55,844 nucleotides of DNA from Cryptosporangium minutisporangium (GTDB lineage Bacteria > Actinomycetota > Actinomycetes > Mycobacteriales > Cryptosporangiaceae), in contig NZ_BAAAYN010000025.1 of NCBI RefSeq assembly GCF_039536245.1, positions 30,333-86,176 on the forward strand, given 5' to 3'. The notes below the pieces were generated by a model. The model was not told where the DNA came from. It worked only from the letters and a program-made list of their open reading frames with translations, and did no database searches. Position 1 is the first letter of the stretch, and each line of letters begins with the position of its first letter. Below are positions 1 through 55,844 of the stretch, in pieces. Made by a program: the position numbers and the translations under genes.

Positions 1-995
1 CAGCGCCGTCCTGGACGGGCCGCCCACTGGAGGAGCTGGGCGTCGGTCACCGACCGGTGGTACGTCACCAGGCTGGCCACGCCCGTCACCGCCACGGTCA
101 GCGCCGCTGCGAACCCGAAGCCGGCGAGCGCGGTGAGCCGCTCGAGGAAGCCCGAGTGACCGGCGGCGATCGCCGCCGCACCGTACAGTTCGGACGCCGT
201 GGCCGCCGCACCCACCGCCGCGAGCACCGACCAGTGCAGACGCTCCGTACGGTCGCGCATCCACCGCACCCAGCGCCAGGCGGCGTAGCCGGAGAATCCC
301 CCGGCCAGCGACAGGAAACCGGTGGCGACTCCGCCGACCGCAGCCGCCCCCGGAAGTAGCGCGGAGACCAGGGCGAGCGTGAGCAGTACCGCCAGCGCCG
401 CGATCGTCACCGAGAATGCCATCTCCGCCACGCGCCTGCCCCCACGCTGTTCCGTGCCACGCCACCGCCGCCGCAGCGGGTGGAAGCACCGCCCGGCGGC
501 ATCTCCGATCCTTCTGCAGCGCAGCGCGCCCGGCCACCGGAGGCGGCCGTCGGGCAGCGCGATGTAGGTCGCGTCGGCGACGGGAACCGCGGCACCGGCC
601 AACCCGCGAACGCCGGCGAGCGCACCGGACGGCGTCCGCGCACGGGCGAGGCCGAGCGCCCAGGGACGCCGGGGCACCGGGAGCGGCGGAGTGCAGGATC
701 CGACGCGCCGCTTCGCCAGCGCACCGACCGGCGCCGCGTGCGAGGCCGGGGTGACCCGACCGGCCGCGATCGGCAGCGCACACGGTCCGGCCGCCGAGCT
801 ACCGGACGCGACCGGCAGCACGCGCGGCGTCCCGGTCGGACGCGGCGTCGACGCCGGACGGGACGGGTCGGTGCGGGCGGTGGACGGGCGACTCGCCGTC
901 GGACGGGTCGGGCCGGCCTTGGTCGCCGGCGCGGGTTTCGAGTTACCGCCGGTGGGTCTGGTCGTCATCGGACCCGGCACCGCATGGTCCATCAT
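1..995 (-). CDS. Membrane protein of unknown function, 3' end outside window
   Basis: An open frame runs on the minus strand from ATG at 995 to the window edge without a stop (331 codons visible), so it is partial at its C-terminus. A purine-rich ribosome site (GGGAGGG) lies just before the tandem ATG ATG. The first ~120 residues are rich in Pro, Thr, Ala, Ser and Arg and look disordered. A basic linker with several Arg follows. From about residue 192 there are three to four hydrophobic helices (roughly 194-214, 218-238, 254-275 and 288-308), with short Trp/Arg-rich loops between them. I recognise no family. It could be the membrane-anchor half of a larger sensor or enzyme, but the end that would show this is missing. 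The frame, ribosome site and membrane helices make a real gene likely. Confidence 0.6.
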   Translation of the reverse strand, partial: MMDHAVPGPMTTRPTGGNSKPAPATKAGPTRPTASRPSTARTDPSRPASTPRPTGTPRVLPVASGSSAAGPCALPIAAGRVTPASHAAPVGALAKRRVGSCTPPLPVPRRPWALGLARARTPSGALAGVRGLAGAAVPVADATYIALPDGRLRWPGALRCRRIGDAAGRCFHPLRRRWRGTEQRGGRRVAEMAFSVTIAALAVLLTLALVSALLPGAAAVGGVATGFLSLAGGFSGYAAWRWVRWMRDRTERLHWSVLAAVGAAATASELYGAAAIAAGHSGFLERLTALAGFGFAAALTVAVTGVASLVTYHRSVTDAQLLQWAARPGRR

Positions 996-1283
996 GGACC
1001 CTCCCCCCAACGAGAACCCCGCAGCGCGGTCGGCGCCTGTGGTCGTCTCTGAAGCCGCCCCAACGGCCCGCGCACCGGCTGAACCCCGCGTTACGGGACG
1101 ACTGCGTGATGCGCTACAGATATCGACCTTTCAATCCCTCGCGCCACCCCACTGCCCGATCAGAACGTGAACGAGCGATACCCGACCTTCTAGGCTTCAT
1201 GCTATTTCGCCCGCTTTTACGGATACAAGTCACGTTTCCGCATCAGCATCCGTTGTGCGGCAGCGAGCTCGCCTCCGGCGCGC
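996..1283. other. Intergenic region, no gene seen
   Basis: This stretch is less GC-rich than its surroundings, especially 1160-1255, and separates the minus-strand membrane gene from the end of the MoaD-like gene. It probably holds the promoter of the membrane gene. I could not pick out a convincing -35/-10 pair, hairpin or RNA. The short open frames across it lack ribosome sites and recognisable products. Confidence 0.5.
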
Positions 1284-1568
1284 TCATCCCCCGGCGACGG
1301 ACGGAAGGATGAGGATCTCGCTGCCGTCCGGCACCGGCGTCTCCGCACCGGCCAGCCGCCGGCACTCCTCCCCGTCCAGGTAGAAGTTCACGTACCGCCG
1401 CAGCGCGCCCCGTTCGTCGCGCAGGCGCCGGTCGAGCGCCGGGTGACGTTCGGCGAGCACGTCGAGCGCCGCCCCCAGCGTCGCCGCACGCTCGGCAGGA
1501 ACCTCCACGGTCGCCTCGTCCCCGGCGTAGGGACGCAGCACCCCGGGCAGCGAGATCGAGACCGCCAT
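1284..1568 (-). CDS. MoaD/ThiS-like sulfur-carrier protein
   Basis: 94-residue ubiquitin-fold protein of the MoaD/ThiS family. The hallmark C-terminal Gly-Gly tail is present (it ends VAGG), where family members are adenylated and thiocarboxylated. The size matches MoaD (80-95 aa). The middle reads as the usual DVLAERHPALDRRL helix followed by RRYVNFYLDGEE. It starts 2 nt after the stop of the BNR-propeller gene and is clearly co-transcribed with it. No molybdopterin or thiamin genes are adjacent, so a role in molybdenum-cofactor synthesis is not supported by context. The pairing with a BNR-repeat protein suggests a different sulfur-transfer or conjugation role, which is inference. Confidence 0.85.
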   Translation of the reverse strand: MAVSISLPGVLRPYAGDEATVEVPAERAATLGAALDVLAERHPALDRRLRDERGALRRYVNFYLDGEECRRLAGAETPVPDGSEILILPSVAGG

Positions 1569-1570
1569 CG

Positions 1571-2662
1571 CTACACCAGGCTCGCCCGGACGCAGAGCAC
1601 GTCCGGCAAATGGGCGGCGACGAGCTGCCAGCTCTCCCCCTCGTCGCGGCTGGCGTAGACCTCACCGGTGCGGGCGCCGAAGTACACCCCGGCCGGATCG
1701 GCGTTGTCCACGCAGAGCGCGTCCCGCAGCACGGCCGACCAGAAGTCCTCGTCCGGCAGGCCCGCCGAGAGACCCTGCCACGACTTCCCGGCGTCTTCGC
1801 TGCGGTACACGCGGCACCGCGCGTCGGGCGGGAACCGCTTCGCGTCCGCCACCAGCGGGAAGTTGTACACGACGTCCGGCCGGTGCGGATGGGCCACGAT
1901 CGGGAAGCCGAAGTCGCTGGGCAGCCCGTCGGCGATCGACTGCCAGCTCGCCGCACCGTCGTCACTGCGGTAGACGCCGTGGTGGTTCTGCAAGTAGAAG
2001 CGGTCGGGCGCGGCCGGGTTCTGCGCCAGCTTGTGGACGCACTGCCCGAACTCCGGGTACGGATCGGGCAGGAAGTAAGCCTTGACGCCGGTGTTGCTCG
2101 GCGACCAGCTCGCCCCCGCGTCCTCGCTGACGTAGACGCCGCCGGTGGACATCGCCACGGTGAGCCGCCGCGGATCGGCCGGGTGCGGCAGCACGGTGTG
2201 CACCGCCATGCCGCCGTAGCCGGGCCCCCAGTGCTCCCGGTGCGGGTGGTTCCACAACCCCTCGACCAGCGAGTAGGTACGACCGCCGTCGTCGGAGCGG
2301 AAGAGGGCGGAGGGCTCCACGCCCGCGTACACCACGTCGGGTTCGGACGCCGGACCGGGCGCGAGCTGCCAGACCCGGCCGAGCGCGGCCCCGGTGGCGT
2401 CCGGGAATCCGACCGGCGCGTGGTCGGGCTCGTACCAGCTGGCGCCGAGGTCGTCGCTCACCGAGACACTCGGCCCGAAGTGTTCGCTGGTGACGCCGGC
2501 GAGCAGCCGGGGCGTCGACCGGCGGGTGTCGATCGCGACCGCGTAGACGTCGGTCATCGGATGGTGCGGGCCGGAGACCTGCCAGCTCGCCCGACCGTCG
2601 TGGCTGGTCGCCAGCCAGAGGCCCTTGCGGGTGCCGATCGCCAACAGCGCAGTGGATGCCAT
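1571..2662 (-). CDS. BNR/sialidase-type beta-propeller protein
   Basis: 363-residue propeller with repeated Asp-box/BNR signatures (S-x-D-x-G-x-x-W), for example SDDLGASWY, SDDGGRTY, SEDAGASW, SDDGAASW, SEDAGKSW and SRDEGESW, about one every 45-50 residues. The family is often annotated exo-alpha-sialidase or WD40/YVTN-like, but sialidase catalytic residues were not identified and no signal peptide is visible (it begins MASTALLAIGTRKGLWLATS), so a cytoplasmic binding or scaffold role is more likely. The start at 2662 has a strong AGGAGG ribosome site. It lies directly upstream of the MoaD-like gene and downstream of a TetR regulator on the same strand. Confidence 0.85.
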   Translation of the reverse strand: MASTALLAIGTRKGLWLATSHDGRASWQVSGPHHPMTDVYAVAIDTRRSTPRLLAGVTSEHFGPSVSVSDDLGASWYEPDHAPVGFPDATGAALGRVWQLAPGPASEPDVVYAGVEPSALFRSDDGGRTYSLVEGLWNHPHREHWGPGYGGMAVHTVLPHPADPRRLTVAMSTGGVYVSEDAGASWSPSNTGVKAYFLPDPYPEFGQCVHKLAQNPAAPDRFYLQNHHGVYRSDDGAASWQSIADGLPSDFGFPIVAHPHRPDVVYNFPLVADAKRFPPDARCRVYRSEDAGKSWQGLSAGLPDEDFWSAVLRDALCVDNADPAGVYFGARTGEVYASRDEGESWQLVAAHLPDVLCVRASLV

Positions 2663-2729
2663 CGCGGAACCTCCTCGGCGGAGTTTCGGCGGACGCTACG
2701 CCACTCCCCCGACAGTTCGCCGTCCTGCG

Positions 2730-3395
2730 CTACGGACCCGGGTGTTGCGGCGAAACGAGCGGCGTCAGCTCGGCGGTGAGGACGTCGTCGAGATCTCCGG
2801 TGAGGTAGCGGTCGAGCACCGGGGCGACCAGCCGCACCACGTCGTCGAACGGCATGCTCGCCATCGGATCGGTCGGCACGACGTAGCGGAGGAACGCCAT
2901 CCCGAGCATCTGGGTCGCGGCCAGGGGTACCCGGCGCGCCGCCCGGTCCAGCCCGATCTCGGCGCCGATCGGCCCGACGAAATGCCGCAGCATCAAGGTC
3001 CGTATCGCGCGCCGGGCTTCGTCCTCTGACGCCGCGCTCAGCGCCATCGCGGTGAGCGAGTGCCGGGACTCGGCCCGCTCCCACAAGCCGAAGTAGAACG
3101 TGGCCAGCCGGTGGCCGAGCGTGCCCTCCGCGGCGGCGAACTGGGCGGCGGCCACTTCGGGCGGGCCGAGGACCAATTCCAGGCACGCCCGGAACAGCTC
3201 TTCCTTGCTCGTGAAGAACTGGATGACCAGCGACGGGTCGACGCCGGCGTCCCGGGCGATCGAGCGGATCGTCGCTTTCCGGTATCCGTGCTCGGCGAAG
3301 GCCGACCGGGCGGCGGCCAGCACCGCCTCCCGGGTGTTCGGTGAGCCGGGCCGCCGTCCCCGTCGTCGGCCTAGGCCGACGTCCGGGGTGCTCAT
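2730..3395 (-). CDS. TetR-family transcriptional regulator
   Basis: 221 residues. The N-terminal helix-turn-helix is typical of TetR (TREAVLAAARSAFAEHGYRKATIRSIARDAGVD, split by the turn around GYRKATI, residues ~20-55). It is followed by a variable all-helical ligand domain ending at about residue 200. It sits between the YhgE-like membrane gene (upstream) and the BNR-propeller gene (downstream), all on the minus strand, so either could be its target. No strong ribosome site precedes the ATG at 3395, so the exact start is less certain. A perfect 18-bp palindrome lies inside the first codons and a long hairpin lies just upstream. Confidence 0.88.
   Translation of the reverse strand: MSTPDVGLGRRRGRRPGSPNTREAVLAAARSAFAEHGYRKATIRSIARDAGVDPSLVIQFFTSKEELFRACLELVLGPPEVAAAQFAAAEGTLGHRLATFYFGLWERAESRHSLTAMALSAASEDEARRAIRTLMLRHFVGPIGAEIGLDRAARRVPLAATQMLGMAFLRYVVPTDPMASMPFDDVVRLVAPVLDRYLTGDLDDVLTAELTPLVSPQHPGP
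3364..3381. promoter_or_regulatory. Perfect 18-bp palindrome in the tetR 5' codons
   Basis: CGTCGGCCTAGGCCGACG reads identically on both strands and falls within codons 5-11 of the TetR gene. TetR proteins bind palindromes of this size near their own promoters, so this could be an autoregulatory operator if transcription starts close by. It may also be chance in GC-rich codons. Confidence 0.3.
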
Positions 3396-3412
3396 GGTCG
3401 GAGCCTAACCCA

Positions 3413-3462
3413 GCGGCGGGGCCGGTCACCGACCTCGTCGGGTCGGTGACCGGCCCCGCCGC
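3413..3462. terminator. Long perfect hairpin between membrane gene and tetR
   Basis: A 22-bp perfect stem, 3413-3434 paired with 3441-3462, closes a 6-nt loop (TCGTCG). It lies between the stop of the YhgE-like gene (3477) and the start of tetR (3395). There is no T-run, as is common in actinobacterial terminators. It probably ends transcription of the upstream gene, although its core GGTCACCGACC-N6-GGTCGGTGACC could also serve as an operator for the adjacent regulator. Confidence 0.55.
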
Positions 3463-3476
3463 GGGCGGGCCGCTGC

Positions 3477-4589
3477 TCAGGCAAGGGTGGACCGGGTGGC
3501 CGACGGCTGCGCATCGGCCGACTCGGACGCCGCCCCGGACCTCTCCGCGGGGGACGCCGTCGGCCCGGACACTGCACCCGCACGCCGGGCGCGCGCCGTC
3601 CCGGCGGCCACGAGCAGCAGCCCCACCACGACCCAGCAGGTCAGCACCGTGAGCGCGGTCGCCGTACCGGCCCCGTCGAAGTACGCGTTGGCGCGCAGCA
3701 GGGTCGCGCTCGCCCCGCTGGGCAGCAGCTGACCGAACGCTCCCCAGCCGGACGGCAGGAACTCCGGCCCGGACGCCAGCCCGGACAGCGGGTTGCCCAG
3801 CAGGACGAAGAGCGCGGCGCCGAGCCCGATGCCCGCGATACCGAAGACCGCCTCCAGCCCGAGGACGGTCAGCGCGACCGCGGCCAGGCCGAAGGCCAGC
3901 CCCAGCGCGACCTGCACCATGTTCTCGTCCACGGTCCCGAACCACCAGGTCAGGACCGACGCGGCCACCAGACCCTCGACCAGAGCGAACGCCACGGCGG
4001 CCGAGACCCGCACCCAGGGCTGGCGGGGGAAGCGGCGGGTCAGCAGCACGGCCGCCAGGACGCCGCCGAGCACCGCGGGCAGACCCATCGCGGTCAGGCC
4101 GGCGCCGCGCGGGTCGTCCGCCGGAAGCGCACGGACGTCGACCGTGGTGGCGGTCGCGCCGTTGCGCTCCGCCAGCGTGGCACCGATCGTGCTGATGCCC
4201 TGGGCGATCGGCGGGCCGGCGGCGCTCGCGGTGAGCACCAGGACGCTCGGCGTGCCGCCGTCCGCCCCGAGGACGAAGCCGCCGTAGACCTCCCGGTCGC
4301 CGATCGCGGCCCGGAGCGCGTCCTCGTCCGGGTAGGTCCGGACGTCGAACCCGCCGGGAGCCGCCTTGGCCAGCGCGTCCTCGACCGCGGTGACGGCCGG
4401 CGGCGGCGCGACGACGCCGAGCGGCACGTCGTGCGGCCCACCGTTCACCGTCGGCAGGCCGAACGCCAACAGCAGGAGGCCGACGATCAGCGCGAGCGCG
4501 CCGACGAGGCCGGTCGCCTCCAGCCAGGCCGGCCGGTGACGCGCGGCGGCCGCGGACTTCGTCGACGTGCTCGTGCTTTTGCTTTCCAT
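3477..4589 (-). CDS. YhgE/ABC-2-permease-like membrane protein
   Basis: 370 residues. A helix at ~27-47 (LVGALALIVGLLLLAFGLPT) is followed by an extracytoplasmic domain (~50-165) containing PLGVVAPPPAV and VYGGFVLGADG, as in the DUF3533/YhgE-Pip group. Five to six C-terminal membrane helices follow (~170-335) and then a Pro/Ser/Ala-rich tail. The architecture, one N-terminal helix, a large outside loop and a C-terminal helix bundle, is that of ABC-2-type transport permeases that lack a partner ATPase. Members of this group are often next to a TetR repressor, as here. The substrate is unknown. The ATG at 4589 opens a hydrophilic Ser/Thr/Lys leader. Confidence 0.7.
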   Translation of the reverse strand: MESKSTSTSTKSAAAARHRPAWLEATGLVGALALIVGLLLLAFGLPTVNGGPHDVPLGVVAPPPAVTAVEDALAKAAPGGFDVRTYPDEDALRAAIGDREVYGGFVLGADGGTPSVLVLTASAAGPPIAQGISTIGATLAERNGATATTVDVRALPADDPRGAGLTAMGLPAVLGGVLAAVLLTRRFPRQPWVRVSAAVAFALVEGLVAASVLTWWFGTVDENMVQVALGLAFGLAAVALTVLGLEAVFGIAGIGLGAALFVLLGNPLSGLASGPEFLPSGWGAFGQLLPSGASATLLRANAYFDGAGTATALTVLTCWVVVGLLLVAAGTARARRAGAVSGPTASPAERSGAASESADAQPSATRSTLA

Positions 4590-4811
4590 GAGAGCTCCTT
4601 CGCTCGGTGAACCGCCCGCTCGGAGCCGTCCACGAGTCTCTAATTCAACACCTGTGGAGTTTCGCAGTCCTGACGGTAGACCGGTCGGCGCGATAAATCA
4701 ACAGTCGTTGAGAAAAGGAGATAGGGTCGACGAGAGGTCGCTCCAACTGGGCGTTTAACGTAGATAGTCGGGTTGATGCCGCCACGGCGCGGATCTCAGG
4801 GGGAGGGGGCT
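4590..4811. other. Divergent intergenic region
   Basis: This 222-bp region separates the minus-strand YhgE-like gene from the plus-strand flippase-like gene and must hold both promoters. It is relatively A/T-rich between 4640 and 4770. No -35/-10 pair with good spacing stood out. Confidence 0.4.
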
Positions 4812-5879
4812 ATGAGCGGCGACGTCGCTTTCCCCACCCCTGCGCCGGAGGTCCCGGTCCGGTCGATGCGTCGACGCGTGCTCCGGAGGACCGTGCCGAT
4901 CGTGGTCGTCCTGGCGATCCTGGTGGTCGAGGCGGTGCTCGGCGGACCTTCGCTGGCCGCGGCGTTCAGCCAACTCCACACCCCGCTGTGGAGTTGGGTG
5001 GCGCTCGCCGTCGTGGCCGAGTTGGTCTCGATGGGCGGCTACGCGCGCATGCAGCGGCGGCTGCTCCGGTCCGCCGGAACGACCGTGCACCTCGGGCGCC
5101 ATGTCGCGCTGGCCTTCGCCGCGCACTCCCTGTCGGTCAGCCTGCCCGGCGGGCCGCTGTTCTCCACCCGCTACAACTTCCAGCAGATGCGGCGGTACGG
5201 CGCTTCGGCGGCCGCCGCGTCCTGGTGCATCGCGCTGAGCGGCGTGCTGTCGAGCGTCGCGTTGGTGCTGATCGGTGCGGGAGGCGCAATCCTGGCCGGG
5301 AGCGGCGGTGGCCTCTCCACGCTGTTGACCTACCTGGCGGTCGGCCTGGCGCTGGCGGTCGCGGTTCGCGCGATGGCGCGGCACCCGCAGTGGCTCACGA
5401 CCGTGGCCGGTGCGATCGAGAGGTTCGTCAACCGGGTCCGGCAGCGGCCGGACAGCGGCAGCGGACGCCTGGTCGCCCTGGTCGAGGAGATCACCGCGGT
5501 CCGGATCCGGCCTCTCGACCTCGCCGTCGCCGCCTACTTCGCCTTGGCGAACTGGCTGCTGGACGCGCTGTGTCTCTGGCTGTGCTGCCGCGCCGTCGGC
5601 GCCGGCGACATCACCGCGATCCATCTGGTGCTGGCGTACTGCGCCGGCATGGCCGCGGCGAGCATCCCGCTGGTTCCCGGCAACCTCGGCGTCGTCGACG
5701 GCGCGTTGATCGTCGGCCTGGTCGCCGGTGGCCTGCCCACGAGCACCGCGATCGCCGCGGTCGTGCTCTACCGGATCATCAGCCTCGGCTTCATCATCAC
5801 CGCGGGATGGGTGGTGTGGCTGCTGGTCCGCCGCCGCCAGCGCCGTGAGCCGCTGCGCCCCGCGGTCCCGGTCGGCTGA
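4812..5879 (+). CDS. YbhN/UPF0104 flippase-like integral membrane protein
   Basis: 355 residues with about eight hydrophobic helices in the lysylphosphatidylglycerol-synthase transmembrane-domain family (UPF0104/YbhN, COG0392). Typical motifs are LSVSLPGGPLFSTRYNFQQMRR near residue 110 and, near the C-terminus, IPLVPGNLGVVDGALI, matching the family's P-G-G-x-G/E-x-x region. These proteins are thought to move or bind lipids in the inner membrane. The soluble LPG-synthase domain is absent. I chose ATG at 4812 because GGGGGAGGGGG stands 3-13 nt before it. The longer frame from 4773 lacks a ribosome site. Confidence 0.8.
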   Translation: MSGDVAFPTPAPEVPVRSMRRRVLRRTVPIVVVLAILVVEAVLGGPSLAAAFSQLHTPLWSWVALAVVAELVSMGGYARMQRRLLRSAGTTVHLGRHVALAFAAHSLSVSLPGGPLFSTRYNFQQMRRYGASAAAASWCIALSGVLSSVALVLIGAGGAILAGSGGGLSTLLTYLAVGLALAVAVRAMARHPQWLTTVAGAIERFVNRVRQRPDSGSGRLVALVEEITAVRIRPLDLAVAAYFALANWLLDALCLWLCCRAVGAGDITAIHLVLAYCAGMAAASIPLVPGNLGVVDGALIVGLVAGGLPTSTAIAAVVLYRIISLGFIITAGWVVWLLVRRRQRREPLRPAVPVG

Positions 5880-5926
5880 CGCGGTCGACAGGCGATCGCG
5901 GCGACCGGAGACGGTAGCGTCTCGCC

Positions 5927-6442
5927 ATGGAGACGACGACGCTGTCGGGGACGCTGGTGCGCCTGCGGGCGGCGACGCAGGACGACGTTCCGCGGCTGGC
6001 CGAGATCCGGTCGATGCCCGAGGTGTACACGCGATGGCGTGGCGACGGCGACCTGGTCGACGCGGTCGCCGACGAAATGGCCGTCGACGACGTCGAGGTG
6101 CTGGTCGTCGAGTACGAGGAGCGCGTCGTCGGCGCGATCCAGTGGGGCGAGGAAGACGACCCGGAGTACCGGCACGCCAACATCGACGTCTACCTGGATC
6201 CCGCGGTCCACGGCCGCGGGGTCGGCGCCGACGCGGTTCGTACCCTGGCCCGGCACCTGATCGACGACCACGGCCACCATCGCCTGGTCATCGACCCCGC
6301 CGCCGACAACGAGGCCGCGATCCGCTGTTACGCCAAGGTCGGGTTCCGGCCGGTGGGGATCATGCGTCGCTACGAGCGTGGGGCTGACGGCGTCTGGCAC
6401 GACGGGTTGCTGATGGATCTGCTCGCGGACGAATTGTCCTGA
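5927..6442 (+). CDS. GNAT-family N-acetyltransferase (RimJ/RimL or AAC6'-like)
   Basis: 171 residues. The acetyl-CoA loop is GRGVGADAV (Q/R-x-x-G-x-G/A) near residue 93, followed by IDPAADNEAAIRCYAKVGF, the standard motif-B helix. The N-terminus (TLSGTLVRLRAATQDDVPRLAEI) resembles RimJ/RimL-type and AAC(6')-type transferases. The acyl acceptor cannot be told from sequence. It stands alone, 47 nt downstream of the flippase-like gene on the same strand. Confidence 0.85.
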   Translation: METTTLSGTLVRLRAATQDDVPRLAEIRSMPEVYTRWRGDGDLVDAVADEMAVDDVEVLVVEYEERVVGAIQWGEEDDPEYRHANIDVYLDPAVHGRGVGADAVRTLARHLIDDHGHHRLVIDPAADNEAAIRCYAKVGFRPVGIMRRYERGADGVWHDGLLMDLLADELS

Positions 6443-6462
6443 TTCCCGCCATCGGCTGCAGG

Positions 6463-7332
6463 TCAGGAGCCGGGAACCAGCGTCGGCTCGCCGGCGAACC
6501 ACTGGCGGTAGGCGTAGTGGTAGTGCCCGTTGCGCCCGGCGTCGACGAGGGCGGCGTTCACCTGCTCGCGGAGTACGGTGTTGCCGTTGGCGACCGCGAA
6601 CACGACGTCGCCCGGTTCGCCGAACTCGTGGGTGACCCGCATGGCCCCGGACTTGTCCTGGAGTTGCGCGTACCGCGCGACTCCGCTGTCGAGGATCGCC
6701 GCGTCGAACCGCCCGGCGTGGATCGCGGCCGGGATGATGGCGCCGTCCAGCTCGACGGTCTGCACGCCGGCGGCCGCGACCTCGTCCGGCAGGATGCCGG
6801 ACGACTCGATCGCGACGCGCTTCCCGCGCAGCGACTCCAGCGACGTCAGGCTCGTGTCCGACGACAGGATCGCGGTCGTCCGGCGGAAGTACGGCACGGT
6901 GTAGTCGACCGGGAGCTGATCCGGGTCGTCCTCGGGCAGCGCGTAGAACCTGCCCGCGCTCAGATCGCAGGACTTCGCGCCGAGCGCCTGGGCGGCGAGG
7001 ACGTCACCCTGGTCGGACTCGATGATCAGTAGAACGACGCCGAGGCGCTCGGCCACCAGTGTCAGCAGCTCGACGTCGAAGCCCTCGGCCTTCGTGCCGC
7101 CCGCCGTCGCGCTCAGGTAAGGCGTTCCGCCGCGCCACTGGCAGACGGTCAACCGACCCTTCCGGACCAGCGGAACGTTCACCCCGTCCGGCACCTTCTC
7201 CATCGTCGCGGTGGGCGACGGCACGGCACTGTGGGTCGGTGCTGTGGGACCGCCCCTCTCGTCACTGGACGAACAGCCGGCTAACGCGAGGGCCAAGGCG
7301 AGCGGAACGGCCACGACCAGACGGTGTCTCAC
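6463..7332 (-). CDS. Polar amino-acid-type solute-binding lipoprotein (SBP_bac_3)
   Basis: 289 residues with a lipoprotein signal peptide (LALALALAGC, lipid-modified Cys at residue 20), so it is anchored outside the membrane. The mature part has the type-3 periplasmic-binding pattern: GRLTVCQWRGGTPYLSA at the N-terminus, GFDVELLTLVAERLG, and SLRGKRVAIESSGI before the second lobe. No ABC permease or ATPase is adjacent, so this is an orphan receptor that either serves a distant transporter or acts as a sensor. It is convergent with the GNAT gene, with 20 bp between the two stops. Confidence 0.85.
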   Translation of the reverse strand: MRHRLVVAVPLALALALAGCSSSDERGGPTAPTHSAVPSPTATMEKVPDGVNVPLVRKGRLTVCQWRGGTPYLSATAGGTKAEGFDVELLTLVAERLGVVLLIIESDQGDVLAAQALGAKSCDLSAGRFYALPEDDPDQLPVDYTVPYFRRTTAILSSDTSLTSLESLRGKRVAIESSGILPDEVAAAGVQTVELDGAIIPAAIHAGRFDAAILDSGVARYAQLQDKSGAMRVTHEFGEPGDVVFAVANGNTVLREQVNAALVDAGRNGHYHYAYRQWFAGEPTLVPGS

Positions 7333-7414
7333 TGAACTCCCCGTACCTCAGTGGATCTGAGCCGGGCCACCCTAGCGCGACGGATGCACAGCAAGCACAC
7401 AGATCACACCATTC

Positions 7415-7846
7415 TCACCCCGCCGGGCTCCACCCCAGTGCCGTCCCGAACGGGTTGTCGATCACGTAACGCCACCGGCCGTCGACGCCGCGGCGGGCGA
7501 CGTCGGTCGCGGTGCCCTCCACGTGCACGTGCCGACCGTCGGGGTCGGTGCCGTCGATCACCCAGTCCACGATGAGCAGCGCGATGTCGTCGGCGACGTA
7601 GACCTGCCGCGGGTTCACCGCGATCGGCAGCCCGAGGTCGAGGAAGCGCTGGTTGGCGCCGACGCGTTCGGCCGCGGTGTCGACGCTCCGGCCCGGCTCG
7701 GTGACCAGGACACCGCCCGGCTCGTAGACCTCGTCGACCACCGTGCCGCGGCCGGTGTTGAAGGCACGAGCGAAGACGTGCGGGTGCTGCCCCGGGTCGT
7801 CGGTGAGTGCGAGAGTGGTGGCGTGGAGCGTGTCGTCGATTCCCAT
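7415..7846 (-). CDS. NTF2-like (DUF4440/SnoaL-type) protein
   Basis: About 143 residues with the cone-shaped alpha+beta NTF2 pattern: an N-terminal helix, FARAFNTGRGTVVDEVYEPGGVLV, then VYVADDIALLIVDWVIDGTDPDG and RWRYVIDNPFG. Such proteins are small-molecule isomerases, cyclases or ligand binders. The function here is not predictable. A longer frame opens with TTG at 7882. I prefer ATG at 7846 because the fold begins there, though no clear ribosome site helps. It is divergent from the HxlR-type regulator, which may control it. Confidence 0.6.
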   Translation of the reverse strand: MGIDDTLHATTLALTDDPGQHPHVFARAFNTGRGTVVDEVYEPGGVLVTEPGRSVDTAAERVGANQRFLDLGLPIAVNPRQVYVADDIALLIVDWVIDGTDPDGRHVHVEGTATDVARRGVDGRWRYVIDNPFGTALGWSPAG

Positions 7847-7906
7847 GCCAGGAGTGAATCCGTGCCGCACGTAGGTCACCAAACGGTAAGTACCGGCTGG
7901 GACCCG

Positions 7907-8281
7907 GTGCTGGTTCCGGACGGGCGCGGTGCGACGCGGCGGCCGGAGCCAGAGTGCCCGGTGGAGGTGGCGCTGGCGGCGATCGGTGGCCGCTGGACGA
8001 CGCTGGTGCTGCGCGACCTGATGGGCGGGGCGCGCTCGTTCACCGAGCTGCAGCGCGGGCTGCCCACGCTGAGCGCGAAGGTGCTGACCGAACGGCTGGT
8101 CCGCCTGGAGCAGCGCGGCCTGGTGGAGCGGGCCCGGAGCGCGAGCTTCCCGCCCCGGACGCTCTACCGGCTCACCGCCGCCGGCCGCGCCGTCGAGCCG
8201 CTCCTCGTCGAGCTGTACCGGACCGGCACCGCGCTACTCGAGACGTCCTTGGACGTCAGTCCGGATGACTCACCACGTTGA
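7907..8281 (+). CDS. HxlR-family winged-helix regulator
   Basis: 124 residues. The HxlR signature is CPVEVALAAIGGRWTTLVLRDLMGG, then RSFTELQRGLPTLSAKVLTERL and RLEQRGLVERA (winged helix-turn-helix). Cys near the N-terminus is typical of redox- or aldehyde-sensing members. The frame is open far upstream (7523). GTG at 7907 with GGGA five bases before it gives the usual family length. It is divergent from the NTF2-like gene, and its last 26 bp overlap the convergent VOC gene. Confidence 0.82.
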   Translation: MLVPDGRGATRRPEPECPVEVALAAIGGRWTTLVLRDLMGGARSFTELQRGLPTLSAKVLTERLVRLEQRGLVERARSASFPPRTLYRLTAAGRAVEPLLVELYRTGTALLETSLDVSPDDSPR

Positions 8282-8612
8282 ACACGTTGCCGTCCGGCGC
8301 CCGGACGAAGAACCGGCGCACGCCCCACGGCTCCGTCGTGATCGGGTGCACGATCTCGTAGCCGAGCCGCTGCGCCTCCCGATAGGCCTCCTCGACGTCG
8401 CCGTCGATGAGGACGGAAGCGACCGAGTCCTCCGGCGCGGTGGCGTCCCGCGTGACGAGCTGGACGTTCGCTCCGCTCTCCGGGGAGGTGAATCGAGCCA
8501 CCCACCCCAGGTTGAACTCCTCGTTGCTCAGCCCGAAATAGTCGCGGTAGAAGCTCTTGGCGGCCTCGACGTCGGGCACTGGAAGGTTGGTCACGATCCG
8601 CTTGACTCGCAT
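8256..8612 (-). CDS. VOC-family (glyoxalase/bleomycin-resistance-like) protein
   Basis: 118 residues of one VOC module: PDVEAAKSFYRDYFGLSNEEFNLGWVARF at the N-terminus and RRFFVRAPDGNVFNVVSHPD at the C-terminus (G-x-x-x-x-[FW]-x-[VL] ending). The fold supplies metal-binding beta-alpha-beta-beta-beta units for isomerase, dioxygenase or drug-binding members. The substrate is unknown. Its 3' end overlaps the end of the HxlR-type gene tail to tail by 26 bp. Confidence 0.82.
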   Translation of the reverse strand: MRVKRIVTNLPVPDVEAAKSFYRDYFGLSNEEFNLGWVARFTSPESGANVQLVTRDATAPEDSVASVLIDGDVEEAYREAQRLGYEIVHPITTEPWGVRRFFVRAPDGNVFNVVSHPD

Positions 8613-8707
8613 CGATCCTCCGGACGCAGTAGTCGCGCCGACGCTACCGGTGGCCCATCGCTCCGGCTTGGACGTTTCGGCGCCGAGCGGCGTACTACCG
8701 TGCGGCG

Positions 8708-9166
8708 GTGGAGTGTTACCCGTGCCGGAAGAACGACGAGTTCGACCAGCTCCCCCCGCGTGAACGGATCGCCGCCGACGCCTGGTGGCGGGTCGCCCAC
8801 GGCTTCAACAGCGCACTGCCCGGGTGGCTGATCCTGGTCCCACGACGTCACGTCACGTCGATCGCGGAGCTGACCGACGCCGAGGCGTCCGCGTCGGGTC
8901 TCTGGCAGGTGCGACTGTCCCGAGCGTTGGCCGAGGTGACCGGCTGCGCAAAGACGTACGTCATGCAGTTCGCCGAGAAGGAGGGCTTCGCCCACGTCCA
9001 CTTCCACGTGGTGCCGCGCCTGCCGGATCTGGCTGCCGACCGGCGCGGGCCGGGCGTCTTCCGGTACCTCGACGACGATCAACGCCTGTCCGACGCCGAA
9101 CGCGACACGATCGCGGCCGACCTCCGAGCCGCCCTCGCCGGCGGTCGGTACGGGTCGCCCGGCTGA
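8708..9166 (+). CDS. HIT-family protein (histidine triad hydrolase)
   Basis: 152 residues from a GTG start. The histidine triad H96-V-H98-F-H100-VV is complete, with the catalytic middle His at about 98, so nucleotidyl hydrolase or transferase activity is plausible. An N-terminal C-x-x-C (Cys3, Cys6) matches the zinc-binding start found in many actinobacterial HIT proteins. The segment GWLILVPRRHVTSIAELTD is the conserved strand-helix before the active site. It stands alone between two minus-strand VOC genes. Confidence 0.88.
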   Translation: MECYPCRKNDEFDQLPPRERIAADAWWRVAHGFNSALPGWLILVPRRHVTSIAELTDAEASASGLWQVRLSRALAEVTGCAKTYVMQFAEKEGFAHVHFHVVPRLPDLAADRRGPGVFRYLDDDQRLSDAERDTIAADLRAALAGGRYGSPG

Positions 9167-9169
9167 GCG

Positions 9170-9544
9170 CTACCGCTGGCGCTCGTAGAGCGCGATCAGG
9201 TTGCCGTCCGGATCGAGGACCCCGAACTCGCGGGTGCGCCACGGCGTGGAGGCGAGGTGCGCGTTCGGATGCACGACGTCCAGCTCGCGGCAGTGCGCGT
9301 ACAACGCGTCGATGTCGGTGACCTGCAGGCGGCAGGACGCCGAGCCGGCCAGGTGCCGCTCGGCGCCGGGCGCGCTGCCGTCCGCCACCCACACGTGGAG
9401 CTCGACGTCGTCCCGCTGAAGGATGCCGAGCCCGGCGCCGTCGTGCCGGAGCTCGGTGAAGCCCAGCGCGGTCTCGTAGAACGCCACCGCCCGGCGCTCG
9501 TCGGCGACCGGAAGCGCCGGTACCGCTGCGAGGAAGGTGCTCAT
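9170..9544 (-). CDS. VOC-family (bleomycin-resistance-like) protein
   Basis: 124 residues: PALPVADERRAVAFYETALGF at the N-terminus, then HVWVADG, then DIDALYAHCRELD, ending FGVLDPDGNLIALYERQR. This is the compact two-lobe VOC plan of bleomycin-binding proteins and their uncharacterised relatives. ATG at 9544 is chosen over 9568 because GAGAGGAAC stands at ribosome-site distance before it. Its stop is four bases from the convergent HIT gene. Confidence 0.82.
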   Translation of the reverse strand: MSTFLAAVPALPVADERRAVAFYETALGFTELRHDGAGLGILQRDDVELHVWVADGSAPGAERHLAGSASCRLQVTDIDALYAHCRELDVVHPNAHLASTPWRTREFGVLDPDGNLIALYERQR

Positions 9545-9595
9545 CAGCGTTCCTCTCGATCCAGCCATCGCCCGGATGCCAGCGTAGGCGCGATG

Positions 9596-9840
9596 TCACG
9601 CCCACGCGACGTCGTCGACGGCGAGCCAGGGCGCGGCCGCGACGGCGGTCGGCGTCGTTCCGGCGAAGGTCCGTACGTCCCGATGGAGGTGGGACTGGTC
9701 GGCGTAGCCGCTCTCCGCCGCCCACCCGTGGGCCGATCGTCGACCCGACGGGGCGCTCCGCCCGATCAGCGCGCCGAGGCCGTAGACCAAAGTCGATGGG
9801 CACGCGACGATCGCCTGCAGCGGCGTCGTCCCGCCGCCCC
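9596..9840 (-). pseudogene. Remnant of an AraC-family regulator
   Basis: The frame reads ESGYADQSHLHRDVRTFAG then TTPTAVAAAPWLAVDDVAW and stops. This matches the second helix-turn-helix and C-terminal end of AraC/XylS regulators (G-[YF]-x-D-Q-S-H-L-x-R-x-[FV]). Only about 45 residues are clearly homologous. Further upstream the sequence degenerates, and no ligand domain or first helix-turn-helix is present. Upstream it runs into the start of the oppositely oriented YqeB-like gene. This looks like a decayed 3' fragment. Confidence 0.6.
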
Positions 9841-9845
9841 CCACC

Positions 9846-10556
9846 GTGACTGACATGTCCATCACCACTGTCGAGGAGTCCGGACCGGTCAAAGCCGTCA
9901 TCGCGGTCGGCTTGCCCGCCGTGGGCGCCGGGACGGGCGCCCTGGCCTACCTGATCGTCGGTTGGCTGGCCAACTTCCCCTGGAAGCCGCTGCGCCGATC
10001 GATGCGGTTCGTCGAGGATCTGCCCGAGCCGTGGGGCCTAGTGGTACTGGTCGCCACCGGTGCCGTCGCCGGGCTGATCCTGGTCGGCATGGCCGCCTAC
10101 GAGCGGCTGAAGGTCACCGTCACCGCGGAGACGGTGACCCTGGACCGCGGCGGCCGGTTCGGGGCGCTCTTCGACGGGCCCGCGCCGCGCGAGATCGCCC
10201 GTGAGGGCGTCGGCGCCGTCTTCCCCGACGGCAAGAAACTCGTCCTGCTGGGTCGCGACACCCGGGAGCTGGCCCGGGAGTCCCACGACTTGAGCAAGGC
10301 GAAGCTCCGCGACGCGTTCACCGCGCACGGCTACCCGTGGTCGGACACCGATCCGCACGCCGCCCGGTTCCAGCCCTGGGTCGAGGAGGACCCGTCGCTG
10401 CCGCCTGCCACGCACGTGGTGTTCAAGGCCCGCCAGAAAGCCCTCGACAAGGGCAAGAAGGACGAACTGGTGGCGTTGCGTGCCGAGCTGGCCACCTACG
10501 GGTTAGTCGTCCGGGACGAGAAGAAACGCCAACAGTGGCGCACTAGCACTCGCTAG
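9846..10556 (+). CDS. YqeB-family membrane protein
   Basis: 236 residues. Two N-terminal membrane helices (~18-42 and ~62-84) are followed by a soluble domain with LKVTVTAETVTLDRGGR, EIAREGVGAVFPDGKKLVLLGRD and a basic C-terminus (KARQKALDKGKKDELVALRAEL). This is the layout of the YqeB family, whose biochemical role is unknown. The start is either GTG at 9846 or ATG at 9855. Neither has a clear ribosome site. The end is convergent with the MFS gene and overlaps it by 14 bp. Confidence 0.75.
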   Translation: MTDMSITTVEESGPVKAVIAVGLPAVGAGTGALAYLIVGWLANFPWKPLRRSMRFVEDLPEPWGLVVLVATGAVAGLILVGMAAYERLKVTVTAETVTLDRGGRFGALFDGPAPREIAREGVGAVFPDGKKLVLLGRDTRELARESHDLSKAKLRDAFTAHGYPWSDTDPHAARFQPWVEEDPSLPPATHVVFKARQKALDKGKKDELVALRAELATYGLVVRDEKKRQQWRTSTR

Positions 10557-11718
10557 TCCTCGACTCGGTTTCGTCGGCGGGAGCGCGCCAGCGGGCCCGG
10601 CCGACGGCCGCCGTCACGCCCAGCGGCACCGTGAGCACCGCTGCGACCGCGAACACCGCCCCGAACCGACCCTGCTCGGCCGGCCCGGCCGCGAGCAGCG
10701 CCGCGATCGCGCTGCCGAGGAACAGCGCCGCCGCGAACAGCGACACGACCGTCGCCCGCGCCGACGGCAGGACCTCGGTGGCCCAGGTCTGCATCGTCGA
10801 GTGCAGCCACGCCCACCCCATGCCGAGCAGGAACGCGGTGACGACCGCGGCGGCCGGTACCTGGGTGACCGCCACCAGCGCGCACCCGGCGAGCGCACCG
10901 CCCGCACCGGCCGCGGGGAGCTGCCAGCGTCCGGTCCGCCGGGAAAGTGCCCCGGCCAGCCGGGCGAAGATCAGCACCGCGACGCCGTAGACACCGGTCA
11001 CCGCCCCGGCCAGCGCCGCCCCCACGCCGGTCGCCTCCACCGCCGCCGGCAACAGCGTGAGGACGCCGAGCAGCACGGCTCCGTCGCCGAACGCGAGCAC
11101 GAGCACGAGCCAGGTCGCCCGGGAACGCCGAACCCGGCCCAGCGCGGTGGCCAGGCGCTGCTCACGGCGGCTCACCCCGGGCGGTGGCAACCGTCGCAGG
11201 ACGATGACCAGCACGAGGGCTGCCGCGCTGGTGACCAGGAACGCCAGCCGCCAGCTCACTGCCTGCGCGAGGACGCCGGCCCCGGCGGCACCGAGTGCGG
11301 TGCCCACCGCGCTGCCGGACATGAAGTTCGTGATCTCGCGCTGGCGGTCCGGAGCCGGCACGGTGTCGCCGAGGTACACCAGACCGGCCGGGATCGCCGC
11401 GCTGAAGCACGCACCGGCCAATCCCCGGGCCGCCGCCAGCGCCACCGCGCCGCCCACCAGCGCGGACGCGCCGGTCGCCACGGCGGCGACGAGCAAAGCC
11501 GCGCGGATCGTCCCGATCAGCCCGAACCGATCGGAGACCACACCCCAGACCGGCTGCATCAGGCCGTAGGCGAGGAAGTACAGGCTGGCCGCCTGCACCA
11601 CCTGGGTGAGCGGGACGTCGAGGTCACGGGCGATCGCGATCAGCATCGGCGGCATCGCGAACCGGTCCAACGTGCTGACCAGCGCGGTGGCCTGCAGCAG
11701 CCGCCTGGCGGTGGTCAC
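10543..11718 (-). CDS. MFS transporter (drug/sugar efflux type)
   Basis: 391 residues with 12 predicted membrane helices. The motif-A region between helices 2 and 3 is present as VVSDRFGLIGTIRAALL, and the loop between helices 6 and 7 is basic (RRLPPPGVSRREQRLATALGRVRRSR). It resembles DHA1-type exporters; the substrate is not predictable. It follows the serine-hydrolase gene on the minus strand. That gene's TGA overlaps this ATG as ATGA, so the two are translationally coupled. Confidence 0.85.
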   Translation of the reverse strand: MTTARRLLQATALVSTLDRFAMPPMLIAIARDLDVPLTQVVQAASLYFLAYGLMQPVWGVVSDRFGLIGTIRAALLVAAVATGASALVGGAVALAAARGLAGACFSAAIPAGLVYLGDTVPAPDRQREITNFMSGSAVGTALGAAGAGVLAQAVSWRLAFLVTSAAALVLVIVLRRLPPPGVSRREQRLATALGRVRRSRATWLVLVLAFGDGAVLLGVLTLLPAAVEATGVGAALAGAVTGVYGVAVLIFARLAGALSRRTGRWQLPAAGAGGALAGCALVAVTQVPAAAVVTAFLLGMGWAWLHSTMQTWATEVLPSARATVVSLFAAALFLGSAIAALLAAGPAEQGRFGAVFAVAAVLTVPLGVTAAVGRARWRAPADETESRTSEC

Positions 11719-12968
11719 TCGATGCGGTCCACCAGGGCAGAGTAGACGAGCTGGTGGAGCTGGCTGCGTAACGGGTAGGTGCTCGACGGCAGCAGCTGGG
11801 TGAGGAAGACGACGGTCAGCTGCTCGGCCGGATCGACCCAGAAGGCGGTGCTCGCGGCGCCGCCCCAGCCGAACTCGCCGGCGCTGCCGAGCGTCCGGCC
11901 GACGATCGGGTCGAGCACCACCGAGACGCCGAGCCCGAACCCGGTGCCCGCGAACGTCGTCTCGGCGAACAGGGGCCGGCCGAACGCGGCGAGATCCACG
12001 CCGCCCGGCAGGTGATTCGCGGTCATGAACCGCACCGTCCGGTCCCCCAGCAACCGGACGCCGTCCAGCTCACCGCGGCCCAGCAGCATCTGCGCGAAGC
12101 GGTGGTAGTCGTGGCGGGTGGCGACCAAGCCGCCACCGCCCGAGAGGTACCGTGGCTCGCGGAGGATCGCGCGGCCCATCCGCTCGTTGCGCACGATCCG
12201 CGAACCGGTCGTGGAGCGGGACGTCGGAGCGTACAGCGCGGCCAGCCGGTCGGCGTCGGTCTCCGCGACCGTGAACGACGTGTCGGTCATCCCGAGCGGG
12301 CCGAAGATCCGCTCGGCGAAGAACGCGTCCAGCGACTGTCCGGACACCACCTCGACCAGGCGGCCGACGACGTCGGTGGCGACCGAGTAGTTCCACTCGG
12401 CGCCGGGCTGGAACGCCAGCGGCAGACCCGCCCAGGCGTCGACGCAGGCGGCCAGATCGAGACCCTTCGGGCTGCCCCACTCGAAACCCGCCGCCCGGTA
12501 GATCTCGTCCAGCACCTGGGTGTGGTGGAAGCCGTAGGTGAGGCCGGCGGTGTGTGTCAGCAGGTGCCAGATCCGGACCGGCTCGATCGCGGGCACCGTG
12601 GCCGGGCGTGCGGCGGTGCCGCCGACGAGGACCCGCTGGTCGGCGAAGGCCGGGAGGTAACGGCTGACCGGATCGGTCAGCTCGAACGCACCCTCTTCGT
12701 AGAGCATCAGCGCCGCGACCGAGGTGATCGGCTTGGTCATCGAGTAGATCCGGAACAGCGTGTCGTCGGTGACCGGGGCGCCGGCCTCGACGTCCCGCCG
12801 ACCGTAAGTAGCCGTGTGCGCCACCCGCCCGTACCGGCTGACCAGCAGCGACCAACCCGGGAGGCGCCCGGCGTCGACGTAGCGGGCGAAGTGCCGGTCG
12901 ATCCGCGCCAGGCGGGTCGGATCGAGCCCGACCTCCAGCGGGTCGACCTCGGTCACGGTCTGCGTCAT
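11715..12968 (-). CDS. Serine hydrolase, beta-lactamase/class C esterase family
   Basis: 417 residues of the beta-lactamase/DD-peptidase fold. The catalytic S-x-x-K is Ser76-Met-Thr-Lys79 (FRIYSMTKPITS). The Tyr motif is EWNYSVATDVVGRLVEVVSG, and FGWGGAASTAFWVDP matches the third (H/W-x-G) motif of class C esterases such as EstB. No signal peptide is visible, which favours a cytoplasmic esterase over a cell-wall enzyme. ATG at 12968 is chosen because GGGAGGAGA precedes it; the frame runs 49 codons further up without support. It is coupled to the downstream MFS gene, perhaps a hydrolyse-and-export pair. Confidence 0.85.
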   Translation of the reverse strand: MTQTVTEVDPLEVGLDPTRLARIDRHFARYVDAGRLPGWSLLVSRYGRVAHTATYGRRDVEAGAPVTDDTLFRIYSMTKPITSVAALMLYEEGAFELTDPVSRYLPAFADQRVLVGGTAARPATVPAIEPVRIWHLLTHTAGLTYGFHHTQVLDEIYRAAGFEWGSPKGLDLAACVDAWAGLPLAFQPGAEWNYSVATDVVGRLVEVVSGQSLDAFFAERIFGPLGMTDTSFTVAETDADRLAALYAPTSRSTTGSRIVRNERMGRAILREPRYLSGGGGLVATRHDYHRFAQMLLGRGELDGVRLLGDRTVRFMTANHLPGGVDLAAFGRPLFAETTFAGTGFGLGVSVVLDPIVGRTLGSAGEFGWGGAASTAFWVDPAEQLTVVFLTQLLPSSTYPLRSQLHQLVYSALVDRIE

Positions 12969-13087
12969 CGTGTCTCCTCCCGGCCCCGGTGCCGCAGCCC
13001 ATCCTCGGACGCCGTGCCCGTCCGCGGGCACGGTTTCGCCCTGATGGGCAATTTCACCGATCCCGCCGAAGCCGGTCCCCTGGGCGC

Positions 13088-13148
13088 TTGACGCCGAGCA
13101 GGTGTGAGTGTTCAATCACTCATGACTGCAGTGAGTGGTCAACCACTC
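13088..13148 (+). promoter_or_regulatory. Promoter with two palindromic operators
   Basis: TTGACG (13088-13093) and TTCAAT (13111-13116) with a 17-bp spacer form a good sigma-A promoter for the quinone oxidoreductase gene at 13165. The -10 box lies inside TGAGTGTTCAATCACTCA (13105-13122). A second copy, GAGTGGTCAACCACTC (13133-13148), is centred 27 bp downstream. Both share GAGTG-N6-CACTC. This spacing and symmetry are typical of a TetR-type repressor blocking the promoter. No TetR gene is adjacent. Confidence 0.72.
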
Positions 13149-13164
13149 TTTAGAAGGGACTTCC

Positions 13165-14181
13165 ATGCTCACCCAGATCGTTCTGCCGGGCGTCGTCGAG
13201 CCGGACGGGCTCCTCGTCGATCGGCGTCCGCTGCCCGAGCCCGGCCCCGGCCAGGCGCGGATCGCGGTCGAGGCCAGCGGCGTCTCCTTCGCCGAACAGC
13301 AGATGCGCCGCGGCAAGTACTACGACCAGCCGGCGTTCCCGTTCGTCCCCGGCTACGACCTGGTCGGCACCGTGGCCGCGGTCGGCCCTGGCGTCGAGGA
13401 GGCCCTGCTCGGCCGCCGCTTCGCCGCGCTGACCAAGACCGGCGGGTGGGCCAGCGACGCCCTGGTCGACGCCGGTGACCTGGTCGCGGTGCCGGACGGC
13501 GTCGACCCAGCCGCCGCGGAGACCGTCGTCGTCAACGGCATCACCGCCTGGCAGATGCTGCACCGCGCCGCGAAGGCGCGCCCCGGCGGGACGATCCTCG
13601 TGCACGGCGCGAACGGCGGTGTCGGCTCGACGCTCGTGCAGCTGGCCCGGCACGCCGGGATCCGCGTCCTCGGCACCGCCTCCCGCCGCAACCACGACGC
13701 GGTGCGCGCGCTGGGCGCGGAGCCGATCGACTACCGGGATCCCGACCTGGCGGGCCGCGTTCGCACCCTGGCCCCGAACGGCGTCGACGCGGTGTTCGAC
13801 CACGTCGGGGGTGCGGGCATCGTCGACTCCTACCGCCTGCTGGCCCCCGGCGGCACGCTCGTCTCGTACGGCACCGCCGCGACGAAGAACGACCCCGGTA
13901 ACTCCCAGCTGCCGGTGCTGAAGCTGATCGCCCGGCTGGCGTGGTGGAACGCGCTCCCGAACGGCCACCGCGCGACGTTCTACAACATCTGGGCCGGCCG
14001 GCGGCGCCGCGCGGCCTTCCAGGCCCGCCTCCGCGAGGACCTCGGTGCGGTGTTCGGGCTGCTCGCCGAGGGCGCGATCGCGGCTCAGGTCGCTGCCCGC
14101 GTCCCGCTCACCCAGGCTACGGGCGCACTGCGGCTGGCCAAGTCCGGCACGGTGACCGGCAAGGTCGTCCTGGTGCCGTGA
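13165..14181 (+). CDS. Zinc-independent quinone oxidoreductase (MDR superfamily)
   Basis: 338 residues. The N-terminal GroES-like domain has EASGVSFAEQQMRRGKYY and FPFVPGYDLVGTVAAVG. The NADPH-binding Rossmann fold begins at ILVHGANGGVGSTLVQLA (residues ~145-162). The structural zinc Cys cluster is missing, as in quinone reductases and enoyl-reductase-like medium-chain dehydrogenases. It probably reduces quinones or enones using NADPH. ATG at 13165 has GAAGGGA before it. It is preceded by the double palindromic operator and is convergent with a second MDR gene. Confidence 0.87.
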   Translation: MLTQIVLPGVVEPDGLLVDRRPLPEPGPGQARIAVEASGVSFAEQQMRRGKYYDQPAFPFVPGYDLVGTVAAVGPGVEEALLGRRFAALTKTGGWASDALVDAGDLVAVPDGVDPAAAETVVVNGITAWQMLHRAAKARPGGTILVHGANGGVGSTLVQLARHAGIRVLGTASRRNHDAVRALGAEPIDYRDPDLAGRVRTLAPNGVDAVFDHVGGAGIVDSYRLLAPGGTLVSYGTAATKNDPGNSQLPVLKLIARLAWWNALPNGHRATFYNIWAGRRRRAAFQARLREDLGAVFGLLAEGAIAAQVAARVPLTQATGALRLAKSGTVTGKVVLVP

Positions 14182-14203
14182 GCGCAGTTCGGAGACGCAC
14201 GCG

Positions 14204-15175
14204 TCAGGTGATCAGTAGTGCCTTTCCCGGCACGGCTCGGGCGGCGAGCGCGGCGTGGGCGTCCACCGCCTTCTCCAGCGGGAACGTCGCACCGATCGCC
14301 GGCTTCAGCCGTCCGGCAGCGGCCTCGTCCAGCGCACGGGCCAGCAGATTCCGCATCCGCTCGGGCGGGAGCTGGACGTCCGCGATCCCGCGCAGGTGGA
14401 TGCCGCGCGCCGCGGCGGCGTCCGCGTCGAGGGCGGCGAAACCCCCGCTCGGGGAGCCGTGGGCGGAGAACCGCCCGCCGTCCGCGGTGATCCGGAACGC
14501 CGCCTCCCCCACCGCACCGCCGGCCCCGTCGAGCACCACCGGGAACCCGGCACCCCCGGTGAGCGCGTTCGCGCGCTCGTCCCACCCCGGCTCCGAGTAG
14601 TCCACCGCCTCCGCGCCGTACTTCCGGATCAGTGCGGTCTTCTCCGCACCGCGGGCGGCTCCGACGACACGTCCGCCCGCCGAAGCGGCGAGCTGGAGCA
14701 GGAGGACACCCATGCCACCGGCCGCGGCCGTCACCAGCACCCACTCCCCCGGCCGGATCTGCGCCGCGTCGGTCACCGTCAGCGCGGTGACCGCATCGTG
14801 GAGCAGCGCCGCAGCGACCGTCGACGGCACGTCGTCCGGCACCGCGACCAGCGCGTCAGCCGTGACGACGCCCCGTTCGCGGTAGCCTCCGGTCCCCAGG
14901 AAGCCGCCGGTGTACGCGGCCACGCGGCGTCCGACCCAGTCCGCGTCGACCTCGTCGCCCACCGCCGATACCGTTCCGGCGAAGCCGTCCCCGGGGACGT
15001 ACGGCGGCTGCACCCCGAAGTCGAACACCCCCTGGCGCACCTGGGTGTCGACGAACAGCACGTCGGCCGCCGCGACGTCGACCACGACCTCGCCCGGCCC
15101 GGGAACCGGGTCGGGGACCTCCACCGGGGCCAGTACCTCCGGCCCGCCGAACTCCGCCACCTCGATGACCTTCAT
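14204..15175 (-). CDS. NADPH:quinone reductase-like oxidoreductase, probable SoxR target
   Basis: 323 residues: VIEVAEFGGPEVLAPVEVPD at the start, VPGDGFAGTVSAVGDEVD, then the nucleotide loop WVLVTAAAGGMGVLLLQLAA. Zinc-ligand Cys residues are absent, so this is the quinone-oxidoreductase branch of the medium-chain dehydrogenases. ATG at 15175 has GGGAGGACGACC in front. Upstream lies a SoxR-type palindrome in a promoter with a long spacer. Quinone reductases are known members of actinobacterial SoxR regulons, so induction by redox-cycling compounds is likely. soxR itself is not in the window. Confidence 0.87.
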   Translation of the reverse strand: MKVIEVAEFGGPEVLAPVEVPDPVPGPGEVVVDVAAADVLFVDTQVRQGVFDFGVQPPYVPGDGFAGTVSAVGDEVDADWVGRRVAAYTGGFLGTGGYRERGVVTADALVAVPDDVPSTVAAALLHDAVTALTVTDAAQIRPGEWVLVTAAAGGMGVLLLQLAASAGGRVVGAARGAEKTALIRKYGAEAVDYSEPGWDERANALTGGAGFPVVLDGAGGAVGEAAFRITADGGRFSAHGSPSGGFAALDADAAAARGIHLRGIADVQLPPERMRNLLARALDEAAAGRLKPAIGATFPLEKAVDAHAALAARAVPGKALLIT

Positions 15176-15214
15176 GGTCGTCCTCCCGTTCGCGTTCCGG
15201 CGTCGTCGGGAGGA

Positions 15215-15245
15215 AGCGTCCGACCTCAACCGCAGTTGAGGTCAA
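15215..15245 (-). promoter_or_regulatory. SoxR/MerR-type operator and long-spacer promoter
   Basis: GACCTCAAC-N4-GTTGAGGTC is a perfect 9-bp inverted repeat (15222-15243) and contains CCTCAA-N6-TTGAGG, the SoxR box. On the minus strand TTGACC (15245-15240) overlaps its edge as a -35 element. The best -10 (GACGCT, 15220-15215, weak) lies 19 bp away. A 19-20 bp spacer straddled by a palindrome is the signature of promoters activated by MerR-family proteins. It serves the quinone reductase at 14204-15175. Confidence 0.72.
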
Positions 15246-15254
15246 GCCAGAAGG

Positions 15255-15668
15255 TCAAGTGGGATTTTCGGTGCGGTACGTGTGGTCGCGGTCGACGACG
15301 TGGATCTCGACGTAGGAGTGCGCGGCCATCAGCCGTTCCTTCGTCGCCTCGACCACGGACGCGTGGCCGGCCTCGGCCTCCTCGCGGGTCCGCCAGCGGT
15401 CGATCCGCGAGAGGTCGTCGTGGTGCTCGGCCAATCCGCTGACCAGCGTCTCGAACTCGGCAATGCCGTCGCCCATCGCCCGGTTGGCGGGCAGCCAGAC
15501 CGTCGAGACCGTCGCCAACTTGCCGCCGTGCAGGCCGCCGGAGTACAGGTCCGACAGCCCGACGTGGAGGAGTTCCGGCGTGTCTTCCCAGCTGAACACC
15601 GAAACGATCTCCGGACCGGTGAGAAACTCTTCGACGCCACGCTCGGTGAATCGGGTTGTGTCGCTCAT
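15255..15668 (-). CDS. Hypothetical protein, possibly dimeric alpha-beta-barrel-like
   Basis: 137 residues, no signal peptide or membrane segment. It begins MSDTTRFTERGVEEFLTGPEI and contains VSTVWLPANRAMGDG, RIDRWRTREEAEAGHASVVEAT and YVEIHVVDRD. The mid-to-late pattern (strand, R-W-x-T-R-E-E-A-E-A-G-H, helix) recalls small proteins of the antibiotic-biosynthesis-monooxygenase/dimeric-barrel type, but I cannot assign it to a family. It lies immediately upstream of the SoxR-box promoter on the same strand. Confidence 0.6.
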   Translation of the reverse strand: MSDTTRFTERGVEEFLTGPEIVSVFSWEDTPELLHVGLSDLYSGGLHGGKLATVSTVWLPANRAMGDGIAEFETLVSGLAEHHDDLSRIDRWRTREEAEAGHASVVEATKERLMAAHSYVEIHVVDRDHTYRTENPT

Positions 15669-15791
15669 CGCCTCTCATTCCACCCTAGAAGTGCTCAGCT
15701 CGGGCGGATCTTCCCGGCGCGTCGGAATACCCGGAGGTGATCTCGGAAACACGCCCCGTCGTCGGGGTACTGCCGAGTACCGTTTCGGCCC

Positions 15792-16994
15792 ATGAACCGG
15801 ATCCGGCGACGACTGACCGGCGGCCTCGCGACGCTGCTGCTCCTCGCCGGGTGCGGGGCCCTCACCGCGTGCAGCGAGAGCGCGCCGAAGGCCGCTCCGG
15901 CGACACCTACCCACCAGCACTCGACCGCGTCGCCGCCGCCGGCGTCACCGCTGCGGGACGGCGAACGGTTCCAGCAGCTCGCGATGGCCGAGCCGTACAC
16001 CCCGGAGCCGACCGGCGGTGGCACCGACGAGTACCGCTGCTTCCTCGTCGACCCGAAGCTCACCGCGCCGGCGTACCTCACCGGAAGCCAGTTCCTGCCG
16101 CAGAACCCGGCGATCGTCCACCACGCGATCTTCTTCCGGGTGCCGCCCGAGCAGGTGGCCGAGGCCCAGTCACTGGACGCCGAGGCGCCCGGCGCGGGCT
16201 GGCGGTGCTTCGGCGGCACGGGCATCGGCGGAACCGGGCCGAGTGCCCAGCTCGCGGGCGGCGCCGCGTGGGTCGCGGCGTGGGCGCCCGGGGGCGGCGA
16301 GAACCTGACGTCGCCGGGCACCGGCTACCCGCTCGCCGCCGGAAGCCGGCTGGTCATGCAGGTGCACTACAGCCTCCTGGCCACCGACGGGAAGCCGGCA
16401 GGCACCGACCGGTCGGGCATCCGCCTCCGGCTCGTCGACCGCACCGCCCCCCTCACCGCACTGCAGACCCGCCTGCTCACCGCCCCGGTCGAGCTGGCCT
16501 GCCCGCCCGGCGAGACCGGCAACCTCTGCGACCGCGAACGGGCCGTGCTCGATCTGATCCACCGGTTCGGCCCGGAGGCCGGCGGCACGGTTGCGGGCCT
16601 GAACGCGCTCTGCAACGACGGCCGGACGCCGGTCCCCGCGGTGACGCAGCAGTGCGACCGGACGATCCGGCAGCCCGGCGCCATCTACGCGGTCGCCGGG
16701 CACATGCACCTGCTCGGGAAGTCGATCCGGGTCGAGCTCAACCCCGGCACGCCGGGCGCGAAGACCCTGCTCGACGTGGCCCAGTATGACTTCGACGACC
16801 AGGGCGCCCGATCGCTGACGCCGCCCGCCACCGTGAAGGCCGGCGACACGCTGCGGGTCACGTGCACGCACGACGCGACGCTCCGCCGGAAGCTGCCCGA
16901 GCTGCAGTCGCTCGAGCCCCGGTACGTGGTCTGGGGCGACGGCACCAGCGACGAGATGTGCCTCGGCGTGGTGATCTGGGCGCCCAAGAGCTGA
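15792..16994 (+). CDS. Peptidylglycine/dopamine-monooxygenase-like copper lipoprotein
   Basis: 400 residues. A lipoprotein signal ends at LLLLAGC (Cys21), followed by a Thr/Ser/Pro/His-rich linker to ~55. The rest carries the copper ligands of the type II, ascorbate-dependent copper monooxygenases in order: His110-His111 (VHHAIFF) and His192 (MQVHYS) for CuH, His304-x-His306 (AGHMHLLG) and Met389 (GTSDEMC) for CuM. The Cys residues (83, 139, 237, 246, 274, 288, 358, 390) could form the disulfides needed outside the cell. Both copper sites being intact suggests a C-H hydroxylating enzyme on the cell surface. The substrate is unknown. The partner lyase domain of animal PAM is absent. Confidence 0.8.
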   Translation: MNRIRRRLTGGLATLLLLAGCGALTACSESAPKAAPATPTHQHSTASPPPASPLRDGERFQQLAMAEPYTPEPTGGGTDEYRCFLVDPKLTAPAYLTGSQFLPQNPAIVHHAIFFRVPPEQVAEAQSLDAEAPGAGWRCFGGTGIGGTGPSAQLAGGAAWVAAWAPGGGENLTSPGTGYPLAAGSRLVMQVHYSLLATDGKPAGTDRSGIRLRLVDRTAPLTALQTRLLTAPVELACPPGETGNLCDRERAVLDLIHRFGPEAGGTVAGLNALCNDGRTPVPAVTQQCDRTIRQPGAIYAVAGHMHLLGKSIRVELNPGTPGAKTLLDVAQYDFDDQGARSLTPPATVKAGDTLRVTCTHDATLRRKLPELQSLEPRYVVWGDGTSDEMCLGVVIWAPKS

Positions 16995-17118
16995 CCCAGT
17001 GCCGTCCCGGCGACCGGCGACCGGCGCGTAATCCTAGTTAGCCGATAGGCATTGGACGCTAGCATGCGGAGCAGTTACCGTCGGAGCAGGTACTGGTGCT
17101 CCGCGGCGAGAGGCTCCG

Positions 17119-18339
17119 ATGTCTGCCCCCTTACATCTCGCGGTCGCGCTCGACGGCGCCGGGTGGCACCCGGCGGCCTGGCGCGAACCGGACGCGCGCC
17201 CAACCGACCTGTTCACCGCGGACTACTGGGCCCACCTGGTCCGCGAGGCCGAGGCCGGGCTGGTCGACCTGGTCACGATCGAGGACGCGATCGGCCTGCA
17301 GAGCGATGACTTCGACGCCCAGGACGACCGGGTCGACCGCGTCCGGGGCCGGCTCGACGCGGTGCTGATCGCCGCCCGGGTCGCGCCGCTCACCCGGCAC
17401 GTCGGGCTGGTGCCGACGGCGACCGTGACGCACACCGAGCCATTTCACGTCTCCAAGGCGATCGCCACGCTCGACTACGTCAGCAGCGGCCGCGGCGGCG
17501 TCCGGGTACAGGTCTCCGGAAAGGCGCACGAGGCGGCGCACTTCGGACGCCGCACGATCCCGCCGTTCCGCTACCAGGACGTCCTGGCCCTGAACGCCGG
17601 GCAGGCCCCTGAACTCGCGACGCTGTTCAGCGACCTGTTCGACGAGGCCGCCGACTACGTCGAGGTGCTGCGCCGGCTCTGGGACTCCTGGGAGGACGAC
17701 GCCGAGATCCGGGACGCCGCCACCGGCCGGTTCGTCGACCGGGACAAGCTGCACTACGTCGACTTCGCCGGCCGCTTCTTCCGCGTCAAGGGTCCGTCGA
17801 TCACGCCCCGGCCACCGCAGGGCCAGCCGCCGGTGGCCGCGCTGGCGCACGCCACGATCCCCTACCGGCTCGCGGCCCGCAGCGCCGACGTCGTCTTCGT
17901 GACGCCCTCCGACGTGGGCGCGGCCCGCGCGATCCTGGCCGAGGTACGCGCCGAGCAGTCCGCCGCCGGGCGGGGCTCCGAGACCCTGCACGTCTTCGCC
18001 GACGTCGTCGTGTTCCTCGACGAGTCGCCGCGCGCCGCCGCCGACCGGGCCGCCCGCCTGGACGACCGCGCGGGCGAGACGTTCACTTCCGACGCGCTGG
18101 TGTTCACCGGCACGCCGTCCGGTCTCGCCGACTTGCTGCAGGAGTGGCACGCAGCCGGGATCAGCGGCTTCCGGCTGCGCCCGGCGACCGTGCCGCACGA
18201 CCTCACCGCGATCACCCGGGGGCTGGTCCCCGAACTGCAGCGGCGGGACCTGTTCCGCCGGGGTTACGAGGCCCCCACCCTGCGAGGCCTGCTCGGCCTG
18301 CCCCGACCCGCCAACCGGTACGCGGAGGCCACGTCATGA
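17119..18339 (+). CDS. LLM-class flavin-dependent monooxygenase
   Basis: 406 residues of the bacterial-luciferase-like TIM barrel (LAVALDGAGWHPAAWRE at strand 1, VDLVTIEDAIGLQ, RHVGLVPTATVTHTEPFHVSKAIATLDYVSSGR). It belongs with the NtaA/SnaA/DszA long-chain branch, which uses FMNH2 from a separate reductase to oxidise organosulfur or amine compounds. ATG at 17119 follows GAGAGG. Its TGA overlaps the ATG of the next monooxygenase (ATGA), so both are made together and may form a two-step pathway or heteromer. Confidence 0.87.
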   Translation: MSAPLHLAVALDGAGWHPAAWREPDARPTDLFTADYWAHLVREAEAGLVDLVTIEDAIGLQSDDFDAQDDRVDRVRGRLDAVLIAARVAPLTRHVGLVPTATVTHTEPFHVSKAIATLDYVSSGRGGVRVQVSGKAHEAAHFGRRTIPPFRYQDVLALNAGQAPELATLFSDLFDEAADYVEVLRRLWDSWEDDAEIRDAATGRFVDRDKLHYVDFAGRFFRVKGPSITPRPPQGQPPVAALAHATIPYRLAARSADVVFVTPSDVGAARAILAEVRAEQSAAGRGSETLHVFADVVVFLDESPRAAADRAARLDDRAGETFTSDALVFTGTPSGLADLLQEWHAAGISGFRLRPATVPHDLTAITRGLVPELQRRDLFRRGYEAPTLRGLLGLPRPANRYAEATS

Positions 18340-19676
18340 CCGGGAAGCAAGTCCACCTGGCCGCGCACTTCCCCGGCGTCAACAACACCACGGTGTGGAG
18401 TGACCCCGCCGCAGGCAGCCACATCGAGTTCGACTCGTTCGTGCACCTGGCCCGGACCGCCGAGCGGGCGAAATTCGACTTCTTCTTCCTCGCCGAGGGC
18501 CTGCGCCTCCGGGAGCAGGGCGGGCAGATCTACGACCTGGACGTGGTCGGCCGCCCGGACACGTTCACGGTGCTCGCCGCGTTGGCGGCGGTCACCGAGC
18601 GGATCGGGCTGACCGGCACGATCAACTCGACGTTCAACGAGCCCTACGAAGTGGCCCGCCAGTTCGCCAGCCTCGACCACCTGTCCGCGGGCCGGGCCGG
18701 GTGGAACGTCGTGACGTCGTGGGACGCGTTCACCGGCGAGAACTTCCGGCGCGGCGGGTTCCTCCCGGAGTCCGAGCGGTACACGCGGGCGAAGCAGTTC
18801 CTGGCCACCGCGACCGAGCTGTTCGACTCCTGGCGCGGCGACGAGATCGTCGCCGACGCCGACCGCGGGGTCTTCCTCGCCGACCCGAACGCCGGCGCGT
18901 TCGCCCACACCGACGACCACTTCGACATCTCCGGCCGGTTCAACGTCCCGCGCAGCCCGCAGGGCCGCCCGGTGATCCTGCAGGCCGGAGATTCGGACGC
19001 CGGGCGCGAGTTCGCCGCCGCGACCGCCGACGCGATCTTCAGCCGGCACGGTACGCGGGAAGCCGGGCAGGCGTTCTACGCCGACGTGAAGGGCCGGCTG
19101 GCGAAGTACGGCCGCACACCCGACCAGCTGCTCGTGCTGCCCGCCGCGACGTTCGTCCTCGGCGACACCGACGCGGACGCGCAGGAGAAGGCCGGGGAGG
19201 TCCGGCGCCTGCAGGTCAGCGGCCAGACCGCGATCAAATTCGCCGAGCAGCTCTGGAACACCGACCTGTCCGGTTACGACCCGGACGGCCCGCTGCCCGA
19301 CGTCGACCCGGTCGTCGGGGAGAACACGATCGCCCGGGGCCGGGCCAGCGTCCGGATGTTCCGCGACCCGATCGCGGTGGCGAACCAGTGGCGCGCGCTG
19401 GCCGCGGAGAAGAATCTCTCGCTGCGCGAGGTGGTCATCGAGGTGACCGGTCGGCAGAACTTCATCGGCTCGGCCGCGACGGTCGCCGAGCAGATCAACA
19501 CGCTCGTGCAGGCGGACGCCAGCGACGGTTTCATCCTGGTCCCGCACCTGACGCCGGGCGGCCTGGACGAGTTCGCCGACACGGTCGTGCCGCTGCTGCA
19601 GGAGCGCGGCGTCTTCCGGACCGAGTACGAGGGCACGACGCTGAGAGACCATCTGGGCCTCGGACCGCTGCCGTGA
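18336..19676 (+). CDS. NtaA/DmoA-type FMN-dependent monooxygenase
   Basis: 446 residues. Motifs of the nitrilotriacetate/dimethylsulfide monooxygenase group are clear: LAAHFPGVNNTTVWSDP at the start, FDFFFLAEGLRLRE, RPDTFTVLAALAAVTERIGL, SAGRAGWNVVTSWD, RYTRAKQFLATATELFDSW and RPVILQAGDSD. It probably needs FMNH2 supplied in trans. The start is fixed by the ATGA overlap with the upstream luciferase-like gene; the open frame from 18144 is only read-through. Desulfurisation of an organosulfur compound is a common role in this group but is not shown by context. Confidence 0.88.
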   Translation: MTGKQVHLAAHFPGVNNTTVWSDPAAGSHIEFDSFVHLARTAERAKFDFFFLAEGLRLREQGGQIYDLDVVGRPDTFTVLAALAAVTERIGLTGTINSTFNEPYEVARQFASLDHLSAGRAGWNVVTSWDAFTGENFRRGGFLPESERYTRAKQFLATATELFDSWRGDEIVADADRGVFLADPNAGAFAHTDDHFDISGRFNVPRSPQGRPVILQAGDSDAGREFAAATADAIFSRHGTREAGQAFYADVKGRLAKYGRTPDQLLVLPAATFVLGDTDADAQEKAGEVRRLQVSGQTAIKFAEQLWNTDLSGYDPDGPLPDVDPVVGENTIARGRASVRMFRDPIAVANQWRALAAEKNLSLREVVIEVTGRQNFIGSAATVAEQINTLVQADASDGFILVPHLTPGGLDEFADTVVPLLQERGVFRTEYEGTTLRDHLGLGPLP

Positions 19677-19728
19677 CGCTCGCCACCCGGGCCGGGTCGC
19701 CCGCCGGAGGCGCTCGTAGGCTCGTGCG

Positions 19729-20448
19729 GTGAGCCTCCTCTCCGACGCCGCACCGCACGTCTCGCCGCATCCGCTGGACAACCCCGCCTGGGCGTCGCTG
19801 ACTGGGCCGCACCGGGCGTTCGCGCTGGTCCACGGCCGGGCCGCGCGGTACCAGCCGGACGTCTCGCCGTTCGGCGTGCTCGGCGACGACCCGGACGCGC
19901 AGGCGTGGGCGGACCTCGCGACGCTGATCGGGCCGGACACCGGCATCGCGCTCGCCGGGGTCGAGGCGACGCCGCCGGACGGTGCCGGCTTCACCGTCGA
20001 ATGGGCGCTGCCCGGCGTCCAGATGATCGACGGAGGAGTGGACGCGGCGACCGAACCGGACGCGGTGCGGCTCACCGCTGCGGACGTGCCGGAGATGATG
20101 GACCTGGTCGCGCGCACGAAGCCCGGCCCGTTCGAGCCGCGGACCATCGAGCTCGGCACCTACCTGGGGATCCGGCGCCGAGGAGCCCTGATCGCGATGG
20201 CCGGCGAGCGGATGCACCCGCCGGGGCACACCGAGATCAGCGCGGTCTGCACGGACCCGGCCTACCGCGGGCACGGGCTGGCCGCGCGGCTGGTCCGGGC
20301 CGTCGTCGCGAACATCCGGGCCCGCGGCGAGGTGCCGTTCCTGCACGCCGCCGCGACCAACACCGGCGCGATCGCGCTCTACGAGAAGCTCGGCTTCGTC
20401 CTCCGCAAGCACACGAAGTTCAGCGCAGTCCGGACACCACCCGCCTGA
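19729..20448 (+). CDS. GNAT-family N-acetyltransferase
   Basis: 239 residues from a GTG start. The N-terminal half is lineage-specific. The C-terminal half (~105-235) is a GNAT domain with EISAVCTDPAYRGHGLAARL (acetyl-CoA loop R-G-H-G-L-A) and ATNTGAIALYEKLGF. Similar proteins belong to the FR47-like group. It is 52 nt after the monooxygenase pair on the same strand and may be in their operon. A long inverted repeat lies just behind its stop. Confidence 0.85.
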   Translation: MSLLSDAAPHVSPHPLDNPAWASLTGPHRAFALVHGRAARYQPDVSPFGVLGDDPDAQAWADLATLIGPDTGIALAGVEATPPDGAGFTVEWALPGVQMIDGGVDAATEPDAVRLTAADVPEMMDLVARTKPGPFEPRTIELGTYLGIRRRGALIAMAGERMHPPGHTEISAVCTDPAYRGHGLAARLVRAVVANIRARGEVPFLHAAATNTGAIALYEKLGFVLRKHTKFSAVRTPPA

Positions 20449-20472
20449 GCCCCCCCGCTCCCAGCGAACGCG

Positions 20473-20528
20473 GTTTGCCGAGAAGTCGACGCCTGCACGG
20501 GCGCACGGACGTTGGCTTCTCGGCAAAC
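20473..20528. terminator. 13-bp inverted repeat between convergent genes
   Basis: GTTTGCCGAGAAG (20473-20485) and CTTCTCGGCAAAC (20516-20528) are perfect complements around a 30-nt loop. They lie between the stops of the convergent GNAT and YfhO genes, so a bidirectional terminator is likely. The large loop is unusual for a terminator and could mark an intergenic repeat element. Confidence 0.5.
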
Positions 20529-20540
20529 GACGGGAACTCG

Positions 20541-23456
20541 TCAGGCGTCGACGGAGGTGGGGGTGGTGGCGGGGGTAGTGGCGGGCGCGGCGGCTGTTGT
20601 GCGACGGCGGCGGAGGTGGAGGTATTCGCCGGCGACGGCGACTACCAACAACACCGCTGTGCCGGCGCTGATCCACGCGCCGAGATCGGCGTACTTCGGC
20701 GCATACGCGAACTCGATCGTGTGCGTGCCCGCCGGCACGTGCACCGCCGCCAACCCGTGGTCGGCACGGACCAGGTCCGCGCTTCGGCCGTCGACCGTGA
20801 CCCGCCACGTCGGCTGGATCGCGTCCGCCAGCACCAGGTACCCGGCGCCCTCGGCGTCGACGGTCAGCCGCATCTCGTCGAAGCCGTCGGTCTGCCAGCG
20901 GACCTCGGCCGGCCGGCCGTCGGTCGCACCACCGGCGGTGTCCAGCAGCACGGCGTCCGCCGCGAGCGAGCCGTCCGCCAGCAGGTTGAGCCGCTTCTCC
21001 GGGTCGGGCTCGACGATCGCGCTCGACGCCCACCGCGCCCGCGGCAGGGCGGTCGTGCGCTGGTAGATCACCGAGTCCTGGTCGTACACCAACTTCAGGC
21101 CGTCGTTGGTGCTGGCGACCGTGGAGACGGCCGGCGCGCCGGACCGCCCCGCGACCGCGAGCGACTCCCCGCCGCGCAGCGTGATCTCGGCAGTCAGCGT
21201 CGTGCCGCGCGACACGTCCTCGGCGGCGAGCGGAACGTAGAACGGCGTCCCGGCGCTGATGTTGCGGTCCAGCCGATCGGCGGCGGCGACCTCGCGCCCG
21301 CTCGCGTCGCGCAGCACGACCGAGAGGCGCATCTGGTAGGTCGCCCGGATCCCCGGCGTCGTCGGGGTCACGCCGATGCCGCGGATCGGTCCGGTCACCG
21401 GGACCTTCACGGTCACCGGCCGGTCGGCTGTGAGCGTGTAGGCCGAGCCGTCACCGGCGTCCTTGGTCTCCACGCCGTACGGCTTCTGGATCGGCGGGGT
21501 CACGAACTCCGCGATCGACAGCCGGTCGAGAATCGGGCTGGTCGGCGACGAGCCGTCGTTCAGCGGATCCGGCCAGAGGAACGTCGCCGGCTTCGGTGGC
21601 GCGCTGAACTGGTATCCGGGCAGCTTCTCCAGCAGTTCGGCGAACCGGGTCTCGACGAACGAGTGGCCCTGCAGGCCGCGCAGCCGGTGGAGGGCGTGGA
21701 CGCCGCCGAGCACCGCGCCGTTGGAACCCCAGAACCGCTCGTGACCGAGGTTGGCCTCCAGGTACCGATGGACGTCGGAGACCGGGTAGAAGTCCTTCGG
21801 ATCGGTGCGCGGGTAGTAGTTGTGCACCCAGAGCAGCCCTTGCCCGGCCACCAGCAGCGGGATCAGCGCAGCGGCGAGGAACCGGCCCCGTCGCCGCGGT
21901 GGCACGAACCACAGCCACGCCGCCGCGACCATCGCCAGCAGCACGAACGCGAGGCCGATCGCCAGCTCCCGGTTCAGCCAGCCGAGGTGCGGCCCGCCGC
22001 CGGGGAAACCCCACTCGGCGTCGTGGACCAGGGCGTAACGCCGCGCCATCAGGTACAGCACGACGCCGGCGGCCGCCACGCCGGTCCACACCGCGACGCC
22101 CCACAGCAGCCGACGCCGGTCCCGGCCCGGCGCGTGCTCGGCCGCCCGGTCGAGCAACGCTTGGAAGCCGACCGCCGCCAGCACCGCGATCAGGAATCCG
22201 ATGATGCTGCGGGCACGCTCGACGGCGTTGTCGGAGAACAGGTACGGCAGCTTCTGCAGCAACGCCAGCGGCGGCCCACCGAGGTAGACGACGACGCCCC
22301 AGGCGCCGGTCGCCACCAGGAAGAACCACCAGGTTCCCCGAGGCAGCGCCGCCCGGCCGGACCGCGCCAGCGCCACCGCGGCGATCGCGAGCACCGCCAC
22401 GCCGGCCCCGACGTACGAGACCTCCTCCAGGAAGATCCGGGCCTCGTACCAGTACGGGCCGTCGCCCGGGCGGACCGTGCCGAACACGTACGGCGCGATC
22501 GAGGTCAGCAGCACCTGGGTCGGGATGTGCTGGTCGGGCGTCTGGGCGCGGCCGCGCACCAGCGCCGTCGACATCGTCGACACCCAGGGCGCGAGCTGGA
22601 TCGCGACCAGGAGGGCCCCGACGCCGACCCCCGCCAACGCGCGCAGCCAGGTCCCGACCATCCGGCGGCCCCAGCCGTCTTCGGCCAGCGACCGGACGAC
22701 GACGTAACAGGCGCCGGTGGCGAGCGCGTAGCCGGTGACCGCTGGGAAGCCGCCGAGCAGCATCGCGGCGACGGTGAGCGCGACCAGCGCCGCGTCGCGG
22801 ATCCGCCGGTTCTGGATCACGCACTCCAGCGCCCAGAACAGCGCTGGGACGAACGCCGCGACCCGGGTCTGCGGCCAGTTCAGCCAGACGATCATGAACG
22901 CGCTGGTGGCGAACGCGAGCCCGCCGAGCAGCGCCGCCGGTTTCCCCAGCCGCAACCGGCGGAGGAACAGGTAGCAGCCGCCGACCGCCACGATGATCTG
23001 CAACAGCAGCACGTAGGCGGGCGCGAGCCAGGCCGGGAGGAACCAGAACGGCACCGCCACCGGCGACGCCATCCCCGCGTTCGGGGTGCCGCCGAGCGTC
23101 CCGCCGCCCAGGACGTAGGGGTTCCAGGACGGCCACTCGCCGTCCCGGACGGCGTCGCCGAACAGCGCCGCGTTCGGGATCGCCGCGTCGACCGTGTCGC
23201 CGAGGTCGTACGTCTGCCGTTCGACGCCGAGCAGCTGACCGTCCATGTACGGGCTGACCCGGCCCAGCAGACCGGTCTCGGTGAGCGAGGTCTGCCCCCA
23301 GAGCGGCGAGCCGATGCCAGCCAGCGCGAACGCCGCGATCGCGAAGACGACGACGGAGACCAGCGGGTTGGGTCGCCGCCGCCATCTACGCCGGGGTTCG
23401 CGTGGTTCGCCGGAGGCTTCGGGACTCGGCGGTGCCAATTCCTGGGTCGCGCTCAT
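20541..23456 (-). CDS. YfhO-family integral membrane protein
   Basis: 971 residues. About 12-14 membrane helices fill residues ~30-545, with the N-terminal extracytoplasmic motif DAAIPNAALFGDAVRDGEWP and WNPYVLGGGTLGG that marks YfhO/GT-C-like proteins. A large outside domain (~545-925) and a last helix near 935-955 follow. The GT-C fold suggests transfer of sugars from polyprenyl carriers to cell-surface polymers, as proposed for YfhO in teichoic acid glycosylation. That role is inference here. No glycan genes are adjacent. Confidence 0.82.
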   Translation of the reverse strand: MSATQELAPPSPEASGEPREPRRRWRRRPNPLVSVVVFAIAAFALAGIGSPLWGQTSLTETGLLGRVSPYMDGQLLGVERQTYDLGDTVDAAIPNAALFGDAVRDGEWPSWNPYVLGGGTLGGTPNAGMASPVAVPFWFLPAWLAPAYVLLLQIIVAVGGCYLFLRRLRLGKPAALLGGLAFATSAFMIVWLNWPQTRVAAFVPALFWALECVIQNRRIRDAALVALTVAAMLLGGFPAVTGYALATGACYVVVRSLAEDGWGRRMVGTWLRALAGVGVGALLVAIQLAPWVSTMSTALVRGRAQTPDQHIPTQVLLTSIAPYVFGTVRPGDGPYWYEARIFLEEVSYVGAGVAVLAIAAVALARSGRAALPRGTWWFFLVATGAWGVVVYLGGPPLALLQKLPYLFSDNAVERARSIIGFLIAVLAAVGFQALLDRAAEHAPGRDRRRLLWGVAVWTGVAAAGVVLYLMARRYALVHDAEWGFPGGGPHLGWLNRELAIGLAFVLLAMVAAAWLWFVPPRRRGRFLAAALIPLLVAGQGLLWVHNYYPRTDPKDFYPVSDVHRYLEANLGHERFWGSNGAVLGGVHALHRLRGLQGHSFVETRFAELLEKLPGYQFSAPPKPATFLWPDPLNDGSSPTSPILDRLSIAEFVTPPIQKPYGVETKDAGDGSAYTLTADRPVTVKVPVTGPIRGIGVTPTTPGIRATYQMRLSVVLRDASGREVAAADRLDRNISAGTPFYVPLAAEDVSRGTTLTAEITLRGGESLAVAGRSGAPAVSTVASTNDGLKLVYDQDSVIYQRTTALPRARWASSAIVEPDPEKRLNLLADGSLAADAVLLDTAGGATDGRPAEVRWQTDGFDEMRLTVDAEGAGYLVLADAIQPTWRVTVDGRSADLVRADHGLAAVHVPAGTHTIEFAYAPKYADLGAWISAGTAVLLVVAVAGEYLHLRRRRTTAAAPATTPATTPTSVDA

Positions 23457-23533
23457 CGGGCGGCGACGCTACCACCCCTGGTCACTGCGGCCTCGGGCAC
23501 CACGGTGATGTTAAACAGGATCGGAGATACTCT

Positions 23534-24274
23534 TCATCTTCCGGTCGGCCCGAACCGCTCCGTACGGATCGACGCGGGGTCGTGCCCGGCGTCCACCAGG
23601 ACGTTCGCGACCACCTCGACGAACGGCGTCGGGCCGCAGACGTAGACGCGCGGTTTGTCGTCCGGCGACCAGGTGGTGGCGGCGAGCAGCGCGGCGTCGA
23701 CCCGCCCGGCCGGGACGGGCCAGTCCGGCGGCGTCCGGCGGGTGTACGCGTAGGTCACCTCGAACCCGAGCGACGGCAACTCCTCCCGGTAGATCGCCTC
23801 CTCGGGGCTCCGCACCGAGTAGAGGAGCCGGAACGGCTCGTCGCTCCCGACCTGGGCCCGGGTGCGGGCCATCGCCATCAGCGGCACGATTCCGGAGCCG
23901 CCGGCGATCAGCTGCACCGGTTGCTCGGATCCTGACGACTCGGTGGCCGGGCGCCAGACGAAGTAGCCGCCGACCGGGCCGCGCAGCTCCAACGGGTCAC
24001 CGACCGAGAGCACACCGGCCAGGTACGGCGAAACCTCGCCGTCCTCGACCCGCTGCACGGTTATCTCGACGCGGCCCGCCGAGGGCGCCGACGCGATCGA
24101 GTACGACCGCTCGGTGGAGTAGCCGTCCGGCGCGGTCAGCCGCACGTCGAGGTGCTGGCCGGCCAGGTGCCCCGGCCACTCCGGGACGTCGAGCACCAGC
24201 GTGTCGGCGCTCGGTGTCTCGTGCCGGATCTCCGCGACCGTGGCGACCTGCCAGGACAGCCGACGAACCACCAC
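23534..24274 (-). CDS. Ferredoxin-reductase-type FAD/NAD(P)H oxidoreductase
   Basis: 246 residues made only of the FNR module: FAD motif RSYSIAS (56-62), pyridine-nucleotide loop AGGSGIVPLMAMARTR (~126-141) and the terminal VYVCGPTPFVEVV Cys-Gly-Pro motif. The plant-type [2Fe-2S] domain found in many phenol or benzoate reductases is absent. GTG at 24274 immediately follows the TGA of the sulfite-oxidase-like gene. It probably passes electrons from NAD(P)H to that partner or to a small carrier. Confidence 0.85.
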   Translation of the reverse strand: MVVRRLSWQVATVAEIRHETPSADTLVLDVPEWPGHLAGQHLDVRLTAPDGYSTERSYSIASAPSAGRVEITVQRVEDGEVSPYLAGVLSVGDPLELRGPVGGYFVWRPATESSGSEQPVQLIAGGSGIVPLMAMARTRAQVGSDEPFRLLYSVRSPEEAIYREELPSLGFEVTYAYTRRTPPDWPVPAGRVDAALLAATTWSPDDKPRVYVCGPTPFVEVVANVLVDAGHDPASIRTERFGPTGR

Positions 24275-24871
24275 TCAGTCCCCCTCGTAGCGCTGCTCGC
24301 GCCACGGGTCGCCGTAGTTGTGGTAGCCGTTCTCCTCCCAGAAGCCCGGCTCGTCCTCCAGCAGCAACTGGATGCCGCGCACCCACTTGGCGCTCTTCCA
24401 GAAGTAGAGGTGCGGCACGAGCAGGCGGGCCGGGCCGCCGTGCTCGGGTTCGAGCGGCTCGCCGTCGAAACCGAACGCGATCCAGGCCTTGCCGTCGAGC
24501 AGATCCTCGAGCGGGAGGTTCGTGGAGTAGCCGCCGTAGGAGTAGACCTTCGCATACTCGGCCTCGGTCTCGACGTTCTCGAAGAGCGTGTCCAGCGACA
24601 CGCCCTCCCAGTCGGTGTCGAGCTTCGACCATTTGGTGACGCAGTGGATGTCGACGTGCGGCGTCTCGTGCGGCAGGGCCAGCAACGCCTCCCAGCCCCA
24701 GCCGTGCACCGCACCGGTCTCGGTGACGATCCCGAAGTTCCAGTCCGCCAGGTCGACCTGCGGTGTGGGGCCGTAGCTGAGGACGGGAAAGTCCTCGGTC
24801 AGGTACTGCCCCGGAGGCAGGTCGCGGTGTTCCCGCCTACGCCCGCCGAAACCCGGAGAAACAAAGCTCAT
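24275..24871 (-). CDS. Sulfite-oxidase-like molybdopterin oxidoreductase
   Basis: 198 residues, a single oxidoreductase molybdopterin-binding domain (SUOX/MsrP type) without the dimerisation domain. The molybdenum-ligand Cys is in DIHCVTKWS (Cys77). ARLLVPHLYFWKSAKWVRGI and FWEENGYHNYGDPWREQRY are the usual C-terminal motifs. No Tat signal is present, unlike MsrP, so it should be cytoplasmic. It is fused end to start with the flavin-reductase gene downstream, a pairing seen in other Actinomycetes. Its ATG overlaps the stop of the last mini-ORF of the 32-bp repeat array (ATGA). Confidence 0.87.
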   Translation of the reverse strand: MSFVSPGFGGRRREHRDLPPGQYLTEDFPVLSYGPTPQVDLADWNFGIVTETGAVHGWGWEALLALPHETPHVDIHCVTKWSKLDTDWEGVSLDTLFENVETEAEYAKVYSYGGYSTNLPLEDLLDGKAWIAFGFDGEPLEPEHGGPARLLVPHLYFWKSAKWVRGIQLLLEDEPGFWEENGYHNYGDPWREQRYEGD

Positions 24872-24967
24872 CTGCGCGCCCTACTCTTCGCGCGAGCGCT
24901 CATCCGTGTCCCCTACTCTTCGCGCCAGCGCTCATCCGTGTCCCCTACTCTTCGCGCCAGCGCTCAT
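24868..24967 (-). repeat. 32-bp tandem repeat forming three ATGA-linked mini-ORFs
   Basis: A unit of 32 bp repeats about three times between der and the sulfite-oxidase-like gene. Each unit on the minus strand is an ATG-AGC ORF of 11 codons: 24932-24967 and 24900-24935 (both [11 protein letters not shown]) and 24868-24903 (MSARAKSRARR). Der's TGA overlaps the first ATG as ATGA, each mini-ORF stop overlaps the next start the same way, and the last stop overlaps the ATG of the oxidoreductase gene. The first two peptides are identical and the third is diverged. Whether the peptides are made is unknown. Confidence 0.85.
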
Positions 24968-26388
24968 CGACGCCGTCGCTTTTCCTTGATCCGCACCGAG
25001 ATCTGGATCGGCGTGCCGACGAAGCCGAAGTCCTCGCGCAGCCGACGCTCGATGTACCGCGTGTAGGCCACGTCGACGGGGCCGGTGGTGAACAGCACGA
25101 ACCGGGGCGGCTTGTTGCCGGCCTGGGTCGCGAACAGGATACGCGTCTGCTTGCCACCCCGGACCGGGTGCGGATGCGCGGCGACCAGCTCACCGAGCCA
25201 GGAGTTGAGCCGGCCGGTCGGGATGCGCTGCTCCCAGCCCTCCAGCGCGGTGCGCAGCGCCGGGGCGAGCTTGTCCACCGCCCGCCTGGTCCGCGCGGAG
25301 ACGTTCACCCGCGGCGCCCAGCGCACCCGCTGCAGGTCCCGATCGATCTCGCGCTCCAGCAGCTCGCGGCGGTCCTCGTCGAGCAGGTCCCACTTGTTGA
25401 ACGCGAGCACGAGCGCGCGGCCGGACTCGATCACGCTCGTGACGACGCGCTGGTCCTGCTCGCTCAGCGTCTCGCTGGCGTCGAGCAGGACGACCGCGAC
25501 CTCGGCGGCCTCGATCGCCGCCGCCGTCCGCAGGCTCGCGTAGTACTCGGCGCCGCTGGCGAACGAGACCTTCTTCCGCAGGCCCGCGGTGTCGACGAAA
25601 CGCCACACCTCGTCCCCGAGCTCCACCAGGCTGTCGACCGGGTCGACGGTGGTGCCCGCGACCGAGTCGACGACCGCGCGGTCCTCCTTGGACACGGCGT
25701 TGAGCAGGCTGGACTTGCCGACGTTGGGCCGGCCGACCAGCGCGACGCGGCGCGGACCGCCGGTACCGAAGCGGCCCTCGAGCGGCGCCTCCGGCAGCAC
25801 GTCCAGCACCTTGTCGAGCAGGTCGCCGGACCCGCGGCCGTGCAGGGCCGAGACCGGCCACGGCTCGCCGAGGCCCAGTCGCCACAGCTCGGCGACGTCG
25901 GCCTCGCCTTTCGTGTCGTCCACCTTGTTCGCGGCCAGGACGACCGGCTTGCCGCCGCGCTGCAGGACACGGGCCACGGCCAGGTCGGTCTCGGTGATGC
26001 CGACCCGGGCGTCGACGACCAGCAGGACGGCGTCCGCGACGCTCATCGCGTACCGCGCCTGAGCGGCGATCGCGGCGGCGCGGCCCTGGGCGTCGGGTTC
26101 CCAGCCGCCGGTGTCGACGAGCGTGAAGCGACGGCCGTTCCAGACCGCGTCGTAGGCCACCCGGTCCCTGGTGACTCCCGGAACGTCCTGCACGACCGCC
26201 TCGCGGCGGCCGAGGATGCGGTTGACGAGCGTCGATTTGCCGACGTTGGGCCGGCCGACGACCGCCAGCACGGGCAGCGAACCAGGGGCCTCGTCGCCCT
26301 CGTCGCCGCCCTCGTCCCCTTCGAGCGCCGCCAGCTCGGCGTCCGAGATCTCGTACTCGTCAGCCAGCTGGGTCCAGTTGTCGCTCAT
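24964..26388 (-). CDS. der: GTPase Der (EngA), 50S ribosome assembly factor
   Basis: 474 residues with two G domains in tandem and a C-terminal KH-like domain. The first P-loop GRPNVGKS is at ~45-52, with DTGGWE (G3) and NKVD (G4). The second GRPNVGKS is near 219, with DTAGLRKK and NKWD. Double-domain architecture is unique to Der, which guides late 50S subunit maturation and is normally essential. The C-terminus is Lys/Arg-rich (RIKEKRRRR). Its first eight codons (MSDNWTQL) recur at the head of each upstream 98-bp repeat, and its start and stop are both ATGA-overlapped by repeat mini-ORFs. It lies downstream of cmk, its usual neighbour in Actinomycetes. Confidence 0.97.
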
Positions 26389-26857
26389 CGCGCGGAAGCT
26401 CCATCAGTTCGATTCACGACGCGCGGCCCGGCGTCCGAGATCTCGGCCCTGCAGCCCAGGGCAAGCTGGGTCCAGTTGTCGCTCATCGCGCGGAAGCTCC
26501 ATCAGTTCGATTCACGACGCGCGGCCCGGCGTCCGAGATCTCGGCCCTGCAGCCCAGGGCAAGCTGGGTCCAGTTGTCGCTCATCGCGCGGAAGCTCCAT
26601 CAGTTCGATTCACGACGCGCGGCCCGGCGTCCGAGATCTCGGCCCTGCAGCCCAGGGCAAGCTGGGTCCAGTTGTCGCTCATCGCGCGGAAGCTCCATCA
26701 GTTCGATTCACGACGCGCGGCCCGGCGTCCGAGATCTCGGCCCTGCAGCCCAGGGCAAGCTGGGTCCAGTTGTCGCTCATCGCGCGGAAGCTCCATCAGT
26801 TCGATTCACGACGCGCGCCCCGGTGTCCGGGGTCGGCTGCGTCCAGGTCACGCTCAT
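26343..26857 (-). repeat. 98-bp tandem repeat forming five ATGA-linked mini-ORFs between cmk and der
   Basis: Four apparently identical 98-bp units plus one diverged 77-bp unit. On the minus strand they form mini-ORFs at 26777-26857 (26 codons, diverged, MSVTWTQPTPDTG start), then 26679-26780, 26581-26682, 26483-26584 and 26385-26486 (33 codons each, [12 protein letters not shown] start, [11 protein letters not shown] end). The cmk stop overlaps the first ATG, each stop overlaps the next start, and the last overlaps der's ATG, always as ATGA. The unit copies the der 5' end (ATGAGCGACAACTGGACC plus GAGATCTCGGACGCC) with a small GCCCTG-GGCTG-CAGGGC hairpin in the middle. GGAG lies about 10 nt before each ATG. 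Confidence 0.92.
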
Positions 26858-27600
26858 CGCGCGCGGGCTCCCGCGGTCCGGTCAGCCCTGGTCTTGCGGG
26901 TCTCCGCGACGACGTCGAGGACGGCGTCCACGACCTGGTCGAACGTCAGCGCGGACGTGTCGATCTCGACGACCCCGTCCGCGGCGACCAGGAAGTCGAC
27001 CACGGTGGAGTCCCGAGCGTCCCGGGTCACGACCTGGGCGTGGGTGGCGGCGAGCGCCGCGGCGTCGTCGGTGCCGTGCAACTCGCGGGCGCGGCGCGCG
27101 ATCCGCGCGCTCTCGTCGGCGGTGAGCAGCAGCCGTACCTCGGCCTCGGGCGCGACCACCGTGGTGATGTCGCGGCCCTCGGCGACCACGCCGGTGCCCT
27201 TCTCCTCGGCCAGGATGGCCTGCTGCCGGGCGATCAGGTCGGCCCGGACGTCGAGGTTCGTCGCCACTGCGCTGACCGACTCGGAGATCCGCGACTGCCG
27301 GATCGCTCCGGTGACGTCGACGCCGTCGACCGCGATGCCCGGCGCACCGGGGTCGGTCGCGATGTCGAGCACCAGCGCGCGGCAGAGCGCCGCGACCGCC
27401 GGCCGGTCGGTGAGGTCGACGCCGCGGTCGAGCGCGGCCCAGGTCACGGCGCGGTACATCGCACCGGTGTCGAGGTAGCGCAGACCGAGGTGGCGAGCGA
27501 CGGCACGGCAGACGCTGGATTTACCCGACCCGGAGGGGCCGTCGACGGCGATGACGCCCCGGAATCCCGCCCCCGGCTGCGCCGCCTCGGGTGTGCTCAA
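26854..27600 (-). CDS. cmk: Cytidylate kinase
   Basis: 248 residues from TTG at 27600. The P-loop GPSGSGKS is at the N-terminus, followed by LDTGAMYRAVTWAALDRG (CMP-binding), AEGRDITTVVAPEAEVRLLLTAD and the lid RARELHG. It phosphorylates CMP/dCMP for nucleotide supply. TTG is chosen because AGGAGGT lies six bases before it; ATG at 27624 has no ribosome site. The C-terminus is Arg-rich (KTRADRTAGARAR) and its TGA overlaps the ATG of the first repeat mini-ORF. It heads the cmk-repeat-der-repeat-oxidoreductase transcription unit. Confidence 0.93.
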   Translation of the reverse strand: MSTPEAAQPGAGFRGVIAVDGPSGSGKSSVCRAVARHLGLRYLDTGAMYRAVTWAALDRGVDLTDRPAVAALCRALVLDIATDPGAPGIAVDGVDVTGAIRQSRISESVSAVATNLDVRADLIARQQAILAEEKGTGVVAEGRDITTVVAPEAEVRLLLTADESARIARRARELHGTDDAAALAATHAQVVTRDARDSTVVDFLVAADGVVEIDTSALTFDQVVDAVLDVVAETRKTRADRTAGARAR

Positions 27601-27760
27601 CGCCTGACCTCCTCGTAACGCCATGAATGAGCGGTGGCGTAGATCGGTACAGCCGTCGACGCCCCTCCTATCATGCCCGCTCGTCCACGTTCCCGGAGAA
27701 TCGGTTCTCGCGGCAGGGAAAGGCTGGGGATTGCTGGAGATCACTGGAAGCAGCTACGGT

Positions 27761-28564
27761 GTGCGCGTGGTCGAGTCCGCCGAGGCGCTGGAGCGTCGCA
27801 TCGACGAGCTGCGCGCGGACGTACGCCGCGCGGTGATGCGCGGCGACCGGATGGCCGCCCGGGCCCTGCGCGCCGAGCTGCGCTCCGCCGAGGCCGCCTG
27901 GGACGACGCTCTCTCCGCGCTGGAAGACGCCGCCCCACCCGCCGAACCGACCCCGATCCGGGTGCCGAGCCCGCTGCTGCCGCTCCGCGAACAGGTGCAC
28001 CAGGCGCTGACGCTGCTCGGCGCACCGGCCGCGCCCCGCCTCGTCGTCGCCGTCCACCAGGCGTTCTCCGGCGCGCAGATCCCCTCGGCCCGCCTGACCA
28101 GCCTGCGCCGCGACGAGGAGCGCTCGTACCGGGCGGCTCCGCACGCCCGCCCCTACTACCTCTGCGCGGCGCTCACCGCCGACCTGCTCGCCCCCGCCCG
28201 CGGCCTGCTCGCGGTCTCCACCTGGCCGCTGCCCACCCGGATCGTCGGCCCGCTCAGCCCGCGGGTGGACTTCCTGACCGGTGCCGCGCGCCTCGCCGAG
28301 CAGTTGCAGCGGATGGCCGACCCCGGACCCGCCGCGACGCGTCTGCTCTGGCGGTTCGCGACCAGCATTCCCGGCGCAACGGCCCGGCCCGACGCGATGA
28401 CGCCGGAGGCCGTCGCCGCGGCCGCGCTCGCCGAACTCGCGATCCACCAGGACGCCGACCGCGCTCACCGGGAGGCCAGCGCGGCGCGGGCCAGATCACA
28501 GCTCGACGACGCCCAGCAACTGTTCGGCAGCCGATTGCGCACGATCAGCGACACCGGCAGCTGA
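27761..28564 (+). CDS. Putative winged-helix-like protein with N-terminal coiled coil
   Basis: About 267 residues. The first ~60 (ESAEALERRIDELRADVRRAV, then RALRAELRSAEAAWDDAL) form an Arg/Glu-rich helix, probably a coiled coil. LLPLREQVHQALTLLGAPAAP, then RLTSLRRDEERSY and RPYYLCAALT, look like a helix-turn-helix/winged-helix core. A helical C-terminus follows. The frame is open up to 27626. GTG at 27761 with GGAAG upstream seems the best start. It is 49 nt upstream of the nuclease-helicase genes on the same strand, so it may be their regulator or a DNA-binding subunit. The family was not recognised. Confidence 0.6.
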   Translation: MRVVESAEALERRIDELRADVRRAVMRGDRMAARALRAELRSAEAAWDDALSALEDAAPPAEPTPIRVPSPLLPLREQVHQALTLLGAPAAPRLVVAVHQAFSGAQIPSARLTSLRRDEERSYRAAPHARPYYLCAALTADLLAPARGLLAVSTWPLPTRIVGPLSPRVDFLTGAARLAEQLQRMADPGPAATRLLWRFATSIPGATARPDAMTPEAVAAAALAELAIHQDADRAHREASAARARSQLDDAQQLFGSRLRTISDTGS

Positions 28565-28613
28565 TCTTCTGACCGTTCTCTCCCGCGCTTCCCCGCGAAG
28601 GATCGTCGTTTCC

Positions 28614-29813
28614 GTGAACACCTCCCCGCAGCACCCGACCGACCCGCGACTCGACCGGCTCCGCGGCGCCGCGGCTCCCCGGCGGCACAACGCCCGCACG
28701 ATCGCGGCGCTGACCACGAACCCGGGCTGTGCCCGCCGGGCGGTGCTGGACACCGCGGGCGTCGACAAGGACGCGCTCGCCCGGCACGTCGGTTTCCCGG
28801 CGCCGTTCGGGCAGTCCCAGTTCGCGATCACCCGCGGCAACGCGTTCGAAGCGCAGCTCAAAGCCGACGGGTGCGCCGAACTGCTGCAGTTGCTCCGGGA
28901 GACGCTCGGCCTCGACCTCGCCGAGGCCGCCTACACCGACCTGGAGGACGTCGGCGGCGTCGACACGCAGGAGGTACGGCACCGGCACTCCGTGCAGAAG
29001 CTGACGCATGCCGCGGACGACTCCGGCACGCTCTTCGACCACCCGCTGCTGCGGCTGCCGGTCGCCGGTGAACACGTGTACCTGGAGCCGGACCTGGTCG
29101 CGTTCGCGCACGAGGGCGTCTTCCACGTCGTCGAGATCAAGTCGTTCGCGGTGATCGACGGGCAGGCCGACCCGGACAAGGTCGCGGCGGCGGCGATCCA
29201 GTCCGCGGTCTACGTGCTGGCGTTGCGGCGGCTGCTCGGCCGGGACGACGTGGTCTCGCCCGACGTCGTGCTGGTCTGCCCGGCCGACTTCTCCAATCGG
29301 CCGGTCGCCACGAAGGTCGACGTCCGCAAGCAGCTGATCATCCTGGAGCACCAGCTGCGCCGGCTCACCCGGGTCGAGGCGCTGCTCGACCTGCTGCCGC
29401 CCGGCCTCACCCTCGACCTGGAACCGGACGAGCGCGGTCACCCGACCCGGTCGACCGCCGAGCTGACCGCGGCGCTCGGCACGCTGGACGCCCGGTACGC
29501 GCCCGGCTGTCTCTCCAGCTGCGAGCTCGGGTTTTTCTGCCGGGACGAGGCGGGTGGCCGCACCGACGCGCTCGGGACCAGCGTCCGGGAACAGCTCGGG
29601 GGCGTCGAGACGGTCGCGGAGGCGCTGGCGATCGCGGACGGCACCTGGGACGTCCCGGACGAGCAGGCAGAGGCGGCCGCCCGGCTGCGGGCATCCGCCC
29701 CGGTCTACGCGGACGCGCTGACCGGCCGCGCTCCGGCTCCGACCGCCGTGCCCGCGCTCTCCGTCGTCCCCGCCCTCCCACCGGCGGCACCGCTGCCGGT
29801 CGTCGCACCGTGA
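28614..29813 (+). CDS. Cas4/RecB-type PD-(D/E)XK nuclease with Fe-S cysteines
   Basis: 399 residues from GTG. Nuclease motifs are in order: RGNAFE (74-79), Asp160 in LEPDL, Glu174-x-Lys176 in VVEIKS and Q-x-x-x-Y (196-200). One Cys near the N-terminus (Cys39) and three near the C-terminus (Cys299, Cys303, Cys309 in GCLSSCELGFFC) match the four-Cys iron-sulfur clamp of Cas4, AddB and Dna2-type nucleases. A Pro/Ala-rich tail follows. It lacks a helicase domain, which is supplied by a separate gene two positions downstream. Its TGA overlaps the next start as GTGA. No CRISPR array or cas1/cas2 is nearby, so a repair or defence role is more likely than adaptation. Confidence 0.75.
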   Translation: MNTSPQHPTDPRLDRLRGAAAPRRHNARTIAALTTNPGCARRAVLDTAGVDKDALARHVGFPAPFGQSQFAITRGNAFEAQLKADGCAELLQLLRETLGLDLAEAAYTDLEDVGGVDTQEVRHRHSVQKLTHAADDSGTLFDHPLLRLPVAGEHVYLEPDLVAFAHEGVFHVVEIKSFAVIDGQADPDKVAAAAIQSAVYVLALRRLLGRDDVVSPDVVLVCPADFSNRPVATKVDVRKQLIILEHQLRRLTRVEALLDLLPPGLTLDLEPDERGHPTRSTAELTAALGTLDARYAPGCLSSCELGFFCRDEAGGRTDALGTSVREQLGGVETVAEALAIADGTWDVPDEQAEAAARLRASAPVYADALTGRAPAPTAVPALSVVPALPPAAPLPVVAP

Positions 29814-31279
29814 TCGGCGCCTACGCCAAGGCCAGAGCGGTCGACGCCGGCGTCGCGCAGCCGATCGCGACCGTGGCGCACCTGCACGTCTCCGACCGGC
29901 CGCTGGTCTTCGTGCCGCTGGCGCTGGCCGGCGAGGCCAACGCCCCGCTGGCCGCCCTCGTCGGCACGGCGCCCGACGCGCCGACGCTGCTCGTCGTCGC
30001 GCAGCCGCGCGACCGCGCGCTGCGGTTCGGGTTCGCCGCCGACCTGGCCCGCATCGTGCTCGACTACCTGGCGACGTTCCCGGTCGAACCGGCGCCGGAC
30101 GAGGAGAGCGCGCCGAGCGCCGAGGACGGACCGCAACTGCTGGTCCCGAACCGCGCCGGGCTCGGGTTCGTCCAGCTGCTCGGCCGCTCGACCCGGTTCC
30201 GCCGCCCCGACGGCCCCTACCCGGTCGCGCCGTCGGTTCCGGTGCTCGGCCGGTGGCTGACCTGGTTCACCGAGCGCGCCGAGCAACCCGGGTCGTCCAC
30301 CGCGCTCGCCGCCACCGAGGCGCTGGCGCTGCACTGGGCGACCGGGCAGAGCGCGTTCGAGGACAACAACCTGGCCGCGCTGCTCGGCTGGATCGAGCCG
30401 CCGCCCGGGCTGACCGGCGCGCAGGCGGCCCGGGAGGCCGAGGACCCGCTGCGCTGGCCACCGGCGGGGCCCGCGACCGACCCGCTCTTCGACAACGAGG
30501 TGCTCGGGCCCGCGATCCGCGCGTACAGCGACGCCGCGCCGGGCTCGGCCGCCCAGCGCCGCGCGGTCACCGTGCTCGAGCAGGTGCTGGGCTCCCAGCT
30601 CGAACCCACCTGGCGGCTGATGTGGCGGACGCTCGACCGGCTCGCCACGCTGCCCCCAGGTGCCTCGGTGGCCGGCCGGTGGGCGGACGACTGCACGGCG
30701 TACGCCCGCTACTCCCAGTACCTGGCCGACGACGGCCGGCCGCAGGCGCGACGTGACGGCGCGGTCGCCGCGGCCCGTCGGCTGGCCCAGCTGGAGCGGG
30801 CGCAGGCCACCTACGACGCGGCACGCTCGTTCGACGACCCGCTCGTGATGGCCGAGTACCGGGTGACCGGAGAGGCGTTCGCCGGCACGGTCGTCGCGGT
30901 GGACGCCACCCGGCGGGTGACCAACAGCAAGGGAAACCTGGTGACCCGGCCGCTGGTCACCGTGCACACCGACGACCCGGTGCACCTGGCGGTCGGCACG
31001 ACGCTCGCCGCCCCGACCCGGCCGAAGCAGAGCGGCACCGTGCTCGACGTCGCAGGCGACCTGGTCACCGTCGAGCTCGACAAGGGCTTCGGCCGCGCGA
31101 AGACGCCACTGCCCGGCGTGCTTCCCGAGCCCGGCGAGGTGCTCACGTACAGCAGCGTGCTCGCGTCCGCGATCCGCGGACCCGCCCTGCCCGCCGCGGA
31201 CGAGACACCGTGGACCCACGGCGGACCACCGCAGCCCTACGTGCCGACCGACGACGACGCCGGGGAGATCTGGGAGTGA
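29810..31279 (+). CDS. Unknown protein of the nuclease-helicase operon
   Basis: 489 residues from a GTG that overlaps the nuclease stop. The N-terminal half (IATVAHLHVSDRPLVFVPLALAGE, then TLLVVAQPRDRALRFGFAADL) is alpha/beta. The middle is helical with many Trp and Arg residues. The C-terminal ~130 residues (EAFAGTVVAVDATRRV, PLVTVHTDDPVHLAVG, GTVLDVAGDLVTVELDKGF) form a run of short strands like an OB/SH3 barrel. Barrel domains of this kind are inserted in domain 1B of Upf1/Dna2-type helicases, so this protein may complete the adjacent helicase in trans. That is inference. No catalytic motif was seen. Confidence 0.65.
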   Translation: MIGAYAKARAVDAGVAQPIATVAHLHVSDRPLVFVPLALAGEANAPLAALVGTAPDAPTLLVVAQPRDRALRFGFAADLARIVLDYLATFPVEPAPDEESAPSAEDGPQLLVPNRAGLGFVQLLGRSTRFRRPDGPYPVAPSVPVLGRWLTWFTERAEQPGSSTALAATEALALHWATGQSAFEDNNLAALLGWIEPPPGLTGAQAAREAEDPLRWPPAGPATDPLFDNEVLGPAIRAYSDAAPGSAAQRRAVTVLEQVLGSQLEPTWRLMWRTLDRLATLPPGASVAGRWADDCTAYARYSQYLADDGRPQARRDGAVAAARRLAQLERAQATYDAARSFDDPLVMAEYRVTGEAFAGTVVAVDATRRVTNSKGNLVTRPLVTVHTDDPVHLAVGTTLAAPTRPKQSGTVLDVAGDLVTVELDKGFGRAKTPLPGVLPEPGEVLTYSSVLASAIRGPALPAADETPWTHGGPPQPYVPTDDDAGEIWE

Positions 31280-32598
31280 CGACGACGTTCGACGCCGCGG
31301 CGGCGGCCAACCAGGTGACCGCGGAGATCCTCGACGACCTGCTCTCCGGCGCACATCGTGGGGTGGTCGTCGACTCACCACCCGGGGCCGGGAAGTCGAC
31401 GCTGGTGGTGCGCGCGGCGGTCGAGCTCGCGATCACCGGGCAGCCGCTGATGATCGTCGCGCAGACCAACGAGCAGGTGGACGACCTGATCGTCCGGCTC
31501 TCCGGCGAGCTCGCGACCCGGCGGCCGGACGCCCGCATCGGCCGGCTGTCCCGGGCCGGGTTCCTGCCCTCGCCGCGGCTGGCGCAGCTGCTGAACGTGA
31601 CCGTCGGCAGCGCGCTCGGCGACCTCGGTGACCCGCTGGTGACGATCGCGACCGCGGCGAAGTGGGCGCACGTGAAAGACCGGGTGTGGCCGTGGGCGAT
31701 CGTCGACGAGGCCTACCAGATGCGCTCGGACGCGCTGCTCACGCTCGCGGCCCGGTTCGAGCGCGCGCTCTTCGTCGGCGACCCCGGGCAGCTCGACCCG
31801 TTCTCCACCGTGGAGAACGACCGCTGGCGTGGCCTGAGCTGGGACCCGATGCAGAGCGCCGTGTCGGTGCTGCTCCGCAACAACCCGGACGTCCCGGTCC
31901 ACCGGCTCCCGGTGTCCTGGCGGCTGCCGCGCACCGCCCAGGACGTCGTGGCCTCGGCGTTCTACCCGTTCACCGGGTTCCGCACCGGCACCGGCCCGGG
32001 CGAGCGGGAACTCGCGTTCAGCACGCCCCGGTTCGGACGCAACGCGCTGGACGGCGTGCTGGCGACCGCCGCCGAGACCGGCTGGGGGCTGCTCGAGCTG
32101 CCGGCCCGGCACACGCTCCGGACGGACGCCGAAGCCGTGCAGGCGGTGGCCGACGTGACCCGGCGGCTCCTGGAGCGCGGCGCCACCGCACGCAACGGCG
32201 ACACCGTGGCGCCGGTCGGCCCGGACCGGATCGCGGTCGGCGCCGCGCACCGCGATCAGGTCGCGGCGATCCGCACCGCGCTGGGTGCGCTGCCGGTCGT
32301 CGTCGACACCGCGAACCGGCTGCAGGGCCGGGAGTACGACGTCACGGTGTTCCTGCACCCGCTCTCCGGGCGCCGGGACGCGACCGCGTTCCACCTGGAG
32401 GCGGGGCGGCTCTGCGTGCTGGCGTCCCGGCACCGGCAGGCGTGTCTCGTGGTGGCGCGGGCCGGGATCTCCGACCTGCTCGACGCCCACCCGTCCAGCG
32501 CCCCGGTGCACCTCGGGGAGCCGGTGAAGTTCCCCGACGGCTGGGCCGCGAACCAGACGATGATGGCCCACCTGGAGTCCCACCGCGTCCAGTACTAG
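31276..32598 (+). CDS. Superfamily 1 (Upf1/Dna2-like) helicase
   Basis: 440 residues from GTG, overlapping the previous stop (GTGA). Motif I is SPPGAGKST (Walker A ~34-42), motif Ia IVAQTNEQVDDL, motif II VDEAYQ (~143-148), motif III FVGDPGQLDPF, motif IV around WRLPRTAQDVV, motif V ANRLQGREYDVTVF and motif VI LASRHRQACLVVA. The Upf1-like LQGREYD in motif V places it near Dna2/Upf1 SF1B enzymes (5'-3'). It is much shorter than Dna2 because the nuclease and the barrel domain are separate proteins encoded upstream. A multi-subunit DNA end-processing machine is the simplest reading. Confidence 0.8.
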   Translation: MTTTFDAAAAANQVTAEILDDLLSGAHRGVVVDSPPGAGKSTLVVRAAVELAITGQPLMIVAQTNEQVDDLIVRLSGELATRRPDARIGRLSRAGFLPSPRLAQLLNVTVGSALGDLGDPLVTIATAAKWAHVKDRVWPWAIVDEAYQMRSDALLTLAARFERALFVGDPGQLDPFSTVENDRWRGLSWDPMQSAVSVLLRNNPDVPVHRLPVSWRLPRTAQDVVASAFYPFTGFRTGTGPGERELAFSTPRFGRNALDGVLATAAETGWGLLELPARHTLRTDAEAVQAVADVTRRLLERGATARNGDTVAPVGPDRIAVGAAHRDQVAAIRTALGALPVVVDTANRLQGREYDVTVFLHPLSGRRDATAFHLEAGRLCVLASRHRQACLVVARAGISDLLDAHPSSAPVHLGEPVKFPDGWAANQTMMAHLESHRVQY

Positions 32599-32608
32599 GC
32601 GGGTCTCG

Positions 32609-32654
32609 ACGCCTGAGTGTGGTGTGGGCGCTTGCCCACACCACACTCAGGCGT
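32609..32654. terminator. Perfect 21-bp hairpin, bidirectional terminator
   Basis: A 21-bp perfect stem (32609-32629 with 32634-32654) closes a GCTT tetraloop, between the stop of the helicase gene (+) and the stop of the arabinofuranosidase gene (-). Position and shape fit a terminator used from both sides. The T-run is short or absent. Confidence 0.75.
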
Positions 32655-32665
32655 GTCTGGGCTTG

Positions 32666-34174
32666 TTATTGTGGCGCGCCCCCAAGGCGGACGAGGTTCC
32701 AGGAGAGCGGTGGTAACTCGACGGACGTGCGCCCGCTGTCGACGGCGGGCGTCGGCAGCGACCGTGGCACCACCCGGTCCGGGGCTTCCGCCGTGTTCAC
32801 CGCGTCGGGATCGTCGTCCGCTAGCGCGACGTGCGACACCACCCGGTACCCCGGCCATCCCCGCAGATCCACGTCGAGCACCATCGGCGACGTCTGCGAC
32901 CGGTTCACCGCGAACAGCGACACCCCGTCGTCGGGGGTGTGCACCGCGACCGCGTCCAGCAGCGGCACCTCCCCCAGCCACTTCGTCTCGTACGTCGGCG
33001 ACGACGGCTCGACCCGCAGCACGGTGCCCCGCCCGTACTGCGACGTCAGCGCGAACGGGTGGTACGTCGTCTGCTTCCACGCCGGGCCGCCCGGCCGGGT
33101 CATGATCGGCGCGATCACGTTCACCAGCTGCGCCTGGCACCCGATCTTCACCCGGTCGGCGTGCTTGAGCAGGCTGATCAGCATGTTCCCTACGACGACC
33201 GCGTCGGTCACCGAGTAGACGTCCTCGATCAGCGGCGGCGCCTCCCGGATCGGCAGGTTCGCCTCGCCCTCGAACCGCTTGAGGTACCAGACGTTCCACT
33301 CGTCGAACGAGATGTTGATCCGCTTCTTGCGGCGCCCCACCGCCCGCACGTGGTCGGCGGTGGCGACCACCGCGTCGATGAACCGGTCCATGTCGACGCT
33401 GCACGCGAGGAAGCTGTCCCGGTCGTCGCCGCGCTGCTCGTAGTAGGCGTGCATGGAGACGTAGTCGACCTGGTCGTACGTCTCGCCGAGCACCGTGGCC
33501 TCCCACGAGCCGAACGTCGGCATCGACGAGTTCGAGCTACCGCACGCGACCAGCTCGATCGACGGATCGACCAGCCGCATCGCCTTCGCGGTCTCCGCGG
33601 CGAGGCGCCCGTACTCGTACGCCGTCTTGTGCCCGATCTGCCACGGCCCGTCCATCTCGTTGCCGAGACACCAGGTCCGGATCCGGTACGGCTCGGACGC
33701 GCCGTTCTTGCGCCGCAGGTCCGACCAGTACGTTCCGCCCGGCAGGTTGCAGTACTCGATCAGGTCGCGGGCGGCCTCGATCCCGCGGGTACCGAGGTTG
33801 ACCGCCATCATCGTCTCGGAGCCGATGCCCGCGGCCCAGCGCTGGAACTCGTCGACGCCGACGCGGTTGGTCTCGATCGAGCGCCAGGCCAGGTCGAGCC
33901 GGGTGGGCCGGTCGGAGACCGGCCCGATCCCGTCCTCCCACCGGTACCCGGAGACGAAGTTCCCGCCCGGGTACCGGATGAGCGGCACGCCGAGATCCCG
34001 CGCCAGGTCCGCGACGTCCGTCCGGAACCCGTCGGGGGACGCCGACGGGTGGTCCGGCTCGTAGATGCCGGTGTAGACGCACCGCCCCATGTGCTCGACG
34101 AACGAGCCGTACAGCCGCGAGTCGACGTCGCCCACGGTGAACGAGGGATCGATGGTCAGCGTTGCTCGTAACAC
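32666..34174 (-). CDS. Alpha-L-arabinofuranosidase, GH51
   Basis: About 502 residues: a TIM barrel and a C-terminal beta-sandwich as in GH51. The acid/base Glu is in CLGNEMDG (~173) and the nucleophile Glu in SFDEWNVWY (~292). PSFTVGDVDSRLYGSFVEHMG and IRYPGGNFVSGYRWEDGIG are family landmarks. No signal peptide is present, so it acts inside the cell on arabino-oligosaccharides brought in by the adjacent ABC importer. The start is GTG at 34174 (AAGGGG about 8 nt before) or TTG one codon earlier. It is the last gene of the LacI-SBP-permease-permease-GH51 cluster. Confidence 0.92.
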   Translation of the reverse strand: MLRATLTIDPSFTVGDVDSRLYGSFVEHMGRCVYTGIYEPDHPSASPDGFRTDVADLARDLGVPLIRYPGGNFVSGYRWEDGIGPVSDRPTRLDLAWRSIETNRVGVDEFQRWAAGIGSETMMAVNLGTRGIEAARDLIEYCNLPGGTYWSDLRRKNGASEPYRIRTWCLGNEMDGPWQIGHKTAYEYGRLAAETAKAMRLVDPSIELVACGSSNSSMPTFGSWEATVLGETYDQVDYVSMHAYYEQRGDDRDSFLACSVDMDRFIDAVVATADHVRAVGRRKKRINISFDEWNVWYLKRFEGEANLPIREAPPLIEDVYSVTDAVVVGNMLISLLKHADRVKIGCQAQLVNVIAPIMTRPGGPAWKQTTYHPFALTSQYGRGTVLRVEPSSPTYETKWLGEVPLLDAVAVHTPDDGVSLFAVNRSQTSPMVLDVDLRGWPGYRVVSHVALADDDPDAVNTAEAPDRVVPRSLPTPAVDSGRTSVELPPLSWNLVRLGGAPQ

Positions 34175-34178
34175 CAAG

Positions 34179-35078
34179 TCACCCCTTGATTCCGGTGCCG
34201 GCGATGCCCTCGACGATGTTCCGCTGGAACAGCAGGAACAGTGCGACCAGCGGGATCGCCCCCAAGACCGCCATCGCCATCGTGTCGGCGTAGCGGATAC
34301 CGAACGCGCCCTGCACGGTCGCCAACCCCACCGGAATCGTCATCAGATCCGGGTTGGTCAGCACGAGCAGGGGCCAGAGCAGGTTGTTCCAGGCCATCAC
34401 GAACGAGAAGATCGTGACCGCGGCGACCGCCGGCCGGGACAGCGGCAGCACGATCTGCCGGTAGATCCGGAAGAACCCGGCGCCGTCGACGCGGGCCGCC
34501 TCCTCCAGGTCGGCCGGGAGCCCGTCGAAGAACTGCTTGAAGATGAACACGGCGATCGCGGTCGGCGCCTGGGGCAGTGCCACCGCCCAGAACGTGTTGA
34601 GCAGGCTGACCGACTGGAACTCACGGAACTGCGGCACCATCAGGACCTGCGACGGGATCATGATCCCGGCCAGGATGAACCAGAACACCAGCGTCCGGAA
34701 CCGGAACCGCAGCCGGGAGAGAGCGAACGCCGCGAGGCTCGCGGTCACAACGGTCAGCGCGGCGGTCAGCGCCGACGCGATGAACGTCGAGGCGTACCAG
34801 CTCAGCATGTCGGTGTCCCGGAGGGCGCGGCCGAACGCGGCGAGCGTCGGGTTCTCGATCCACCAGGTGGTGTTGACGGTCTCGGCGTTCGGCTTCAGTG
34901 CGGTGTCCACCGCCCACAGGATCGGCACCAGCCACAGCGCCGCGAACGCGATCAGCACGCCGATGCAGATCCGGTTGAACAGCATCATCCGACGGTCGAC
35001 GGCCTCGACGGTGACCGCCGATCGGGCCGCCCGCGGCCTGGTCAGGGTTCCGGTGGCCCCCACCGTCTCGCTGGCCAT
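34179..35078 (-). CDS. Carbohydrate ABC transporter permease (MalG type)
   Basis: 299 residues with six membrane helices. The EAA loop that docks the ATPase reads LPADLEEAARVDGAGFFRIYRQIVLPLSRP. The N-terminal cytoplasmic tail is ~35 residues. It pairs with the MalF-type permease directly upstream, with 1 nt between them, and its AGGAGG ribosome site lies in that gene's last codons. No ATPase gene is in the cluster, so a shared MsiK-like ATPase, common in Actinomycetes, is probably used. Arabino-oligosaccharides are the likely substrate, by context. Confidence 0.9.
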   Translation of the reverse strand: MASETVGATGTLTRPRAARSAVTVEAVDRRMMLFNRICIGVLIAFAALWLVPILWAVDTALKPNAETVNTTWWIENPTLAAFGRALRDTDMLSWYASTFIASALTAALTVVTASLAAFALSRLRFRFRTLVFWFILAGIMIPSQVLMVPQFREFQSVSLLNTFWAVALPQAPTAIAVFIFKQFFDGLPADLEEAARVDGAGFFRIYRQIVLPLSRPAVAAVTIFSFVMAWNNLLWPLLVLTNPDLMTIPVGLATVQGAFGIRYADTMAMAVLGAIPLVALFLLFQRNIVEGIAGTGIKG

Positions 35079-35079
35079 G

Positions 35080-35985
35080 TCAGACCTCCTTCTGCTGCGA
35101 ACGGACCAGCCGGAACCAGACCACCGAGACGGCCAGCACGACCACGAAGAACAACATCGAGACGGCGGACGCGTAGCCGACCCGGTAGTTCGTGAAGCTC
35201 TCGTCGTAGACGTATTGCAGGACCGATCGGGTGGAGAAGTTCGGTCCGCCGGCGGTCATGATGAACATCTGGTCGAACACCTTGAGCGACGCGATGACCT
35301 GCAGCACCGCCACCAGCGTCGTGGTGCGCCCCAGCAGCGGGATCGTGATGTGGCGGATCTGCTGCCACGGGGATGCGCCGTCCAGCACGGCCGCCTCGTA
35401 CAGGTCCCGGGGGATCTCCTGCAGGCCGGCCAGGTAGAGCACGAAGTTGAAGCCGAGCGTCCACCAGACCGTGGTGAGCGCCAGCGCGGGCATCGCCCAG
35501 TTCTCGCTACCGAGCCAGTTCGGGGCCGTGACGCCGATCTTCGAGAGCGACGTGTCGAGCAGCCCGATGCCCGGCGCGAGGATCCACATCCAGATCAGCG
35601 CGACGACCGCGGACGGCAGGACGTAGGGCATGAAGAACGCCAGCCGGTAGAACCACCGGCCGCGGCTGACGCGGTTGGCCAGTAGGGCCAGCACGAGGGC
35701 CAGGACGACGAGCGGCGGCGTCGTGAGGATCGTGAACCAGACCGTGTGCCACAGCGACGACCAGAAGTCCGAGTTGGTCAGTGCTTCCGCGTAGTTCTCC
35801 AGACCGGCGAAGGTCGACAGGCCGGACTTCACCATGCTGGTGTTGAAGAAGCTCATCAGCAGGCCGTAGAGCGCAGGCCCGACGATGAACAGGACGTACA
35901 GGACGAGGAATGGAGCGAGGAAGGCAGCGGCGGAGCGCCCCTGCCCGGCGGCAGGACGCCCCTGCCGCACCGCGGGCGTGGTCAT
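35080..35985 (-). CDS. Carbohydrate ABC transporter permease (MalF type)
   Basis: 301 residues with six membrane helices. The EAA loop is IPRDLYEAAVLDGASPWQQIRHITIPLL. The N-terminus is hydrophilic (AVRQGRPAAGQGRS) before helix 1 (FLAPFLVLYVLFIVGPALYG). ATG at 35985 has AGGAGG seven bases upstream; the longer open frame comes from the frameshifted neighbour. It forms the membrane channel with the MalG-type partner and should receive sugar from the binding protein encoded just upstream. Confidence 0.9.
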   Translation of the reverse strand: MTTPAVRQGRPAAGQGRSAAAFLAPFLVLYVLFIVGPALYGLLMSFFNTSMVKSGLSTFAGLENYAEALTNSDFWSSLWHTVWFTILTTPPLVVLALVLALLANRVSRGRWFYRLAFFMPYVLPSAVVALIWMWILAPGIGLLDTSLSKIGVTAPNWLGSENWAMPALALTTVWWTLGFNFVLYLAGLQEIPRDLYEAAVLDGASPWQQIRHITIPLLGRTTTLVAVLQVIASLKVFDQMFIMTAGGPNFSTRSVLQYVYDESFTNYRVGYASAVSMLFFVVVLAVSVVWFRLVRSQQKEV

Positions 35986-36011
35986 CGTCGACCTCCTGAG
36001 TCGGATCGGGC

Positions 36012-37342
36012 TCAGATCGGTGAGGCAGTGGCGGCGAGGTTCGTCAGCTTGGTGCGCATCTCGTCGAGCGCTTCCTGCGGCGTGGAGAGACCCGCCATCA
36101 TCGCGCCGATCGCGGAGCCGGTGATCAGCTCGAAGTTCGACCCCGAGCCGGAGTACCAGCCGCCCGGGTCGTAGGCCGCGCTGTCGGCGGCCGTCGCGTA
36201 CTGCGCCTGCGGCTGCAGCGTCCGGTACTCGGCGCTGTCCCGGAACGGCAACCAGGTCGGGATGTGCCCGCCCTCCGCCCAGGTCTTGCTCTGGTCGAGC
36301 AGGCTGCGGATGAACTTCAGCGACCGGTCGAGCCGGTCCGGCGTGAGCTTCGGACTCTTCGGGACGACGAGCGTGTGCGAGTCGGCCTGGCAGGCGTACG
36401 ACCCCTCGTCGAACACGTGCGGGAACAGCGCCATCGAGAACGGCGTCTTCGCGTCCTGGAACGTCGTGATCTCCCACTCGCCCTGGAACAGGAACGCCGT
36501 CCGCCCGGAGGCGAAGTCGGCGATCGAACCCTGGTAGTCGGTGGCTTGGGGAACAGTCCGCTCTGCGTCAGCTGCCGGAGGAACGTGAGCGCCCGGAGCG
36601 CTTTCGCGTCGTCGATCACGACCTTCGTGCCCTCGTCGGCGAGCATCTCGCCACCGAGCTGCGCGTAGAGCGACTGGAACGCCCGCCACGCGGTGACGAT
36701 CTCGGTGCCGAGCGCGATCGCCCCGGCGTAACCGCCGGTGACCTGCTTCGCCTTGCGCATGGCGTCCAGAAAGGCCGCCTCGCCTTTCAGCGGCTTGATC
36801 ACACCGTTCGCGTCGAGCAGGCCGGCCTTCTTGCAGATGTCGGTGTTGTAGAACATCACGAACGGATGCGTGTCCATCGGGATCGCGTAGGCCTTGCCGT
36901 CCACCAGGCCGGCGGCCCAGGCCCGCTCGTTGAACTTGTCCGGCGTCAGGCCAGCGCGCTCCAGGGCGTCGGTCTCCAGCTCCTGCAGCAGGCCGCCCTC
37001 GATCATCGACTTCGCCCTGGTCAGGTGCGCGACCGCGACGTCCGGCGGCTTGTCGCCGACGGTCGCCAGCGACAGCTTCGTGTAGTACGGATTGCCCCAG
37101 TTGAACGTGGTCGCGCTCAAGCTGACGCCCGGGTTCTGCTTCCGGTAGACATCCAGCATCGACTGCATGCGGAGGCCGTCGCCGCCGCCGAACAGGTCCC
37201 AGAACTGCAGCGTGTTCGCCGGTTCGCCGGCGGTGGTCAGGCCGGAGAGCACCGAGGAGCAGCCGCTCAGCGCGGCCACCGCCCCGGTGCCCACCGCACC
37301 GCGGAGTAACGATCGTCGGGAGAAAACTGGCGGAGAGGTCAT
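36012..37342 (-). pseudogene. Sugar ABC transporter binding lipoprotein, frameshifted
   Basis: The start at 37342 (GGAAAGGA ribosome site) opens a Tat-type lipoprotein signal (RRSLLRG, then ALSGC) and a type-1 extracellular binding protein: NTLQFWDLFGGGDGLRM, KPPDVAVAHLTRAK, YAIPMDTHPFVMFYNTDI. The frame holds to about LTQSGLFP near 36550 and then runs off. The missing part continues in the -1 frame as ATDYQGSIADFASGRTAFLF down to the stop at 36012. Joining the two gives a normal ~440-residue protein. The break falls at a run of four G (36548-36551 on the plus strand), where one more would restore the frame. This is either a real single-base deletion or a sequencing error. Confidence 0.85.
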
Positions 37343-37451
37343 CGCTGTCCTTTCCGGAGGGGGACCGGCCGCGGGGTGTCGGCCGGGAGCGCGCCGACGG
37401 AAGCGGCGCGGGTCGGGGCGGCGGGCGCTCCGCCGGAATCCGGCGGCGAGG

Positions 37452-38483
37452 TCAGCCGGACGAGAGCGAGCGCGGCGGGTCCGCGGCGGACGGTGGTGGC
37501 GCGGTCGAGTCGCGGACGACCAGCGCGACCGGGAGCAGGTCGCGCCGGGGAATCGTCTCGCCGCGGATCCGGGCGAGCAGGAGGTCGGCCGCGCGCGCAC
37601 CGGTCTGCTCGAACGGCACCCGCACCGTGGTCAGCGGCGGCGCGGCGAACTCGGCGAGCGGGGCGTCGTCGCAGCCCACCACCGAGCAGGCCGCCGGAAC
37701 CGGTACACCCCGGGCGCGCAGCGCGGCGAGCACGCCGAACGCCATCGTGTCGTTGTGCGCGAAGATCGCGGTGATGCCGGGGTCGGCGTCGAGCAGGCGA
37801 TGCGTCGCCGCGGCCGCGCTCCTGGCGTCCCACTCGGTCGCGAACACCCGGCGCTCGGGAAGGGCGATACCGGCGGCGTCCAGCGCCGCGCGGAAGCCGC
37901 CGAGGCGGCTGACCACCACCCGGCGCCCGGTGGGGCCGGTGACCGTGCCGATCGCCCGGTGCCCGAGGCCGACCAGGTGCTCGGCGGCGAGCACGCCGGT
38001 CTCCCGGTGGTCGGACCCGACCGCGGGGACACCTCCGCCGGCGATGTGGTTGAGGGTGACGGCCGGGAGCGGTCCGCGCAGGTAGTCGCCGATGACGGCG
38101 TCTTCCTCGACGCTCGGCGCGACGACGAGCACCCCGTTGACGCGGTACTCCTGGAGCCTGCGGAGCGGGGCGTCGCTCTCCGGAGCCGTCGTGGCCACCA
38201 GCGCCGCGTGTCCCTGCCGTTCGATCGCGCGCTGCGCGGCCACCACGAACCGGGAAAGCGCGACGTCGGAGAAGTCGTCGGCGAGGATGCCGACGGTCAG
38301 CGAGTCCCGCCGGACCAGGCCGCGGGCGAGCGCGTTCGGTACGTACCCGAGCTCGCGGGCTGCACGTTCGATGCGCTCCCGGGTAGCCGGGGAGACGACC
38401 CCGGACCGTCCGTTGAGCACCTTGCTCGCCGTCTGGAAGCTGACCCCGGCGCGCTCGGCGACGTCCTTGAGCGAGACGTACAC
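37452..38483 (-). CDS. LacI-family repressor of the arabinofuranoside cluster
   Basis: 343 residues from GTG at 38483. The DNA-binding head VSLKDVAERAGVSFQTASKVLNGR leads to hinge helix NALARGLVR and a periplasmic-binding-like sensor domain (DSLTVGILADDFSD, VNGVLVVAPSVEEDA, IFAHNDTMAFGVLAALRARG). GGGGGGA stands six bases before this GTG. The ATG at 38504 has no ribosome site and would overlap the operator. By position it should repress the importer and GH51 genes downstream until an arabinose-derived sugar binds. Two palindromic sites lie just upstream. Confidence 0.9.
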   Translation of the reverse strand: MYVSLKDVAERAGVSFQTASKVLNGRSGVVSPATRERIERAARELGYVPNALARGLVRRDSLTVGILADDFSDVALSRFVVAAQRAIERQGHAALVATTAPESDAPLRRLQEYRVNGVLVVAPSVEEDAVIGDYLRGPLPAVTLNHIAGGGVPAVGSDHRETGVLAAEHLVGLGHRAIGTVTGPTGRRVVVSRLGGFRAALDAAGIALPERRVFATEWDARSAAAATHRLLDADPGITAIFAHNDTMAFGVLAALRARGVPVPAACSVVGCDDAPLAEFAAPPLTTVRVPFEQTGARAADLLLARIRGETIPRRDLLPVALVVRDSTAPPPSAADPPRSLSSG

Positions 38484-38503
38484 GGGTCCCCCCAGTTCCG
38501 CCA

Positions 38504-38552
38504 TGTGATCGCTAACAAATGCACTTCATCCATTAGGCGAACGTTCGCGTAA
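38504..38552. promoter_or_regulatory. LacI-type operators upstream of the repressor gene
   Basis: TTAGGCGAACGTTCGCGTAA (38533-38552) is a 20-bp palindrome with one mismatched pair and a perfect 12-bp core, GCGAACGTTCGC, with the central CG typical of LacI-family sites. A second, imperfect site is TGTGATCGCTAACA (38504-38517, 10 of 14 symmetric). Both precede the repressor start at 38483, fitting autoregulation of the entire cluster. Confidence 0.65.
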
Positions 38553-38626
38553 GGCAGAATGAGCCCCTCAGAGGGTGGTGTCAAGATCGAGTGGCCGCAC
38601 CGATGTGCACGTTCACGGCGGCTCAA

Positions 38627-41600
38627 TCAACGCCAATCGCCGATCAACGACATGGCTGCCCAGTGATACGGGTGGGCGAGGTACGGCTCCGCAGCGTCGT
38701 GCAAGAGCTCGAGCTGCGCTCGCCGGAGCGCCTGCCATCGGGCCGGGTGGTCGGAGCCGTCCAGCCAATGGCGATAGAAGGCCGAGGTCAGTCGGCTCGA
38801 GGAGCGCTGATCCACGTTCCAAAGCCCGGCGAGCACCGCACCCGCACCGGCCTGGAGAAAGGACCTGGTCAATCCGTCGAACTCGTCCCCGTTGTTGCGC
38901 TCGCCGACGACGCCACTGGAGCACGCGCGCAGCGTCACGATCGAGGCTCGCAGCGTCAACGCGACGACGTCCTCACCGGTGACCAAGAACCGGTGTCGCC
39001 TGCGGACGCCCATGTCGCGCGGCGCCCGTGGCGGCCGCCGTTCGCCGTCGGCCAGCAGAAGCCCGGACCTCAGGGGGTCATCCCCATCGAAGAAGCCGTG
39101 ACAGGTCAGGTGAACGACGTCGGCGTTCGGGAGCGCATGAAGGACGGAGCCCGGCGTCGCGTGTTCCGGACCGTTGTGGACGGACAAGGCCCGGATGCCG
39201 CCCAGCGAGACCTCGTCGTGCTCGAAGAATTCCGGGTGGGCATCGCCCTCCGCAGCGACGCCGGCGACCACCGCGGCCACGTCCGCCGGGCGAGCGCCGG
39301 TCCGGCGCCGTAGCGTCGTCAGACTTGGTGTATGTACGACGCCGAAACGCTCGATCAGATACCGACCGTCCTCACCACGGAGCGCCGCGAACGGCAGCAG
39401 GTGCAGCGGCCCGTGAGGAGCGACGCAGAGCAGGTCGACGTCTCCGACCGGCTCCAGCAACCGTCCGAGGTCGGCGCTGGCCCGGTCAAGCGCCGACAGG
39501 TCCCTGCGCCACGGCCGGTCACGACGGATCGGCGGGTAGGGCGGCCAGGCGTCGGGCGCGCCATTGAACTGTCGGCGCAGTACGGCTGCGACGTCGACCC
39601 AGACGCTCCGGCCGACGTCGATCCGTCGCACCGCGAGCGGTTCGCCCGGCTGGAGTGTGAAGCACGTCGTCGAGTCGCGGTCGCAGAAGAACGATGCGAG
39701 CGCGACCCGGTGGGGCTCCGCGGCGAGCAACTCCCCCAGCTCCGCGAGGCTGACAGGTTCGCCGGTGCGGATCCGCGCATAGTCCGGTGCGAACTCACGC
39801 ATGCGACTCCAGCACTCGCGCAGAGCCACCTCGATCCGGCCGAGCCGTTCGCGCGCCGAAACGCCTGGCAGGTGCTCGGCCAACGCGTTCCGCGCGAGCC
39901 CGAGCAACTCCGCCTCCTCCGCGGCGAGCTCGTCCGGCACCGACTGCGGTGGATCCATCGTGGCGCGGCCGAGTCGCGCCGCGAACGTCCGCGCCTTCGC
40001 CGCTTCGTGCACAGCGAACGCGCGCTCCTCCGGTCGCGCGTGCCCGAGGGACTCCGCATCTTCGGTGACCAGCAGCCGGACCAGGACCGCGTACGCGTCG
40101 ATCGCGCGCGAAATCTGGTCCGACTTGCGGGTGGGGTCCCCGGTGGCGACGATGCTCCGTTCGATATCGTCCACCAGCTCGGCGAGCATCCGGTACGCCT
40201 CCACGCGGCGCTCCGGCACGTCGGCGAGAGCGCGGCCGTACTCGAGCCGCGCATCGGCCAGGTGCTGGGACTGAGGGCTCCGGGCCTGGATGTCGTTGAC
40301 CGCGGTCCGGAGCATCTCCAGCGCCAGCTCGGTCATCCCGTCGCGCTGGAGCCGGTCGGCGGCGGTCGTCCCGAACAGCGCGATGGTCTCGGCCGTGGCC
40401 GCGGCGGAAAGCTGCGGTGCTAGCTCGATCATCCTGGTGACGCCACCATCGGCCCACCAGCCGTCGTCCTGCATCAGGCGCGTCAGAGCCGCGGTGACGA
40501 ACGTGAACTCGCCGATCTCCTCCGCGGATTCCAGCGCCCTGTTGTACGCGGTGATTGCTCCCGCGCGGTGCCCCAACGCGGACATCGCATCCCCGAGGCC
40601 GATGAGCGCGATGGGCACGCCTGTGTTCGGGAACCCGACCCGGCCCGCGTGAAAGACTGCGGCGACGTGGGCACGGTGCGACTCCTCCGCTCGATCAGCG
40701 CCGTAGAACGCACCGAGGTTGTTGTATGCGGCGGCAAGCATCCGCGGATCCCCGTGCCGTAGCGCGCGGTCGACCACGGCCTCGTACAGTTGCTCGGCCG
40801 ATCGCCGGTCATAGCGCGCCCGGGCTGCGGTGGCCCGGTACGTCTGCGCCTGGAAATGCATGTCGGCCAGGTTCGAGCGCTCGGCGGGCACGAGGATGGC
40901 CTCGGCGTCGGCCTCTCCGAGGTCCCAGTCGCCCCGATCGGAGTGAATGCTCAGGCGCAGCATCCGCAACCTGCACTCGTGCTGGTCGAGTTGGGCTTGA
41001 GGCGGCGTGGCTAGCCCCGAGCGGCGGGCGACCTCGAGCACCCCCTGCAAGCGTCCGACGATCGCCAAGCTCTGCTCGATCAGGGGCAACGCGTCGTCGA
41101 GGCGCCCGAGCTCACGGTAGACCGAGGCGAGTCGCAACCGCAGATCCGTGCCCAGCAGGTCCGACTCGCCGGACTCGTCCGCCGGGTCTTCCGATGCCAT
41201 CGCTGCTTCGAGTACGGACGCGGCGACCTCGGGCCGTCCGCTCCGCGCCAGGTATGTACCGTATGCACAGGTCAGAGCTATCGTGCGCGAGCGGGACCCC
41301 AGGGCTCGCGCGAGCGCGACCGCCCGACGTGAGTAATGGGCCGCGGTCCGGTAGTCGCCTTCGTCGGCACGCCGGTCCGCGAGTTCGATCGAGGCCTCGA
41401 CCCGCAACTCCGGTCGACCGGACGCCAGCGCCACCAGGTACCTCAATACGAGGTCACGCTCGTCGGGCGGGGACTCGGCCAGCGCGCTCAGCCGCTGGTA
41501 GACGGCCTCGGTGAGCTCGGGGCGGAGGTCACTCAGAACGCGATAGGCGTCGAGCGGTGTGGTGGCGCGCTTCGCTCGCTCGATCGCCGCGGCCACGGAC

Positions 41601-41860
41601 GGCGGGAACTCACTTTTGAGCGCTGCGCCCTTCGTTGCCAGCGCCCGATCCGCGAGGTCGGCGACGAAGGCCAGCAGACGTCCGCGCGCTGACCGACCCT
41701 CGGCGGTCGCCGCGGCGATCATCGCGTCGAACGCCGCACGCAGCGGGTAACGCCGGAGCGACCGCTGCCGGACGTCCTCAGCGATCCGAACGGAGCTGTC
41801 CAATCCGATGAGGCGCAGGGCATGGTTCTGGTAAAGGACCTCTTCGGCGAGTTCCCTCAT
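38627..41860 (-). CDS. CHAT-domain protease with tetratricopeptide repeats
   Basis: 1077 residues. Most of the first ~750 are helical TPR-like repeats (for example YRTAAHYSRRAVALARALGSR, LGRLDDALPLIEQSLAIVGRL). The C-terminal ~300 form a CHAT (caspase-HetF-associated) peptidase: PHGPLHLLPFAALRGEDGRYL, catalytic His in VVHLTCHGF (~921) and catalytic Cys in TLRACSSG (~980), ending HPYHWAAMSLIGDW. The His-Cys dyad is intact. TPR-CHAT proteins are proteases switched on by a partner or ligand, several of them in defence. ATG at 41860 overlaps the previous stop (TGATG) with GGAGGG before it. It is the last gene of a three-gene operon. Confidence 0.85.
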   Translation of the reverse strand: MRELAEEVLYQNHALRLIGLDSSVRIAEDVRQRSLRRYPLRAAFDAMIAAATAEGRSARGRLLAFVADLADRALATKGAALKSEFPPSVAAAIERAKRATTPLDAYRVLSDLRPELTEAVYQRLSALAESPPDERDLVLRYLVALASGRPELRVEASIELADRRADEGDYRTAAHYSRRAVALARALGSRSRTIALTCAYGTYLARSGRPEVAASVLEAAMASEDPADESGESDLLGTDLRLRLASVYRELGRLDDALPLIEQSLAIVGRLQGVLEVARRSGLATPPQAQLDQHECRLRMLRLSIHSDRGDWDLGEADAEAILVPAERSNLADMHFQAQTYRATAARARYDRRSAEQLYEAVVDRALRHGDPRMLAAAYNNLGAFYGADRAEESHRAHVAAVFHAGRVGFPNTGVPIALIGLGDAMSALGHRAGAITAYNRALESAEEIGEFTFVTAALTRLMQDDGWWADGGVTRMIELAPQLSAAATAETIALFGTTAADRLQRDGMTELALEMLRTAVNDIQARSPQSQHLADARLEYGRALADVPERRVEAYRMLAELVDDIERSIVATGDPTRKSDQISRAIDAYAVLVRLLVTEDAESLGHARPEERAFAVHEAAKARTFAARLGRATMDPPQSVPDELAAEEAELLGLARNALAEHLPGVSARERLGRIEVALRECWSRMREFAPDYARIRTGEPVSLAELGELLAAEPHRVALASFFCDRDSTTCFTLQPGEPLAVRRIDVGRSVWVDVAAVLRRQFNGAPDAWPPYPPIRRDRPWRRDLSALDRASADLGRLLEPVGDVDLLCVAPHGPLHLLPFAALRGEDGRYLIERFGVVHTPSLTTLRRRTGARPADVAAVVAGVAAEGDAHPEFFEHDEVSLGGIRALSVHNGPEHATPGSVLHALPNADVVHLTCHGFFDGDDPLRSGLLLADGERRPPRAPRDMGVRRRHRFLVTGEDVVALTLRASIVTLRACSSGVVGERNNGDEFDGLTRSFLQAGAGAVLAGLWNVDQRSSSRLTSAFYRHWLDGSDHPARWQALRRAQLELLHDAAEPYLAHPYHWAAMSLIGDWR

Positions 41861-42951
41861 CAGGCCCTCCACTCAGCGATGAGGTCGTCCGCGTCTGCTC
41901 GGTCCTGGTCGGTCGTCGCGTATCGGCGGGCGAGTTCGGCGTGGTGCAGCGCGTCGGATGGTTGATCGGTATAGCGGTATACGTGAGCCAGGTTGTAGTG
42001 GCTGATGTGGGTCTCGTCGGCCACCGATTCGAGGAGCCGAACCTGCTCTCGCGCCGCGTCGCGCTCGCCGGCATCCCAGAGCGCGTAGATGTAGAAGACG
42101 CGGAGCGGGCGAACCAGCGGACTCAGCTCCACCGCGACCCGGAAATCGTGCAGCGCGGCGGCGGCCTCGGAGGTATCCGAGGAACCGGCGATCGACATCA
42201 GGAATCGCCACACACCCATCGAGCGATCGGAGAGCGACGCCGGGTCGGAGAGCGGCGCGCGAGCGAGGTGGGCTAGGACGGCCGACGACGGATCGACGCG
42301 TTCCAGGCGGCGCAGAGCCTCGTCCAGCTCGGCGGCGCATCCGAGCACTCTCAACAGTTCCGCGTAGTACTCGAGCAGCGGCGCGGCATCGGGGTGCTCG
42401 CGGAGTCCGTCGACGCACTCGGCGAGTGCCGATCGGAGACGAGAGCCGAGTTCGTCGGTCGCTCCGACGCGGAGCGTCAGATCGGTGAGTCGGAGGTAGT
42501 CCTCCACCCCCAGGGACCAGAGACGACGTTGTTCGATCAGGTCCGCCCACTGCAGTTCGTGCAGGCGCCGATCAGTGTTCTCGGCTACTCGACGCTCTGC
42601 CGCCGCAGCCAAGCGCTCCTGCGCTGCCTCCCGTAGGGAGGGCTTGGTGGTGACCGCGGCGGCTCGCCGGAGGAGCAGATCAGCGTACCCGTCGAGGTCC
42701 TCGCGTCGCGCCAGGGAGCTCGCGAGGAACAGCGATTCGACGAGGGAGGACGTCTCCTCCTCGTCGAGTGCGGAGGCCGCCATGGCGTCCGCCCAGAGCG
42801 TCCGGAGGTACTCGAGTGCTGGTCCTGGATACCCGTTGTCGGCGAGAACCGCAGCGAAGTGACTCCATGCGTCGATCGTGCCCTCTGCTCGCACTTCCTC
42901 TTCCAGCCGCTGGAGCTGCTCCTCGACGCTCCCAGGGCCGTCGGTGCTCAC
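41860..42951 (-). CDS. TPR-like helical repeat protein, CHAT partner
   Basis: 363 residues from GTG, without signal or membrane segment. The N-terminus is a Glu-rich helix (EEQLQRLEEEVRAEG). The rest is helix pairs with TPR-like spacing: AWSHFAAVLADNGYPGPALEYL, RVFYIYALWDAGERDAAREQVRLL, HYNLAHVYRYTDQPSDALHHAELARRYA (split by turns). No enzymatic motif is present. It lies between the EACC1-like gene (8 nt) and the CHAT protease gene (1-nt overlap), so it is likely an adaptor or sensor in the same complex. Confidence 0.75.
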   Translation of the reverse strand: MSTDGPGSVEEQLQRLEEEVRAEGTIDAWSHFAAVLADNGYPGPALEYLRTLWADAMAASALDEEETSSLVESLFLASSLARREDLDGYADLLLRRAAAVTTKPSLREAAQERLAAAAERRVAENTDRRLHELQWADLIEQRRLWSLGVEDYLRLTDLTLRVGATDELGSRLRSALAECVDGLREHPDAAPLLEYYAELLRVLGCAAELDEALRRLERVDPSSAVLAHLARAPLSDPASLSDRSMGVWRFLMSIAGSSDTSEAAAALHDFRVAVELSPLVRPLRVFYIYALWDAGERDAAREQVRLLESVADETHISHYNLAHVYRYTDQPSDALHHAELARRYATTDQDRADADDLIAEWRA

Positions 42952-42959
42952 GCCCGCTC

Positions 42960-43481
42960 CTAGGCCGGCGGAGGTGGGCCAGGTGGTGCGCCAAGGAGTT
43001 CACTGACGGTCGAGGCCACTGTCTGCAGGAGGCGGGGGCTGGCCGCCGCCTTGCGCGCCTCGAACTCGAACTCCGTCTTGCCGTCGACCCGCGTGATCCG
43101 GATGTGCACCTTGGTCTGGAGCCATCCGATGAGCGCGCCCAGGACCACCGCACCGGCCACCGCCAGTTCCAGCGACATCTGGTCGTCACCCGGGGGGTGG
43201 CTGAGTACGTCGTCGGCCACTCGCGCGGTGTCCGGGTCCTCCGTGGACAAACGCAGCAGCCGCCGCGCCGCCATCATGGCCGCCGCATCGTCGGGCAACA
43301 CCTCTGCCGGGTCGATTTCGCGGGCTCCGGCCGCGGTCAAGAGCGCCGCGATGGCGAGCCGGGCCTCGTTCTCCGACTGGGCCCCTAGGTCCCCGCCGTC
43401 CGCGGTCAGTTCCGTGGTCAAGTCCTGGAGCGCGAGAAGCACAGCGCGATCCGGGAGTGAATCAGGTGCGGTTGACGTCAT
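42960..43481 (-). CDS. EACC1-like membrane-anchored conflict-system component
   Basis: 173 residues from ATG at 43481 (GGGAGGGGAC in front). The first ~95 are soluble and acidic, with AIAALLTAAGAREIDPAEVL and MMAARRLLRLSTEDPD. One hydrophobic helix follows (LELAVAGAVVLGALIGWL, ~103-120), then a beta hairpin KVHIRITRVDGKTEFEFEA and a Pro-rich tail. The order helix, then V-x-I-x-x-T-R-x-D-G-x-x-x-E-x-x-A is what I recall for effector-associated constant component 1 (EACC1), a partner of caspase- and trypsin-like effectors in NTP-dependent or conflict systems. The assignment is by pattern and needs profile confirmation. First gene of the CHAT operon. Confidence 0.6.
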   Translation of the reverse strand: MTSTAPDSLPDRAVLLALQDLTTELTADGGDLGAQSENEARLAIAALLTAAGAREIDPAEVLPDDAAAMMAARRLLRLSTEDPDTARVADDVLSHPPGDDQMSLELAVAGAVVLGALIGWLQTKVHIRITRVDGKTEFEFEARKAAASPRLLQTVASTVSELLGAPPGPPPPA

Positions 43482-43529
43482 CGCCGTCCCCTCCCTACGG
43501 TACGCACGCTCGATGTCACGCCATGATGA

Positions 43530-43624
43530 CCGCTTCCGTCGTCGTCCGGCCATCCCGCTGTCGCCTATCCGCAAGTCCTGTCGGACGGCGCGGTGTCGCG
43601 GGTGACCGGCGACGACGGAAGCGG
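43530..43624. repeat. 15-bp inverted repeat flanking the divergent promoter region
   Basis: CCGCTTCCGTCGTCG (43530-43544) and CGACGACGGAAGCGG (43610-43624) are exact complements 65 nt apart, in the space between the CHAT operon (minus) and the Nudix gene (plus). They could be paired protein sites on both promoters or a large stem-loop. The second arm is 14 nt before the Nudix ATG. Confidence 0.5.
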
Positions 43625-43637
43625 CAGACTGACAGCC

Positions 43638-44114
43638 ATGGCGGGGAAGCGCAGCGCAGGGCTACTGCTGTTCCGGACGGTCGACGACCGGCTGGAGGTG
43701 CTACTCGGCCACATGGGCGGGCCGTTCTGGGCCAGGAAGGACGCGGGTGCCTGGTCCGTGCCGAAGGGCGAGTACACCGCGGACGAGACGCCGGAGGCAG
43801 CGGCGCGCCGGGAGTTCGCCGAGGAGCTGGGTCTGCCGGCCCCGGACGGCCCGCTGCTGCCGCTCGGTGAGGTGAAGCAGTCCGGCGGCAAGACCGTGAC
43901 CGTCTGGGCGGTGGCGGGCGACCTCTCCCCCGACGACGTCGTCCCGGGGACGTTTCCGCTGGAGTGGCCGCCGAAGTCCGGCCGGATCCAGGAGTTCCCA
44001 GAGGTCGACCGGGTCGAGTGGTTCGAGGTGAGCACCGCCCGCGAGAAGATGGTCGCCGCTCAGCGAACCTTCCTCGACCGCCTCGCCGAGGCGCTACCTC
44101 CCGGAGCCGGATGA
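43638..44114 (+). CDS. Nudix hydrolase
   Basis: 158 residues from ATG at 43638. The Nudix box G-x5-E-x7-R-E-x2-E-E-x-G is complete (Gly44, Glu50, Arg58-Glu59, Glu62-Glu63, Gly65). The surroundings (SAGLLLFR, GAWSVPKGEY, EWPPKSGRIQEFPEVDRVEWF) match the NTP-pyrophosphohydrolase group that prevents or removes modified nucleotides, often annotated as MutT/Nudix. The exact substrate is unknown. The frame upstream to 43593 lacks support. It is divergent from the CHAT operon. Confidence 0.88.
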   Translation: MAGKRSAGLLLFRTVDDRLEVLLGHMGGPFWARKDAGAWSVPKGEYTADETPEAAARREFAEELGLPAPDGPLLPLGEVKQSGGKTVTVWAVAGDLSPDDVVPGTFPLEWPPKSGRIQEFPEVDRVEWFEVSTAREKMVAAQRTFLDRLAEALPPGAG

Positions 44115-44301
44115 CCGACGGCGAGGTCGGTCGGCGGAGCAGCGGACCGGCGTCGGCGCCGTGCCCGGCTCGTGCGGCGCGCGAACCGGCCATCTCGCGC
44201 AGGACGGCCGGTTCCGGCCATTCATCGAACGTTCGCACGGCGACCATTCGCTGCCCCTAGGGTCTGCCCGGATTCGTCCGAACCAGACCGGAGGTTCGCT
44301 G

Positions 44302-45594
44302 ATGTCCCGACACCCCCTACTCCTGAGTGCCGCCGGCGTTGCCGTCGCACTCCTCGCCGCCGCTGCGCCGGCGAACGGCGCGACCCCGCCGCGGGCCGCC
44401 GTCACCGCGACCGTGGAGACCCCGGCGGTCTTCGACGACGAGGCGGGCGGCAACGCCGACGCCGACGATCCGGCGATCTGGGTCGACCCCCGCCGCCCCG
44501 GCCGCAGCCTGGTGATCGGCACGCTCAAGGAGGGTGGCCTCGCGGTCTACGACCTGGCCGGCCGGGAGCTGCAGCGGATCGCCCCGCCTCCGCCGCCCGC
44601 GGCCGACGACGCCCCCGGCCGCTTCAACAACGTCGACGTCGCGTACGGCGTCCGCCTCGGCCGTACCACCGCGGACCTCGCGGTCGTCTCCGACCGGGGC
44701 CGCGACCAGCTGCGGATCTACCGGATCGACGGAGTCGGGGCGGCCCGTCCGCTGGTGGACGTCACCGCGCCGGACGTCCCGTTCGCGTTCAACGCCGAGC
44801 AGGCGGCGGTGAACGACCAGTCGACCGCGTACGGGCTCACGACGACCGTCGAGCGCGGCACCGCCTGGGTCGTGGCCAGCCGCCGGTCGGCTACCCAGCT
44901 CGGTCTCTTCCGCCTCGTGAACACCGCACGGGGCGTCAGCTACCAGCGGGCCGACACGCTGTCGCTCCCGGGCTCCTTCCGGCTGCCGAACGGCACGACG
45001 TGGACGCCGTGCGACGAGCCAGGCGTCGGCCCGCAGGTCGAGGGTGTCGTCGTCGACCCAGTCACCGGCGTGCTCTACGCCGCGCAGGAAGACGTCGCGC
45101 TCTGGCGGATCGACCTGCGGAACCACCGCTTCGGCCCGGCCCGGATCGTGGAGAAGGTGAAGGAGTTCGGCGTCCCGGGCACCTACGACGCGGCGTCCGA
45201 CGAGTGCGTGTACGGCGCGAACCCCGGGTACGGCGGCACCCGGATCACCGCCGACGTCGAGGGCCTGGCGGTCTACGCCGACCGGTACCTGCTGGTGTCC
45301 AGCCAGGGCGACTCGGGCTTCCTCGTCTACGACCGGAAGACGCTCGTGTACCTGGGGCGGTACGACGTCGTCGACGGCGCGGCCACGGACGGCGTCCAGC
45401 ACTCCGACGGTACGGCGGTGGTGCACACGCCGCTCTCCGCCGCGTTCCCGGCCGGGTTGCTCGTCGTCCACGACGGCGAGAACACGCCGGAGACCGAGGG
45501 GCGGGAGAACACCAACTTCAAGTTCCTGGACTGGCGGGCGGTGGCGAAGCCACTCCGCCTCGCGGTCACCCCGTCCGCACCGGGTCCGCGCTGA
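44302..45594 (+). CDS. Beta-propeller phytase, secreted
   Basis: 430 residues. A Sec signal peptide (LLLSAAGVAVALLAAAAPANGA, cleavage near ANG-ATP) leads into a six-bladed propeller of the 3-phytase (BPP) family. Acidic Ca-binding stretches are typical: DDEAGGNADADDPAIWVDP, RFNNVDVAYG, VSDRGRDQLRIYR, QVEGVVVDP and TADVEGLAVYA. It removes phosphate from Ca-phytate outside the cell. ATG at 44302 has GGAGGT upstream. Its end overlaps the convergent TVP38 gene by 29 bp. No phosphate-regulon site was identified. Confidence 0.88.
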   Translation: MSRHPLLLSAAGVAVALLAAAAPANGATPPRAAVTATVETPAVFDDEAGGNADADDPAIWVDPRRPGRSLVIGTLKEGGLAVYDLAGRELQRIAPPPPPAADDAPGRFNNVDVAYGVRLGRTTADLAVVSDRGRDQLRIYRIDGVGAARPLVDVTAPDVPFAFNAEQAAVNDQSTAYGLTTTVERGTAWVVASRRSATQLGLFRLVNTARGVSYQRADTLSLPGSFRLPNGTTWTPCDEPGVGPQVEGVVVDPVTGVLYAAQEDVALWRIDLRNHRFGPARIVEKVKEFGVPGTYDAASDECVYGANPGYGGTRITADVEGLAVYADRYLLVSSQGDSGFLVYDRKTLVYLGRYDVVDGAATDGVQHSDGTAVVHTPLSAAFPAGLLVVHDGENTPETEGRENTNFKFLDWRAVAKPLRLAVTPSAPGPR

Positions 45595-46261
45595 CCTCCG
45601 CGGGCACGGCGCGCGACCGGCGCCGGGTGTACCAGGCGTGTGCGAGGCCGAGCGCCCCGACCAGCGCGACCAGCCCGACCGAGAGCAGGAACGCCGGTGA
45701 GCCGGGCTGGTCGGCCGACGCGCCGACGAGCACGTAGGCGGTGGTACTCGGCGCGACGCCGAACGCGGTGCCGAGGACGAACGGCAGCACCCGCACCGAC
45801 GTCGCCCCGAACAGGTAGTTGAGCAGGCCGAACGGGAAGACCGGCAGGATCCGGGCGTACACCACCGCCCGGGTCCCGTCCCGGTCGAGCCAGGCCTGCA
45901 GCCGGGCCAGCCGGGCGTCCGGGGCGACGCGTGCGGTCCGGCCCGCCAAGTAGGGGCGGCCCAGCCAGCGGCCGAGCGAGAACGACACGGTCGCGCCGAG
46001 GGCGATGCCGCAGAGTGCGGTGGCCACCGCGACGCCCGGCGGCAACAACAGCCCGGCGAGGACCGCCGGTACGCCGCGCGGCACCATAAGCAGACACGTC
46101 ACGACCGCGACGGCGCCCACCCCGATCGGCGTCCACGCCCCGGCGCCCGCGACGAACGACCGCAGGTCGGCGGGGGCCGGTACGCCGCCGGTGAGCAGCA
46201 CGACGACCAGGACGACGAGCAGCAGGCCGAGAGCCAGCGCACGCACCAGGGGCGAGCTCAC
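45566..46261 (-). CDS. TVP38/TMEM64 (VTT-domain) membrane protein
   Basis: 231 residues with about six hydrophobic helices. The VTT/SNARE-associated core is present: ALCGIALGATVSFSLGRWLGR, then ARILPVFPFGLLNYLFGAT with the re-entrant PFxxxNY loop. Related DedA/VTT proteins move lipids across the membrane. GTG at 46261 overlaps the aroH stop (GTGA), so it is the last gene of the scpA-scpB-rluB-aroH run. Its 3' end overlaps the phytase gene tail to tail. Confidence 0.85.
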   Translation of the reverse strand: MSSPLVRALALGLLLVVLVVVLLTGGVPAPADLRSFVAGAGAWTPIGVGAVAVVTCLLMVPRGVPAVLAGLLLPPGVAVATALCGIALGATVSFSLGRWLGRPYLAGRTARVAPDARLARLQAWLDRDGTRAVVYARILPVFPFGLLNYLFGATSVRVLPFVLGTAFGVAPSTTAYVLVGASADQPGSPAFLLSVGLVALVGALGLAHAWYTRRRSRAVPAEVSADPVRTG

Positions 46262-46620
46262 TGGGGCAGGTCCCGCCGCAGGGCGGCGGCGCCTCGCAGG
46301 TAGACGTGGTGCAGGCCGGAGCGCGGCGTCTCGGTCTCCACGTGCGCGAGCAGCCGGAGCACGCGGGGCATCGACCCGGGCACGCCGATCTCGGTCGTGC
46401 AGAGCAGCGGCACGTCGGTGAAGCCGAGCAGGCGCGCGGCGTACGCCGGGAACTCCGCGTCCAGGTCGGGCGTCGCGGTGAAGATGACGCTGATCAGGTC
46501 GTCCGGGGTGACCACGTTACGGTGCAGCACCGCCTTGATCAGCTCGGTCGTTCCCTCCAGGATCGCGTCCCGCGAGTTCTCGTCGACCTGAATCGCTCCG
46601 CGCAGTGCCCTGACCGCCAC
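46258..46620 (-). CDS. aroH: Chorismate mutase, AroH type
   Basis: 120 residues of the monofunctional AroH (Bacillus-type) fold. Active-site residues are recognisable: Arg in ALRGAIQVDENSRDAI, Glu/Arg in CTTEIGVPGSMPRVLRLL, and HVYLRGA near the end. It converts chorismate to prephenate for Phe/Tyr synthesis. GTG at 46620 with GGAAGGGGA in front is preferred to the start seven codons earlier. It is coupled to the TVP38 gene downstream and 54 nt after rluB. Confidence 0.9.
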   Translation of the reverse strand: MAVRALRGAIQVDENSRDAILEGTTELIKAVLHRNVVTPDDLISVIFTATPDLDAEFPAYAARLLGFTDVPLLCTTEIGVPGSMPRVLRLLAHVETETPRSGLHHVYLRGAAALRRDLPQ

Positions 46621-46674
46621 CCGTCGTCCCCTTCCGAACACCTCGCCCCGAGCCTAATGGCGCCCCGCGAGCGC

Positions 46675-48003
46675 CTAGAGCCCGACCTCCGAGTGGAGCT
46701 GTCCGATCTCGGCGTGGTTGAGGTGCCGGGTCTTGCCGGGCTTCAGGCTGGCCAGCTGCACCGGGCCGATCGCGGTCCGGACCAGCCGGCTCACCGGGTG
46801 CCCGACCTCCTCGAGCAGCCGCCGGACGACGTGCTTGCGACCCTCGTGGATGACGACCTCGACGAGCAGCTTGCCGGGCAGGTTGTCCACGACCCGGAAC
46901 CGGTCGACCTTCACCGGCCCGTCCTCCAGCTCGACGCCCTCCAGCAGCCGCTTGCGGACGTCGTTGTTCATCGGTCCGGGCACCTCGGCGAGGTACGTCT
47001 TGAGCACGCCGTAGGACGGGTGGGTCAGCCGATGCGAGAGCGCGCCGTCGTTGGTGAGCAGCAGCAGGCCCTCGGACTCGGCGTCCAGCCGGCCGACGTG
47101 GAACACCCGGGTGTCCCGGTCGGCGACGTAATCGCCGACCGTCGGGCGGCCCTTGTCGTCGGTCATCGCGGACAGCACGCCCTTGGGCTTGTTGAACGCC
47201 AGGTAGACCATGCGGTCGTCGACGATCACCCGCTGCCCGTCCACGTGGATGACGGCGGTCAGCGGGTCGACCCGCTTGCCCTGCACCCGGACGACGTCGC
47301 CGTCGACGCTGACCCGGCCCTGCTCGATCAGCTCCTCGCAGGCGCGGCGCGACCCGACGCCGGCGGCCGCGAGCACCTTCTGCAGGCGCTCGCCTTCCTT
47401 CGGCTCGTCGAGCTTCGCGGCCCAGTTCGGGTCGCCCTCTTCCTCTTCCCAGACGTCTTGGTAGGGACGCTCGGGCGTCGCGGCCTTGCCCCGGCCGACG
47501 GTGCGGGACGCGCGCCGCGGGGCGGGCTGTCCGTCCCGGCCGAGCGGCTCGCTGCGCCGCGCGTCGGTGCCCCGGGAGGTGTCGCTCTCGCCGCGCCGGG
47601 GCGCTCCCCCGCGACCGCCCCCGCCCGTGAGCGGGGCGCCGCCACCGCCCGTACGCGGGGTGCCACCGCCGCCGGTACGCGAGGCGCCACCGCCCGTGCG
47701 AGGCGCGCCACTACCGGTACGAGGGGCGCCGCCACCGGTGCGGGGCGCGCCACCGCGGCCGCCGTCGCGGCCGCCGCCGTCACCGCCCCGCCGAGGGTTC
47801 TCGCCGCTCGCGCGGCGCGGAGCATCCCCACTCGCCCGGCGCGGAGCATCCCCACTCGCCCGGCCCGGAGCGTCACCGCGGCGGGGGGCGTCACCGCGTC
47901 CCGGCGCGTCACCGCGGCGGGGGGCGCCGCCACCCGTGCGCGGGGGACCGTCACCCCGGCGCGGGCTGGGGTTACGACGCGGCGATGACATCATCCAGGG
48001 CAT
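46675..48003 (-). CDS. rluB: 23S rRNA pseudouridine synthase RluB, with repetitive N-terminal extension
   Basis: 442 residues. The first ~190 are a low-complexity, positively charged tail built from repeats of APRRGD, DAPRRASG and APRTGGG, ending in an acidic patch (WEEEEGD). The enzyme follows: an S4 RNA-binding domain (RLQKVLAAAGVGSRRACEELI) and the RsuA/RluB catalytic core with GRLDAESEGLLLLTNDG (catalytic Asp) and EGRKHVVRRLLEEVGHPV. It should modify helix 89 of 23S rRNA. The start is uncertain: ATG at 48003, 47994 or 47991, all inside the end of scpB. The tail may bind RNA or ribosomes. Confidence 0.9.
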   Translation of the reverse strand: MPWMMSSPRRNPSPRRGDGPPRTGGGAPRRGDAPGRGDAPRRGDAPGRASGDAPRRASGDAPRRASGENPRRGGDGGGRDGGRGGAPRTGGGAPRTGSGAPRTGGGASRTGGGGTPRTGGGGAPLTGGGGRGGAPRRGESDTSRGTDARRSEPLGRDGQPAPRRASRTVGRGKAATPERPYQDVWEEEEGDPNWAAKLDEPKEGERLQKVLAAAGVGSRRACEELIEQGRVSVDGDVVRVQGKRVDPLTAVIHVDGQRVIVDDRMVYLAFNKPKGVLSAMTDDKGRPTVGDYVADRDTRVFHVGRLDAESEGLLLLTNDGALSHRLTHPSYGVLKTYLAEVPGPMNNDVRKRLLEGVELEDGPVKVDRFRVVDNLPGKLLVEVVIHEGRKHVVRRLLEEVGHPVSRLVRTAIGPVQLASLKPGKTRHLNHAEIGQLHSEVGL

Positions 48004-48694
48004 CCATTCCAGGGAGGAGCGGCGCGAGCGCCGGCAATTCGTCCAGTGAGTTCAAGCCGAGCTTCTCGAGGAAGAGCACCGTCGTCCGGAACTGGTATCC
48101 ACCGGTCTCCGGGTCCGTGCCGCATTCCTCGATCAACCCGCGGGAGAGCAGGGTGCGGATCACCCCGTCGACCGAGACGCCGCGGATCGCCGCCACCGCC
48201 GACCGGGTCACCGGCTGCTTATAGGCGATCACCGCGAGCGTCTCCAGCGCGGCCTGGGTGAGCCGGGCCTGCTGGCCCTCCAGGACGAACCGTTCCACGT
48301 ACGGTGCGTATTCCGACCGCGTGTAAACCCGCCAGCCGCCGGCGAGCTGACGCAGCTCGAAACCACGGCCCGCCGCGGTGTAGTCGTCGGCCAGACCACG
48401 AAGCGCGCGGGTGACCGCGTCGACCGGGCAGCCCAGCGTCTGCGCGAGCAGCCCCACCGGGACCGGCTCGTCGACGACCATCAGGATCGCCTCCAGCGCC
48501 GGCTCGATCCGGTCGGACTGCGCGCCCTCCGGAGGAGCGAACAGCGCGCCGTCCCCCTCGGCCGCCGACGGCGCCACGTCGGCCACTGACGGCGCCACGT
48601 CGGCCACCGCGGTCCCGTGCGCCGCGGCGGGCGCACCGTCGACCGCCGCCGAGCCGCGCTCCGCCGGAGCGTCGGCCGGTGTTTCCTCGTTCAC
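47972..48694 (-). CDS. scpB: Segregation and condensation protein B
   Basis: 240 residues. The first ~60 are an Ala/Pro/Asp-rich leader. Then come the two winged-helix domains of ScpB: IEPALEAILMVVDEPVPVGLLAQTLG, and ALETLAVIAYKQPVTRSAVAAIRGVSVDGVI, with RTTVLFLEKLGLNSLDELP at the end. It dimerises and binds ScpA to complete the SMC condensin complex. Its ATG overlaps the scpA stop (ATGA) and its own 3' end overlaps rluB. Confidence 0.93.
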   Translation of the reverse strand: MNEETPADAPAERGSAAVDGAPAAAHGTAVADVAPSVADVAPSAAEGDGALFAPPEGAQSDRIEPALEAILMVVDEPVPVGLLAQTLGCPVDAVTRALRGLADDYTAAGRGFELRQLAGGWRVYTRSEYAPYVERFVLEGQQARLTQAALETLAVIAYKQPVTRSAVAAIRGVSVDGVIRTLLSRGLIEECGTDPETGGYQFRTTVLFLEKLGLNSLDELPALAPLLPGMDALDDVIAAS

Positions 48695-49728
48695 CCGCGT
48701 TCCTTCGTTTCGATCGATGGGGCCGAGCGACTGGCCGGCACCGCCGGCGGCGGACCCACCGGCTCCGGCCCGGTCGGCTCTGCATCGGCCGCGTCGGACG
48801 GCACCGCACCCACCGCCGATGGAGCCGGCGGGGTGTCGGCGTCGCTGCCGTACTCGTCGATCTCGACGACGACGCGGTCGCTACCCCCGACCCAGCGTAC
48901 GTGGAGTTCACCCAGTGGCTCGATCTGGTCGAAGAGCAGGACGCCCTCCCGGTACAGCTCCAGCAGCGCCAGGAACCGCGCGACGATCTCCAGCGTGTTC
49001 GCGCAGTCCGTGCAGAGCGCCCGGAACGACGCCTGCCCCAGCCGCGCCAGCCGCTCCCGCAGGATCGCCGCGTGTTCGCGCACCGAGACCTTCGGCGCGT
49101 GGATGTGGTCGATCGAGACCGTCGGCACCGGCTTGGGTGTCATCGCCTTGACCGCGAGCCGCGCGAACTGCTCGGGACCGAGCCCGAGCAGCACCTCGGG
49201 CATCGCCGCCGCGAACCGTGCCTCGAGTTGCACCGCCCGGGGCCAGCGTGTCGCGCCGTCCCGCTCCCGCTCGGCCAGGAAGCTCGCGACCTGCTTGAAC
49301 GCCCGGTACTGGAGCAGCCGCGCGAACAGCAGGTCGCGGGCCTCCAGCAGCGCCAGGTCCTCCTCGTCCTCGACCTCGGCGGCCGGCAACAGCCGCGCGG
49401 CCTTGAGGTCGAGGAGGGTCGCGGCGATCAGCAGGAACTCGCTGACCTGCCCGAGGTCCCAGTCGTCGCCCATCGATCGGATGTGCGCGATGAAGTCGTC
49501 GGTGACCTGGCTGAGCGCCACCTCGGTGACGTCCAGCTTGTGTTTGCTGATCAGCTGCAGCAGCAGGTCGAACGGACCCTCGAAGTTCTCCAGCCGGATG
49601 TGGAACTTCTCGCCGTACCCGGATCCCCGCGGGGGCCCGTCCTCGGCCGCCGGAATCTCCGCCGCCGGGGTCTCCGCCGCCGCGACGACGCCCACGCCAA
49701 CGGCGCTGTCGGGACCGGTCTCGCTCAC
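48691..49728 (-). CDS. scpA: Segregation and condensation protein A (kleisin)
   Basis: 345 residues. The kleisin core runs from KFHIRLENFEGPFDLLLQLI (SMC neck-binding helix region, ~40-60) through the helical middle (QYRAFKQVASFLAERE) to the C-terminal winged helix that binds the SMC head (IVARFLALLELYREGVLLFDQ). Acidic, Pro/Ala-rich tails extend both ends. It bridges SMC and ScpB in chromosome compaction. It is 63 nt downstream of the S2P-like gene and coupled to scpB. Confidence 0.93.
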   Translation of the reverse strand: MSETGPDSAVGVGVVAAAETPAAEIPAAEDGPPRGSGYGEKFHIRLENFEGPFDLLLQLISKHKLDVTEVALSQVTDDFIAHIRSMGDDWDLGQVSEFLLIAATLLDLKAARLLPAAEVEDEEDLALLEARDLLFARLLQYRAFKQVASFLAERERDGATRWPRAVQLEARFAAAMPEVLLGLGPEQFARLAVKAMTPKPVPTVSIDHIHAPKVSVREHAAILRERLARLGQASFRALCTDCANTLEIVARFLALLELYREGVLLFDQIEPLGELHVRWVGGSDRVVVEIDEYGSDADTPPAPSAVGAVPSDAADAEPTGPEPVGPPPAVPASRSAPSIETKERG

Positions 49729-49791
49729 CGCACGACCGTACCGTGCCGAAGCCCGAACACCCTGGTCACCGGCCCCGACGTGCGCGCAGCG

Positions 49792-50472
49792 TCACGACCA
49801 GATCAGCAGGAACGGCCAGCTGACGAGGTCGAGCAGGAACAGGAACAGCGGCAGCCCGCGGAACAGCGGCAGCAGCATGCCGGCCAGCAGGATCGCGATC
49901 CCGACGTTCTGCTCCTCCAGCCAGTACCGGGCCTTCTGGAACCCGGTACCGGGACGTTTCACCGCGTGCCGCAGCAGCCCCCATCCGTCCAGCGGAGGCA
50001 GCGGCACCAGGTCCAGCAGACCGAAACACAGCAGGCCGACCGCGAGCGACAGCAGGAAGATCTCCACGGTGGTGCCGCCCAACACGTCGCCCCGCAGGAC
50101 GTTGGAGACGTCCAGGGCGTCCAGGGCCACCGGCCCGGTCACGAGTCGGAACGCGAGGAACGCCGCCTGCGCGGCGACCAGCACGGCGATCGGACCGGCC
50201 AGCAGCACTCGCAGCGGCGGCGGCGCCATGCCGGAGTCCTCGGCCTTCTTGCCCCAGCCGGTGCCGCCGACGACGGCGGCCACCACGCCGAAGATGTCCA
50301 CGTCCCGTTTGACGTCGACCAGCTTGCCGCCCGACCGGCGGGGCGTACCCCAGCCGGCCGGCACCTGACGGCGCTGGACGACCCGGATGGCGAGCACCCG
50401 GATCACCAGGGCCAACACGAAGGCCAGTGCCAAGCCGGCGAGCGCCGCCGGCCGACTCAGCGCGAAGAGCAC
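49792..50472 (-). CDS. Site-2-protease-like membrane protein without HExxH
   Basis: 226 residues with about five helices in the arrangement of the M50-like proteins encoded beside scpA in many Actinomycetes. The second active-site motif is recognisable as LVPLPPLDGW (cf. the N/L-x-x-P-x-P-x-x-DG loop of S2P), but the zinc-binding HExxH is absent: the expected place reads VVAAVVGGTGWG. It is therefore probably not a protease, or a degenerate one, and may act as a membrane-bound binding protein. It lies between the RHH gene and scpA, on the same strand. Confidence 0.7.
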   Translation of the reverse strand: MLFALSRPAALAGLALAFVLALVIRVLAIRVVQRRQVPAGWGTPRRSGGKLVDVKRDVDIFGVVAAVVGGTGWGKKAEDSGMAPPPLRVLLAGPIAVLVAAQAAFLAFRLVTGPVALDALDVSNVLRGDVLGGTTVEIFLLSLAVGLLCFGLLDLVPLPPLDGWGLLRHAVKRPGTGFQKARYWLEEQNVGIAILLAGMLLPLFRGLPLFLFLLDLVSWPFLLIWS

Positions 50473-50545
50473 GTCAGTGAATTCTTTTCGACCGACCCCT
50501 GCGGACGGCGCTCAGCCTGCGGGAATATCTGAGGTTGAAAAGAGT

Positions 50546-50953
50546 TCATTGGCCGCTCGCGAGCCGACGGACGAGCACCGAGTGCTCCCCGTTCGCGTCG
50601 TACTCCGCCAGTGCTATCGCGATCGCCTCCCGGACGATACGGCCGCGGTCGATGCCGATGCCGTGACGAGCCCGCAGGTCCAGCCGGGTCCGCTCGAGTT
50701 CGAGCAGCTCACCGGAGGACAGGTACACGGTGATCTTCTCATCGTGCCGCTGCCTGCCGCTCGGAGTCCGCGGCGACGCGCGGATCGGAGTGACCTCTGC
50801 GGGCGGGGTCGACCGGGACGGTGCCGGTCGCGGCGTCGCCGGCCGCGCCGCCGCCGCGGGCGTCCCGCCGATCACCTCGACCGTGCTCGCCCCGGATGAC
50901 GTCGTCATCCGGAACAGCTCGGAAGCGCCGGGGAGTTGAACCCGCCGCCTCAC
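50546..50953 (-). CDS. Ribbon-helix-helix-like ParB-type partner of ParA
   Basis: 135 residues from a GTG that overlaps the parA stop (GTGA). Residues ~1-65 are Pro/Ala/Ser/Thr-rich and disordered. The C-terminal part reads EKITVYLSSGELLELERTRL, RHGIGIDRGRIVREAIAIAL, the strand-helix-helix layout of RHH DNA-binding proteins. Small RHH proteins next to an orphan ParA take the place of ParB in some systems. Its target site was not found. It is expected to work with the ParA encoded just upstream. Confidence 0.65.
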   Translation of the reverse strand: MRRRVQLPGASELFRMTTSSGASTVEVIGGTPAAAARPATPRPAPSRSTPPAEVTPIRASPRTPSGRQRHDEKITVYLSSGELLELERTRLDLRARHGIGIDRGRIVREAIAIALAEYDANGEHSVLVRRLASGQ

Positions 50954-51852
50954 CTGGCGAGCACCTCGCGGGCCAGGGCCCGATAGGCCTTGGCACCGCC
51001 GGACCCGGGAGCCCAGGTCGTGATCGGCTCACCGGCGACCGTCGTCTCCGGGAACCGGACGGTACGCGAGATCACCGTGTCGTACACCTTGTCGCCGAAC
51101 GCCTCCACAACGCGGGAGAGTACCTGGCGAGAGTGGACGGTGCGCGAGTCGTACATGGTTGCCAGAATTCCGTCGAGCTCGAGGTCCGGATTGAGCCGGT
51201 CCTTCACCTTCTCGATGGTGTCGATCAGCATGGCCAGACCGCGGAGGCTGAAGAACTCGCACTCGAGCGGAACGATCACGCCGTGCGCCGCCGTGAGGGC
51301 GTTGACCGTCAGCAGACCCAGCGAGGGCTGGCAGTCGATCAGGATGTAGTCGTACTCGTCGCGTACCTGCCGCAGCGCACGGTCGAGCGTCTGTTCCCGG
51401 GCCACCTCGCTGACCAGCTGCACCTCGGCCGCCGACAGGTCGATGTTGGACGGCAGTAAGTCGAGACCGGTGACGTTCGTCTTGACCAGCACGTCTTCGG
51501 TGCGGATGCCGGACTGCATCAGGAGGTTGTAGACGGTCAGCTCGAGGTCGTAGGCGTTCACGCCGAGCCCGACCGAGAGCGCGCCCTGCGGATCGAAGTC
51601 GACCAGCAGCACCCGCTGGTCGCACTCGGCCAGCGCGGCGCCGAGGTTGATCGTGCTGGTGGTCTTGCCCACGCCGCCCTTCTGGTTGCAGAGCGCGATC
51701 ACTCGGGCGGGGCCGTGCCCGCTCTTGGCCTGGAGGCTCTCGTCCGGCCGGCGGGCACGCCGCGGCTCGTTGACGATGCCCAAGGTCGCCAGGTCGAGGG
51801 TGGCCTGCTCCAGAGCGCCCGAGTCGTCGCTCATCACCGGGTTCGTTGACAT
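50950..51852 (-). CDS. ParA-family ATPase (orphan partition protein near scpAB)
   Basis: 300 residues from ATG at 51852 (GGGAG upstream; ATGs at 51903 and 51954 are alternatives). The deviant Walker A is Lys58-GGVGK-Thr (NQKGGVGKTT), with DFDPQGALSVGLG, DYILIDCQPSLGLLTVNAL and FFSLRGLAMLIDTIEKV following. This second, scp-linked ParA is conserved in Actinomycetes and is distinct from the oriC-proximal parAB. It probably uses ATP-dependent DNA binding to position the chromosome or the SMC complex. It is preceded by a strong promoter at ~52030. Confidence 0.88.
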   Translation of the reverse strand: MSTNPVMSDDSGALEQATLDLATLGIVNEPRRARRPDESLQAKSGHGPARVIALCNQKGGVGKTTSTINLGAALAECDQRVLLVDFDPQGALSVGLGVNAYDLELTVYNLLMQSGIRTEDVLVKTNVTGLDLLPSNIDLSAAEVQLVSEVAREQTLDRALRQVRDEYDYILIDCQPSLGLLTVNALTAAHGVIVPLECEFFSLRGLAMLIDTIEKVKDRLNPDLELDGILATMYDSRTVHSRQVLSRVVEAFGDKVYDTVISRTVRFPETTVAGEPITTWAPGSGGAKAYRALAREVLAR

Positions 51853-52013
51853 CTCACCAGCTCCCGCCGCGTCCGCCTCGCCCCCTGCGGACGAGTCCCC
51901 CATGTGCACAACGTTGAACTCCTCCAGCCGTCCGGCGGGGTCGAGTGACCTCAACGGACGCCGGTCGGAAAGGAATTCGGGTGCGACGGCAGAGTCCGCC
52001 GAACTTGCCGTGA

Positions 52014-52042
52014 ACCCTAGGGACCTGGTGGGGCCAAAGCAA
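52014..52042 (-). promoter_or_regulatory. Sigma-A-type promoter for parA
   Basis: On the minus strand TTGCTT (52042-52037), a 17-bp spacer and TAGGGT (52019-52014) match the actinobacterial housekeeping consensus. Transcription would start near 52006, giving a leader of ~150 nt before ATG 51852. No other gene begins in this 265-bp gap. Confidence 0.6.
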
Positions 52043-52117
52043 AGATTGTCGATAAACCTGCAAGTCGCTCGGCGTGTCGCTGCCGCGCCGCAACCGTGGG
52101 CTGCGTTCCGGGCCCTC

Positions 52118-52811
52118 CTATGCGGACGCGACGGTGATCGGACCGACGTCGACCCGGACGTCCACCGCCCTGGGTGAGGCCGGGCCGCGCGGCACCGACA
52201 CGTCGGTCTCGCCGACGGTCGTGTGGGTCCGCACGGCGTAGTCGTCGCTCGCGGGCAGCTTCACCGAGACGGCGCCGGTGCCGGTGGTCACCGCGACCCG
52301 CTCCGGGGCCTGCCGGTACCGCAGGTCGACGTCGCCGACCTCCACCCGGACGTCCGCCCGGCTGCTCGCGGCTTGCCGGGCGGTGACCTGGCCGGCGTCG
52401 AGCGAGAGGTCGAGGTCGCCGGTGAGGCCCGTGGTCTCGACGGTGCCCGCGTCGATCTCGACCACGACCCGGGTGTCGGCAGGCAGCGTGACCCGGTAGC
52501 GCACGCGGCACGCCTCGCCCACGGTGCAGCCGGGGGACTCGAGTCGCAACGTGCCGCCGGTCAGGCGATGGCTGGTCGCGGGGGCGCTGCCGTTGTACCG
52601 GACCACCTCGTCGACGACGACCGGTCCGCGCCCCGGCACGACGTCGAGGTCGACGGCCGCTCCGGTGACCGACAGCGTGTGCACGTCGCCCTGCACCTCG
52701 TACCGCTGGGTGGCCTTCTCGGTGAGCAGCCAGTCGCACCCTCCGGTCAGCGCCACCGACGGCCGCCAACCCGGCCACGACCCCGACCCGCCTCGCTCCT
52801 CGCGCGCCCAT
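52118..52811 (-). pseudogene. DUF4097 beta-strand-repeat lipoprotein with frameshifted signal peptide
   Basis: ATG at 52811 follows a strong AGGAGGT six bases away and encodes MGARGARRVGVVAGLAAV, a clean signal-peptide start. The mature part, however, is in the next frame: VALTGGCDWLLTEKATQRYE, a perfect lipobox (LTGGC) and then DUF4097-type strands (VHTLSVTGAAVDLDVVPGRG, GTVETTGLTGDLDLSLDAG, VEVGDVDLRYRQAPERV) to the stop at 52118. Removing one base near 52753-52757 (GGTGG on the minus strand) joins them into a ~230-residue lipoprotein. Either the gene is broken by a one-base insertion or the sequence has an error. Confidence 0.75.
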
Positions 52812-53190
52812 CGCCCGACCTCCTCGCGTCGGCCTTCAGCCTCGCGAGAAACGCCGCGTGTTCCATCCGGCGTGTCCCCCGGCTTCCCCCCGGTTCCCAC
52901 CCCGAGAAACCCCTGACTACGCCTGCCTGGCCGGCCCCGCGCCCCTCCGCGACCGACGCGCGCACGATCCGCCGGGACGCCCCGCTCCCCCGTAGCTGGT
53001 TGCGGACCCACCCTCCAGCCGCTGGGGGTGTGCAGGGCGTGCACGGCCCGCCGAGGGGCGAGCCTGACGGCCGCGCGCAAGGCCTTGAGACAACAGCCAG
53101 GTCGCGGCGGCCTCGCGCGCGGACGCCAGCCTCGCCCTCGGCGGGCTCCACCGCCGTAGCAATCAAACAGTGCAAACGCGCCTGGTGGCG
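52812..53190. other. 379-bp region without a convincing gene
   Basis: Lies between xerD and the DUF4097 gene (both minus). The codon pattern in every frame is irregular. One short frame on the minus strand (ATG near 52866, GGGGGA upstream, reading MEHAAFLARLKADARRSG) resembles the start of DinB/maleylpyruvate-isomerase-like proteins, but it ends at 52747 after ~39 codons and overlaps the DUF4097 start. I see no hairpin or RNA. Confidence 0.4.
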
Positions 53191-54144
53191 CTACAGAGCG
53201 CGGGGGTGGGCGAGTGTGTAGGCCTCGCGGAGTCTCTCCGCGGTGACCAGCGTGTAGATCTGGGTCGTGGCCACCGACGCGTGCCCGAGCAGCTCCTGGA
53301 CCACCCGCACGTCGGCGCCGCCGTCGAGCAGGTGCGTCGCGAACGAGTGCCGCAGCGTGTGCGGCGAGACCCGGCCGGCCAGCCCGGCCCGCTCGGCCGC
53401 CGCACCGAGGATCCCCCAGGCGCCCTGCCGGGACAGCCGCCCGCCGCGGGCGTTCAGGAACAGCGCCGGGGTGCCGCGGCCCGCGGTGGCCAGGGCCGGA
53501 CGGGCGCGCACCAGGTAGGCCTCGAGCGCGCGGCGGGCGTACGAGCCGACCGGCACCAGCCGAGCCCGGTCGCCCTTGCCGGTCAGCGTCACGGTGTCGC
53601 GCTCGTCGTCCGCGGCCTGGACGTCGTCGACCGCGAGCCCGACCGCCTCGGAGATGCGCGCGCCGGTGCCGTAGAGCAGTTCGAGCAGCGCTCGGTCCCG
53701 GAGCGCGCGCGGCGTGTCGGTGCCGGTGTCCACCGCGTCCGGCGCCGGGCCCGCCGCGTCCAGCAGCCGTTCGACGTCGGAGAGCGGCAGCGCCTTGGGC
53801 AGCCGGCGCGCCGGCGTCGGGGGCCGGACCTCCCGCGCCGGATCGGATCCGGCGCGCCCGTCGCGGACCGCGAAGCGGTGCAGCCCGCGCACCGCCACCA
53901 CCGCCCGGGCCGCGGACGACGCGGCGAGCGGCGGGTGCTCCTCGTCGCCGGCCCGCAGCCCGGCCAGGAAGTCACCGACGTCGCGCTCCCCGACGCGCTC
54001 CAGCCCGTCGATGCCCCGGGTGGTCAGGAACTCGACGTAGCGGCCCAGATCGCGGCGGTAGGCCAGCAGCGTGTTCCGGGCCAGGCCGCGCTCGACCGCG
54101 AGGTGGTCGAGGTAACCCCGGACGGCCCGCTGCAGCGCTTCCAC
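53191..54144 (-). CDS. xerD: Tyrosine recombinase XerD
   Basis: 317 residues from GTG at 54144. The SAM-like N-terminal domain is [29 protein letters not shown] (split by a short turn), then the catalytic domain with Arg163 (GARISEAVG), Lys190 (TGKGDR), His262-x-x-Arg265 ([12 protein letters not shown]), His288 (LLGHAS) and the nucleophile Tyr297 (TTQIYT). All six residues are intact. It resolves chromosome dimers at dif with XerC, and the ald-xerD-parA-scp order is standard in Actinomycetes. No dif site was found in the window. Confidence 0.93.
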
Positions 54145-54155
54145 GCGGGCAGAGG

Positions 54156-55271
54156 CTACGCGAGCACCTCGGCGAGCGGCAGGACCTGCCGGCCGTGCGC
54201 GGCCGCCACCGGCTCGGAGACGACCTGGCCGTCGAACGTGTTGAGGCCGAGCGCGAGCGCCGGATCGGCCCGCAGCGCGTCCCTCCAGCCCTTGTCGGCC
54301 AGCTGCAGCACGTACGGCAGCGTGACGTTGGTCAGCGCGTACGTGGAGGTGTGCGGTACCGCGCCCGGCATGTTCGCGACGCAGTAGAACACCGACTCGT
54401 GCACCCGGTAGGTCGGGTCGGCATGGGTGGTCGGACGCGAGTCCTCGAAGCAGCCGCCCTGGTCGATCGCGATGTCGACGAGCACGCTGCCCGGCTTCAT
54501 CTCGGCGACCATCGCGTTCGACACGAGCTTCGGTGCCCGGGCCCCCGCGACCAGCACCGCGCCGATCACCAGGTCGGCGTCGGTCACCGCGCGCTCGATC
54601 TCGTAGCTGTTGGACGCGACGGTCTGCAGGTGCCCCTGGTAGATCCGGTCGGCGGCGCGCAGTTTGTTCAGGTCGGTGTCGAGCAGCAGCACCTCGGCCT
54701 GCATGCCGAGTGCGATCGCGGCCGCGTTCATCCCGGAGACGCCCGCCCCGATGACGACGACCTTCGCGGCGTAGACGCCGGACACCCCGCCCATCAGGGT
54801 GCCGCGACCGCCGCCGGACCGCATCAGGTGGTACGCGCCGACCTGGGGCGCGAGCCGTCCGGCGACCTCGCTCATCGGCGCCAGCAGCGGCAGCGAGCGG
54901 TCGGCCAGCTCGACCGTCTCGTACGCGATGCCGGTGATCTTCCGGTCGACCAGCGCGTCGGTGCACTCGCGGGACGCGGCCAGGTGCAGGTAGGTGAAGA
55001 GCGTCTGGCCGGGCCGCATCCGGTCGTACTCCTCTCCGATCGGCTCCTTCACCTTGAGCACGAGGTCGGCGTCGCCCCAGACGGCGTCCGGCCCGTCGAC
55101 GATCCGGGCGCCCGCGGCGGCGAAATCCGCGTCCGCCAGCGACGAGCCCAGCCCTGCGCCGGCCTCGAGGACGACCTCGTGGCCGTGCCGGACCAGTTCC
55201 TGCGCGCCGGCCGGCGTCAGCGCGACGCGGTACTCGTGGTTCTTGACCTCTGCCGGGACACCGATCTTCAC
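54156..55271 (-). CDS. ald: Alanine dehydrogenase
   Basis: 371 residues from GTG at 55271, exactly the usual length; the ATG 13 codons earlier is less likely. [20 protein letters not shown] opens the protein, with catalytic-domain motifs [11 protein letters not shown] and LFTYLHLAA (Lys and His of the active site). The NAD loop is [20 protein letters not shown], then [14 protein letters not shown] and [21 protein letters not shown]. It interconverts alanine with pyruvate and ammonia, supplying redox balance or alanine catabolism. An inverted repeat lies just upstream and may bind an AldR/Lrp-type regulator. Confidence 0.95.
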
Positions 55272-55307
55272 AACCGTCCACCTGTCCTTCCAACGCGCGC
55301 CGTGCGA

Positions 55308-55330
55308 CATCGTTGAGTCGGTAAACGATG
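55308..55330. promoter_or_regulatory. Inverted repeat upstream of ald
   Basis: CATCGTT (55308-55314) and AACGATG (55324-55330) form a perfect 7-bp inverted repeat with a 9-bp spacer, 37 nt before the ald start. This is a plausible operator for the dehydrogenase; Lrp/AldR-type regulators use imperfect repeats in such places. Confidence 0.35.
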
Positions 55331-55399
55331 ACGATCAGCGATGCGGCCTCGATCCATGGTTGGAATTCCCGAGGATAAACGACGCAAGTCACCCCTCAT

Positions 55400-55438
55400 T
55401 AGGCGACAAAACGGGCACAAATTAACCGGTGTCGCCTA
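55400..55438 (+). promoter_or_regulatory. 9-bp inverted repeat upstream of the TM2 gene
   Basis: TAGGCGACA (55400-55408) and TGTCGCCTA (55430-55438) pair exactly around a 21-nt A/T-rich loop, 44 nt before the TM2-protein start. It lies in the divergent region between ald and the TM2 gene and could be an operator or a leader stem. It does not match a riboswitch I know. Confidence 0.35.
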
Positions 55439-55481
55439 CCCGATCGTGCAGTGCACTCGAAGCCCACTACGCTGCGGCGCC

Positions 55482-55808
55482 ATGACCTACTCTCCACCTC
55501 CTGGCCAGTACCCCGGCGGGCAGCCGGGCGGCTACCCCGGCGGTCAGCCGGGCTACGGCGCCGTCGACCCGGCGACCGGCCTTCCCTACTCCGACAAGAC
55601 GAAGCTCATCGCAGGCCTGCTCGGCATCCTGCTCGGTAGCTTCGGCGCCGGTCGGTTCTACACCGGCCACACCGGCATCGCGATCGCGCAGATCGCGGCC
55701 ACGTGGCTCACCTGCGGGCTCGGCGCCATCTGGCCGCTGATCGACGGGATCATGATCCTCGTCAACGGCGGTACGGACGCCCAGGGCCGCCCGCTCCGCC
55801 CGAACTGA
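55482..55808 (+). CDS. TM2-domain membrane protein
   Basis: 108 residues. The first ~35 are Pro/Gly/Tyr/Gln-rich (PPPGQYPGGQPGGYPGG). Two membrane helices form the TM2 domain: KTKLIAGLLGILLGSFGAGRF and the YTGHTGIAIAQI, WPLIDGIMILVNG segment. The family's helix-turn region G-x-F-G-A-x-R-F-Y is clear. The role is unknown; TM2 proteins are small membrane proteins, often multi-copy in Actinomycetes. ATG at 55482 is the only sensible start. The last 36 bases of the window show nothing further. Confidence 0.88.
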   Translation: MTYSPPPGQYPGGQPGGYPGGQPGYGAVDPATGLPYSDKTKLIAGLLGILLGSFGAGRFYTGHTGIAIAQIAATWLTCGLGAIWPLIDGIMILVNGGTDAQGRPLRPN

Positions 55809-55844
55809 GCAGTACCGTCCCCAGCGGCGCGAGCCCTACCTAGG

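Follow-up and report, generated by a model that had tools for sequence, protein, structure and literature searches.

The closest described parallels to the locus analyzed here are the mycobacterial interspersed repetitive units (MIRUs), which are portrayed as mobile elements that insert at start codons, show −4 nt translational coupling and likely have little effect on the gene involved (PMC12548453, citing Supply 1997). Their length is given as 40–100 bp (PMC2734929), and the MIRU04 units, 77 and 53 bp long, are reported to differ in copy number between strains (PMC2453075). The host range depends on the source, from a restriction to M. leprae and the M. tuberculosis complex (PMC4213456) to many mycobacteria (PMC12548453), and promoter activity has been reported for the MIRU region of senX3-regX3 (PMC4213456). 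Coupling at −4 nt is described as efficient and, depending on the gene pair, as strict, partial or absent (PMC6728339, PMC12548453), with strict coupling reported for some pairs (PMC6728339). Our literature search combining Cryptosporangium with tandem repeats yielded no paper naming the genus among those listed.

The window, a 55,844-nucleotide stretch of Cryptosporangium minutisporangium DNA, is part of contig C25 in a 9.23-Mb genome of 152 contigs (G000). On its minus strand, the cytidylate kinase gene cmk (26854..27744, start provisional; PF02224, 1.4e-57) and the EngA GTPase gene der (24964..26388; PF01926, 4.1e-50; PF14714, 1.4e-25) are separated by a chain of five mini-ORFs, hereafter array 1. 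The cmk stop overlaps the start of a 26-codon ORF (26777..26857) that opens with GCGCGATGAGCGTG at the cmk end and corresponds to a diverged first unit with a 77-bp step. Four 33-codon ORFs follow in 98-bp units (26679..26780, 26581..26682, 26483..26584, and 26385..26486), the last of which overlaps the der start with its stop codon. Every join of a stop with the next start, including those at the ends of cmk and der, is an ATGA, that is, a −4 nt overlap. The ORF list and the unit alignment bear out both the coordinates of this chain and the composition claimed for it in the preliminary description, namely, four units that are the same letter by letter and one diverged copy next to cmk; Tandem Repeats Finder (TRF) reports the array at 26366-26829 with period 98, 4.7 copies, 99% matches and a score of 914. 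Each start in the array, that of der included, is preceded by GGAG 10 nt upstream, the same spacing as in three congeneric species.

These congeners (G001, G002, and G003) provided the comparison of the cmk-der junction among relatives that the preliminary description had proposed, and none of the three contains an array there: the cmk stop and the der start directly share a plain ATGA, as CGATGAGC or CGATGACC. We further surveyed the junction in 110 loci (30 from our numbered genomes and 80 named ones, with a few contigs present under two names). The two genes lie on one strand in 109 of these, including the window's own locus, and among the 109, a repeat array with at least 90% matches near the junction occurs at the window's own locus only; eight other loci contain repeats of 2–3.2 copies with 67–87% matches. 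A start codon that overlaps the cmk stop by 4 nt and is in phase with der was found at 38 of the 109 loci, in five of which the gap exceeds 600 nt, so that another gene probably lies between cmk and der. Across the 9.23-Mb genome, the 98-bp unit matches in full at the cmk-der locus only; the remaining hits are short pieces, the best of which covers 28 bp (E 0.009).

A combined search for TRF repeats and ATGA chains in 61 pieces of the same genome (1,243,843 bases, about 13%, with some 16 kb counted twice) yielded three arrays: the two in the window (the second is described below) and one false positive. The latter (C25:107308; 7308-7417 of locus L130; a 32-bp repeat in 3.4 copies) was rejected because it is not located at a gene junction. 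The same search in G003, which covered 800,000 bases or about 9% of its genome, returned no arrays. A scan for serial ATGA overlaps that made no demand for a repeat was dropped because it produced many chance chains. Elsewhere in the window, positions 47616-47965 harbor a cluster of overlapping GC-rich tandem repeats with periods of 15–42.

The structure of the 98-bp unit points to its source. The unit consists of a 58-nt der-like head fused in frame to a 40-nt cmk-like tail. The head is the start of der with 6 extra nucleotides and shares GAGATCTCGGACGCCG with the der gene of the same genome, in agreement with the earlier observation that the units begin with der's own first codons; its first 24 nt match the der heads of G002 and G003 at 22 positions and that of G001, which contains an extra codon, at 9. 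The tail, when read in the cmk frame, resembles LRVVSETAGAPAR of G003. Over its 40 nt, the tail is identical to the cmk ends at 21 (own), 18 (G002), 22 (G003), and 17 (G001) positions, but this DNA match is weak by itself because the best unrelated 40-mers, taken from the loci of the three relatives, reach 21 (G002), 20 (G003), and 20 (G001). Shuffled peptides reached the score of the tail against the cmk C-termini in 58 (own), 0 (G002), 1 (G003), and 175 (G001) of 5000 trials. Furthermore, the tail extends for 40 nt after the word at the joint, exactly the length of the cmk ends of G002 and G003 counted from the homologous GCCACCG/GCCGCCG. The suggested origin of the tail in cmk is based on the peptide frame and on this match in length to G002 and G003.

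The word at the joint is GGACGCCG. It is present on the minus strand in the 3′ end of cmk (26922..26929) and in the 5′ end of der (26337..26344), where it provides the codons for D-A in both genes. With its position in cmk at 26929, at the joints of the 98-bp units at 26730, 26632, 26534, and 26436, and in der at 26344, it is in codon phase 2 throughout. The 77-bp unit contains GGACACCG instead, and the cmk genes of G002 and G003, with GCCACCG and GCCGCCG at this place, lack an exact copy. We propose the cmk and der occurrences as the left and right break points, respectively; given that an 8-mer common to both gene ends arises in 484 of 2000 codon shuffles, GGACGCCG is suggestive as a break point by its position only.

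Array 1, then, has the appearance of a cmk-der junction that was duplicated in tandem at GGACGCCG. A pairing error between the GGACGCCG near the end of cmk and the one near the start of der would have copied the piece between them, that is, the cmk tail, GGAG, ATGA, and the der head. With GGACGCCG in equal codon phase, the der frame would run into the cmk frame and stop at the copied cmk stop, so that every copy would become a mini-ORF with a der head and a cmk tail that ends in ATGA, with a period of 2 modulo 3. One copy would then have diverged to 77 bp, and one 98-bp copy would have been recently multiplied to four. If GGACGCCG is indeed the break point, both the ATGA chain and the period follow from the phase shared by the break points; such a chain is expected from any duplication of this kind and hence is no evidence of design. 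The model also needs a later gain of 24 nt in cmk because, in the window, 64 nt rather than 40 separate GGACGCCG from the cmk ATGA. The expansion is apparently recent, as the preliminary description proposed, this being the natural reading of four identical copies. The chain, the der-like heads and the identical copies of that description thus stand, but its interpretation overlooked the cmk-like tails, the neighboring array 2, and the MIRU precedent. Taken whole, we favor, with some reserve, an explanation under which the junction was duplicated in tandem and later expanded and the resulting array is most likely tolerated rather than being a regulator.

Ribosomes would pass array 1 by termination and reinitiation, and the GGAG of each mini-ORF would also permit independent starts. 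Because GGAG is kept at every start, including that of der, at the spacing seen in the relatives, near-neutrality for der is to be expected; judging from these signals, der translation is probably affected mildly at most, with little net change predicted. The 55 nt around the der start are predicted to form a hairpin that pairs part of the GGAG and the ATG (−15.5 kcal/mol, z −1.12, matched or exceeded in 23 of 200 shuffles). This weak predicted structure counts against near-neutrality, as does the strict coupling of some gene pairs (PMC6728339), and leaves room for the coupling model of the preliminary description. RNA structure as a conserved feature was rejected for both units (z +1.58 for the 98-bp unit, z +1.57 for the 32-bp unit of array 2). 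A scan for sigma-70 promoters across 24800-27000 found none and is uninformative because 0.0 were expected in shuffles.

The coupling model turns array 1 into a translation attenuator or tuner, in which der would be reached mainly via serial termination and reinitiation and its output would be set by a copy number that varies through slippage. We consider this rather unlikely. The uniform overlaps of −4 nt are within the spacing range of the most efficient coupling (PMC12548453), the predicted hairpin could hinder independent initiation at der, and, in M. tuberculosis, a link between the expression level and a variable repeat that lies upstream of fpg1 has been reported, albeit with mixed results from strain to strain (PMC2734929). 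However, the GGAG retained at all starts speaks against this model, and the predicted fold of the complete 98-bp unit is no better than those of its shuffles. The der product is essential, and coupling alone over six serial steps should strongly cut its production.

The insertion of a MIRU-type mobile mini-ORF element at the ATGA, as seems to have happened in array 2, is less probable still. This possibility draws on the way MIRUs enter at start codons and couple at −4 nt (PMC12548453), on the periods of 98 and 77 bp, both 2 modulo 3 like the 77- and 53-bp units of MIRU04 (PMC2453075), and on the adjoining array 2, which belongs to a dispersed family; however, the 98-bp unit has no second full-length site in the genome, and its head is der's own N-terminus, with a tail that resembles cmk. 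The copy number, in turn, was read from one draft assembly of 152 contigs, the single genome for the species, and the 392 bp taken up by the four perfect 98-bp copies may be beyond the resolution of short reads. Nevertheless, an assembly artefact affecting either the copy number or the entire array appears very unlikely: the perfect copies stand next to a 77-bp unit that has diverged but carries the same tail, and the lack of another full genomic match indicates that the unit is not a chimera with another locus of this genome. We regard array 1 as real and probably tolerated.

The neighboring 32-bp family is the less expected result. Array 2, 1.4 kb downstream of array 1, consists of three 32-bp mini-ORFs on the minus strand between der and a gene for a molybdopterin-binding oxidoreductase (PF00174; 24275..24871). 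The first (24932..24967) overlaps the der stop, the second occupies 24900..24935, and the third (24868..24903; MSARAKSRARR) overlaps the start of the oxidoreductase gene, all through ATGA. At the corresponding junction of G001-G003, array 2 is absent and the overlap is plain. The presence of two arrays of different origin at neighboring junctions is possibly due to chance.

In the same genome, a search for the family returned 30 matches at up to 2 mismatches, 25 of which are copies assigned to five sites, on contigs C25, C82, C24, C61, and C2. The most extensive of these, on C82 (locus L148, G000:C82:35187-35783), comprises 19 tandem mini-ORF units between an apparent ABC permease gene and that of its ATPase; the counterpart in G002 is empty, with a plain GTGA overlap. 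The C24 site, judged from its flanks, is occupied in G003 too, and at the C2 site, the overlap between the element and the start that follows is −1 nt instead of −4 nt. On contig C17 (L144 14756-14788, minus strand), there is a different 32-bp ATGA mini-ORF (MSVKTGSGRRG) between apparent response regulator and histidine kinase genes, with a core unlike that of the family.

Beyond this genome, 49 of the 397 genomes sampled from the order contain the exact 20-base core ATGAGCGCTYGCGCGAAGAG, compared to none for a reversed-pattern control; in a phylum-level sample, the core was detected in 5 of 396 genomes, all five from the window's order. It is also present in 4 of the 30 genomes searched from among the 80 named loci (Mycobacterium aurum, Mycolicibacterium sp. 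P9-22, a Mycobacterium MAG, and a Frankiales MAG), and the highest copy number noted in one genome is 41. Allowing up to 2 mismatches gave core matches in 27 of 41 genomes; however, many genomes also matched the reversed control (one match in G000; four versus three in G003), so that our claims on the spread of the family rest on the exact core. At one mismatch, all loci compared contain 100 distinct sites, 62 of them with a single copy. String searches of the literature library for the core and for the peptide yielded no description, the core matching no paper and the peptide none of the papers listed. One repeat word matched a primer in a rep-PCR paper on Mycobacterium intracellulare (PMC10117815), which we treat as a lead only.

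The copies tend to sit at start codons. The ORF is longer than 20 codons in 34 of the 137 distinct copies of the exact core; among the 103 copies with an ORF of at most 20 codons, 79 overlap a start by −4 nt and 24 do not, compared to 22 of 111 other short ORFs that begin with ATGAGC (Fisher p 2.6e-17, which overstates the significance, given that tandem copies depend on one another and that only G000 and G003 supplied controls). An earlier control (69/183) was replaced because it contained variants of the element. The interval between tandem copies is 32 bp in 44 of 70 cases, 18 of which come from one 19-copy array, and 50 of the 70 intervals are 2 modulo 3. The 18 intervals divisible by three (33 and 30 bp, among others) are not expected to form a chain of stops and restarts. 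In one family, composite repeats 75–98 bp long (L222, L266-L288, G064) combine ATGAGYGAGSATCGCAG...GGAGCGGAGCGA...CAGCG with the 32-bp core that follows; in G064, these composites, of MIRU-like size, occur in one or two copies before start codons. Of 61 genomes, 7 contain the composite half ATGAGYGAGSATCGCAG; the 4 genomes of the window's own genus do not.

Put together, the two arrays invite a broader reading, which we consider doubtful and offer as speculation, in which repeats in this order would arise and spread at ATGA operon junctions. The 32-bp coding element (core ATGAGCGCTYGCGCGAAGAG) would move between species and junctions by exact insertion at start codons, go almost unnoticed since the ribosome is passed along by its mini-ORF, and grow to as many as 19 copies; native junctions, such as cmk-der, would grow by duplication; and array length would set the expression ratio of the flanking genes. 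Independent of this reading, array 1 offers a concrete route to a chain of overlapping mini-ORFs without selection, via the duplication of a junction at break points of equal phase. The 32-bp family, if mobile, would stand out for the small size of its element and for the clarity of its target rule, and both arrays represent a ready-made copy-number series for measuring the passage of ribosomes over serial ATGA junctions.

Array 1 resembles MIRUs, such as MIRU04/ETR-D at senX3-regX3, in the −4 nt coupling of each of its five mini-ORFs with the start that follows. Unlike MIRUs, it is confined to one locus and is made of the neighboring genes' own ends; because it is not dispersed, we do not classify it as a MIRU despite the equal junction geometry. 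Array 2, likened to MIRUs from published descriptions, shares with them both the dispersal and the placement at start codons with −4 nt coupling, but its 32-bp units fall below the 40–100 bp given for MIRUs (PMC2734929). The VNTR3239 at rnc-fpg1 of M. tuberculosis likewise places tandem repeats at the junction of two operon genes, which in most of the other mycobacteria listed spans just a few bases; its units, however, are 55/79 bp, and an ATGA chain of mini-ORFs is not among the features described for it in the account consulted (PMC2734929). The Start-Associated Sequences of cluster K mycobacteriophages are also short repeats at start codons, but, as reported, these have a 13-bp consensus of a different sequence, lie upstream of the start codon and are found in phages (PMC3203893). 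Finally, ordinary ATGA overlaps with termination and reinitiation involve the same −4 nt overlap (PMC6728339); there, however, two genes are coupled directly, whereas array 1 places five mini-ORFs between them.
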